Positions 1 through 64,000 of a DNA stretch of 64,000 bases are shown here, one piece after another (within the stretch, counting starts at the first letter, position 1; each line of letters begins with the position of its first letter). The translations under genes were made by a program, and so were the position numbers. Origin of the DNA: Thunnus maccoyii (taxonomy: Eukaryota > Chordata > Actinopteri > Scombriformes > Scombridae); assembly GCF_910596095.1 (NCBI RefSeq), contig NC_056550.1, positions 5,914,501 to 5,978,500 of the forward strand. Reading direction: 5' to 3'. Under the pieces are notes generated by a model that saw nothing but the letters and a program-made list of their open reading frames with translations, was not told the DNA's origin and made no database searches.

Positions 1-576
1 CTCTGCAGAAAGGCCGGTGTTATGTAACTGCACCAGATTCCCTCCCGCATGCTCACATCACAGGTCAAGAGCTCACGCTGATAATTTTTAGTGAAGTGCA
101 CCACTCGGAAAAGTTTCTGATAGAAGAGTCTGGCCAAACATGTACCACACAGGCCTATGCACACTTAACTTTAGATTTGGCGCAGTTGCACACCATTCAG
201 CGAGAGTGTTTGCAAAGTTCTGTTCTAATGAAGTTACATGGCCTTCCCGAGTCAGAGCCCACTGCGGGTTTCTGATCCGTAACCATCCAGCATCATTTTT
301 CCACTCAAGGCTAAATTTATGCTCGAGAGGCAGGATACACAAAAACTCCAAAGTTTACCCTCTCCCCCGCTCTGCCTCACACACTCCCGTCGTAATTTGT
401 CTGCCCACTGGTTTCACTTATTAAGTTTCAAAAGGTTTCTGGGCAACGTGGTTTGAGAAAGGGAAAAAAAAGGAGCCATGGCATTTTTTTGGCACACCGC
501 TCTGCCCGTCTTGCCCAGAACGAGGAGGTTACCATGGCATCAGTGGGCACCTCATAAAGCAAACCATTGTTGGTGC

Positions 577-637
577 TTGTGTGTGTGTGTGTGTGTATAT
601 GTGTGCATGTGTGTGTGTGTGTGTGTGTATGTGTGCC
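577..637. repeat. GT microsatellite, interrupted
   Basis: Runs of GT broken by TATAT, GCAT and TAT interruptions. A CA tract lies about 170 bp downstream. Confidence 0.95.
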
Positions 638-805
638 ACATTGAGTTTCATGGCAACAACCTCTGGGCACCACCACCACTAGCAAGAAGCTCAAATCTTG
701 CACGGGGCAGTGCCAGCCTGCAAAGCAACATGAACATGAGTCTTTTCAATCAGTTTGATTCTGACTTTTGCTCTACCTGCCTGTCTGCTTCTTCATCTGT
801 CTTAC

Positions 806-809
<4 letters not shown>

Positions 810-846
<37 letters not shown>
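810..846. repeat. CA microsatellite
   Basis: About 18 uninterrupted CA units, so probably polymorphic. Confidence 0.97.
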
Positions 847-849
<3 letters not shown>

Positions 850-2254
850 TTTTCCACCTGAGCTGTAAGTTTTCGGCACTTGAAAAGAGAGTGAAAGATG
901 CCTCAATTGTTTCTCAGATCATGATTTATCGTTCCCAAACACAATAGCAACGGGTTGTCAAAGGTTAGCAAATCAGGAATGATCTGGAGTGTTTTTTTTT
1001 TCTTTCTCTCTGTGCAGACAGTGGTGTGTGCAGATTTTCATTAAAGCTAGAAAATTACTAAGAAACATGCACTGCATGCGTAAAGAGTGGCCACCATAAT
1101 TCGAAAATGAGCCCACAATCTAAAATAACCTGAGGGGGGAAAACAGAAACGTTTAATTTTCTTGTCTTTTCTAGTCAGATCCATTAGCTGAGAAAGGGTA
1201 TGATACAGGTTTGTTTGTAATTGTTTCAGTCCCAAATAGCCCAAAACACTAAGTTACTATGTGTGAAAATCTGGACACAATTTGTGGTTCCCTTGGAAAA
1301 AAAAAAAAAGTGAGAGCAGGGAAGGAAAGTAGCTATTTTCAGTTTATAAAAGTTTTGGTGGGAGTTGAAACGCGCGGGTGACAACAACCTTTGACAGGTG
1401 TACTCTCTCTGGCTCACTGCAACCTTTGTGTTAGAGTTAAGGCCTGACTGTGTGTAGTGCCTGTGGTGTTATGAGCTGCAGGTTAAACATAGACTAAAGT
1501 GAGACATGGGTCCTCTGGCGCACTCTGCTGGTGCGTTTGTACAACTACATAGCTCTCAATCATTTTGAAGAAAAGGTTTTTGAAAGAAAATAATTTGTGA
1601 TAGCAATTTATGATAAAGGTCATGATGATTTATGGATGTATCATGAATCCTTGTTAATCACCATTAAGAAATTATCAAGTCACTATGAGTTTATGCGGTT
1701 AGTTAACAATTAATGATTGTTAACTCACAGTTGCTTCATGCATTCGTTGGTAGCCAGTGAAACGAAATTAACTGGAACCCAGTGACATAGAAAAGGGCAT
1801 TTCAGACCCTGAAAGCAGAACAGCACCTGTTATCATAGAAATATGAAGCTGTTTTTATCGTCATGTTACTGCATGACGCAACAGTCAACAGAAACAAGAT
1901 GAGAAGTAACAATCAGATTTCTAACACAAAATTAATATCCAGTTTTTCTTTCACACTTCATCACAACATGAACTTTATGCCTGAACATATTTTTTCATTC
2001 GCTCCTAGATATATTTGGTGTTAGTGCAGCATTATATTCTGTGCTACACTGCACTTGTTAAAAATATATAGTAATAGAATAAAATAAAACACACTTTCAA
2101 CCCATTATCTTGTCAATGTGACAAAAACAAAGACTTTCAGCTCATGCAGAAACGTCTATCTGTTTGATACAAACTGCGTCATATTTCTGTGAGAACAGGT
2201 TCACCTGTATATAGACATTCCTTGTGTATATTTCTGAAGATTGTTGTGTTGTTT

Positions 2255-2345
2255 TTCTGTGTAAGTACATTGAGAGCCACTAAACTGGAGTCCTTGTATG
2301 TATAAAAATACTTGGCCAATAAAGATGCATCTGATTCACTGAGGC
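2255..2345 (+). repeat. Probable LINE-type 3' tail
   Basis: The stretch runs from GTAAGTACATTGAGAGCCAC to a final CCAATAAAG followed by TGATTC. This matches the layout of truncated retroposon tails common in fish, as I remember them. Only the tail is visible, so the clade is not assigned. Confidence 0.45.
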
Positions 2346-5300
2346 TTTTCTATGTCACTGGATTTCAGCTAATTTGGTGGCATGAGTTATAAATTATTGT
2401 ATGTAATTGTGACTCATTCATGCATTAATTAAGCATATTTTTGAACCCTTATTATAAAGTGTTACTGAATTGGCAATAAATTTAGTTCCGTTTCTTCTCG
2501 AGCATTCGTGCATAATGAATTTTACTTTGTTATAGTGATTTCTGAGACACAGAGTCATACTGGAAAAATACTTAAAAGCCCATTTGATTGGAAAGGTAAT
2601 ATTTGACTACAATAATCCTAAAATGATACATTGTTGACAGTAAATATAACAGCATTCCTTGTGGCCACAAAAAGAAAACACCAAATGTTGGTTTTACCCT
2701 TTCTAGCCCCATACACTATAAATCACGTACACATTCATTTTCTTCTTCTTCTTCTTCTTTTTTTTTTTTTTTTTAGATTTTTCATGGTTTTTTTCTGTAT
2801 CCCAGGCCACCACTGGTTGTCACATGGTTCATATGGTTTGAACCCATATGAATGAATTATAACTCTGAATTTCTGCAGCACACAAAATGTTCACTGAAGT
2901 CTTGATCTGAAGCAAGTTTGAGGTCCTTACAAGTTGATTTCCGTACTGCACAGAAATGAATGTGGCTGCCTAGAAGGAAGGAAAACATTAAAATAAATCT
3001 TAAAACTATGGTATGCTGTGCAAAACTCTTTTGGCACTCGTGTAAGGTAGCTGTGACCAGCAGTAAATGGGCTAAAACATGTAAAAGTACCAGTATGGTC
3101 TTGTGAAGGACAGCGACCTAAGAGGGTTCAACATGATCACAACTTATATATGCAGCCACCTGGAACAGACTTCCTCACTTGCCAAATATATGCCATGTTT
3201 AGCCTGGGCAAGCCTGGCTGCTCCGAGTTCGTGTGTGTGTATGTGCGTTGTCAGGTCTGTTACTGTGGTGCTCCTTTGGTCCTCTGCTGTTGTGCAGCAT
3301 GTGGCCCACAGATTAACGCTTTAAATGAGACTCTCTCCTGTTCTGAATGCCCCCTCTGTTTGCTTACAAGGCCCGGGTGAGACAGAGTGGAAGGATTTGA
3401 GAGGGTTTTTGTATCTCCTCCTATTCAGAGGGGGGCATCCTATTATGACTGAAAAGCTAAGGGAGGGCATGGTCACAAAGGGTTAAAACCTGAGAGTGTC
3501 TTTTTTTGGCATAATATGCGGAATTGGCTTTTTTTTTTTAAAGACATGTGGAAAACGGCTCCAAACAGATTTTAGTGTAAGACAGGTGCCAGCTCTGCCA
3601 TCTGCTTTCAGTTTTACCTCCCTCTCTGTCTGCTCTCAGCCGATCCCCTCCTCTCTCTACAATCCTGATTCATCCATCTCTCTCTCGCTCCTTTCCCCCT
3701 TTTCCACCAATCACGTCAGTTTGACACCCTCCCCATCATGTGCTGGCACACACCCTTTAGGTACCTGGAAGAAATTAAAAGTGGGGAGAAATCAAATCAA
3801 AGAGAAATGTATTAACTTCAGGTATGGCACCCAAAATACTGGGTATTAAATGTGTAAGTATATGCATGGATGGATTATAGAATAGGCCTACGGAGCGCAG
3901 GGTCAGCAGGTTCAGTGAGACTCTCTGTTTGAAGTGACTGTTCACAAGATTTAGTCTTTTAATGTTGGGTATCTGCCTTTTTCCCCCTATATTATGCAGT
4001 TGCACAGTGAATACTTAACCTACAGAAAAACTAATAAAGCAAACTCAGTGTTTGACACAGTAAAGCCCTGCTAAGAAAATAAAACTTGCACCAAAGGTTT
4101 GGACAAGATGGCTCCCTTTAATGTTCTGTGTGCATCTGTGCTCAATTTTTTTTGTCTTCAACATGAACAGAATATTGAAGTTTAAGCGCCGTTTTCAACC
4201 AACATGGTTACAGTTGCAAAATGTTGAATTTTACACTGTAAAAAAAAATACAGTTTAATGTTATTTATAGGCTCCACTATTGTAGAACTAATCTGAGTAA
4301 AACCTATGTCTCAGTATCACCATCATGTGATGCAAATTAGTTGAAGGGTCACTTGCTCATTAATTTTGGTTTTGTCCAGTCTTATGTGATTATTGACTTA
4401 AAGTATTCAGATAGGTTTTTTATGGTGTTTAAAAAAGGGAACCAGATCTGCTCTTGGTAAAAAAAGAGTTTTTCATATATCCATCAACAAGCATAGATAT
4501 GGGGCATAGTTACATGTACACTGGAAATGTGGAAATTATCAGGTTATCCATGTTATAAAAAATGGTTAAACGAGATGCTTTTTATCATTAAATATGGACT
4601 CTGAAACACAGAAAAATGTTTCTGTCGTTTGACTTTTCTATTCCTACTTTCTATTTTGGGATATTCACATCAGTGTATTTACCTTTCATCCATTGAATAA
4701 ATACATGCTTTTTAATGGGGACTTTTTTTTAATTAATTTATTTTTTTGAATGGTTTTTGTATTTCCTTTAATTGTGTCCATCTTCTTTTGTCTCATTGTG
4801 ATTCTATTATGTTTTTCCTCTTGATTTGTGAAATGGAACAAAACAAACTGTTTCCTTGGGTGTAAGTAACATTTTAAATACAAAAATACAGCTTTGTTAT
4901 ATTGTTATTAGCTCACATGGTGAAAAAGTCTTTTTTTTTTATTTCACTGTGACTTTAACACATGTAATGTTCCATTTCAACTCACCTTTGAGGACACTCA
5001 CAACAGAATGTGCAAAAAAAATTAAAGCTGATTCATACTGTTGGGAAAAGAAAAACTTCCAAAATGTTGCTGCATTGTACAGGAGGGCGGTCCTTTTACA
5101 TGTCTGTGCCTAGGGGCCAACTGTCTCATAGTCCGTCCCCGCACACACACAAGCACCACCTGTGCATACATAAAGGTATGCATGTAACGGCAAAACCTTC
5201 CCGCGTCCCTTCACTGTATTTTATTAGGAAACGTAGAGCGAGCAGAGACAGCAGCTGCCAGATCCTGGAAAGCTTTAGGACATTAAAATGATGCTGCATA

Positions 5301-8300
5301 CAGACCTGCTCCTGCATGTAATGTGTTGAAAGCATGTTAAATTCTCATGTGCAACGTGTACTGCCAAAACCTTAAAAGGGAGGAAGAAAAAGAGAAAGGG
5401 AGCGAGCATGTTGCTTTTTGGAAAAGATGCAATTTCTTGTGAAAAATATCACTTTTAATGGCCAACTAGATGACTTATGAAAATACATAAAAGTGAAAAC
5501 ATATTGTTGGCTCCTCTCACTGCAGCTACCCCAGGCCTCATTTACAGTGCGGCGCCTGAGCCGTGTCGCTCGGCTCAGAAATGTGGGGCTTTAACCTGGT
5601 GGTTTCTTGCTGGAATGAGGCCGCTGCTAATGAGCCCATTAGGACAAAGGTGAGTTCTAAACGAGCAGAAAGAAAAGTAAACAAACCAGGTGACAAATTG
5701 CAAATAAGCGAACATCAAATAGGCTAGATGGGGATTCTGTTCACGGATACAAACTTGTTCTCCTGGGTTACATAAGAAAACCAGTGACCGTCAGTGTTGT
5801 AAAGAGTTGTTGAAACGAGAGTTTTTGTTTCTGAGACTCTTACAGCATGCAGGTGCTCTTTTCAAAGGCAGTGCTCTCCGCCAGCCACTTCTTGGCCGGT
5901 GTTGAATGTTGGGCTCCCAGGGTGTTTGTTTGGGTTCCTTTCTGTATGCTTACTGTCTATGCCTGCTTGATACCTATTCCTCTTTTCTTCTGTTATTTAA
6001 GTGCACTTTTTTTTTTTTAAAGAACGCTTGCAAGGCTTTTCCAAAATATATAACTTGCTCACAAAGAGTGTAGGTCAGTTTTTCCATTCATAAAAAGAAA
6101 AAGAAAAGAAGCAACAGGAGATTTAAACACAAGTTCACAAGCCGTAGCGGTCCTAAAAAAAAAATGTGCACAGTTCATTACTATAAATCTATATGTTACG
6201 GATTTCACAGTGCATTCTCAAGACAAATCCCTTCTTCTCCTCTAAAACCTTATGAGTTAAGACCTCAATTAAAACGCGGTTTTCAGTTTCACACTACATT
6301 TAAATCCTGTCTGTGATTTTGGCCCACAATCTTTCAACGTGTGTGTGTGTGTGTTTGTGTGTGTGTATGTGAATTCATCAGTGTGTCAGATGGAGCCGGT
6401 TGTGCCAGGCAGCAGTGGTGCCACTCTGTGTGGCCAGGGCACAGTGTGTCCTCTCAGCTGCTGTTTCGAATACACAACTAACTTGACAGCAGCATCCTCG
6501 CTCATTCACCACAGCAGATGGTAGTGAGCTTGCTATTTGTGTGTGCGTGTGTTTGCCCATTTCTTTGGAGAGGCAGCTGTGGGAGGCAAAGCTTTGCCCG
6601 CTGCTGTGTCCAGTTTCATGTGCAGGAACACACAGCGACACAGAGGAGGACAATTGAAATAAAACTCTGGAGTCTGAAAAGTAAAAGAATCTCAAAACAG
6701 GATGCTGCTGGCTGAGGCTTGCGTAAAATTCTCCCGTATCACTCTGTATCAGAGATCCAGAGAGGCTGCGGCCAGTTTCATTGGAGAGTAATCCTTGAGA
6801 TTATATCCCTGCCTGGTGGACAATGAGCATATTGTTGTGATCTTGTTGCCGTAATCCAGCTCAGCACCATATGCAATAGACAGCAACGCTCTCTAGAGAA
6901 CTGCAGCGGTGAATAATACACTGCCCAGTCTTAGCACGGCAATCCATCTGCCACTGGCTCTCTGTGTCTGAAAATATCTCCACTAGAATCAAATCAGAGA
7001 GCAGCATTCAGTGTGTTTCTGTGATATGCCTCACTGCTGTGTTTTAGAGAAAAGGTGTAAATATTACAGTTTCTAGAGTGTATTATCAATCTGGTTTAGT
7101 TCATTTTTATTCAATATGCTGCCAAAAATGCAAAGGACCACAACATGATACAGGCATTCAAGTCTCCTGGAGTCTAATATGAACATAACCTCAAGTGCAC
7201 AGAGAGGAGATGGATTAAAAATGAGGATGGGGTGAAGCCATCTGTTTTGCGGTAAAATCTGAGAGACAGAGGAAGGAATCTGGAGCAGCCAGGCTCATAA
7301 AGAAACGGCAGACTCAGGCCAAATTGTCAGTCAGTCAGTAGATGAGATGTCATGCTAGCCAGACATGCTAGACAGGCGGGCGGCGTTGCCTGAGGAGGAA
7401 TCCTCCTATTTAATGTGCCTCGGCAACCCAGCTGATTCACCACTACACCATCCAGTCTAATAGGTTTTGTTCTGGTGAATCACTCCAGGTTTCCTTAATG
7501 GAAAAGCCAAACATACTGCTCTAACATTGGGTGACAAGGGCACCTTGGGTTTGCAGATGTTCACGCAGATGACAGATGGCGCCGGCGCAGCTAAGGGAGC
7601 AACGGGAACGATGTCTGCGCCAGGCTGGTGCCACATGCACCCCCTCTCCCTCTTAAATTCCCCCTCTGTACTGCAGAGTCCCTTATCTCAAAATCTCCAA
7701 AATGAGGGGCATGTAGTTGTATGAATATGTCTGTGTCTCTGTGTGTACCTCTATCTGAATGTGAATGTGCACACGCAGTGACTCAGCACCCTGTGGTCAG
7801 GGCTCGAGGGACGCACAAGCTGTAACAAAATGTGCATCCCATGTGTTTGGATCACAGGTTGACTCAGATGACAGTTGGTCCTTGGATCTTTCAGTAACTC
7901 CTCTTTCTCATATGAAGAGGTCAAAGGAAGCTCATGAGGTCAAATCGATGTTTCGCTAAGCTCCACCTACCTTAGTCAGCTACTGAAACTAAGTCTGTCA
8001 AGCTTTCCATTGACTGCACATAGGCTATAGTTTGAAATTAAATGGGGGCAGATTTACCATCAAAATTATCATCATTATTATTGTTTTTTATGGTAGACAA
8101 AAACAGGCTTCCCATTTCTTGCCACCAGCTGAAATTACAACTGTCCCTGTCAGATTTTATTAGCTGTAGCTAGTTAGTCAACTAAGCTAACGTTAACTAA
8201 GCATGAGTTTGTTGAAAACACAGTCTGTGGCTGACTTTTTAATGTTTCAAGCTCGTTTTACAACAAGAACCCTGTAAATGGGTCTTAACTATGCACTTGA

Positions 8301-8780
8301 TGGCTACATACGTGATATGCTTAAAGACTTGGGCTAAAGCTACATGTCCCAGGCAAAACGTTAGCATCCTCACCAATAGATGATTCATGCATAAGAAAAG
8401 AAACTGTATTTTTCTTGGAGAAGAGCTAGTCCCACTATTATAAATATAATAAGGAAAATGTAAGATCAGACTGTTATTTCATTTTAACAAAACTCTATTT
8501 GCCTGGATAACTACGTGTCTGTTCATGTTTTTAAACAGTATGTTTCAATTTTAAAATTACAAGACAAAAGACTTTTATGATGAGAACCAATGTTTATTGC
8601 GAATGTTTAAGCTTAAGTTGGCTTGGTTTGCTGGAGTGTAATTTAAAGCAGCTAACAGTTAGCCTGAACCTGCTAGCATCCAGGACTGGCTTCCACAGTG
8701 TTGGGAAATACTATACAGTGCTAGTCTACAGGCTTTGTTTGTCCTGTAACCTGTGTAATTTTTTTTACACTTTTGTTCTT
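2346..8780. other. Intergenic, no gene seen
   Basis: The frames here are short and low in complexity (for example poly-T near 2,757-2,775 and GT runs near 6,340-6,370). The stretch about 6,720-7,000 is less AT-rich, lacks simple repeats and reads like unique sequence, so it may be conserved noncoding DNA, but no direct evidence supports that. Confidence 0.5.
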
Positions 8781-8809
8781 GTGTTTTTGATTTGGAAAAG
8801 TTCAAAAAG

Positions 8810-9595
8810 AAATGTTGCCAGAGTTAGACCCTACCTTACACTGGAAGATGCCACAAAGATGACTCATGCTTGTGTATTTTCTCGTCTGGATTATTGTAAT
8901 GCACTTTATTCAGGATTACCGGAAAAAAAAAAACATTGATAGGCTGCAGCTTGCAGAATTGAGCAGCCAGGGTTTTAACAGGAACCAGGAAAAGAGATCA
9001 CATTACTCCAGTTTTAGCATCATTACACTGGCTGCCTGTTTCGCTGTGGATTGATTTTAAAATTCTTTTACTTGTTTATAAGGCCCTTAATGGTTCAGCA
9101 CGTTCATACATTTCTGATTACTTATCCAAGTATGTTCCAAACCGTCCCCTTAGGTTGTGTAATGCAGGCTTGCTAAATGTTCCAAAAATGAACTACAAAA
9201 AGTATGGAGAAGCAGATTTCTGTTTTTATGCACCGAAGGTTTGGAACATACTCCCACCACAAATTAGATAAGCAACTTCTGCTGATAGTTTTTTAAGAAA
9301 CAGCTCAAGACCTATTTTTATGATCTTGCTGTTAATTAACTTTATTTTCACTTCACTGTGTTTTTTTGGTACTTCTTTTATACCTTTATAACCACTTTAT
9401 GCTTTTTTTTATTGTTTTTTTTTTATTGTTTCATCGCTCTTTTTTATTGCTATTTTTAAATTTATAAAATCGCCCCTCATGTCTTCTTTTTAATATCTGT
9501 CTTTGATTTTATTTTCTCCCATAAAGCACTTTGAGCTGCATTTTATGTATAAAAGGTGCTGTATAAATAAAGTTTATTATTATTATTATAATTAG
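8810..9595 (+). mobile_element. L2-clade LINE, truncated 3' end
   Basis: A decayed + frame contains an L2-like reverse transcriptase C-terminal signature, FSRLDYCNALYSGLP, followed by DRLQLAE. Frameshifts break the later part, which reads like the usual 'LHWLP...LLLVYKAL' region (9,030-9,100). The element ends in the typical L2 tail, CACTTTGAGCTGCATT, then TATAAATAAAG and a short ATT repeat at about 9,577-9,592. It is 5' truncated, as most genomic L2 copies are. Confidence 0.85.
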
Positions 9596-9599
9596 TATT

Positions 9600-12500
9600 A
9601 TAAAAATAAAAGACAACATCCTCCAAACTTTTTCAATGCTGTGCATCACTCTTACTACAGCCCCATGTACACCATTTCGGCATGTTGAGAAATCCAAAGC
9701 CTGACAGGCCTGTCAAACTATTATGATTAGGTAATTGTTCAGGGGAAAGATTTAATGAACGGTCAATTTTGATGAATCTGGTGGATTCATTGTGCTAAAG
9801 ACACTGTTCTCTTTCACTCACTGGGGTGAAAATCTCCAGCAATGTAAAAGTTGGTGTCATATTATCCCCTAACTGTACTATCAGTGGCCACTATGCTGGT
9901 AATTCTGCATCAAAGAAGCATATTCAGTGCCTTTGGCATGAGATTTCATAGAAACCAATGACATTTCACAACAATGCCAACTGGAAGTGCAAACAGTAAT
10001 CGCTCTGTTGAGCAAGTGATAGCACTTACAGCCCGACTGTAGCAGTGGAGAAAGCCTAGTGATTAGATCATTTGGTGCCAATGTGCAGAATGAGGCATTC
10101 AGTGTGGCACTTTTTGTCAGATGACAGCAACAATACTGCTGCATTAGTACAATGTGTAATAAGCTCTCACTTCAGACTCAATTGAAATCTATCAGTAAAA
10201 AGTGGAATTTGATATAAACATCGGCTCTTCATGCAGACGGATTAGGAGCCCTGGAACCCCAGGCAGCCGCAGAGAAGAGGAGGGTGGTCGTGAACAGGTA
10301 GAGTTGATAATTACCTCCATTCATCTTCACTGGACCCCAGCACTGTTTTATGAAGGTGCATCTGAGTGCAGGCCCACATTTGATGAATCTCCCCTTAAAT
10401 TAGCAGTCACTAGTGGATTGAGAGCCTCCATCATTCCGTATGCTCCCATTCATCATCTCATTAGGACCCTGGGCTGGGCTGTGTGGGCCTGAGGACTCCC
10501 AAAGAGAAAGGAGAAACTATGAGCTCCATCATAACTAAACATTTTGAGGCTGTTATCATCATTGTTTACAAATCTGTCAAATTGGGCACATACACATTTT
10601 TTCTAAACTGCAATCTGTTCGATTTCCCAGACCATTTGATCATTTGTAGGGAAAAAAAAATCTTAATGTATCAGAGGCAGAGAGTGGCACAGTTGTTTAC
10701 TACCGTGGGAATCCGGTGCCATTACAGACCAGGAACTAATGCCAAATCCTTATGTAAACCCAGTGCGTGTATATGTTTATAGAATGTATTTCTCTTCAGG
10801 TGTTTACATGAGCGTGAGATATAAAGATTTGTGATGCAAGATAATATGGTTAAAATGTTACAGCCATTATGTGGCAGGGAATGCAGTGGGAGTTCGGGGA
10901 GTCCCAGCTTGCCATTTTTACTGCACTCTTTGCTGCAAAGTGAGCAGAAATAAAAGCTCTCTGGTGGCTATGCTCGCCTTGCCCCCCACCTCTCCATCAT
11001 CTCTCTGCCCAGGTGGATGAATCTTTTAGAAAGCCACAGTCACCCCTGCATTTTTCCACAGTGGAGAATGCAGTAGGGCATAGAGACCCCCCCCAACTCC
11101 ACTCAAAATCCCCAGTCGCGCTCCAAACGCATCACTAACCAGATCTCCATGTGGTACATCCATTACCGTAAAATACTCTGCTGCTCCCCACTGAAAGCTC
11201 ACCATCCTCTGCCTTCCCTCACACATCAGCCCCCCACCACCACCATCCTAACTCCATTCCCTCTGCACCACCCCGGCCCCCCTGTATAAGACCGCTTACG
11301 CTGGCAGTTCTGAATTGGGCTAAGTCCAAGTTTAACATTAGTGGGGGGCGGTTGGGGTGTTTAAAAAGCAGCCTGCGGAGAGCTGCAAGAGTGATCACAG
11401 CCGTGACTTACGCTCCAGTGAGAAAAATCTGCACATGACTACACTCCTCAGATTGCTTTGTCGTGAGCATAATGGTCTGTTTTTTTAAACCACAAATTGA
11501 GAAATCAGTAATGCCATACAAACTTGCAGATTTTACATGTTTGAGGAGTAAGCTTAAGTTGTCTATGGGCAATTTACAGTATATATCCCGGTTGCCAAGG
11601 ACAACATTAGTTACCTTTGGATTATTCATTTCTGTGTGATGTTCCTGTGGAAAGCTGTAATTCATCACCAGCCCTGTGGGGACTCGTCTTACCAAGGAGA
11701 CTTTTTTTATGTCCTTTTTTTTCTCTTACTTTGTGCAGTATAGCCACAGTGCTGTCATTACCAGGAAATGGAGATATTTTGGGGCTCAGCTCTCTTTTAT
11801 TTGGATTTTGTCCTCATCCCTTGTTCTGGGGAAATGCTGACAAATCTAATTCTTGGTGCCAAATTCTGAGTAAAACCCTGTCATTGTTTAAGGCCAACAA
11901 AACAGTGGTTCATTTAGTCTCAATTTATTGTGATTTCTTCTTTGTGTCAACAAATAGTAACGCTGGCTTGGCTTGTTGCTTCATAGGAAAGACGAAACCA
12001 AACCCTGGCTCTCTCTCTGCACGTGTGTGTGAGAGAGTGAGAGAGAGAAAAAGAGTGAGAGTATTTGAAGAATAAAATCTATTATTACAGAAGAAATCCC
12101 CTGATAATTATTGGTTGAATAAACCACATGAAAACTCAGTAGGTAGGTATTTATCACATTACACATGCCCAAGATTTTTTGTGCAGTTCATAACCAACTT
12201 CAGAAAAAGTAAAAGTATGATTTCTGCAAGGCATCCTAAACCTCAGCTGCACAGGGGCACCACTTCTAAAATCATCAGCTGTGATAATAGGATTAAATGG
12301 GTGCAATGAGGCAAAGGTCACTGACACTGCAATTTTGCTTAAATTACAGTTCCTGTAATTTAAATTTTACATGTGTTTATAAGAATGTGGAGATGTTAAA
12401 ATTTATATTATATGTCTCACAGTGAGTTTAGTTTAGTTTAGTTTAGTTTAGTTTATGAGAAAGATGACATTAAATCACACGCAACTACAAAAATACAAAG
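9600..12500. other. Intergenic, no gene seen
   Basis: No splice-consistent coding sequence is seen. A GTTTA pentanucleotide repeat of about five units lies at 12,428-12,455. A pyrimidine/AG-rich tract lies near 12,010-12,060. Confidence 0.5.
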
Positions 12501-12504
12501 GATG

Positions 12505-12725
12505 ACACACTGCAACTAATAGTTATTTTCATGATCAGTTCATGTTTTGTTTGACCATCAGTCTAAAATCTAAAGATATTTCAGTGAGTAAAGCCACAAA
12601 CCCTAAAATTTGAAAAAGTATGATCCAGTACATTTTGCTCAAAAAATAACTGAAACAATTTATTGATTAAAATTGTTGTTGATTAATTTTCTGTCAATCA
12701 ACTTATCTATTAATTGACAAATAAT
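12505..12725. mobile_element. hAT-like MITE fragment
   Basis: The sequence opens with CTGCAACTAATAGTTATTTTC and closes with stretches rich in ATTGATTAA and ATTAATTGAC. It matches the family seen again at 15,305-16,208 ('CAACTAAT...GATTAATTTTC'). This is a widespread non-autonomous fish family, usually called hAT-like. Assignment is by pattern only. Confidence 0.5.
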
Positions 12726-12729
12726 TTCA

Positions 12730-15300
12730 CAAAATTAAGTCTAAGACTTCTTGAAGTAAAGAAAGCAAAGATGCAAGAGTCCAGGTGACTATAGGCAACA
12801 ACCTCCTACCAACAAAACAACACAATAAATACGCAATAAATTACATACAAATTATAACTAGAATGATGAGCTTAATATAAGTTTACTATGAGCCATAACT
12901 GGTCCTTCGTTTTAAAATAGTGGTGGTCACTCATCATTTTAATGGGCAAAAGTAACCTCCAATTCCTTGCACCACAGACCCTGGTATGCTGAAAGGTTTT
13001 GCTTCAACAGATTTACTTGGTCTAATATGACCAGTAGCTTATGACATTAGCTCATGTTTGCTAATGTAAGCAAACTTTATGTAGCTCTCTTGAGTCCTTG
13101 AGAGTCCTTCAAAAGTCCTTTAGACTGTCTGCCTTGGCTTCAGACGTCAATAATCAAATCTTTAAATGCAATGTAGCAGAGCTTCGTAAGAGACCTCAGC
13201 TCACCTTTGATTGTAAACAGTGTGACAATGAAATTCGTCAGAGTAGTGATGTGAACGGAGAACATTAGTTCCGGAAAAAAAACGTGAAAATACAAACAAT
13301 GGACTAATGTACTAGTGGTTAAAATCCTTTCAGTCACCAATATTAATTTTCTACCTGTTATACATCAGTATATTCCTGTACAGTATGAGACAAATGTGTT
13401 TAATCGCATCAGAAATTTTAACCTTTAAAATTATTTAAACCAAATGAATTATTTATTTATTTATTGCACTAAATTATGAAATTTGAATGAATGAATCAAA
13501 TCTGAATGAATTGTTAATTATGCATCATGAACACTACGTATTTATGCAACAGCACTTACACTTTATATAGATATTGCTGTGTGAATGACATTACTTTGGC
13601 TGACTTTCTAATCTTTCTTTACTTCTGCTACTGCTAACTGCTAACATTTCAATGGTTTATCATTAAGGTAAAACAAGAAGTAAACATACTGTGTTTATTG
13701 AATGTTTATCTCTGACATGCTAAAACATAGTGTAACTGTAGCATAAGAAGAAGAATAGTGAACTTAGCAAATGAATTCAGTATCAGCTACACATTATCTA
13801 TCTAAAGTTTGCTAACAGTAGCCACCATAAACTACTGGTCATACCAGTACAGCTGTAGTAGTAAAATTTTTGAGTGTATTGAGTTGAGCGAGGGTGCATT
13901 TTATTGCTTTTGAATTCAACTTTTAATTTGTAAGAGGATAAATGTATTATTAAAAGTTACATAGTCTCACTTTAAACCTTGGCAAGCCCTAGTTGGCAAC
14001 ATTAACTGTAGTTTGGGCATGAGTTCCTCAAACCCTACCAAGGTGGTCTTTGAGATACTCAGGGGATCTGTTGTTCTACATATTATGTAGTGCACTGAAT
14101 TGCAGTGTATGGCTCTATTCTTCAAGTGTAACCACTCGAACTACGTATTGGAATTTCTGTTTGCCAAGATGTGCTCTTTGTTTCCAGTCCAACACGACCC
14201 TGATCTGCAGTTTGTAAGTGACCAGATGTGGAGGGCCAAGGTGTTGTTCTGGGCTGACCCTGTATGTATACAGTTCAACTTAACAAATGTACCAAAACCT
14301 CTGAGCAGATACTCCTACCACTGACACCATTACATGAAAGATAAATGTGCGGTTCTATAAAAATTAAATGCATCTGTAAAGACAGAGGCAATTTTAAGAA
14401 TGAATAGAGTGATAATTCAGGTAAGCGTGCTCTATATAACTTCCCTAAACATGTTTAACACACCAGCCATCCCTCCTACTCACATACTCACTCAGAAATA
14501 GACCTGTCATCTTGCCACTATCCCCTTATCGTCTAACTGCTAACAAGCCTATTTGCCTGTGACTGACGTTGATGTGATCCCTAAAGCCCTGGGCTTGGCA
14601 CCATAGCTCCTAAGCCAAATTAAGCCTCTGTCATGCCCACCCCCACCTCCAGCCTAGTGCTACCCCTGCCATGGGAACCCTAAATCTTTAATGACGATGG
14701 AGAGCTTTGCGCGCTCCCACAACACAAAAGCGATGACATCTGTCTCTGTAAGTGCTGCACTCCAGAGCAACCCCATTTGTTCTATCTCCGCTTCTTGAAA
14801 AGAAATCAAATATAAAAGTTGAGGGAGGGTGAAGGCTGCTAAAAGAGGAAGGAGGAGGTGGGGCCAAAGAGGTTAAAACAAAGATCCTTTCTTTCAAGGA
14901 AGGTTTATTCCCTGGCCCAGTGGTCCCAAAATGTTCAAAGAAGGTGTTAAAAGAGTCTCAGCTCCCCTCCTTGTTCTGGTGCTCTGGCTCCGGCCCACCT
15001 GCTCACAACTACTTCCATGTCAACGGGGATGTTGAGTGAAAAACATCGCCCCCCACCACCGCTTCATTTAACTCCTGAAAGTCAAAGTCACTGAGAGCGC
15101 TTTTGAAAGTGATAACTAATTCATTTAACAAGCAATAGACACTTGAACTTTAGTCATCACAATCCCCAGTACAACTGTACATTAGAAAAATACTTTCTTT
15201 TGAAATACTACACAATAAAAATGTCTGAAACAGATTCTGGCAAGCCACACAGAGAAAGAGCATCTATTTAGTGACACTGCTTCAAAGAAATGAGAAAGAT
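12730..15300. other. Intergenic, no gene seen
   Basis: AT-rich DNA with only short frames. The segment 14,590-14,900 is richer in GC and pyrimidines, with no coding signature. Confidence 0.5.
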
Positions 15301-15304
15301 GTAC

Positions 15305-16208
15305 AGTAGATCTGTAATGATTAGTCAATGAATCGATAATTTGCTAACTTTTAAATTAATCACCAACTATTTTGATAACTGATAAATTGTTTTTGAGTTA
15401 TTTTGTGAGAGAAAAAGTCTAAATTCTCTGATTCAAACTCCTCAAATGTGAAAATGTTCTGGTTTCTTTAGTCTTCTATGACAGTAAACTGAATATCTTT
15501 GGGTTGAGGACTGTTGGTCAGGACAAAACGAGACATTTGAGGATGTCGTCTTGGGGTTAGGGAAACAGAGATAGACATTTTTCACATTTTTTGACATTGT
15601 ATAGACCAGTGATTCCCAACCAGGGGTACTTGTACCCCTAGGGGTACTTCTGCTGTTGCCAGTGGGTACGTAGCTCAACTCATTTGAAAAATTTTAATTA
15701 ATGATTTGATTAAAAAATTCATCCGTGTATTGAGTCAGCTATAACAATTAATTTAGGTGTTACTGCAATTAAGAGTGCATGAAAACTAATTAGCAAGTGA
15801 GCAGAGGAGATGAAATAGTTAGCTAAAACTAACGGATAAATGGTTGGAATATTCAGCTTTTGCTACTCCATATTGTTGTAGCTTGAATGCAAATTTGACC
15901 AAACTGAACTAAACATTGACAGTTCAGTTGTATGAAAATATTGTAGCATCCACTATTATATCCACTTTTATACATAATTTATAATTAAATAACATCCAGT
16001 TTGAAATTAATTCAAATGAACACATTTGGAACATAGATGGTGGTGTTGATGAAGGGTTACTTGAGTTCATCGGACTGGGCTGTGGGGGTACATCTTACAA
16101 AAAAGGTTGGGAACCACTGGTATAGACCAAACAACTAATTGATTAATTGAGGAAATAATCAACAGATTAATTGATAATGAAAATAATATTTAGTCACAGC
16201 CCTAATCT
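15305..16208. mobile_element. hAT-like MITE split by a second hAT MITE
   Basis: The outer element's left part has AATGATTAGTCAATGAATCG and its right part GATTAATTGATAATGAAAAT then TTAGTCACAGCCCTA, forming imperfect inverted ends. The two halves are separated by the 513-bp element at 15,607-16,119. Removing the insert and one 8-bp target copy restores a continuous MITE of about 380 bp. The outer target duplication is not clear. Confidence 0.6.
15607..16119. mobile_element. Non-autonomous hAT element with 8-bp TSD
   Basis: Terminal inverted repeats are CAGTGATTCCCAACC (left) and GGTTGGGAACCACTG (right), differing at one position. Perfect 8-bp target duplications GTATAGAC flank it at 15,599-15,606 and 16,120-16,127. 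The 8-bp duplication and CA-GTG ends are diagnostic of the hAT superfamily. No transposase frame is inside. Confidence 0.93.
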
Positions 16209-16214
16209 ACAGAA

Positions 16215-16802
16215 GATACAGTGAAAGAGGTTCTCCCGCTGTAATCATTCCTCCTGTTCATACTGGCTATTAAAAGATCCCCTTCAAAGGTGCTTTCAGT
16301 ATAAGTGATGGGGGCCAAAATCCACAGTGTGTCCACACAGTCATTTTGTGCAAAAATGCATTTAAAAGTTTATCTGAAGCTTATATGAGGCTTCAACAGT
16401 ATGAGTTAGCCATATCAAGTGGATATCTGCCACATTTACAGTCTTTTTAGCATCAAATTCCCTCTTTGTGTTTCCTTGGACAGTGTTTCCCTGTTGAGCT
16501 GCGGTGGAAGTATAATAACAAAAAGAGGGACTTTGGCACTAATGTTGAAAGATATCTACTTGATTTGACTAATTTGGATGACTGAAGCTTCATATTACCC
16601 TCAGATAACTTTTAAATACATTTTTGCACAGAAGGAGGTTTGTGGATTTTGTCCCTCATCACTGACATTGAAAATACATTATGAAGGGATTCTCTAGTGG
16701 CCAGTATGAACAGGAAAAAGTATTACAGCAAAAAGAACATGTTCAATGTTCATTTGGGCACCTGACTATTGCTTTAAGAAAAATTGTGAACCTGTCCTTT
16801 AA
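16215..16802. mobile_element. Dispersed MITE, copy 1 (left end lost)
   Basis: This element shares long stretches with copies at 19,645-20,077 and 33,959-36,542. Shared parts include TAATCATTCCTCCTGTTCAT near one end, its inverted form near the other, and a terminal TTGTGAACCTGTCCTTTAA. The central part is a long imperfect inverted repeat. The family is not identified here. Confidence 0.75.
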
Positions 16803-16839
16803 AACTATGAACCCACACTAGAGCTCAGAGAAAACCTAT

Positions 16840-17286
16840 GTGAACACAGAATTAAGAGGCAGGAATAGAAATTAAATTCATGTGGATTCCTGCACATATC
16901 AGTGTGGATGGAAATGAGCTGGGTTGAGGCTGAGGTTAAAAATATAATCAAATCAGAAATTAAAAATAAATGGCAGGAAGAGATGAAATAAGGGCTGATA
17001 CTACTACAGCATTCAAAGAAAAATAGGAAAAATGAGAGGAAGAAATAAGAATAGAAAGGACGAGGACATGATATCAAGGTTTGGTCACACTGGTCTGTAC
17101 AGTACATTAAACATAATGAATAAGCAGCATGCTACAGGTAGATGTGAACATTGTAGACTACATGAAACGGTGGAGTATGTTTTTTTATACTGTCCTAGAT
17201 ATCAACAAGAGAGACAGAAACTTAAAATTACTCTTCAAAGGAATCACATGACACTAGATATTATAGAAATGTTGCAGGTGATGTAG
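16840..17286 (+). pseudogene. RNase H-bearing LINE, 3' coding relic
   Basis: A + frame near 16,878-16,920 reads MWIPAHISVDGNEL, the end motif of retrotransposon RNase H domains (W-P-H-x-G-x-x-G-N-E). After a stop and frame shift, a second frame to 17,286 has RKDEDMISRFGHTGL and then CEHC...YVFLYCPRY, a cysteine/histidine pattern found after RNase H in I-like LINEs. The protein is broken. It ends about 250 bp before the mL64 start codon, so it lies in or beside that gene's promoter region. Clade (I/Nimb-like) is inferred. Confidence 0.65.
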
Positions 17287-17408
17287 AATACAGGGCTATT
17301 TTCATATTTTTAGAAAGAACGGGGCTTCATAGGAGAATTTAAGGAGAATAGGAGAATTTAATGTACTTTAATAGTATAGTAACCGTTCAGATCCACACTC
17401 CAATCCAG

Positions 17409-17418
17409 AAGATGGCGG
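17409..17418 (+). promoter_or_regulatory. YY1-like AAGATGGCGG motif
   Basis: AAGATGGCGG lies 122 bp upstream of the mL64 start codon, and the same core recurs over the start codon itself (17,538-17,546). This is the YY1 consensus, often found at promoters of nuclear genes for mitochondrial proteins. Binding is inferred. Confidence 0.4.
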
Positions 17419-17539
17419 TAATTAATTTAAAAGCTGTTTGCCAACCGCTATCAAACAACAAAAGAAGAAGAAGAATAAACAGGCACAGTTGCAGCCACCT
17501 ATGACTTTACCCCGGGGTCCTTGTTGTGTGCAAAGAAAG

Positions 17540-19568
17540 ATGGCGGTGTCCATGGTGTGCAGGAGGACAGCAGTGTTATGTAGGACTTTAAAGGGGATTT
17601 CATCTTCAAAAGCTGTCATTCCAGCGCACTCCTTATTACAGACAGCATCTTATAACCCGAAACCCCTCAAACTAAACCTCCGTGACCCTTATATCCCGGA
17701 CAGGGACAGCGAGAGGACACCGGAGTGGCAGCGGACGGCCCGATATGCAGGGAAGCTGTTCGGACGTTACGGCTCCGCGTCGGGCATCGAGCCGGCCTCG
17801 CTGTGGCCCAGCAGCGAGCAGCTGGACAGGGCCGTGGCAGAGGAGAGCGAGTGGCACCCTCCGTTAGAGGTGATGCTGAGGAACATCGAGGCCAAGCAGA
17901 AGGAGGAAACCGAGAAACGCCTAGCAAAGTAAGTCCTGCTAACAGAGCTAATGCTGGTGCGTCAATCATCGGACAGCTCGTTGAAACAAACTGTCCCATG
18001 CTTCCAAATCATCTCATCTAATTTAAAGATTATTAACTGTAAAGGTTACACAGTATAATTACTGGAGTAAAGATCTGAATGATACAAAAGCTTATAGAAA
18101 CATTTAAAAAGTGCTTGTGTCCCAACTGTTGTGAATGTGCGGCTAATGCAATACAAACTGATGACAGTATTTTATATAAATGAGCAAGATATTTTGATAA
18201 TGACGAAGGGAAATTAAAGTGTTACAGCAGCCAACAATGAGGTAAGAAACAATGAGTTAAAAGAAACAAATACAACTAAAGACGATGCTGAAGTTAGCGT
18301 CTGATTCTGAGTTAAAGGAAACATAAATAATGATTTTTAGCGGCTGATTCTTCGTTTTTTCACCACTTACACTCATGAAAAAGTGTTAGACATCGCAGTA
18401 AATACCTTAACGCTATTTAAACCCACTCTCAGATTTGTGAAACTCTGTTTCTAAAAACAGAAAAAAAAGGGTGATTTCACTGCTTTTGATAAGTTTAAGT
18501 ATAGTGGTTTTTGATCTAGACCTGGACTAATGTGTGTGGATGGAGAAATTGCCCTTTTTTCTTTTCTCATAAGCAAATAAAGGTTTCAAATCTGAAAGTG
18601 GGTTTAAACAGTGTTAAGGTTTTTACTACAATATCTAATACTTTTTCACAAGTGTAAGTGATGCAAAAGATGGATAATCAGCCGCTACATGTCATTTGTT
18701 TCCCTTAACTTTCCCCTTAATTCTGAATTGAAAGCTACCTTCAGCATTGTCAATTAAAGACTAAATTATACAATAATGAAATAAACCAACCCAAATATAA
18801 ACAAAAATGAATAATAGAAAGTAGAATGGACAAGTGGATATTGTTACGGTAGATTGATGACATGATTGTCTGTCAGAATTCATTGAGTGTATTAAATATT
18901 GATACCTGAATAACCTACACAAGGTTTATACATATAACAGCAGCATATACCAAAATTATGAATCTGAAATGCAACAGATGTGATGGACAATGTAATAAAT
19001 GAATAAAGAAAATTCCAAGTGAGCAGTCTGTCTTCACAGTCAGAGGAGTCCCCTCTCCTGACACAGAGGCAAGTCATTGTACAGACTGATGGCAGCTGGC
19101 AGGAATGACTTCCTGTAGCATTCCTCGTCTGACTGAAAGTGCTCTGCTGTGTGACCAGCAGGTCATGGAGGGGATGTGAAATGTTCTCCATGATGTTTAA
19201 CAGTTTGTGCAGCATCGTCCTCTCCAAAAACCCACACATTTTGTCCAATGTTTGAAGGGTTTCTGTCATTATTGCCTTATTTGTTCCTTCTGGTTGTGTA
19301 CAAAAGTGAAAAACACTTGCAGAGATATTCCAAAAATGAATTGGAAATCTAGAATTTGTGACGCAAAAATAAAATTCTCACCAATTTTTGGAGTGCTGAA
19401 AATTCTCTGTGGGTCAGCAGACTCTTCTGTTAAACTACTGTAAACATGCAGAACTCCTTACTTTACAGACATGGGTTGATCTGGTGAAATGTTATCAAGT
19501 CATAGAGAAGATAAAGTCTGAAGATAACAACAAAACCAGTTACTGACCTCTACTAGCACTATGGACCG

Positions 19569-19606
<38 letters not shown>

Positions 19607-20857
19607 TGAGTGGGACCTGTCGCTGGTCATCTGCATGGATAGGTAAAGGACAGTTTCACAATTTTTCAACTCTGTCTTAAAACAGTCAGATGCCCTTATG
19701 ATGCCCACTGAAAGAGTTTTTCCTCACTGTAATCATTCCTCCTGTTCATACTGGCTATTAAAAGATCCCCTTCAAATGTGCTTTCAGTGTAAGTGATCCA
19801 CAGTGTGTCCACACAGTCATTTTCAGCAGTCTGAGTTAGTCATCCACTTGATGTGACTCAGACTGCTGAAGCCTCATATAAACTTTAAAAAACATTTTTG
19901 CACAGAAGGAGGCTTGTGAATTTGTCCATCACTTACACTGTAAGTGCATTATGAAGGGATCTTCTAATGGTCAGTATGAACAGGAGGAATGATTACAGCA
20001 AGACAAACATATTCCAATGTTCATTTGGCCATCTATTTTTAAGTCAGACTTGAGACCTTGTGAACCTGTCCTTTTAAGGTTTTATACACATCCCTTCTTG
20101 GCAGTGGTGGTTATAGTCAATGTGAAAATGATAGTGGTTGTCATGCATACATGCTCACATCTACAATGTAAACATGCTCATGTTAAGCAGGTGTAAAATT
20201 TACCATATTCACCATCTTAGTTTTGTATGTTAGCATGCTAACATTTGCTTACGAGCAAATTAGCACTAAACATTAAGTACAGCCAAAGCAGATGGGAATG
20301 TCATTAGTTTTGCAGGTTTAAACCAGTTTTGGTCAAATTAAAATTTGACCTTGATGATGGCTCTAGATGAAAATTCAGGAGATCACCCAAGTTATTACAA
20401 TTCATCCTGAGGGGAGTGTTGATGTGTGCGCCAAATTTAATAGATATCCATCCAATAGTTGAGACATTTCACTCTGAACCAAAGTGCTGGATTGCTCGTT
20501 ATACAACTATGCATCATGCATGACATTAACATCTATTATACTAATCTTTTCTATTTCCATTGCAGAGAGAAACTCATAGCAGAAAACATGGCCAAAATGC
20601 CCAAGATGATAGCCGACTGGCGCAGAGAGAAGCGTGAAACCAAACAGAAGCTAAAAGAGGAGAAGGCTCGCCGTGCGAAGTTGCTGGCTGAGGCCAGAGA
20701 GCGTTTTGGCTATGCAGTGGACCCCCGCAGCCCCAAGTTCTTGGAAATGGTTGCTGAAATAGAAAAGGAAGAGAAGAAGAAGAAGAAACTAATGAAACGC
20801 AGACTGAAAGAGGAACAGGCGGCAGCTCCTGTCACACCTCCTGTTGCCTCCTCATAG
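17540..20857 (+). CDS. gadd45gip1: Mitochondrial ribosomal protein mL64 (CRIF1)
   Basis: Two coding exons, 17,540-17,928 and 20,566-20,857, join in phase (GCAAA|GTAAGT donor, TTGCAG|AGAGAA acceptor) to 226 residues; the human protein is 222. mL64, also called GADD45GIP1 or CRIF1, belongs to the large subunit of the mitochondrial ribosome near the exit tunnel and is needed to make OXPHOS subunits. It has also been reported as a nuclear cell-cycle regulator. The N terminus (MAVSMVCRRTAVLCRTLKG) is Arg-rich without acids, like a matrix import signal. The middle holds LNLRDPYIPDRDSERTPEWQ and YAGKLFGRYGSASGIEP, conserved in the family. Exon 2 is a long charged helix (about residues 130-215) rich in Lys/Glu. 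An in-frame ATG at 17,438 exists upstream, but 17,540 has the better context (AAAGATGG) and yields the presequence. The intron (2.6 kb) carries several MITEs. Confidence 0.95.
18310..18713. mobile_element. MITE with ~130-bp inverted repeats
   Basis: The arms 18,310-18,440 and 18,595-18,713 are imperfect reverse complements. Both contain GCGGCTGATT, CACTTACACT, GAAAAAGT, CCTTAA and TTTAAACCCACT in the same order when one is inverted. The ~155-bp centre is unpaired and has no frame. It lies inside the mL64 intron. The superfamily is unknown; no convincing target duplication was found. Confidence 0.75.
19030..19205 (-). repeat. Dispersed fish retroelement-like fragment
   Basis: A phrase of the type TGACCAGCAGGTCATGGAGG...CAGTTTGTGCAGCATCGTCC resembles a dispersed fish repeat I recognise only in outline. 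It sits in the mL64 intron in antisense orientation. No intact frame is present. Confidence 0.35.
19574..19601. repeat. Poly(A) tract
   Basis: An uninterrupted A run of about 28 bases in the mL64 intron. It may mark a retroposon tail, but no element is recognisable upstream. Confidence 0.9.
19645..20077. mobile_element. Dispersed MITE, copy 2 (both ends)
   Basis: It runs from AAAGGACAGTTTCACAATTT to TTGTGAACCTGTCCTTTTAA, which are inverted repeats. Internally it shares TGTAATCATTCCTCCTGTTC and TTCATACTGGCTATTAAAAG with copy 1. It is shorter than copy 1 through a central deletion. It lies in the mL64 intron. Confidence 0.8.
20165..20470. repeat. Dispersed fish repeat
   Basis: The stretch contains TTAGCATGCTAACATTTGC, then AATGTCATTAGTTTTGCAGG, then TTATTACAATTCATCCTGAG and ATCCATCCAATAGTTGAGAC. 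I recognise this order as a repeat very common in percomorph fish, class uncertain. It ends about 100 bp before mL64 exon 2. Confidence 0.5.
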
Positions 20858-21079
20858 TTTTGGACTGAGTCATTGTAGGCATAATTAACTATTAGACCTT
20901 GGTCTAACTGTATTTAATGACAAGAGAAACAGTTTATCCCTTGTTTTCTGTTACCTGATCCCATCAGGATAAGAAAACCCCATCCATTCGTTTCTGTGAA
21001 AATGTACTTTTTCCAGAATTGTTTGCTTTCTTTGTGCATATTTGTTAATTTTTCAGGATCTCTCTATGTATTTGGCTGA

Positions 21080-21085
21080 AATAAA
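21080..21085 (+). terminator. Poly(A) signal of gadd45gip1
   Basis: AATAAA lies 223 bases past the stop codon and is followed by a GT-rich stretch (GCGTCTGTG...TGTGTAATTT). This is a normal 3' UTR length. Confidence 0.75.
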
Positions 21086-21237
21086 TGCGTCTGTGCAGAC
21101 TGTGTAATTTCAAGCTTGAGTGCATTTTGTCTAAAATACTTCCAAAGAAAGATATTGAATGTTACACAATGACAAACTACTGAACGATGGTAGTTTTTGT
21201 ATGATTTAGGAGAAGACACAGGCATTCATACATAGAA

Positions 21238-21243
21238 TTTATT
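21238..21243 (-). terminator. Poly(A) signal of the TTC39 gene
   Basis: AATAAA on the - strand (TTTATT on +) lies about 820 bases past the TTC39 stop. It is the first hexamer of that sense before the mL64 3' end. The two hexamers are about 155 bp apart, so the genes are convergent with almost no spacer. Confidence 0.6.
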
Positions 21244-22059
21244 TATGCAAAAATAACTTTTGTACAGATAAAATCTTTTTGGAAAGTGCATGCACTGATC
21301 CAGATAAGTCTAAACACTGAATTTTGATTGTAAACACATCAAGATGAGGGGAAGTGCTGTGACTATAATTAGTGTGTCAGGGAGCATAAAACACTGGCTG
21401 TGGGTCGTACTTTTATTCAAGCCACTTAATTAAAACAGTTAAAATGTTTCCGTATCATGTAAAACATCCTCATTCTAAAACATGTTGCTACAGCACAGTA
21501 TTCTGAGGTTATTTAATTATATAATCATGTAGAGCTCTTTCAATCCAGCTCAACAAAGTCATCATTACACATTTCATTACATCAAACATTTCTTACATTT
21601 GGTATTCAGAGTGGGTTTCAATCAATTGTTGATTAAAGTTTAGTGTTCTTTAATTTTCAGTGTAAACAATAAAAACATTGTTAATAAAATTAAAAGTCTA
21701 CCATATATACACTCAAGTCTATTAACCTATGAAAGGCAGTGAAACTGAGGTCCCTCGGCTCAAAATATCAACCTCCACTTGACACTTTACTGCTCTTGGA
21801 AACCAGTCTGGGAAGGATGGACTCTTGTAAATATTCTACCAGATGACACCTTTGTCCAATGATATGTTAGTGCAGACCGTGACACAACCATGGCAGAAAA
21901 GGTCCACCTGAACAAATACCCAATATTTACTCACTGAAAATGGATATAGGTTAAAAACTTGGTATCAGCTAAAAACAGCCGGCACAGTGTGAGCAATAAC
22001 TTTGAGGGCAGTGGAGCATCCAGAGTGAAGAGCCGTTCCAATCATGAAGAAATGTCTTC

Positions 22060-33561
<11,502 letters not shown>

Positions 33562-34282
33562 GTTCTCTCTCCGGGCGGCGTGCCCCAACACCTGTTAGGA
33601 GCTCAGCAACACTCGCAGAAAATCAAGATGCATTCACCACTTATACCGTGAAACCAAGCTTTCAGATCAGTCCAACGGCAGAGAATGTGGCATTAAGTTA
33701 CACAGACTTTGTATCCTGTTGGTTTAATTCACACACACAGTGCTCAGAGGTAAAGGCATGCGTTTATCTGTGTAGTGTGAGTGTGCGCAATAGAGACGCA
33801 TCTGACTCCTCCTCTGTTCTGTGACGGCGCTGCCACGCACAATGAGCTCTGAATTACAGGATCAAGTGTCAGCAGCACCCAGTTAAGTGGTGATCTGAGA
33901 GATTCAGATTTGGAGATATTAAGTTGATCACTACAACGACTTCATCGTTGAATTACTTGAAGGACAGGTTCACAATTTTTCAAGACAGTCCTCAAACAAT
34001 AGTCAGGTGCCCAAATGAACACTGACAAATGTTTTTCTTGTTGTAATCATTCTTCCTGTTCATATTGACTATTAGAAGAGCTCCTCATAATGCAATTACA
34101 ATGTAAGTGATGGGGGCAAAAGTCCACAGTCCTTCTGTGCAAAAATGTATTTAAAAGTTTATCTGAAGCTAATATGAATCTTTAGCCATCCAAATGAGTC
34201 AAATCAAGTAGCTATCTTTCAATGTTGCAGTCTTTTTAGTGCCCTCTTTTTGTCACAATTCTTTCACCACAGCTGAACAGAG

Positions 34283-35880
34283 AAACACATTTTAAAACAA
34301 TCAGAGTTGACCAAAGTGTTTTACAATAAATAATAAAATTTAATAACATAACATGGTGACAGCAAAAAAGCAGTAGAGCTAACATAACGATACTATCTCA
34401 TAAGCATACACAAAAAATAAGTAAAGGAACAGTTGGAAAAAAAAACCAGAAGAGTAAAATGTGAAACATAAAACCTTAAAGACACTCAAAGGCCTGAGAA
34501 AACATGTGGGTGTTAAGTTTAGCTTTGGGGCAGCTACTGCGAACGCACAATCACCTTTACCCCTTAGCCTCAATCAAGGGACAGCCAGGAGCAGCTGGTC
34601 TGAGGATCTGAGAGATCTGGGGTTGGAAAGGGGGCAGAGGAACTCAAAGATGTACTGGGGCACCAGAACTTTTAAAACAAATAATAGAACCTTAAACTCA
34701 GTCCTATACTTTACCAGTAGCCAATACAGGGATGCCAGTACAGGTGTAGTGCTGTCTCTCTTCCTGGTACCAGTTAGCAGTCTAGCAGCAGCATTCTGCA
34801 CCAGCTGCAAGCGAGACAAGGGTGATTGTAGGGTGACTGACTAATACCCAAATAAAGAGCTTTGCCATAATCCAGCTGAGAGGAAATTCAGGCATTTGTG
34901 ACAATCTTCAGGTGATTAAATGAGAGGAACAGTTTGAGTTTGGCAATATTTCTTAGCTAGAAAAAGCAACCTTTCACAACAGTGTTCATTTTTTTGTCAA
35001 ATTTTAAAGCTACATTGAATATGACAATAAGATTTCTGGCATGGGCATGAAGGTTAGGGGCCAGGGGCTCTAAATCATTAGCTATATCCCCAATGGAGTT
35101 GGAGGGCCCAAATAAGACCACTTCAGTCTTACTATCATTTAATTATAGACAGTTTTTTGCCATCCAATATTTCACATCCTGGATGCAGTCAGGGAGGGAC
35201 CAAACAGTGTTGTTATTATTATCACCAGGTTCTGATGGGAGGTATAGCTGAGTGTCATCTGCGTAGCAATGGTAGAACATATTGTATATTTTGAAGATAA
35301 CGCCTGAAGGGAGCATGTATAAAGCGGATAATGTGGGCCCTAAAATGGAGCCTCTAATGTGTAGCCACGGCCATGGCCAAAAAAGCTGCACAAAAATAAA
35401 AGAGTCCATAATACCAAGAGATTCAGTGGCTCTGATGTTTGATGAGAGGTCAACATGAAAATTAATATATTGTCATGATTCACAACAACTTAAGCTAAAA
35501 ACTCAGAGAACTCAGCAAGGTAAATGGCATCCAGCCTAGGGGGGCGATACACAACTACACAGAGGACTGGACATGAGCCACTGGTTTTAAACATCAGGAC
35601 TTCAATGGTAGAATAATCATTAATACCAATGGGAGTGCACTTCAGTTTCTGAAAATGACAGCTAAGCTTCCACCATGGCCGCTCGGCTGAAGGGAGCTGT
35701 AGAAGTCATAGTCAGGGGGACATGCTTCCAAGAGCTGGCTGTGTTCACCAGGTTTCAGCCAGGTTTCTGTCAAAATGAAATCTAGGTGGTTGAATGAGAT
35801 AAAATCATTTAGAATGAAAGACTTATTCCTCATATTTAGAGGAACCAGAGGACACTATGTTTTATGTAAGAGAGGTTGTT
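34283..35880 (-). pseudogene. L2-clade LINE relic
   Basis: On the - strand, three parts of an L2-type ORF2 are seen in order. An endonuclease piece at 35,642-35,833 has LDFILTETWLKPGE. A reverse transcriptase piece at 35,143-35,409 has GSILGPTLSALYMLP and the catalytic YADD. The RT C-terminal piece at 34,574-34,819 has LQLVQNAAARLLTGTRKRDS. The tail at about 34,283-34,330 has CACTTTGGTCAACTCTGATT in - sense. Internal deletions and stops make it non-functional. Confidence 0.88.
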
Positions 35881-36000
35881 TTTGTTTACAGCTTTGAAAC
35901 TGCCAAGTGGACGAGAAAACCTGTCTGTCACAATAGTCTGAATGGGGAGACCAACAGCTGAGGGGGTTAGTGACAGGTGAGGCCAGTAGGGGGAGTTCTC

Positions 36001-36086
36001 AATTCAATTCAATTCAGTTTTATCTATATAGCACCAAATCACAACAGAGAGGGAGGAGGAGAGGGGAGAGAGAGACACAGAGAAGC

Positions 36087-36118
<32 letters not shown>

Positions 36119-36125
36119 AATAATG
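36001..36125 (-). repeat. LINE/SINE-type tail plus ACA microsatellite
   Basis: It begins AATTCAATTCAATTCAGTTT then TATATAGCACCAAATCACAA, the reverse complement of a tail shared by many fish LINE/SINE copies. An ACA repeat of about eleven units follows at 36,085-36,117. Confidence 0.6.
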
Positions 36126-36990
36126 ATAAGAAGAAGAAGAATAGCAGGCGTGGGTGTCAAGCATAACCACGACAACACTGGGCACCACAGGAAACAGTAC
36201 TCTGAGGTAGCACGGAGGTACCGGAGTGTGTGTGTGGGGAGTGAACAGTCAATCAGTTTTATGCTAAAAAGATTGTAAATGTGGCAGATATCCACTTGCT
36301 ATGATTAACTCAGACAGCTGAAGCCGCCTCATATAAGCTTCAGATAAACTTTTAAATGCATTTTTGCTCAAAACGAGGACTTGGCCCCCACCACTTACTT
36401 TGTAAATGTTTTAGGAAGGAATCTTTTAATGGTCAGTATGAACAGGAGGAATGATCACAGCAAGAAAACCTGTTTCAATACTGTATGAGCACCTGACTAT
36501 TGTTTTAAGACGGACTTAAAAAATTGTGAACCTGTCCTTTAATTTGTTTCCCCCCTGTTTATCTGGGGGATGCCTTTTTTTTCAAACTATCAAACTTTAG
36601 TAAATCATTATTTTACATTATTGGCACATACATGCCATATGGATGTGAATAGTCAGTTTAGTATGACAATGATTTGTTTCATTTTGGGGACTGGGAGGCC
36701 AAATGATACGTTTTACTTTACTTGAGTTGGGATGAAAGTCCGAGAATACTGAATGAAACCTATTTGCTCAAACCTGATGACAAACTGGCGCCATTTTCAA
36801 ATATGTAATGTGTATCTCTTCATTCGCATGTAATGCTACAGTACTGTCACTTGGGGGCAGTATTGTCATATTTATATTAAATATGCACTGCAGTTGGTAC
36901 ATTCATTCTCTTAATCTTTACATTCATCTTTTTTGTTTAAGATCACACAGGTTATAAGAAGGTAGAAACAGCTTGTAAATAAATACTGAC

Positions 36991-37349
36991 CCAGATAGCA
37001 AAATTGCTGTGGCCCAGATCTGGCCCACACCCGATACTTTCGGCACTTTCATCCGGCCCACATACCGCATGGAATGATGGCAATTGTTTCCCAGATGAGG
37101 GCCACAAGCAAGCTGTATGTCAACCAAGAACAAACCAGATAAACCAGAACTGGCCCACATCCAGAATACACATACCTTAGGGCACCGCATCTTTACCAAA
37201 AAGACCCACATTTGATTTGGGATATTTGAGCCATATTTGCTATATTACATGTGGACAATTTCAGACTGACATCCATTTTGTCCGGGCCAGAAGAAGACCA
37301 GCAGCGCCGCATCATTGCCTGAAGTGGCCCACTTCCGTATGCTATCTGG
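36991..37349. mobile_element. MITE with CCAGATAGCA inverted ends
   Basis: The ends are CCAGATAGCA (36,991-37,000) and TGCTATCTGG (37,340-37,349), perfect inverses of 10 bp. The inside repeats GGCCCAGATCTGGCCCACA-like words. No coding sequence. Target duplication is not clear; the superfamily is unassigned. Confidence 0.65.
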
Positions 37350-39415
37350 AAAGTGTAAAAAGGCCATGGACCTGTTCATATTTTCCCCTGATATCTCCTG
37401 TTTCTGATCATGCTCTGTGCATGTGAGCTCTGTGTGCCCACACTGTGCGTGCATGCAAATGCAGCAGTAAGTGAGTGGGACCTGCAGATGACAGCAGAGC
37501 TTATCCTACCTCGGATCACGGTGACATCAAACGAACATTTCGCTGAGTGTGTGCGTCCATAAAAACGTGAGTTTAATATTTGCTCATGTTTATATTACGC
37601 CGTTAGTGTTTATATTTAGCCACGAGTGTATTTTGTAGAGTTAGTTGCGGTTTTCTGTCTGTTTACATGATGTCCAAAAGGCCCTATTTAACAGCAACAC
37701 TCTCACTACATATTGCCGGGGTTGTGTTGTTTAATATTTACCATATTACCGATTGAATAGCGGACTGAACGGCCACTTGTAGGTCCGCTCGTTAATTAAC
37801 GGGCGCGCACAACCCCTGCAGTATAGCAGCTCGTTCAGCCCCCAGATTGATGTCATGCATGTCTACTTCTGGCCAATAGATGGCAGTGTTGCACTGCTGA
37901 TGGACATTAACCCACTGTTGGAGGGAATATGCTGCTTCAGCCCCAGCTATGCCTGTTTAATACACGGCCACATTATTTATTAGCTGTTTGCCAGTTGTAT
38001 TGTCTTGTATAGTTGAAATCTATACATTCAGAAAGTAATATAGTTTACCATTTCTACATTAGCCTGTTATACTTTCATACGGATATCTGACGTGTTTATT
38101 CTGATTTATTATCTTCATATACACAGAACCACTGAGTCATCAGACAGTTGTACAAGGATTGTGGTTGTAGTGGTGACAATAAATCCATACCAATTCAAGA
38201 CATTCAAGACATCTGCGTGATTCTGATCAATCACCTGCAGCGGGCTCCACGTGAACAAATCCAGCACATAGTCATAGCAGGGAACGAGAGCTTCCTCACA
38301 CATGACGTGATTCAGAGTTAGCTGCTAGCTTGTAATAGTCTGAGAGAGTTGTGTTACTGTATTAAAACTATCATTTCAGTGCATTTCTTTCATTATTTTT
38401 CCATTTTTATATCCTTGTACACTGAATGCTTGTTTATTAGTAACTGTTACAGTGACTGTCATCCATATGTTGTGCAGTTTGCTTATTCACTTTTTGCTAA
38501 TATTTTATATTAGCTAATATTTTATTTATATTTACTAGCCTTTAGTTCTGTATATGACCTGTCATCTGGGTGGATGTCTATGTCTAGCTTAGGTTGATAT
38601 GTTAGATTCTCGATTGCTAATCAGTCTGTACTGTATGTTTATTGTTACAGAACCACACATCCTTTAGATAAACAACCTAAACCTTAGACGTGGACTCTGC
38701 ACTCCCACCTGAACACCACAGAATAGTGTTCTGATCGGAGACACCCTGGAGTGATTGCTGTCACACCCATAGCTCTATCCACATTCTCTCACACAGGAAG
38801 CATTTATAACCTGCTTTATATTTGTTTACATTTTTATTTATATTTGTTTACTGTACTATATAATATGTATTTGCAACAGCATCTAGCCTACATCACACCA
38901 GAATGTGTTTTATTTTATATTATGTCTACAACTAAAGTGTCAGTGGTAACTAAAGCCTGACTGATGTTTTAAGGTTATGTATAGATGACTCACAGCACTT
39001 AAATGTAGGAAAAGATCTTAGTCTTGGTTGAATTTTGAAAAAGTCAACGGTGACATGACGTGTTGACATTTTTTTTCAATATTCAACCAAAATCATGATC
39101 TTTCCTTATCATATTCCTAAATCTAGGCCTAAATCTAAACACATGCAGGGTGCAGCGTCTTTATGTTTATCAACAACTCTGAAACTTTGTGGGAAAATGC
39201 TGTAAATTAGATGTTATTGAAAAAGATTAATATGTTCTGAAAAGGTAAATAAATGCAGATGGAATGGATGAATATATACAGTATTTATAAGTATTAAAAA
39301 TAATAATAAGCAGTGATCACAGCCAGAAACACGTTTCTTTTCTTTTAAAATGTGTTAGAAAGGAATCATCATGTCCTAATGTCAGTTCTGTACATTCAGT
39401 GAATTTTGGAAATAT
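37350..39415. other. Intergenic, no gene seen
   Basis: AT-rich DNA with short frames only. The part 37,440-37,900 has higher GC, but I see no coding or splice-consistent signal. Confidence 0.45.
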
Positions 39416-39419
39416 TACT

Positions 39420-39952
39420 GTTATATTTAATTTTATTTTCCACTGAAAACCTTCAGCACAATGGCCAAAAGGACAGAAAACACGAGATATACAAGATGAT
39501 AAATGTATTTTATTTAAACTTTATTTACACATAAATACAGACAGATCTTGGATTTTATGCGTCAAACTTTCACAAATAAATTTACATTTCACAAAGATAT
39601 AAAATTAGATGAACTTAGATACATTCCTCTAATACTGAAAATTAAAAAAAACAAACACACAAACTTCCTCTATCTTAAAGTCACATTGATAAATTCTCCC
39701 ATCTGGTTAAATGATCAAATGAAGTATCATTCTTGAGGAGAAACAACCTGTTTGACAATATTAACTTGAAGGCAGTCAGTGTGATGTCTCAGCTGTGAGA
39801 GTGAACCTGGCATTGGAGATGTGTATCAATAATATTCAGCTATCTGCACATATCGGCACATATTGCAGGAAGATCGAGCCGTTGCTCAGTAGAGTGTAAT
39901 ACACTGTTGTGTCCCAAACAAGGTTCAGCGCCAGAAAAGGTTCAACATCATT
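39420..39952. repeat. Duplicated block, copy 1 (partner 63,200-63,705)
   Basis: Shared words in the same order and orientation include TTTATTTTCCACTGA, AACCTTCAGCACAATGGC, ACTTTATTTACACAT, ACAGACAGATCT, GCACATATTGCAGGAAGATC and CAAGGTTCAGCGCCAGAAAA. The match ends abruptly after GGTTCAACATCA. A TTTATT on + (AATAAA on -) fits a 3' end of something transcribed leftward. Confidence 0.85.
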
Positions 39953-39955
39953 GGC

Positions 39956-40740
39956 GCAGAGAGTTGGAAATCAGCAGGTTCGAGACCACCTCGAAACCAA
40001 TGCCCGCTTCCCATTTCAACCGACAAAAGCGGGTGGGTGTTTTTAGTGAGACATTGGGACATTTGCAGCCGTTTTTATTTTATTTTTTATTTTATTTTAA
40101 CCCAAACCATGATCTTTCCCTAACCCTAACCAAGTGGTCTTTGTGCCTAAACCTACAGCCTGGTCGCCAGAATAAAACGTTGGCATTGTACGTTTCTGCA
40201 AACCACAGAAACGTTGAATATCAACATGTGAAATAGGCCTACGTAGCATATTAACATTTCAACAAAATGTATCATATCAACATTTCTACAAAACGTAGCA
40301 TATTTACATTTCAACAATACGTATCATATGAAAATGTCAACAAAACATATTATGTCAACATTTCAACAAAACATATTAGGCTATATCAACATTTCCAAAA
40401 TACGTATCATCCCAACATTTCTAAAGTGACGTAGTTCAACATGCGATCTATATGAGTTGATCTTTCCTATATAGGAGGAGGAGGGGCAGGTGGATGGTTA
40501 CTAAGTTCCTTGGCAGCGAGTTGGAAATCAGCAGAGAGCACGGTTTGAGACCATTTCAACCGACAAAAGCGGGTGTTTTCAGCGAGGTGTCAGGACATTT
40601 GCAGCTGAGAGAAAACGAGAAAACCGGCTTTTTTGTGAGACATCGGCCATTTTTTAAAATTTTTATTTTAACTCAAACCATGATTTTTCCCTAACCCTAA
40701 CCAAGTGGTCTTTGTGCCCAAACCTAACCAGACCTTAACC
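39956..40740. repeat. Duplicated block flanking a minisatellite
   Basis: About 200 bp starting GAGTTGGAAATCAGCAG (39,961) recurs from 40,518. Both copies carry CATTTCAACCGACAAAAGCG, GGACATTTGCAGC and CCCTAACCCTAACCAAGTGG. The spacer holds the minisatellite at 40,241-40,432. Confidence 0.8.
40241..40432. repeat. Minisatellite, ~26-bp unit, ~7 copies
   Basis: Degenerate units of the type ACGTAGCATATTAACATTTC + AACAAA, with variants at the first bases. One unit near 40,375 is expanded. Confidence 0.85.
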
Positions 40741-41810
40741 ACAGCGTTGTCACCAACTTATACATCTTGGTTCCGTCTTGAGACACACAAGCATTTTCAG
40801 TCCCGCCTTGAGTCAGGCCGTCTGAGAAGTAGCCGTTCACCTACGCAGTCGGTTTTACCGCCAGTTCTTGAGAGCAAACGGGCAAAAGGCTACAATAAAC
40901 CTACACAGTCCATTTGAATTTGCTCTCGAGACCAAGCGGCCAAAACCTTACTGTAAACCTACTTGTGCGGTTTTGTGGGTTTATTTTCGAGGCCGTTGTT
41001 CTGAAACCAAGCTCCTACTCGTACACGTCATGAGTTATGCGTATGAGTCCAGAAAACGGACCCGAAAAATTCATGTAGAACTTTGTGTTCTGGCCCTTTG
41101 AGTGGGCGCCTTGGGCCGCCGGTTATGTTATTACACACGTTTTCGAGACCATGACCTTATATGGCGCTTAAGCCGCAGCTGTAGGCTACATTTCAGATCG
41201 AGGACTCAACAACGTGTTAGGGGAAAAAACATACACATACATAACGTACATACATAGAGCCGTTCATACTGTAACGGTAACCTTAAAGTGAATGCGGTGA
41301 ACTTAAGGATAAATCCAATCAGAATAGCGTTATGGACCGCTATGGAACGTTATGCGCCCGTATGGACCACATAGGGGCTGCTGCACACACACACTCACAC
41401 ACACATATTAAAATTGAGGTTTTATGTAAGATTATCGATAGTGACATCTCAAACACACATACCACAAAAATAATTATGACCATTAGGTGATGCTATACCA
41501 GTATGAGGTCTAACAATAGAGATTACTTGTCATCACAGTGACAGGTTGAACTTTTGAACTTTTGAATGTGCTCTAGAGCGCCACTTATGTAACTAAAATG
41601 GCCGCCACGGCCGAGAGATCAAACCAAAACTCAATTATTCGTCTCATCAAGACAAATCATACACTGACACCCCTGACCTAAATCCAACAGGAAGTTCGTA
41701 ATCAGCCTTTCAAAATACCACTGCCCCAAATTTGAACTTTTGATCTATGGAGGCTTTATGTTTGTAAAACTTTCCTCGAGCCGAGAAAAACGATTTAAAA
41801 ATCCGTGACG
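40741..41810. other. No gene seen
   Basis: Repeat-like sequence with short frames. A CA run lies near 41,388-41,405. Nothing recognisable. Confidence 0.4.
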
Positions 41811-41814
41811 TCAT

Positions 41815-42012
41815 CACAATGTAAAGTCTATGGGCCGAGCGGGGCCAGCGGGGGAAACACTACTGCGCATATTCAGTGGGCCGCACAACGCGGAAGCAAA
41901 CCCGGAAGCTAGAAACCTTTTTGTGGCGTATGCGCCAGGCGAACAATTCCTATAGGACTGAATGGGCGCCATTTTAGTCCGGTATCCAGCTCTTATAATA
42001 CATCCATGTTTT
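41815..42012 (+). repeat. Repeat, inverted relative to 30,225-30,425
   Basis: It reads GTAAAGTCTATGGGC ... CGCATATTCAGTGGGCCGC ... CCGGTATCCAGCTCTTATAA and is the reverse complement family member of the ttc39a intronic copy. A related GC-rich fragment (CTCAATGGGCCGCACAACGC) follows at 42,088-42,107. Confidence 0.75.
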
Positions 42013-42147
42013 ATCCCCATTCAAGTTAGCCGGAGGGCTAAACCGGAAGTTACCGGCTCTGCCAGCGGAAGTCACTAGTGCGCATGCTCAATGGGCCGCA
42101 CAACGCGAAAGAGACGGATAAGGTCAACTTTTACTGTCCACCATTAC

Positions 42148-43505
42148 CTCGCCATGAAAGTCAAGACCGTTTGTTGTACAGGACAAAACTCTTTAAAACA
42201 TGGTAAGAATTCGAAATTGTGTTGTCTTAAAGGAAGTGTGTTTTCCATATACATTTACGGTTAGTGGCAGGGAGGACAACTACTTTACACACTGCCTTTG
42301 TATTTTGTGCGCTAGCGCTAGCTAACGCTAACGCTAGCTAAAGGTAGTTGCATCAATTTCTCATGTATACGGCAATGCTTTCGTTGTCTTGTTTGACACA
42401 TGCAATCTTAATGTTGTTGCTAATGTTATTTTGTTGTCATGTAAGGAAATATAGTGAAAGTATGTTGAGGCTCGTTGTTTATAGTATACTGCTTTGTGTC
42501 TGGACATGTTTGTACCGGGGGCGGGCTAGGCTCCCCCACCACACGGACACACACTGATGAACAGAGCTGGCAGCAGAGCTAAGTGAGGCAAAGATAGTGA
42601 ACGTCGGTGGGCACATTTTATCGAATTGGCGGCTGAAATGCATGCTGCTGTAAGTGACATAAACCTTTGGAGTAAAAACTAAACAATTTATTAAAATTGT
42701 ACAAACAAAATAGAATTTTATAGAGGTGACACGCAATTTGCCTGTCCTGTCTCACATCCACATTTGAAATAGAGTTAGCCTGCATTGTTCACAATGGATG
42801 AGGTAACTTTTTTAATCAATGGCAACAGGTCAGCGGTGGTCTGTAAAATAAATATTATCAGCTATCATGTGAAAACTGCTAAAAAAATTGGGCCAAAACA
42901 GTCCAAAATGCTATTTGGCCCACTACACAGTTGTAATATTTCACAATAACATATGCATGTGCTTTTTTGTTTTTTAAAGATCAACGCTGAATTCATGACA
43001 ATAAACAACTGTTCCACTTCAACTGTGATTTCTGGCTTCCTTGGACAAGCACCGGCAAGCTTATTGAAATCATCGGAAACAAGGGAGGAGTTGTCAGAGA
43101 GAAGACCTGGATTATACTCAAAGTTCTTGATCAGGTCTGTATGTGCTCAATATTTTTTACTTTATATCACTTAAATAGTAACATTGTAAATAGAAGCAAG
43201 GTCATGTTTTGTTCATCTTGTCAATACATTGTGGAGTTAGAGTACATGTAGAAAGATGTGCTACGGTTATCTTCTGAGTTAGACAGGCCTTTTAACTGCT
43301 TTGCTCAAAGCATTTGTAAATCACAATTCCTGTAGCGTCGAGTGTTCAGTCTAGTTGCAAAATCAGACAGCATTATTTTGATTTGATTGTGTGTTTGCAC
43401 TCTCACCTATAACCTCAAAGTCAATCTATAAAGAGAGTCTGCTCAAGGGCCTTATTGTGTTCCTTGGGGAAGATGTGGACAAGCTTATCAAAGAGTATCT
43501 GGTTA
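42148..43505 (+). pseudogene. Possible SAMD3-like exon relics
   Basis: A + stretch at about 43,418-43,499 reads SIYKESLLKGLIVFLGEDVD then KLIKEYL before a GTTAG donor-like end. It resembles the segment that precedes the terminal exon in SAMD3-like proteins, and its phase (0) fits the start of the copy A terminal exon at 46,932. An open exon-like block with AG and GT borders lies at 42,980-43,136, and an ATG with a GTAAGA donor at 42,157-42,205. The phases of these do not all agree, so this is at best a broken, inverted third copy. Confidence 0.3.
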
Positions 43506-44040
43506 GAAGTTTTGCATTAATCATTTAAGCTTCAGTCAAGATAAAACACTGAATATTTTAAATTTTAAAGTTCATATACGTGGTCTCAGGTCCTAAAAAA
43601 TACACTTATTGTACATTCATGTACATTTGCCTACGCCCATAATTGTTGTGGATTTCTCTGTCCCTTGGTGGTCATCAATCATCACTGTTATTTATTATTC
43701 AATATGTCTAATACTCGATAAAGGTCTCTGTGCTGGTTCATATTTTATACAACATTGCACAGTGTGGCTACATGTGCCTGGAACATATTTAGATATTTTA
43801 ATTACAATATGAAATATTTGTCGGAGCAGTGAAAGCTTGGAGATAAAATAGATATTATATCCAAATATCGCATTGTGTAAAATTTCAGTCTGGGGCCAGA
43901 TTCTGAAATTAATGAAATATGAAAATGCAAGGCTTTTAACATTATAGTGAATCTTAATTTAAGTATATTTACTACTGTATTGTGCTATGTAATATTTTTT
44001 GTCACAGCAGATGTTATGACTTTTTGGCGGATAGCTATTA

Positions 44041-44345
44041 TTAACCTCTTAAACTCCACAAGGACGCCGGCGTCCTCATCTGACGTGACTGTCTTTAAGA
44101 GGCTGTAGTGGGCTGTCATGCTAGCTTGTCGGGAAGAGGGCTAAATAAAGAGAGGCTATTTTGGCGAGGGAAAAACTGACATGGCCATTTTTAAAGGGGT
44201 CCCTTGACCTCTCACCTCAATATATGTGAATGGAAAATGGGTTCTGTGGTTACTGATGAGTCTCCCCTTTACACACATGCCCACTTTATGCTAATCCCAT
44301 GCAGTTTCTTGCATGCAGTATAAATGTGTTATTTTCACCTATTCC
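44041..44345. mobile_element. Possible piggyBac-type MITE fragment
   Basis: The stretch begins TTAACCTCTTAAACTCC and includes AAAGGGGTCCCTTGACCTCT and GAGTCTCCCCTTTACACACA, phrases of a repeat common in fish. The TTAA start suggests piggyBac, but the opposite end is not found. Confidence 0.35.
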
Positions 44346-45084
44346 AGGGCAGGAATAATACTACAGCCAAACGGCCAGTGCTGTTGCTCTTGGGGTGTGG
44401 CCGTAATGCCCGTCAAAAATTAATTACCCACACGGCCAGTTTGGCGTGCCCTCTTTTGAACTGGCCGTTGTGCCCTTAAAAGAAAGTTGCGGATTTCCTC
44501 ATTTAAAACTACATGCGACGAAGCAAATAAATAGACTGAACATTTCCCAGTGTCTCCGTCATCACACTGAGCATCAACAGGAGTGCAAGATTTCTCCTGC
44601 AAATATGTAGCTAGCCCAGTAGCTTACATTAGCAAACAATTAACATTATGTGATAAGCACAGGCAGCTGAACACTGCACAGTGTAAGTATCGATACATGT
44701 TGTGTTTTAAAGTTCAGTCACGCACTCTTCTAACAGGCTCTCAGGAAATGGTCAAAAATTATTTTCTCTGGCAGTTAACAGATACATAAGACTGCCTGTG
44801 TCACCTGTCTGTGACAGGGGTAAAGTTAATCTGGCAGTTTGATATATTCCGTTTCTGCAATCGGAAGATGTTTTGGACTCATTTTCACTCGTCATGAATT
44901 TATTTCCTCCGTGGCAGAAAAACACAGTACACAATCCTTCAGCAATGACTGCCGGGGGATGTTCCATCAAGCTGGCTAAATGGCATAGCTTGGCTTATTT
45001 CAATAAGCCTTGCTAATTTAAGTGAGAGTTCTGTTCCATCACTGTGGCTTATATGAGTTCCAGTTTAGTAACCATGGTAACTTA

Positions 45085-45480
45085 CACTGTAAAAAATAAT
45101 CCGTAAATTTTACGGTGAAAATCTGGCAGCTGAGTCGCCAGAATTTCTCCGTAAATTTTACGGTGAAAATCTGGCACCTGAGTTGCCAGACTTTTACTGT
45201 AAAAAATACAGAATAAATCTGCATCTCGGTTACAGAACTTAACCGCGATAAATACAGTGAAAGGACGTCTGTTATTTTAACGGTGAAAAACTGGCAGCTG
45301 AGTTGCCAGAATTTTACTGTAAAAAATACAGTAGAAATCTGCCGCTTGTTTACAGCACTTAATTGTAATAAGTACGGTGAAGGCACTAACAATATTTTAA
45401 TGGTGGAAAACTGGGAGCTGGGTTGCCAAAATATTACCGTAATAAATACAGCTTACCCACGTGTGCCATTTTGGCAGAAT
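45085..45480. repeat. Subterminal repeats of copy B, left
   Basis: Four hits of CTGGCAGCTGAGTTGCCAG or close variants (near 45,123, 45,171, 45,291 and 45,411), each itself a short hairpin, alternate with TTTACGGTGAAAA and TACTGTAAAAAATACAG. In plant En/Spm such subterminal words bind the accessory protein; here that is inference. Confidence 0.75.
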
Positions 45481-45499
45481 AAATGTTGATGTCACACTG

Positions 45500-46020
45500 T
45501 AAAACCCGATAAGTTAATATAACTTAAAATAATTGTTGAAACAGATTACATCGAAAATTTTAAGTGATAATTATTCCATTTTCTAAGTTAAAGAAACATA
45601 CTTGTTCAAGTAGTTTTTACTAAGTAATTTCTAGTGACACATACTCAATATTTTAAGTTACATAAACTTTCTTACTTACATCATTATTACTCAGTATTTT
45701 GTTTTCAGACTACTAATAAAAATCAAGTATAGCTAACCGTAAAATTTTTGTTACTTAACCAGAAAATGTTTAATTTCTTGGTAAAGCTATTTTCACTTTA
45801 TGTGAACTTAACTTGTTTAAGTTCAACAAAGTTGTACAATCCTCCCTATACTTAAATATTTCACTTGAAATTTTAACTCAAAATTCCATGTGAAGCAACT
45901 TAATTTTTTTTTGAAACTGATTACATCAATTTTATTAAGTAGATTTGACTAAAAAATACAAACATATTTTGAGTAAACATTAAAAACACATTAACACAGA
46001 TGATTCAAATGCAAGTTACT
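45500..46020. repeat. Copy A left subterminal ACTTAA-rich zone
   Basis: Many short words of the type TTTTAAGT, AAGTTAC and ACTTAACTT recur, without a long frame. A smaller set lies near the right end (about 52,260-52,420). This is the layout of CACTA subterminal regions. Confidence 0.6.
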
Positions 46021-46623
46021 ATTTTATTTAGTAACCAAAAACATTTTACACTGAAATTAGCACGATAACACCTTCAAAAACAGTGCAGGGGCCTTTGGGA
46101 AATTACTTTTTTCCCCAAACTATAGAAGTGGACAATATGTATATACTCCTATAATGGTACATGCCAATTTTTATCATGATATTAATATACAATCGTGGCA
46201 AGTTAAAAACATTTTTGTACGTTTCCTGACAAGGAAAGGCAATTGATACCAAAATTATCCAAATATTGCCATAAACCGTTCTGTTCACCAATTTTTCAGT
46301 TTGCTTATAATGGCCGCATATTAAAAAGAGTTACATGACAATGAATATTAAGGCAATATCTCTGCTGGTTGACAACTTTCACGTTATACATCAATATCTT
46401 GCCCTATACGCTTCCATTCAGTGCAAAAACAGGAACAGTAACATTGAACAATAGTGCAAGGGCCTAACAAAATGGCCTGACAAAAGAACCACATAGTGGA
46501 CAACCGCATGGTATGGGATCTTACCAGTACAGAATGAGTTTTCTTGAACATTAACACATTCAAAATTGAACAATAAAAATCTTTGAAAAACACATCTCTA
46601 AGATGTTTTAAAACAGGAACAAA

Positions 46624-46932
46624 CTACTCCACTGCCAAAAGTTCATTTTTGAGGCTCAAGACCCTGGGTCCCATGTTTCCATCCTCCAGACCCATCAAGA
46701 CTTTCTGAGTGAAGTCAAAAGTATTTGCCATGTCTTTTGGGTAATTCAGATGCAGTGCATAAATCAGTGCGAAAAGCACTACAAATGCGTCAGCGAATGT
46801 GGGAAAATCAATGACTGTTTTACCCTCGAGCACGACCGCAACCTTCTCTGGGCAGAGGTACATGGCATCTGAAGTGGCACTGATCAAGAGCCCAACCGGT
46901 AAGTCACCAATGTCTGGTTCAGACTGCGCCAC
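46624..46932 (-). pseudogene. SAMD3-like terminal exon, copy A
   Basis: The exon follows a CTGCAG acceptor and encodes about 102 residues to a TAG. It includes VAQSEPDIGDLPVGLL, then FALIYALHLNYPKDM, then QKVLMGLEDG and GPRVLSLKNELL. The last parts align with the end of the copy B protein (NIHYPVELRSTLEFLQR, PRVLTLISDL). No other exon of this gene is visible between it and the transposase gene, where 46,940-48,120 holds no leftward frame of note. It is therefore a remnant, unless far exons splice to it. Confidence 0.65.
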
Positions 46933-46939
46933 CTGCAGA

Positions 46940-48128
46940 CAACAACAGAAGGGTTACCTTAGGCCCTAGACTCCCTCAGCTATTTCTAAAGGGTGATTGC
47001 TGAAAAATATATCAGTGGCTTATCAGAAGACAAATAGCAGTAAAAAAAAAAAAATTACAATCTATGAATGTGATTTGATTCACCATATGTAACATAAAAT
47101 AAAAAATAAGCAATTAATCTTTTAGGGGCGAGTGTACATTTTGTTGACACATGGCATAGCAACTATGGCATTTATTAAGATAAACCTGAAACTTGGTAAT
47201 ATTACCATTGCTTCAAGGGCAGGATTTCAGCATTACAAAAAAAAGGTAGCACTATGGAATTTCCATGGTACTGTTTATTTTCATGTAACTATAGATTTGA
47301 CTAATTTACACTGGAGTTTGCAGTCCAAGTGACAACAGTGAGAAATGGCCACTTAATATTTAAGCATACTGAAGCAAACTGAAGCTTGGAATAGATCATG
47401 AAATTGTATATTTTGGAGAGTATGAATGATTCAGGCAAACAGAAATTGGGCTAGAACCAGTTATTAAGTTATCAAAATTATCAATATCCATACAATATGG
47501 TAAATTTGAATGGCATGTACTCAGAATTGTTTTCTCCAAGATGTGGATTTTCATTCATTCACACAGTGGCAGAGGCATTATTTTTGATTAATAAAATGAA
47601 TAGACATTTATTAATCATGTTCAGTCCAGTTATTTATTATACCTCATTCCAGTCTACAAATCTTTGAATGTGTACTGTGATCGTAACCTTAACCCCCAAG
47701 AAAAACATAACATTAATTAAAGCAGGATTTATTGCATATGGAAACATCGTAATTTCAAAGACACCCATGATTGAAAAGCATATTCAACACATGCCTGTTT
47801 TCTGATTTGTGTCCATTCTATTCATATGACTATAATTTTAATGGTAATATTCAAACTCTGAAATTTTTCAACTTGTATAATCAGTGATTTACTGGATTAG
47901 AGTAACAAAGAAATTTGACTCTTTGATCAAAATAAATATACTGACTTACATCGATTGAAGGGAACCATCCAGTTTGATAACATATAATCATGATGTTGTT
48001 CAAAAGAAATGCCAGAAATGTACTTCAAATTTTCATTTTAGAATGAAAAAAAATATTGTTTTTGATGAGTATCATTAACTTCAAACGCCTGCCGTTTGCA
48101 ATAAACAAAACAATCTGTTCAGTTAGTC
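46940..48128. other. Copy A interior without a gene
   Basis: AT-rich. This is where upstream exons of a SAMD3-like gene would be expected by comparison with copy B, but none is recognisable. Confidence 0.5.
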
Positions 48129-48134
48129 TTTATT
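48129..48134 (-). terminator. Poly(A) signal of copy A transposase
   Basis: AATAAA on the - strand about 100 bases past the stop codon of the 898-residue frame. Confidence 0.6.
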
Positions 48135-48232
48135 GGCTTGTTGTGGTGGGCAGTGTCACTGGCACTGATTATTTCCAGCAGAGGGCAGATTATTTTCTCC
48201 ACTGTCTATAGATCCTCATTTCCAAATACATT

Positions 48233-50929
48233 TTAATCCTGCAAGTCTCTGATCAAAATAAATCTTTTCTGCGTTAACATCAAATGCCCATCAATATCAT
48301 ATGCCATGAGACTTACAGTGTCATTTAACTCTGACAGCTGAAGCACAGAGGTGTTGCCTGTTGATGTCAGCTCAAATGATCGTAAATGCTCACTGTACCA
48401 GCACTTGTAGTTCCTGCAAAGAAAGGAAACAGAGTTATCCACAAGCAGAACACGTTCAATTCTGCTGAAATTTGGAAGTCCTCCAGTCTGGTCTGCAGAC
48501 ACAAACATTCCATTTGCAAAATCTGTGCCATTTATGGAGACCTTTGAAGTACTATATATGTTTTGGCTTTCTGTCTTTGTCTCTATGAAGTCTTTGGCCA
48601 CTTGCGGCAGTGTGGCGATTTGGACAGAGGTGACACTTGAGGCTCGTGTGTGGGGTCTGAAAAACAATGGTGCACTGAGGTGATACGCCATCATGTGCTG
48701 ATGCCTGGTTGCAAGAGTTTTCAAGACATTCTTGAAATTCTGTGTGTCATGTATCACCCTTTTGAAAAAGCGATGTTTTCCCTCAAACCTCATGGTCCAT
48801 AAGTGAACCAGAGGCCCAAAACATCTTGTTAGTTCTGGGTAGTGCTCAAGGTAATGATGTTTGGGTCGGAGCTTAAAATCTGGAAACACTGCTTGAAGAC
48901 CCTGTCTGTGATCACTTATCTTAGTCTGCATGTACTGGATGGAATCTTCTGTGAAAGATGGGGAGAGTACTAGCTGCACGATTTCTTTCAGGTCCATCAA
49001 AATAGCCCAGGTTTCATCTCCTTCAGGAACTTTACTTCCCACCATAAGGGGCAATAACCTCAGCAAAGTGGAATTTTCATGTCCATTTCCACCAATGCTT
49101 AGTTTGGCCGTAAAATTCTTTGGGATTGGTTGTGGTTCATCAAGCCTATCAGAGTGCTGATATGGAAATGAACGTATTTTTGTGTTAAGATATTCAAGAG
49201 TGAAATACTTAAGACGAATCATTTCACGAATGCACAAGGCCAACTCAACTGGCACAATACCTTCAAAAAGGTCGTGAAGTATATCAGGTGGGAAACCAGA
49301 AATAGGATGAAAATGCTGTAGTGTCTTACTGAGAGTGCACTCAGCCTTTAGACCAAAATGAGATGCATTTTCTCCTTGCACAACATTCTGCACATGTACG
49401 TCATGGGAGGCCCTTGTTCTCATGCTAAACTCTCCTTCAGAAACTTCAGTGGACTGTATTTGGTCTGTAGTACAGCAACAAAATCTGCAGACATAGTGTC
49501 CCCTGAAACACTGCACAAAGCCTGCCAGACCATGGGCAGCCAAATTATCAGCAGCAACACACATGACAGTGCCCTTTACGCATTGGCCGACAGGTTCGAT
49601 AAAAATGCCATCCTGCTCAAGAGTATGCAAGTCTTTCAGCAAAGGTGAAAGAACACTTTCATAACCACAACTCTGCAGATCAGGTACTTTGCACAACAGA
49701 GCTAGTTGTATGATATGAAGGCTGGACCTATATATACTGGGCACATTGGCTAGCAACCAGTACACCGCACAAAGCTTGTGGATCTTTCTAGCTGTGCCTA
49801 AAGGATTAGCTAGTTCAATGTCATCCACATATAAAATCAGAGACAACTTAAGGTCTTCTGCCGCTGACAACAATTGATTTTCTTTGAAATACATTCCATC
49901 TTCATGAGACATGTACATTCCAGGTGGTGATGGTTTAGTTTCTTGAATCTTGTCAAGAAGATCTGTATTTTTAAACATTGTTTGAAGCATCTGTAGTATT
50001 GGAACATACACTGCTGTGTGTCCAAGGGAATCCACAGCATATTGCACTGGCATTACCAGAGGGTAGTGACTTCTTACAAATGTTTTCCTCCGTTTAGCAC
50101 TGGACAGCTCTGCACCTTCAGCAGTAGCACTGACAAAAACATTACTTTTCATGACAGCTTCCACCAATTCCTCAAGAAGGGCCTCATTGATAGACTGATC
50201 ATGCTCTCCTAAAACCTTGATGACAGAGTCTCTCACAAGGGGTTTGGACAACGTGAATATTTGTGCCAGATTTTCCACTATGTCTTGTATCGCTGTCTCT
50301 GACACATGCAGAACACTGTGCATTTTCAAGAACAAAGAAGCCAAATTTTTTCTCAGTTGAGTTTGCAATTCACCAGCGTCATATCCAGAGTCGGGAGGAT
50401 TACACTCTGGAGCTTCCAGCTCAAGAAAATTCTGAGACGGACCAGCCTCATCAGATTCAACTTGGTTCTGAATGGGTTGGCCGTCAGTTTCTGTCAAGAC
50501 AATTTCTGTCTTAAAATCTGAGAATTCACAGCCTAGATGATTCCTACTTTTGTGGGCATTAAAGGAGGAATACACATTAGTGCGGTACTGACAATTTTTG
50601 AATGGACAATCCACCATCTCGTGTTGTTTTAAATGCATCCTTAAATGACTGAGAAGAGTTTTGTCATTAAAAGGTTCTTTAAATTTACACACAGCACAGA
50701 CAAATGACACATATCCTTCTTGATTGTCACTTTGCACAAGCGTCTGAGTATGTAACCGGGTTAGGTGAATTTTCAATGCATTTACTGAATGAAATGTGCA
50801 GACACAGTTGTCATAGAGACAAGGCAATTGATTGACTGAGGAGACATTGCTATGATGTAAACGATAATGTTCAAGCAACTGTGCCTTTCTATCAAAGAGA
50901 GTAGCACAGAGTTTGCACCTCCAAGCCAT
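48233..50929 (-). CDS. C2H2-finger CACTA-like transposase, copy A, intact
   Basis: A single exon of 898 codons without stops or shifts. Four C2H2 fingers span residues 5-131 (C5-C8-H21-H25; C37-C42-H55-H60; C78-C81-H95-H99; C108-C113-H126-H131). An acidic linker follows to about 190. The core (about 285-780) has SLILYVDDIELANPLG (D369/D370), VCVAADNLAAHG (D461), GHYVCRFC (zinc-knuckle-like, 477-484), and ILHDLFEG (D553, E556). I propose D369 or D370, D461 and E556 as the DDE-type catalytic set; this is inference from order and spacing. A later block, RPKHHYLEHYP...FGPL...MRFEGKH, is shared with copy B. The C terminus (about 790-898) is a further conserved domain. CACTA-like terminal repeats around it support a transposase; it could also be a domesticated derivative. 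Nearest named family is EnSpm/CACTA, assigned with moderate confidence. Confidence 0.75.
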   Translation of the reverse strand: MAWRCKLCATLFDRKAQLLEHYRLHHSNVSSVNQLPCLYDNCVCTFHSVNALKIHLTRLHTQTLVQSDNQEGYVSFVCAVCKFKEPFNDKTLLSHLRMHLKQHEMVDCPFKNCQYRTNVYSSFNAHKSRNHLGCEFSDFKTEIVLTETDGQPIQNQVESDEAGPSQNFLELEAPECNPPDSGYDAGELQTQLRKNLASLFLKMHSVLHVSETAIQDIVENLAQIFTLSKPLVRDSVIKVLGEHDQSINEALLEELVEAVMKSNVFVSATAEGAELSSAKRRKTFVRSHYPLVMPVQYAVDSLGHTAVYVPILQMLQTMFKNTDLLDKIQETKPSPPGMYMSHEDGMYFKENQLLSAAEDLKLSLILYVDDIELANPLGTARKIHKLCAVYWLLANVPSIYRSSLHIIQLALLCKVPDLQSCGYESVLSPLLKDLHTLEQDGIFIEPVGQCVKGTVMCVAADNLAAHGLAGFVQCFRGHYVCRFCCCTTDQIQSTEVSEGEFSMRTRASHDVHVQNVVQGENASHFGLKAECTLSKTLQHFHPISGFPPDILHDLFEGIVPVELALCIREMIRLKYFTLEYLNTKIRSFPYQHSDRLDEPQPIPKNFTAKLSIGGNGHENSTLLRLLPLMVGSKVPEGDETWAILMDLKEIVQLVLSPSFTEDSIQYMQTKISDHRQGLQAVFPDFKLRPKHHYLEHYPELTRCFGPLVHLWTMRFEGKHRFFKRVIHDTQNFKNVLKTLATRHQHMMAYHLSAPLFFRPHTRASSVTSVQIATLPQVAKDFIETKTESQNIYSTSKVSINGTDFANGMFVSADQTGGLPNFSRIERVLLVDNSVSFLCRNYKCWYSEHLRSFELTSTGNTSVLQLSELNDTVSLMAYDIDGHLMLTQKRFILIRDLQD

Positions 50930-51012
50930 TGGAAACCAAAATTCTATTTACAACTCTAATATTTAGAGTGAGAACTGGTACGAGCAGAGCATTATAAACA
51001 TACCAGATTGAA

Positions 51013-51062
51013 GAATCTGGTATCTGTATCTCAGCCAGTCTTTTGTTGCTTCAATTTCAACC
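51013..51062 (-). other. Possible leader exon of copy A gene
   Basis: The block lies between a TTCAG acceptor and a CTG|GTATGT donor on the - strand and reads VEIEATKDWLRYRYQ in one frame. Together with the exon at 52,163-52,205 it could form a spliced leader for the 898-codon gene. Which frame, if any, is coding is not settled. Confidence 0.35.
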
Positions 51063-52162
51063 TGAAGAGAGAAGAGATTGAAAAGTGAGATAGGCTGCAA
51101 TCTTTTTACAAAACCAGAGCAAAGTAATAGAGAAGCATTGAATAATTGTCAGTTACCTTACATTACAGAAATTACATGAAATATGGTGTTTCAGACTTTA
51201 ATATACAAAACCCAAGGACACCCGAAAAACACTTTCATAGGAAAAAAAAATACAAATGGTTAGAACGGTCCTTTTATCACCAAATAAATATAACAAACAA
51301 AAGTCTATACTGGCTCTTAAGTTTAGCAGGCAAATAAGGATGTTGGGTGTTTTTCTTTTTACTTATTATGTTTTCGTCAACACTGCTAATCTTTGGACGT
51401 CAGGTTACTGCACAAACCCTGGACACTGTGCCCTGACCTTGACCATGAGAGTGTTATTTCACACACAAATCACAAGACTAATTTTTTTTAATGATCTCTC
51501 CTTACTAAAATACATGACGTGTAGTAAAACGTTCCAGCATTACATCGGGGCAAAAACTGAATGCAAACCATTGCCTTTACTGAAACTTGCCAAAACTTGC
51601 CCGATTAAAATGGGGTCGCATGCCGCCAATTTCTGGTTGAGAAAAGAACCAGAAAACTTAAAAAGCCTGCACAAATAAATTAATGCATCACAAACGGTCC
51701 GCCTCAACGGGAAACATTAGAATAACTATTATTGTTGTGTACTCTAATAATTAACGTTAACTTTCAGTGTTTTCAACGTTTTAATTGCCTTTCACTCTTT
51801 AATTAGGCAGATATGGTTAACAGTTTTTTCAAATGCATGAAGTAACTCTAAGACACGCCAAATATTAGTTACGTTAATTAAACCCGACAAAACACGTAAC
51901 TAAACTAACGAATAAAATATTAAGGCAACCACGGAAAACCATATGACCGCTTTCATTGCAGCCAGCATGGTAACAGTTAAAGTTAGCAACAATTAGCTGG
52001 TCAGGTCGAGAAACTTGCTGCATGCCACAGCACGTTTCGCTTAAAATATCGTCACAAGCAGTCCCACAGCAAGTTTACCAATCTCTCTTTCTTTCGCTTT
52101 AGGCTCTAAATATATCTAAAGAACTCACATGCAAAAAACGTTTAAGCAAACTTCTTACCTGT

Positions 52163-52215
52163 GCACTGCAGGGATGTAGCAGCAGTAATGGCGGACATTT
52201 CCACTTTGGCGAAGA
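52163..52215 (-). other. Possible first exon of copy A transcript
   Basis: A GC-richer block ends in GTGCACAG|GTAAGA, a strong donor, on the - strand about 230 bp inside the right terminal repeat. It fits a first, mostly untranslated exon. A short ATG frame inside does not continue in frame into the next candidate exon. Confidence 0.4.
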
Positions 52216-52233
52216 GGCACGTACGCACGTGCG

Positions 52234-52241
52234 TGACGTCA
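52234..52241. promoter_or_regulatory. CRE palindrome TGACGTCA
   Basis: A perfect cAMP response element in a CpG-bearing stretch (GTACGCACGTGCGTGACGTC) just upstream of the likely first exon of copy A. It suggests a promoter; use is unproven. Confidence 0.4.
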
Positions 52242-52433
52242 CGCGGATTAAGTGATTACTATCAAATTATTTGAGTACAATATATCAAAATCATTAAAGT
52301 GGTTAAGTACTGTACACTTAAAATTAAAAATTCGTTGAAATAACTCAAACATTTTGCCTTGTAATAGCTGTTTTTAATTTAATAATACAACTCATCATTT
52401 TTAATAAGCTTATACTGTTCGGTTTTACAGTGT

Positions 52434-52800
52434 GTAGTCGGCCATATCTGAAATCAGTAACAAATTTTAACGCTCTTTTCAATATCAGCAACTCTGTAAC
52501 CTAAAACAATAGTAAGTACTCTATACATTTATTTTAAACATGTCAGTATTCTCTCTCCTCTCATTAACCATAGTGTCGGCACTATTTCCATTATATTTCC
52601 AATATTTCCATCTATAGTCAGCCAGATCGGAAACAGACTCAGTAACAGTAACAAATCATTAACAGACATACCATATCAGCAAAAACTGTAACGTTAAACA
52701 ACAGGAACTGCCCTAGGCATCTCTTTGAAACATGTCGATAGGCTACTCTATTTCCACTCATAGTCGGCCAGGTCTGAAATCAATGTTAGCACTCTGGGAT
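52434..52800. repeat. Tandem copies of the copy B gene end
   Basis: TAGTCGGCCA(T/G)(A/G)TCTGAAATCA starts at about 52,436 and 52,763, with a third, diverged version (TAGTCAGCCAGATCGGAAAC) at 52,616. The 52,763 copy is the coding end (ISDLADYEWK on -). The spacing is about 150-180 bp. They look like tandem duplications of the last exon's 3' part. Confidence 0.7.
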
Positions 52801-54849
52801 TGACTGGGAGCACTTTCTTCTGTTTTCTCCATTCAACCTTTGTTCCTCTTTCCGGGTTTATGGCGAAGAAGCACCTTAAGTAAAACAAATGTGCACGTTT
52901 TACATAACTTTAGAGGGTAAATAATAAAGGATAAGGATAGAGTATGACCATCTATTGTTACAATGTAAAATGACAAAATTACCTCTGGAGAAACTCCAGT
53001 GTGGAGCGGAGCTCCACTGGGTAATGAATGTTGAAAACGTAGTAGCTCCCAAACATCAGACAGACAGCCAACATGAAAGAAGTGATGTGGTCATTGACCA
53101 CCTCCTGGTCAATGGACAGCATGTACGTCTGGGCTGCAAAACAGGAGGACCCTAAAATGACAAGTACAAAGAACAAAACAAACAGCCAATAACAAAAGAG
53201 TTAAACTGTGGTTCACATTAAGAAACCTGTGATGCCTCCTGTAAACCCACCCACCCCTCCAACATGATGGCAGCAGACTGAACAACCTCCATACCTGGAC
53301 TAGCAGGCACACATTAGAGACACATTAATCCACCAAACCCCACGCAAACATTGGACTCAAATCATCCACTGAACCCCACCCCCTATCCCCAAGTCATTTC
53401 AGTACAACAGGAACAAATCAATTCAGTACACCAGCATTCAGTACACCTTGAGGGTTTAGGCAAACTTACCACACACAATGATACAGGGGTTTGGTGGAAG
53501 CCTCTGCAGTTCAATCTCATGGGCCAGACAAGTATCATCAACGAAATGGAAAAGGCTTTCTTCCTTCTCAGTGAAACGGGTCATCAGAAGGATAAACATC
53601 TCAATGATCTCTGTGCACCTGCCTGATGGCCCTTTTGCAGCATGGCATTTCATCAGCACATCCTGGACCTTTTTGTTTTTTGGTGCAATCACATGTCTGA
53701 AGAATTCCAGAAGACGTCTGCCCTTTCTTTCCACATTTCCAATGAAGGTGCCGATGAGACTAAGACCAGTCAATTCTTCAAAGTGTGCAGCCATGCCAGG
53801 CTCTTTAAACAGAAAAGGCCACTCTTGACGAAGGTGCTTTAAGGTCACTCCTTTGTTGATGTCTCCTCTTTGGGAGAAGTAAGTTGCCACAACCAACTTT
53901 TTGATCTCCTCTGCATTGTAATGCATGTCCTCGTGCATCTTCTTCATTTGTTCTTTCTTAATCTTCTGAGACTCCACAGTTTCAGTCACTGGCATAAACT
54001 TTGGATCCCACTTCACACACCCATAGGTGTCCTGCACAGTTGCTCGTTGGCTTGGTGTGACTTCATCTGTGTCCTCTTCCTCAGTGTCTTGTTTACGTCT
54101 TTTTATTTTTGGCGTGTCTGGTCTTTTTACGTTCTCCACCTGAGTCTGTAGCTGCTTGGCAATCGAGTCATATCCAGAACCAACGACGTCACCATCAATG
54201 ACGTCTTGGAGAGACTTTGGGTACTTCGCCACCATCCTCTTAGCAATCTGTGTCATGTTCTGTTTGGTAGGATTGTTGCACACCTTGATTACAGCTGCTA
54301 CAACAACCCTGATCATTTCACGTCTAAGTTTTGGGGAAGGCCTTTTCTGTCTTGCCAGAAATTGCATGAGCTCTTCAGGGAGTTTAGCCCAAGGAATTTC
54401 AAACTTCTCAATCCAGTTGACTGAAGAGGATGGTGTGTTGCATGTTGAGGACAAAGATGTCACAGAAGAAGTGGGCGATGGGGAGGAAGATATGGCTGGG
54501 CAGTGGAGATGCACACACTGAGGACAAAGGTGGTGTGACAGACTCTGTAATTAGACAAAGGAAACATTTGTCCACTTTTCAACACAAAATGATGCTGGTT
54601 TTGTGAAGTCAATGGTGAGGAAAGTTAGCTTTAATACTTAGTATTTTTAGCCCAGGTAACAAGTCTCCTGGCTTGAACTGGTTTTAGTGTGGGCAACAAA
54701 TCAACTTCAGTTATATAGTGGAGGTCATCCAAAGTCTCTACACCCACCGCTTTGAGAGCATCCATCACTGAACTTAGAATGTCTTCAGAGTAATCTGGAA
54801 ATACTGTAGCAATGGTCCTTCTGATCATTTCAGTCTGGGATTCTGACAT
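52748..54849 (-). CDS. SAMD3-like protein, copy B
   Basis: Four exons join in phase: 54,849-54,638 (from an ATG just after an acceptor), 54,542-53,470, 53,151-52,983 and 52,874-52,748, giving about 526 residues ending at a TAG. Exon 1 is a SAM domain (FPDYSEDILSSVMDALKAVG, then LDDLHYITEVDLLPTL and RRLVTWA), a fold that often forms oligomers. Exon 2 has WIEKFEIPWAKLPEEL, RREMIRVVVAAVIKVCNNP and GDVVGSGYDSIAKQLQTQVE, which recur in fish proteins listed as sterile alpha motif domain-containing protein 3-like, plus a basic KIKRRK nuclear signal candidate. The exon 2 acceptor uses the second of two adjacent AGs to keep frame. A leftward AATAAA (52,528-52,533) follows. An extra upstream exon is possible. 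The role in transposition is inferred from its repeated pairing with the transposase-like gene. Confidence 0.65.
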
Positions 54850-55575
54850 TTCTGTCACAAACAAAAACAATTTGGGCTGTGTTACATTCACAATTCTATG
54901 CAAACAATCACCATTCTATGCAAACAAGCACCTTGCATTTGCTTTTAACTGTATCAAAACAAAAGTGTCTTAGCAAAATCATGTAGGGGTTTTTTTGGCA
55001 TGGGCATGAGTACATTTTTCATGAAACAGCAAAACTATGACAGAAGCTGGCTTTTACGTTTGGTAAAAATGGCAAGAACATTGACCATCATCCTGTTATT
55101 TGAATCCGTCTTGGCCTATATTTCTGCCTCGAGAGGAAAATTCCTGATTGGTACATCACTACAATTTCTGTTTCACATTTATATTGACAATATGCTGTGC
55201 CTCAATGGGACAATCTGGTGTCCATCTTTGATGTAGGATGACAATGGCCAAGCATCTAGGAGGTCATTAATGTGAAAGCATTGCAATTTTTCACTTGGGT
55301 TTTTTACAGAGTACATGCGGTAGTGTGGCAAAAATTCTGTGGCATGTAGTCTCAATAGAAAATGAACAGCAGTGTCATCCTTCGCTATGACCTGAATGAG
55401 TTCACCAAATTGAACCAAATCATCATTCCTAGTGACAACAAATTGACCCCTCTTGTAAGTTATCCCTTTGTACTGAACATCTGCTGTGATCTTAGCATTT
55501 GTCTCTGTGAAACCAAACTGCACCACTGCACTGTTAATTTGTTCAGAGTAAAACTCAGAACAAAACGGTGAACAG

Positions 55576-57531
55576 TGTTGGGCCTCAAACCATGAGGTCA
55601 CACAAAGAAGGCCTACATGTAACCTGTGAGGCCTGACCACGAGGTGCTTTATTCCTTTGTTTTCCCCGAGACAAAGAAATAGCGCCAAAAATGCTGCTTA
55701 GACAATGGGAGTCCATTGCGAACTCCATTTCCAAGGATGTTTTGCGATTTTCACACCTCAGCAGGGAGCAGTCAACATACAGTCTCATTGGCGGAGACGC
55801 TCCTGCACAGCGGAGCGTCCTGATCATGCAGCCATGACATCACCGCCCCTTTAAAAACTGAACGTGCCCTGAAGTACATGCCCTTCCCATGTCACTGAGC
55901 TAGGGGTAACTCCTGTTCCTCTGTGAGTCAGCTGACTAAAGGGGGTATCCCACGCACGTGTTTTCCCCTCATCGAAGACTCCCCTCGCCGGACGAGACGA
56001 GACTTCGCCCGTGTTCACCCGAACACATTCCCGGATCCGAGAGAGACCGCTGCTGCAACTAGCATCCTCAATTTCCTCGAGACGGAAGAAATGCTTCTTC
56101 ACCGAGTCGACTCTGCTGTTCTCTCCGCCACGCCGCCGAGAGCCAGCTGCCGTGCTTTTCGCCGACCGTGCGAGAACGGCCACCGTCTGCATCCGAGCCC
56201 AGGACAAAGCCGGACATAACGACGGATTACACACACACCCTGCTCGCTTTCTGAAGTGACCCAAGTAAGAGGCATAAGTCTGGGCAGAGGCAGTGTTAAT
56301 TGTGTGTTCTTATCAGCATCAGTTGCTGTTGTATAGCATTTAGCTTTTGCTTTATTGCTATTGTTTTGTTGTGCTGTTGACGGACCGCCGAGTCCATTTC
56401 TCCTGTTTTACTCTTAGGAGTATTTTAAGTTTGCTGCCTGTTTAGTTGTGTTCACCACGCTAGACTGTTTTGTGTTTGTCCCGCTCGGGACTACTGCTGT
56501 GTTTGTGCCATTGTGAGTGAGGAAGTAAGTTGCTTTGTCGATCAGAAACCAGACAACGTGCGTTACATACTGCCGTCCGTACACACGCTGTCTGTGGACA
56601 AAGCTTCTCTTCCTCTCACGATCGCTCTCTCCTTCTTCCTTCTCTCTTCTGACTAACACATACACGCGCGCGCACACACATACACGCACCGACATCTTTT
56701 GCACATCTGATGGTCAGATAACGTCGGACAAAGCTTCGCTTTGTCTTTCCTTATCCGCCATCAGACGTGTGTTTTTCACAGAAGTGGGTGAGTGCGAGAC
56801 GCCGTCCATTAGGCGGTGCCGTCTTGCTTCTGTCTAACCAAGACACCGCCACATTTCTGCCATCCGGTTCTCGCGCGACGTGACTTCCTCCCGTAGTCAC
56901 GTCCGCGTCGCAGACCGACGACGTCATCACGTCAGGCCCCGTCGCCATCTTGTCACACACACGCTCACACACACACGCGCGCACGCACGCACATGCATTA
57001 CCCTGCATGTGTCCAACCCTGTACATAGCTGTTGTGTTTGTTTGGTAGGATTAGATTTTAGAATAGTCGTTTATTGAATGAAGCATTTGTTAACTTTGTT
57101 AATTTTGCTAAGTTTAATAAACACTGTTATATCTTTAAAGAGAAGTTCTTCTGTCATTATTGTGTGTAATATTGTGAAAAGTGGCTGATTGAAGGAGTCA
57201 GAGCTCGAATTCACCCTTTTTTGTTCATCCTTGAATGTTGATATCTCTCAGATATTAACATTCTGGTTCTGGTTTGGTTATTGGTCCCGGTTTCCGGGTG
57301 GTGCCCCGTATTTGTTAATTCATATTAATAATTCTATTAATTGTCATAATTAGTTAATTATCCTTGATAATTGATAATTATTGCAAATAATCAACTGTGT
57401 TCCTCACAGATCCAACAGTTGGTGCCGAATTGTTGATTAAGGTTAACAATATCTTATTTTCATAATTCATAATTATCTATGATAATTATGAATTATTGCT
57501 AATAACCAACGCACTACTGCCCGTCCCAACA
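55576..57531 (+). mobile_element. Solo LTR in the copy B transposase gene
   Basis: It begins TGTTGGG and ends CCCAACA, a 7-bp inverted repeat with TG...CA ends. The 4-bp duplication ACAG flanks it (55,572-55,575 and 57,532-57,535). Removing it with one ACAG restores an open transposase frame. A TATA-like TTTAAAAA near 55,850 and AATAAA at 57,116-57,121 support + orientation. No gag, pol or env is present, as expected after recombination between two LTRs. The class (Gypsy, BEL or ERV) is not assigned. Confidence 0.9.
57300..57531. repeat. ~115-bp tandem duplication at the LTR end
   Basis: Two diverged units start GGTGCCCCGTATTTGTTAAT (about 57,300) and GGTGCCGAATTGTTGATTAA (about 57,421). Both pass through TAATTATTGC(A/T)AATAA and end in CCAACA. 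Confidence 0.65.
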
Positions 57532-59949
57532 ACAGTCCTTCATTTGCAAATCTTGAGGACCAACAGATCCAGCTGTAAGGTAAGCCTGTAACAACTGATG
57601 TTGGTTTGAAAGGGTGAGAGGCAGGTTTTTAAAATTCTTCAATTGTCTTGCACATCTTTTGAAGTAGCTATGCTTACTTTCAAAGCGCATAGCCCAGACC
57701 TTAATCAATGGGCCAAAATTTAGCATCAACCCTGGATAGTGGCGCAAGTAGTGATGTTTGGGTCTCAAGTTGGTTTCAGGAAATAGTGTCTCCCGAGAGT
57801 CCATGTATTCCTGAATGAGAGCATCAAGGTAAGCAACCTGCGATCTTGAGATGCTCTGAGCACATGTGAAGTCAACTATGTCCTTCAATTGTAGGGTCAA
57901 TTGCCATACATCGTCCTGTGGATCTTGTACTCTGTCTCCAATGATCAGAGGCAAAAATCTCAAGAAGTTCCAATTCTGTATGGCATGACCGGACAGTTTC
58001 TGTGTTTTAGGATTGACTTCACATGGCTTGGAGGAGGCATCTGTGTTTTTGAATTGGAACTGTTTAATCCGCCTGTTCAATTGAGGGTATGTGAACCATT
58101 TTCTTTTTTTCACAAAGTACTTCAGATACAGTGCCACGTCAGGAGAGGACACCCTCAAAGACATCATGTCTTAGACAAGGAGGCAAGCCAGGAAGACACA
58201 CATTATAGTGTTGCAAAGAATTGAAAACTGACCTGAATTTTATCCCTTGCACTTCCACGTTGCCGGTCATCTGAATCTGGTCCACTGCAGAAGAATAATT
58301 TTTGGGTGTTCGTAGGACAGCAGACAAAGTGCAGTCAGTCTGAAATTCAGAATGAGAAATTAGACAGTATCTGCAAAAATGTTCTGATGAGCTTAAGTTT
58401 TCAGTGAACTCTCCAATGCAATGTGAGCCAAGATTGTCTCCAACAATGCAGTAGAGAGTTCCTTTCAAAACAGATTCATCAGCTGTTATCCCACTCTCCT
58501 CTAACATTTTCAAGTCAGATACCAACTCAGAGAAAACTTTGGCATGGCCAAATTCTGTAAAATCCTTTTCTCTACAGAGTAGCACCAGCTGCATGTGGTC
58601 GACGGTTGATCGCATATGGGGGGGCAAATTTAGTAGGGAGAAATACACAGCCAGAAGTTTGTGTCTCCTTTTAGCTGAACCCAAGGGGTTCACAACCTCA
58701 AAGGCATCTTGGTACAAAATCAACTTAAGGCAAGCTGGAAAATCCTGAAAGAAAGTGTTCGATTTAAACACCTTGCCATCACAGCAATCACTGAGAATGT
58801 CTGGAGAATTTTCTGGAGGATTTTCTGACATCAGTCCCTTCCAAAACCCTGATGTGAGCATATTCTTCAGTGTCTCCAAGATTGGAACATAGTAGGCAAA
58901 TCGCTTCTCTCTGTTTTCATCTCTGCCCAAAAACAGTTGCTTGGGCTCCACAAAGTTAAACATTTCTCTAAAACACTTAGTCCTAGAGTAGGCTGTTCTC
59001 ATTGGGCCAGTGTGGCAAGCTGAGAACAAGTCTGATTCCTTCACAGCATCACATACTTTTCCTCTGACTTCGTCTGATACCAGTGTTTGCAGAAGTACAT
59101 TTAGCCTGCTCAATGTATGTGTCTGCCCCAACTCATGAATGTTCTGCATCTCTTCCACTATGATCTGGATAGTAGAGGTTGGAACTAAATATTGCCCTTG
59201 TAACTTTGCGTAGAACAAACACACATTTCTGAGATACAGATCCTCAAAACCACTGTGTTCTAAAGTGTCTTCATTATCCGACAGACAGCCTGGTTGCTCT
59301 GTAGTTACAGTGGTGCTTGTGGAGGGACACGAGTCAACAAAATGTGTTGACCTACCGCTACCACATGAGCTGCTGATGACATTGACAGGGCAGTCCCTGT
59401 GCCTTCTAGACATATGGGCAGTGAAGGTAGATTTTACAGTGAACACCATTTTACGTCCTGCCACTGGGCAGTTCACTGGACATCCCCCATCTATGTGCTC
59501 CTTTAGATGTGCAACCAACCCTTTCACGCTATCACAGTGGCACTCACAAAGTGAAACTGCATTTCAAGGATTCCATAGTGAAGCCTTGTGAAGACACTGA
59601 TTTGCCAGTATGATGGCGATAGCAGTGAGCCTTTAAGGAGACATATTTGGCAAACACACGCTTACAACCAACTTCAACACATTTGAAAACTATGCGGGGT
59701 TCATTGCGATGCAGTTGGCAATGCAAAACATACGCCTTCAATGACTCAAGAGACAAACCACAAATGCAACATGAATAGGACATAGTGAAGTCATTAATGA
59801 AAACAACATTAGCCTATCTGAACTATTTATTCACCTTGCCTTAGTTGCTCTTTGCTGGCAGCAGCATGGCTATTCTCATATTACAGCCCATATACTCATA
59901 TAGGCTACAGTCCTCTCAAATCTGAGGGGGAAAAACGTACAATTCACTC

Positions 59950-61060
59950 TCCAAACAAAATAAAAAGTAATGCAATATTTGGGAAGATGCAATAGTAACT
60001 TCACAGCAATGCAATCATTTTCTGCCTCAAATTTAACTGAGGGGAAAAAAACTTACAATTCACTCCCCCAAACAAAAGAAAAGGTAATGCAATATTTGGG
60101 AAAATGCAATACTAGCTTCACAACTTCACAATCATTTTCTGCCTCAAATTTAGCTGAAATTTAACGGACCCTCCCCCAACCGCATGCACAGAAACTAGCA
60201 ACTAGCATATGTAACTATTTTGCACTTTGCTGTCTGCAGGAAGGCTATTTTCATAACAGCACTCTCTAATAAAAAATCTGAGCAAAAAAACTTTTAATTT
60301 ACTCCAAACAAAATAAAAATTAAGCAAATGTCGGACAGATGGAATAACTCCACAGCAATAATATCTATTTCTACCTCACAGAACCTACTACGCATTCAGA
60401 CAGAACACTTCTAGTATGAGACTGGAAAGCGTGGGGAAAACGAGCTAGGAAAAAGCCCCTCTCCCAACCGCTAATCAACCCAACTGAGTTCTCAACGCAA
60501 ACGCCACCTTTACATATCTACTCAACAACATTTAGCAAGGTCTCACCAGTCGGCGAATATGCCATTCAGTGCATTCAGTGGAGAAAATAAACCAGGCAGA
60601 GTTAACTTCTTGGCGGCGAAACAGAAATCCTGCTGTCTCCACCACTCAATAAACCGCAAAACAGTAACCCAAGCAAGCTGCTAGTTAGCTGCACTTTGCA
60701 GGCAACAGCGAAGCTAATACTCTCCCCACTCAGTGATAACAACCCTCGCTGATAAAAATAACAAAAAAGAGTCACACCTGCTCCAAACATATGGAAGCCT
60801 ATACTTATGTTGGGGATAACTCCACAGCAATGTTATCTACCGGTATTTCTGCCTCACACTTAACCTAGCTGCTACTCTGCATGTCGAAAATGTGTGTTCG
60901 GTTAGAATAATCCACAAGTACGAGAGGACAGCGAGGCCAAAAAGCAAGCAAGCATGCCTCCCCAGAAACTTTTCACCGCGCCACTTTTACGTTAACATTC
61001 CATAACACAGTTGAGCAATGTCTTACCAGTCGGCGAAATCTCCCAAATGCAGAAAATAAA
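59950..61060. repeat. Subterminal tandem array of copy B, right
   Basis: Units with GCAATATTTGGGAAGATGCA and TCATTTTCTGCCTCAAATTT at 59,968 and 60,089 recur in diverged form near 60,322 and 60,800. ACCAGTCGGCGAA with a following AGAAAATAAACC occurs at 60,546 and 61,027. The array lies just upstream of the copy B transposase gene, where its promoter is expected. Confidence 0.7.
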
Positions 61061-61590
61061 CCTGCAACATAAAAACGGACTGTGTTAAAACCCAAATAGT
61101 GGAAATAGCCTACTCTATCCACCACTCAGTAACCAAGCAAAAGCGTTGGCTAATGAAATCGGATATCGTTTCGGTGCACAGGATGGATTAGCAATTCTCA
61201 ATCAAAGCGAGATTTCGATTAGGACGTTACTAAGCATGCAGATAAAAACAAACGTGATTGACATTTCATGACCATCTCGGTTACACTTGAAGTTGCAGGT
61301 CTAATCGAAGCATAAGCTTAATACAGTTGTAAAGTAATGTTTTCATCAACACATGGCCAAAAATCTACATGCTAAGCACTTGTCATTAGGCAGCAAATTT
61401 AGCTAGTAATCTGTAAACACGAGACGCGTCTAAATATTACACCACTCATTAATAACTTCGATTAGAATGAACTCTTCAATGTGTTGAATTGACATTTTCA
61501 TATGTTTTATGATTTCACCAATCATGACGACATACCTTACCTTGTGCAGAGCTCGATTTCGTCCAAGTGTGTGCAGAGGCTTTCTGGTCT
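60530..61590 (-). promoter_or_regulatory. Multiple candidate first-exon donors
   Basis: On the - strand, CGCCGACTG|GTGAGA (near 60,545), CGCCGACTG|GTAAGA (near 61,026) and GCACAAG|GTAAGG (near 61,541) are donor-like sites in duplicated context. They could be alternative first exons for the copy B genes. No transcript evidence is available. Confidence 0.35.
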
Positions 61591-61806
61591 TGCCCCAGAA
61601 GATGAATAGATTCAAAACCAGGAAGATGAATATATTCAAAATTCATTGATTCAATAGGCCTGCAAATAGGCCTGTTTGGCCAGGGTGATCATAGATATAC
61701 CACCGTCCATGAGGGTGATGCCTAAAGGATAACACATCCATCCGTTCATCCATCCATAGCTCTTTCACACACTCATTAATTGATCATTAATATGCTGAGT
61801 AGTGCA

Positions 61807-61810
<4 letters not shown>

Positions 61811-61838
<28 letters not shown>
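61811..61838. repeat. GT microsatellite
   Basis: Fourteen uninterrupted GT units close to the right end of copy B. Confidence 0.95.
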
Positions 61839-62283
61839 TAATTAAGCCTTTGTGTTTGTTTTATAGCTTATAGGGTCTTATTGACTTTTTAATGGGTACA
61901 TTTTGTATTTATTATGGAAGAGTGTTCTACCGTTTCAAAAACTGTGTTCAACCTTTTTTTGATTTACAGTTTTGGACTGTTGCAGTTTCACAGTTTTCCA
62001 CTGTGAAATCTATGGATATTTTTTACCGTGGCCTGCTCCATGGCAGGCTTATGGTCAAGCTTAACTCAGCTGCATGTCAAAGAATGTCCGACAGACAGAA
62101 ACAGACTCTCAAAAGATGGTTCCATCATGTCTTTTCGCACTCGCAACTCTTATTTAAAAGCTTAGCATTTATCATTTAAGAAATCAAAGTGTGCCAGCAT
62201 TATTTTGAAATGATTTATTTATTAATTCAAAAGAAAATTAAATAAAGCCCAAACTATGACCTTCTGCTGTGTTTAAATGTATA

Positions 62284-62841
62284 CAGTGGTAACTGCGTAT
62301 AGTGATAAAGTTACAGTGATCAGCTGCTTATCAAAAAGCTCTGAGACAGAATCATTCCTATACAACATTTATGCTGTTTGAATAAGTCACCTATAGAAAA
62401 CAAGCAGTCAGCCTACAGTATTCATTTTGGGTCTCTTCATACATGACAACATATGGAAAAACATTTTAAACCATGTAAATCTATTTTTGCACTTTACTCC
62501 CATGATAAGTGGCTGCTGCTGCGTGGACACTGAAATCATGACAGAGACAAAAAGTCGTTTTCTCTCAATGAAAAATGTAGTCTCCCCGAAACTTATGACA
62601 ATGAGGGGATTTAAGTTAATTTCACCGTTTCAAAAATGTGCACATGGCGTTTGAAACAGCTGTACTGTATTTTGAAACCGTTGTTAAAATCTGTATCTTT
62701 ATATTCATGGGGACTAATAAATATATGAATGTCAATTAGATGGTATTCTGCATGACAAATAAAGGAAAAGGTTATAATAATCATCTGCTTATACTGATAT
62801 TTGACCCAGACAGACGTGATCATTATAAGTGGCTTCCACTG
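62284..62841. mobile_element. pogo/Tigger-like MITE with TA target
   Basis: Ends CAGTGG (62,284) and CCACTG (62,841) lie next to TA on both sides (62,282-62,283; 62,842-62,843). The inner parts (TATAGTGATAAAGTTACAGT and the inverse of the right arm, TATAATGATCACGTCTGTCT) match imperfectly. TA duplication and CAGTGG ends fit the pogo branch of Tc1/mariner. No transposase frame is seen. Confidence 0.75.
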
Positions 62842-62849
62842 TACTTATA

Positions 62850-63195
62850 TCCTTCCTTACAGTTAATTTTTAACTTTCAGTGATGCTTGTAAATGGATCC
62901 TGTGAAAGACAAAATGTGTCAAAGAGTATGATAATGTTGTAAAGCTCTCTTAAGTTGCCTACACCATTATTTTAAATATACATCAGATATTATCTAGCCT
63001 ATTGATAATATAATCACAGTCACTCATCTGAATGCTCATTTATTAACAAATAAAGATAAAACCATGAATGGGAACAATCTAACCCCATCTTTTGTTCCTT
63101 TTGGCTGGGATCTCCTCCCTTTTTCTTTGCTTTCTTTGCACTTTGAGTACAGTTTATTATTGTTAAAACGAAGCTTGTTTTGTTTTCATGAAATA
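62850..63195. other. No gene seen
   Basis: AT-rich DNA between the MITE and the duplicated block. Confidence 0.4.
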
Positions 63196-63199
63196 TTGC

Positions 63200-63705
63200 T
63201 GTTTTGTCATTCTTTTATTTTCCACTGACAACCTTCAGCACAATGGCAAATAGGAAAGGTTACATCAAGTTGTCTATTTACAACATGACATGTTTATTTT
63301 ATTGACCTCATTTCAACTTTATTTACACATTACACACAGACAGATCTGGGATTTTATATGTCAGTATTTAGAAAAAAAAAAAGCATCTCCATTTCTGAAG
63401 AATATCAAGTTATTCTAACTTGGATACACTGCTGTGATTCTGAAAAACAAACAAGGAAAACTTCACACGCCACAAAAACCAAGTAGCCTGTGCGTAAAGA
63501 TGTTCCCGCGGGTTTTACGCACGGACAATGTGCAGGTTTGTGTAGGTGATCAAGAGTTCAAAGTCCAGCACAACATACATCAGTGAGTACATAACACAAT
63601 GTGAGAGGCACATATTGCAGGAAGATCGAGCCATTGCTCAGTAGAGTGTAATACACTGTTGTGTCCTCAAACAAGGTTCAGCGCCAGAAAAGGTTCAACA
63701 TCAAA
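63200..63705. repeat. Duplicated block, copy 2 (partner 39,420-39,952)
   Basis: Direct, partly gapped repeat of the block 24 kb upstream. It ends at the same point (GGTTCAACATCA, then AAGTTCACTC here against TTGGCGCAGA there). The sequence after it, to 64,000, shows no gene. Confidence 0.85.
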
Positions 63706-64000
63706 GTTCACTCACCGACTCAGCAGCAGTCTGAATCACTGCTAGCAGCTGATGTCATCTGCCGAGGAAGACTGAACTGTTGGAGCTGCTTTTACACTTC
63801 AACCTTATGTGAACATATCACATCTTTCACAATAGTTGTACTTTTAACGTGCAAACAAATAAATCAATCAAATAAGAATAAACCAATGACCTCACACACA
63901 GTTTGTCTGAAAGGAACATTTCTTTTAATCTTGAAAACATGTTTAAAAATGACAATTCAACTTCACAAATGTTCAATCATTCTTGTATAAAATTCTAACA

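What the first reader, a model, noticed from the sequence alone, without database searches (positions are those of the whole stretch)
45085..62030. Two copies of a two-gene transposon: finger transposase plus SAMD3-like partner
Both copies carry, in the same order and strand, a four-finger C2H2 protein with a DDE-like core and a SAMD3-like gene, between CACTG-type inverted ends. Plant En/Spm also needs two proteins (TNPA and TNPD). A SAM-domain accessory protein in an animal CACTA-like element would be a parallel, perhaps undescribed, arrangement. The repeated pairing is seen; the shared function is inferred.
Basis: partly seen in the sequence, partly recalled or inferred. Interest (0 to 1): 0.8.

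Follow-up and report, generated by a model that had tools for sequence, protein, structure and literature searches.

The report
Nested two-gene fish DNA transposons
In a tuna-like fish genome, one jumping DNA element sits inside a distant relative, and such elements usually carry a cutting enzyme shaped like the antibody-gene recombinase RAG1 followed by the same kind of partner protein, which points to a two-protein transposition machine.

Summary
Partly confirmed, and it extends beyond the window. The two elements are nested: an inner 6.9-kb element (45495-52432) lies inside an outer, decayed one (45085-62030). They are different families (transposases 29-38% identical). Both encode a four-finger C2H2 transposase followed, on the same strand, by a SAMD3-like gene; in the inner copy only its last exon remains.

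In the window's own genome the pairing is the rule. Eighteen near-identical 7.3-kb copies of a third family all carry both genes, CACTG ends and a perfect 2-bp target duplication. A transposase lies upstream on the same strand of 47 of 54 SAMD3-like loci found.

It is CACTA/En-Spm-like, but the 2-bp duplication is not En/Spm's 3 bp. Two-protein animal CACTA-like elements were already known (SmTRC1, 2006); nine searches of an open-access library listed no report of this partner. The partner's function (TNPA-like, end-binding or oligomerising) is inferred.

The parts
45085..62030 (-). Outer, older, decayed element (lineage B, SAM-type partner), interrupted by the inner element and by a solo-LTR-like insert
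   Evidence: Terminal inverted repeats align over 41 columns, score 40 vs shuffle maximum 26 of 2000; both gene remnants inside; flanks TA / GC, no duplication
45085..45125 (.). Outer left terminal inverted repeat, CACTGTAAAAAATAATCCG...
61991..62030 (.). Outer right terminal inverted repeat, ...TTTTTTACCGTG
45495..52432 (-). Inner, young element (lineage A) nested in the outer one; 98.8-99.8% identical in blastn blocks to three longer copies elsewhere in the genome
   Evidence: ends defined by comparison with copies on C4, C22 and C6, each flanked by TA/TA
45495..45533 (.). Inner left inverted end, CACTGTAAAACCCGATAAG...
52394..52432 (.). Inner right inverted end, ...CGGTTTTACAGTG
48233..50929 (-). 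Inner transposase, intact 898-aa ORF: four C2H2 fingers, RAG1-like DDE core (model residues 187-754; D368, D460, C480/C483, H690-H695, E715), BAH-like C-terminal domain (758-884)
46627..46932 (-). Inner SAMD3-like (PB1-type) partner: only the last exon remains
   Evidence: 99% identical (one change) to the last 102 residues of gene model P0242, which the C4, C22 and C6 copies match at 100%; acceptor CAG at its start
48311..48316 (-). Possible splice donor GTAAGT inside the transposase C-terminus; the T. albacares gene model P0242 splices here to the partner's first exon
   Evidence: no RNA data
47950..47950 (.). Junction (approximate) of the about 1.62-kb deletion that removed most of the inner partner gene
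   Evidence: blastn against the C6 copy: positions 5112 and 6733 are adjacent in the window copy
57532..59783 (-). Outer transposase, N-terminal and core part, with frameshifts
   Evidence: tblastn with inner transposase, E 2e-77; ORFs; N-terminal finger part read by eye from the sequence
55179..55575 (-). Outer transposase, C-terminal part, separated by the solo-LTR-like insert
   Evidence: ORF; resembles by eye the C-terminus of the 18-copy family protein
54649..54849 (-). Outer partner gene, SAM-domain exon; a splice-acceptor-like GTTTGTGACAG stands directly before AAATG
   Evidence: tblastn with P0122, 73% identity
53468..54493 (-). Outer partner gene, main exon
   Evidence: tblastn with P0122, 75% identity; T. 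albacares P0121 100% identical over 85% of the ORF
52751..53164 (-). Outer partner gene, C-terminal exons
   Evidence: tblastn with P0122; C18:5967473-5967664 and 5967251-5967385

Best explanation
Both elements are cut-and-paste DNA transposons of the CACTA/En-Spm-Mirage-Chapaev-Transib (CMCT) kind that carry two genes: a C2H2-RAG1-like-BAH transposase and, downstream on the same strand, a SAMD3-like partner. SHOWN by computation: the pairing, the ends, the 2-bp target duplication in intact copies, the DDE-type signature, the predicted RAG1-like and BAH-like folds, and the homology of the SAM-type and PB1-type partner bodies. INFERRED: the fingers and the partner recognise terminal and subterminal repeats; the partner's SAM-like or PB1-like module (both kinds often self-associate, recalled) helps gather the two ends or tunes element transcription; the RAG1-like core cuts and joins at YR (mostly TA) dinucleotides; the BAH-like domain steers to a chromatin state. 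Splicing from one transcription unit, as in En/Spm, probably separates the two products. Likelihoods: two-gene transposon about 0.95; partner needed for or regulating transposition about 0.6; specifically TNPA-like end binding about 0.35.
Against: No transposition assay, transcript or protein data. The inner window copy lacks most of the partner gene. Seven of 54 partner loci have no transposase in the stretch examined, and 13 of 47 transposase loci have no partner listed near them (not fetched). Genome counts are lower bounds, as the tool scores only its best candidates. Subterminal repeats stand out in the 18-copy and outer families but the same motif is absent from the inner family, so no common binding site is shown. 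Between recently diverged copies dN/dS is about 0.46-0.6 for the partner and 1-2 for the transposase, on few differences, so short-term constraint is weak or absent. Splicing is read from gene models and consensus sites only.
Confidence: 0.7

Rival explanations
1. The SAMD3-like gene is a passenger: a host gene fragment captured once by an ancestral element and carried along without a role in transposition.
For: No functional data. Partner function unknown. Weak short-term constraint between recent copies. The inner window copy has lost most of it, and 13 of 47 transposase loci have none listed.
Against: Kept in the same place and order in two lineages whose transposases share about 33% identity and in gene models of 7 fish genera; 47 SAM-type sequences align with 52% mean column identity and 39 invariant columns; between families pN is less than half of pS; the N-terminal domain differs while the body is kept.
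Confidence: 0.2
2. The partner is mainly a regulator (repressor or de-silencer) rather than part of the cutting complex, acting in part through proteins in which the fingers are joined to the partner body.
For: Three of three internal-deletion derivatives that removed the catalytic core (C1, C21, C6) join the fingers in frame to the partner body, giving ORFs of 445, 470 and 410 aa; if junctions were random and independent, all three in frame has a probability of 1/27. A T. albacares gene model joins transposase to partner. SAM domains are common in transcription repressors (recalled).
Against: Only three cases, from one family; the derivatives may be ordinary non-autonomous copies. No expression data.
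Confidence: 0.35
3. The SAMD3-like gene is a cellular host gene beside which transposons happened to insert.
For: Vertebrates have a host gene named SAMD3 (recalled), and a source gives a sterile-alpha-motif name to at least one of these proteins (P0247).
Against: 54 loci in one genome, 47 with an upstream same-strand transposase, 18 of them inside elements with perfect ends and duplications.
Confidence: 0.02

Closest known systems
Plant En/Spm (CACTA; TNPA and TNPD)
   Same: CAC...GTG ends, a large DDE transposase plus a second element-encoded protein from one unit (two-protein need and alternative splicing as described in PMC1636069, passages); subterminal repeats in at least two of three families here
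   Different: 2-bp instead of 3-bp duplication; partner is a SAM/PB1 SAMD3-like protein; four C2H2 fingers and a BAH-like domain on the transposase; Pfam tnp2 only below cut-off
SmTRC1 / animal TRC CACTA elements (Schistosoma; PMC1636069)
   Same: Animal CACTA-like element with 2-bp duplication, tandem ORFs and alternative splicing giving further proteins (passages)
   Different: TIR core CCC rather than CAC; its TNPA-like proteins had no detected relatives; no SAM/PB1 partner in the passages seen
Plavaka, ESTA and EnSpm of the CMCT clade in fungi (PMC12730594)
   Same: D, D, C(2)C, H(3-4)H, E motif set; ESTA has TA duplications; PF18759 Plavaka is precomputed for 4 of the 120 listed relatives and scored E 1.5e-5 for one of them here; accessory genes (TET/JBP) known there
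   Different: Plavaka termini TGT..ACA or CATCA..TGATG, not CAC..GTG; accessory is a dioxygenase; score here below Pfam cut-off
RAG1/RAG2, ProtoRAG, Transib
   Different: 2-bp duplication (Transib and RAG 5 bp, recalled); partner not compared with RAG2 by sequence; 8-13% identity
Vertebrate host gene SAMD3
   Same: Name of that kind given by a source to one relative
   Different: Relationship not tested here

Membership tests
CMCT clade (CACTA/EnSpm-Mirage-Chapaev-Transib) | D, D, C(2)C, H(3-4)H, E in order | tested here: met
   D368 58/58, D460 58/58, C480/C483 57/58, H690 and H691 58/58, H695 57/58, E715 58/58; motif definition from PMC12730594 (passages)
CMCT clade (CACTA/EnSpm-Mirage-Chapaev-Transib) | CA...TG termini and 2-5 bp target duplication | tested here: met
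   CACTG...CAGTG with 2 bp in 18 of 18 and 3 of 3 copies; the two window copies have the ends but no visible duplication
CMCT clade (CACTA/EnSpm-Mirage-Chapaev-Transib) | RAG1/Transib-like RNase H core with helical insertion | tested here: met
   [not shown]
EnSpm/CACTA proper | CAC..GTG termini | tested here: met
EnSpm/CACTA proper | 3-bp target duplication | tested here: not met
   2 bp in 18 of 18 (TA 14, TG 3, CA 1) and TA in 3 of 3; no 3-bp match in the 18
EnSpm/CACTA proper | Transposase_21 (PF02992) above Pfam cut-off | tested here: not met
   best 23.8 bits against 28.6 (P0081); window proteins E 0.04 or no hit; only a few of the relatives were scanned
Plavaka | PF18759 above cut-off and Plavaka termini | tested here: not met
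   window proteins no hit; P0060 24.8 bits against 26.3, though one search shows PF18759 precomputed for 4 of 120 relatives; termini differ
SAM domain (SAM-type partner) | five-helix SAM fold | tested here: inconclusive
   [not shown]
PB1 domain (PB1-type partner) | PF00564 above cut-off | tested here: inconclusive
   18.8 bits against 23.6, E 0.0016 (P0242)
BAH domain | BAH fold | tested here: met
   [not shown]
En/Spm-type two-protein system | second protein required for transposition | not testable with these tools
   needs a transposition assay

The most novel reading that the evidence does not exclude
Teleosts host an ancient, recently moving class of two-protein transposons whose transposase joins DNA-binding fingers, a RAG1-like recombinase and a histone-reading BAH module, and whose obligatory partner forms polymers through an exchangeable SAM or PB1 domain; the vertebrate gene SAMD3 is a domesticated descendant of that partner.
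Probability: 0.2. Interest if true: 0.85.

Novelty: new variant of a known kind. Interest (0 to 1): 0.62.

Why it matters
Animal CACTA-like elements are poorly understood, and no CACTA transposase was among the rows shown by the structure searches here. An 18-copy, near-identical family with an open transposase and partner makes the old question of why CACTA elements need a second protein testable in a vertebrate. It would also explain many fish genes named SAMD3-like as transposon genes, which matters for annotation and association studies, and it adds a RAG1-fold, two-gene relative with a BAH-like domain to the RAG family picture.
Full report
THE WINDOW. The window is G000:C18:5914501-5978500 of a 782-Mb assembly. 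A Thunnus albacares protein matches one window ORF at 100% over 85% of it, so the genome is a tuna or very near one (inference). Two CACTG-ended elements are present. The inner one runs from 45495 to 52432 and has an intact 898-aa transposase ORF at 48233-50929 on the minus strand. The outer one runs from 45085 to 62030; its terminal repeats align over 41 columns with score 40, against a maximum of 26 in 2000 shuffles. The inner one therefore lies inside the outer one. The two transposases are 28.7% and 38.2% identical over two stretches, so they belong to different families.

GENE PAIRS IN THE WINDOW. The outer element keeps a SAM-type SAMD3-like gene (54849 to 52751) directly after the end of its transposase. 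Its transposase is frameshifted and split by a 1956-bp insert that begins TG, ends CA and is flanked by ACAG. The inner element keeps only the last exon of its SAMD3-like gene (46627-46932). Against the copy on C6 it has lost about 1.62 kb near 47950 and about 0.24 kb near 51230, while copies on C4, C22 and C6 keep the gene; in C6 that gene has a frameshift. Neither window copy shows a target duplication.

THE GENOME TEST. A search with the inner transposase gave 60 matches, which I group by position into 47 loci. Four are near-identical inner-family copies and 18 are full-length copies of another family at 32-33% identity. Those 18 are identical over the 5.2 kb compared, apart from one difference in each of two copies. 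Each begins CACTGTAAAA, ends TTTTACAGTG and is flanked by a matching dinucleotide: TA in 14, TG in 3 and CA in 1; none matches at 3 bp. The element, measured in one copy, is 7324 bp; its transposase ORF is 882 aa, and the partner ATG follows 131 bp after the stop codon. All 18 carry the partner.

COUNTING BOTH WAYS. The tool scores only its best candidates, so counts are lower bounds. SAM-type partner loci: the matches group into 36 loci. Transposase lies upstream on the same strand in the 18 burst copies, in the outer window copy, and in 12 of the 17 others checked over 6 kb; one of the 12 is weak, at E 6e-6. The five without are C3:3599196, C11:27569354, C16:12704932, C11:10648878 and C10:33227035. 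No opposite-strand hit was seen in these 17, and none in 8 control chunks covering window 1-48000. PB1-type partner loci: the matches group into 18 loci, 16 with transposase upstream on the same strand; C22:24134706 and C11:28442628 had none in 2.4 kb. Together 47 of 54. From the transposase side, the 29 loci whose DNA came back all have partner sequence downstream: 28 in DNA held (the window copy with its last exon only), and L028 by position, with a partner match 2 kb downstream. Of the 18 lower-ranked loci, 5 have a partner (outer copy, C6:34180543, C3:486736, C17:29045476, C18:16005813). So 34 of 47. Even 1000 transposase copies would put one within 6 kb upstream of a random point less than 1% of the time (arithmetic).

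OTHER FISH. The protein database is not a census. Using only the partner half of the Coilia protein P0049 as query among proteins of 766-2437 aa, one search listed 11 proteins, the query among them. Eight carry transposase residues upstream in the same gene model: P0049, P0070, P0242, P0243, P0244, P0245, P0247 and P0248 (7 of 10 without the query). P0241, P0246 and P0249 do not; P0241 and P0246 have other N-termini and P0249 has a reverse transcriptase. P0149 (Labeo) carries a transposase piece before a SAM-type partner. These are annotation models; they show adjacency, not proven fusion proteins.

HOW IT PROBABLY WORKS. Splice-acceptor-like sites stand just before the partner ATG in the C6 inner-family copy, the outer element and the 18-copy family, and the inner family has a GTAAGT donor inside the transposase end that a T. 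albacares gene model uses. A shared transcription unit, as described for maize Spm in PMC1636069 (passages), is the likely arrangement but has no RNA support here. TGTAAA is enriched near the ends of the 18-copy family (11 against a shuffle mean of 2.5, 0 of 300 shuffles reach it) and CTGTAAA in the outer one (4 against 0.23, 0 of 300), but both are absent from the inner family's ends, which carry other, less marked repeats; the motifs were chosen after looking. Three internal-deletion derivatives fuse the fingers in frame to the partner body, each with its own junction, as a repressor would need. I think the partner gathers ends or controls element expression; which of these is open.

NOVELTY. 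Two-protein, alternatively spliced, 2-bp-duplicating animal CACTA-like elements were described in Schistosoma in 2006 (PMC1636069, passages). Fish EnSpm families are named in print (PMC3485254, passages). Nine searches listed no paper whose title or abstract start describes a SAM/PB1 SAMD3-like partner or a BAH domain in such a transposase; most listed papers were not opened. Repbase entries could not be read here, and the transposase families may be listed there as EnSpm. Hence: a new variant of a known kind.

Noticed in passing
window 55576-57531: 1956-bp insert with TG...CA ends and flanking ACAG, shaped like a solo LTR, splitting the outer transposase.
   Followed up: partly
G000:C18:5992849-6000172 (about 14 kb beyond the window end): One of the 18 near-identical copies lies near the window; its left flank reads ttttacagtgta, so it sits next to another CAGTG end.
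   Followed up: no
L009 (C1:14819370), L029 (C21:26873053), L074 (C6:34180543): Three internal-deletion derivatives with different junctions, each joining the finger region in frame to the partner body (ORFs 445, 470, 410 aa): possible repressors.
   Followed up: partly
[not shown]
   Followed up: partly
P0241 (Coregonus), P0246 (Engraulis): Partner bodies attached to other N-termini without transposase, P0246 with a predicted coiled coil: possible exon capture by host genes.
   Followed up: no
window 16216-36542: Several diverged inverted and direct repeats (about 65-85% identity) among 16.2-20.1, 34.0-34.3 and 36.3-36.5 kb, some of them palindromic.
   Followed up: no
window 39855-39950 and 63607-63703: A 97-bp stretch repeated at 98% identity.
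   Followed up: no
PMC8945855 (passages): A carp association study names a Samd3 gene; whether that is the host gene or one of these transposon genes was not tested.
   Followed up: no
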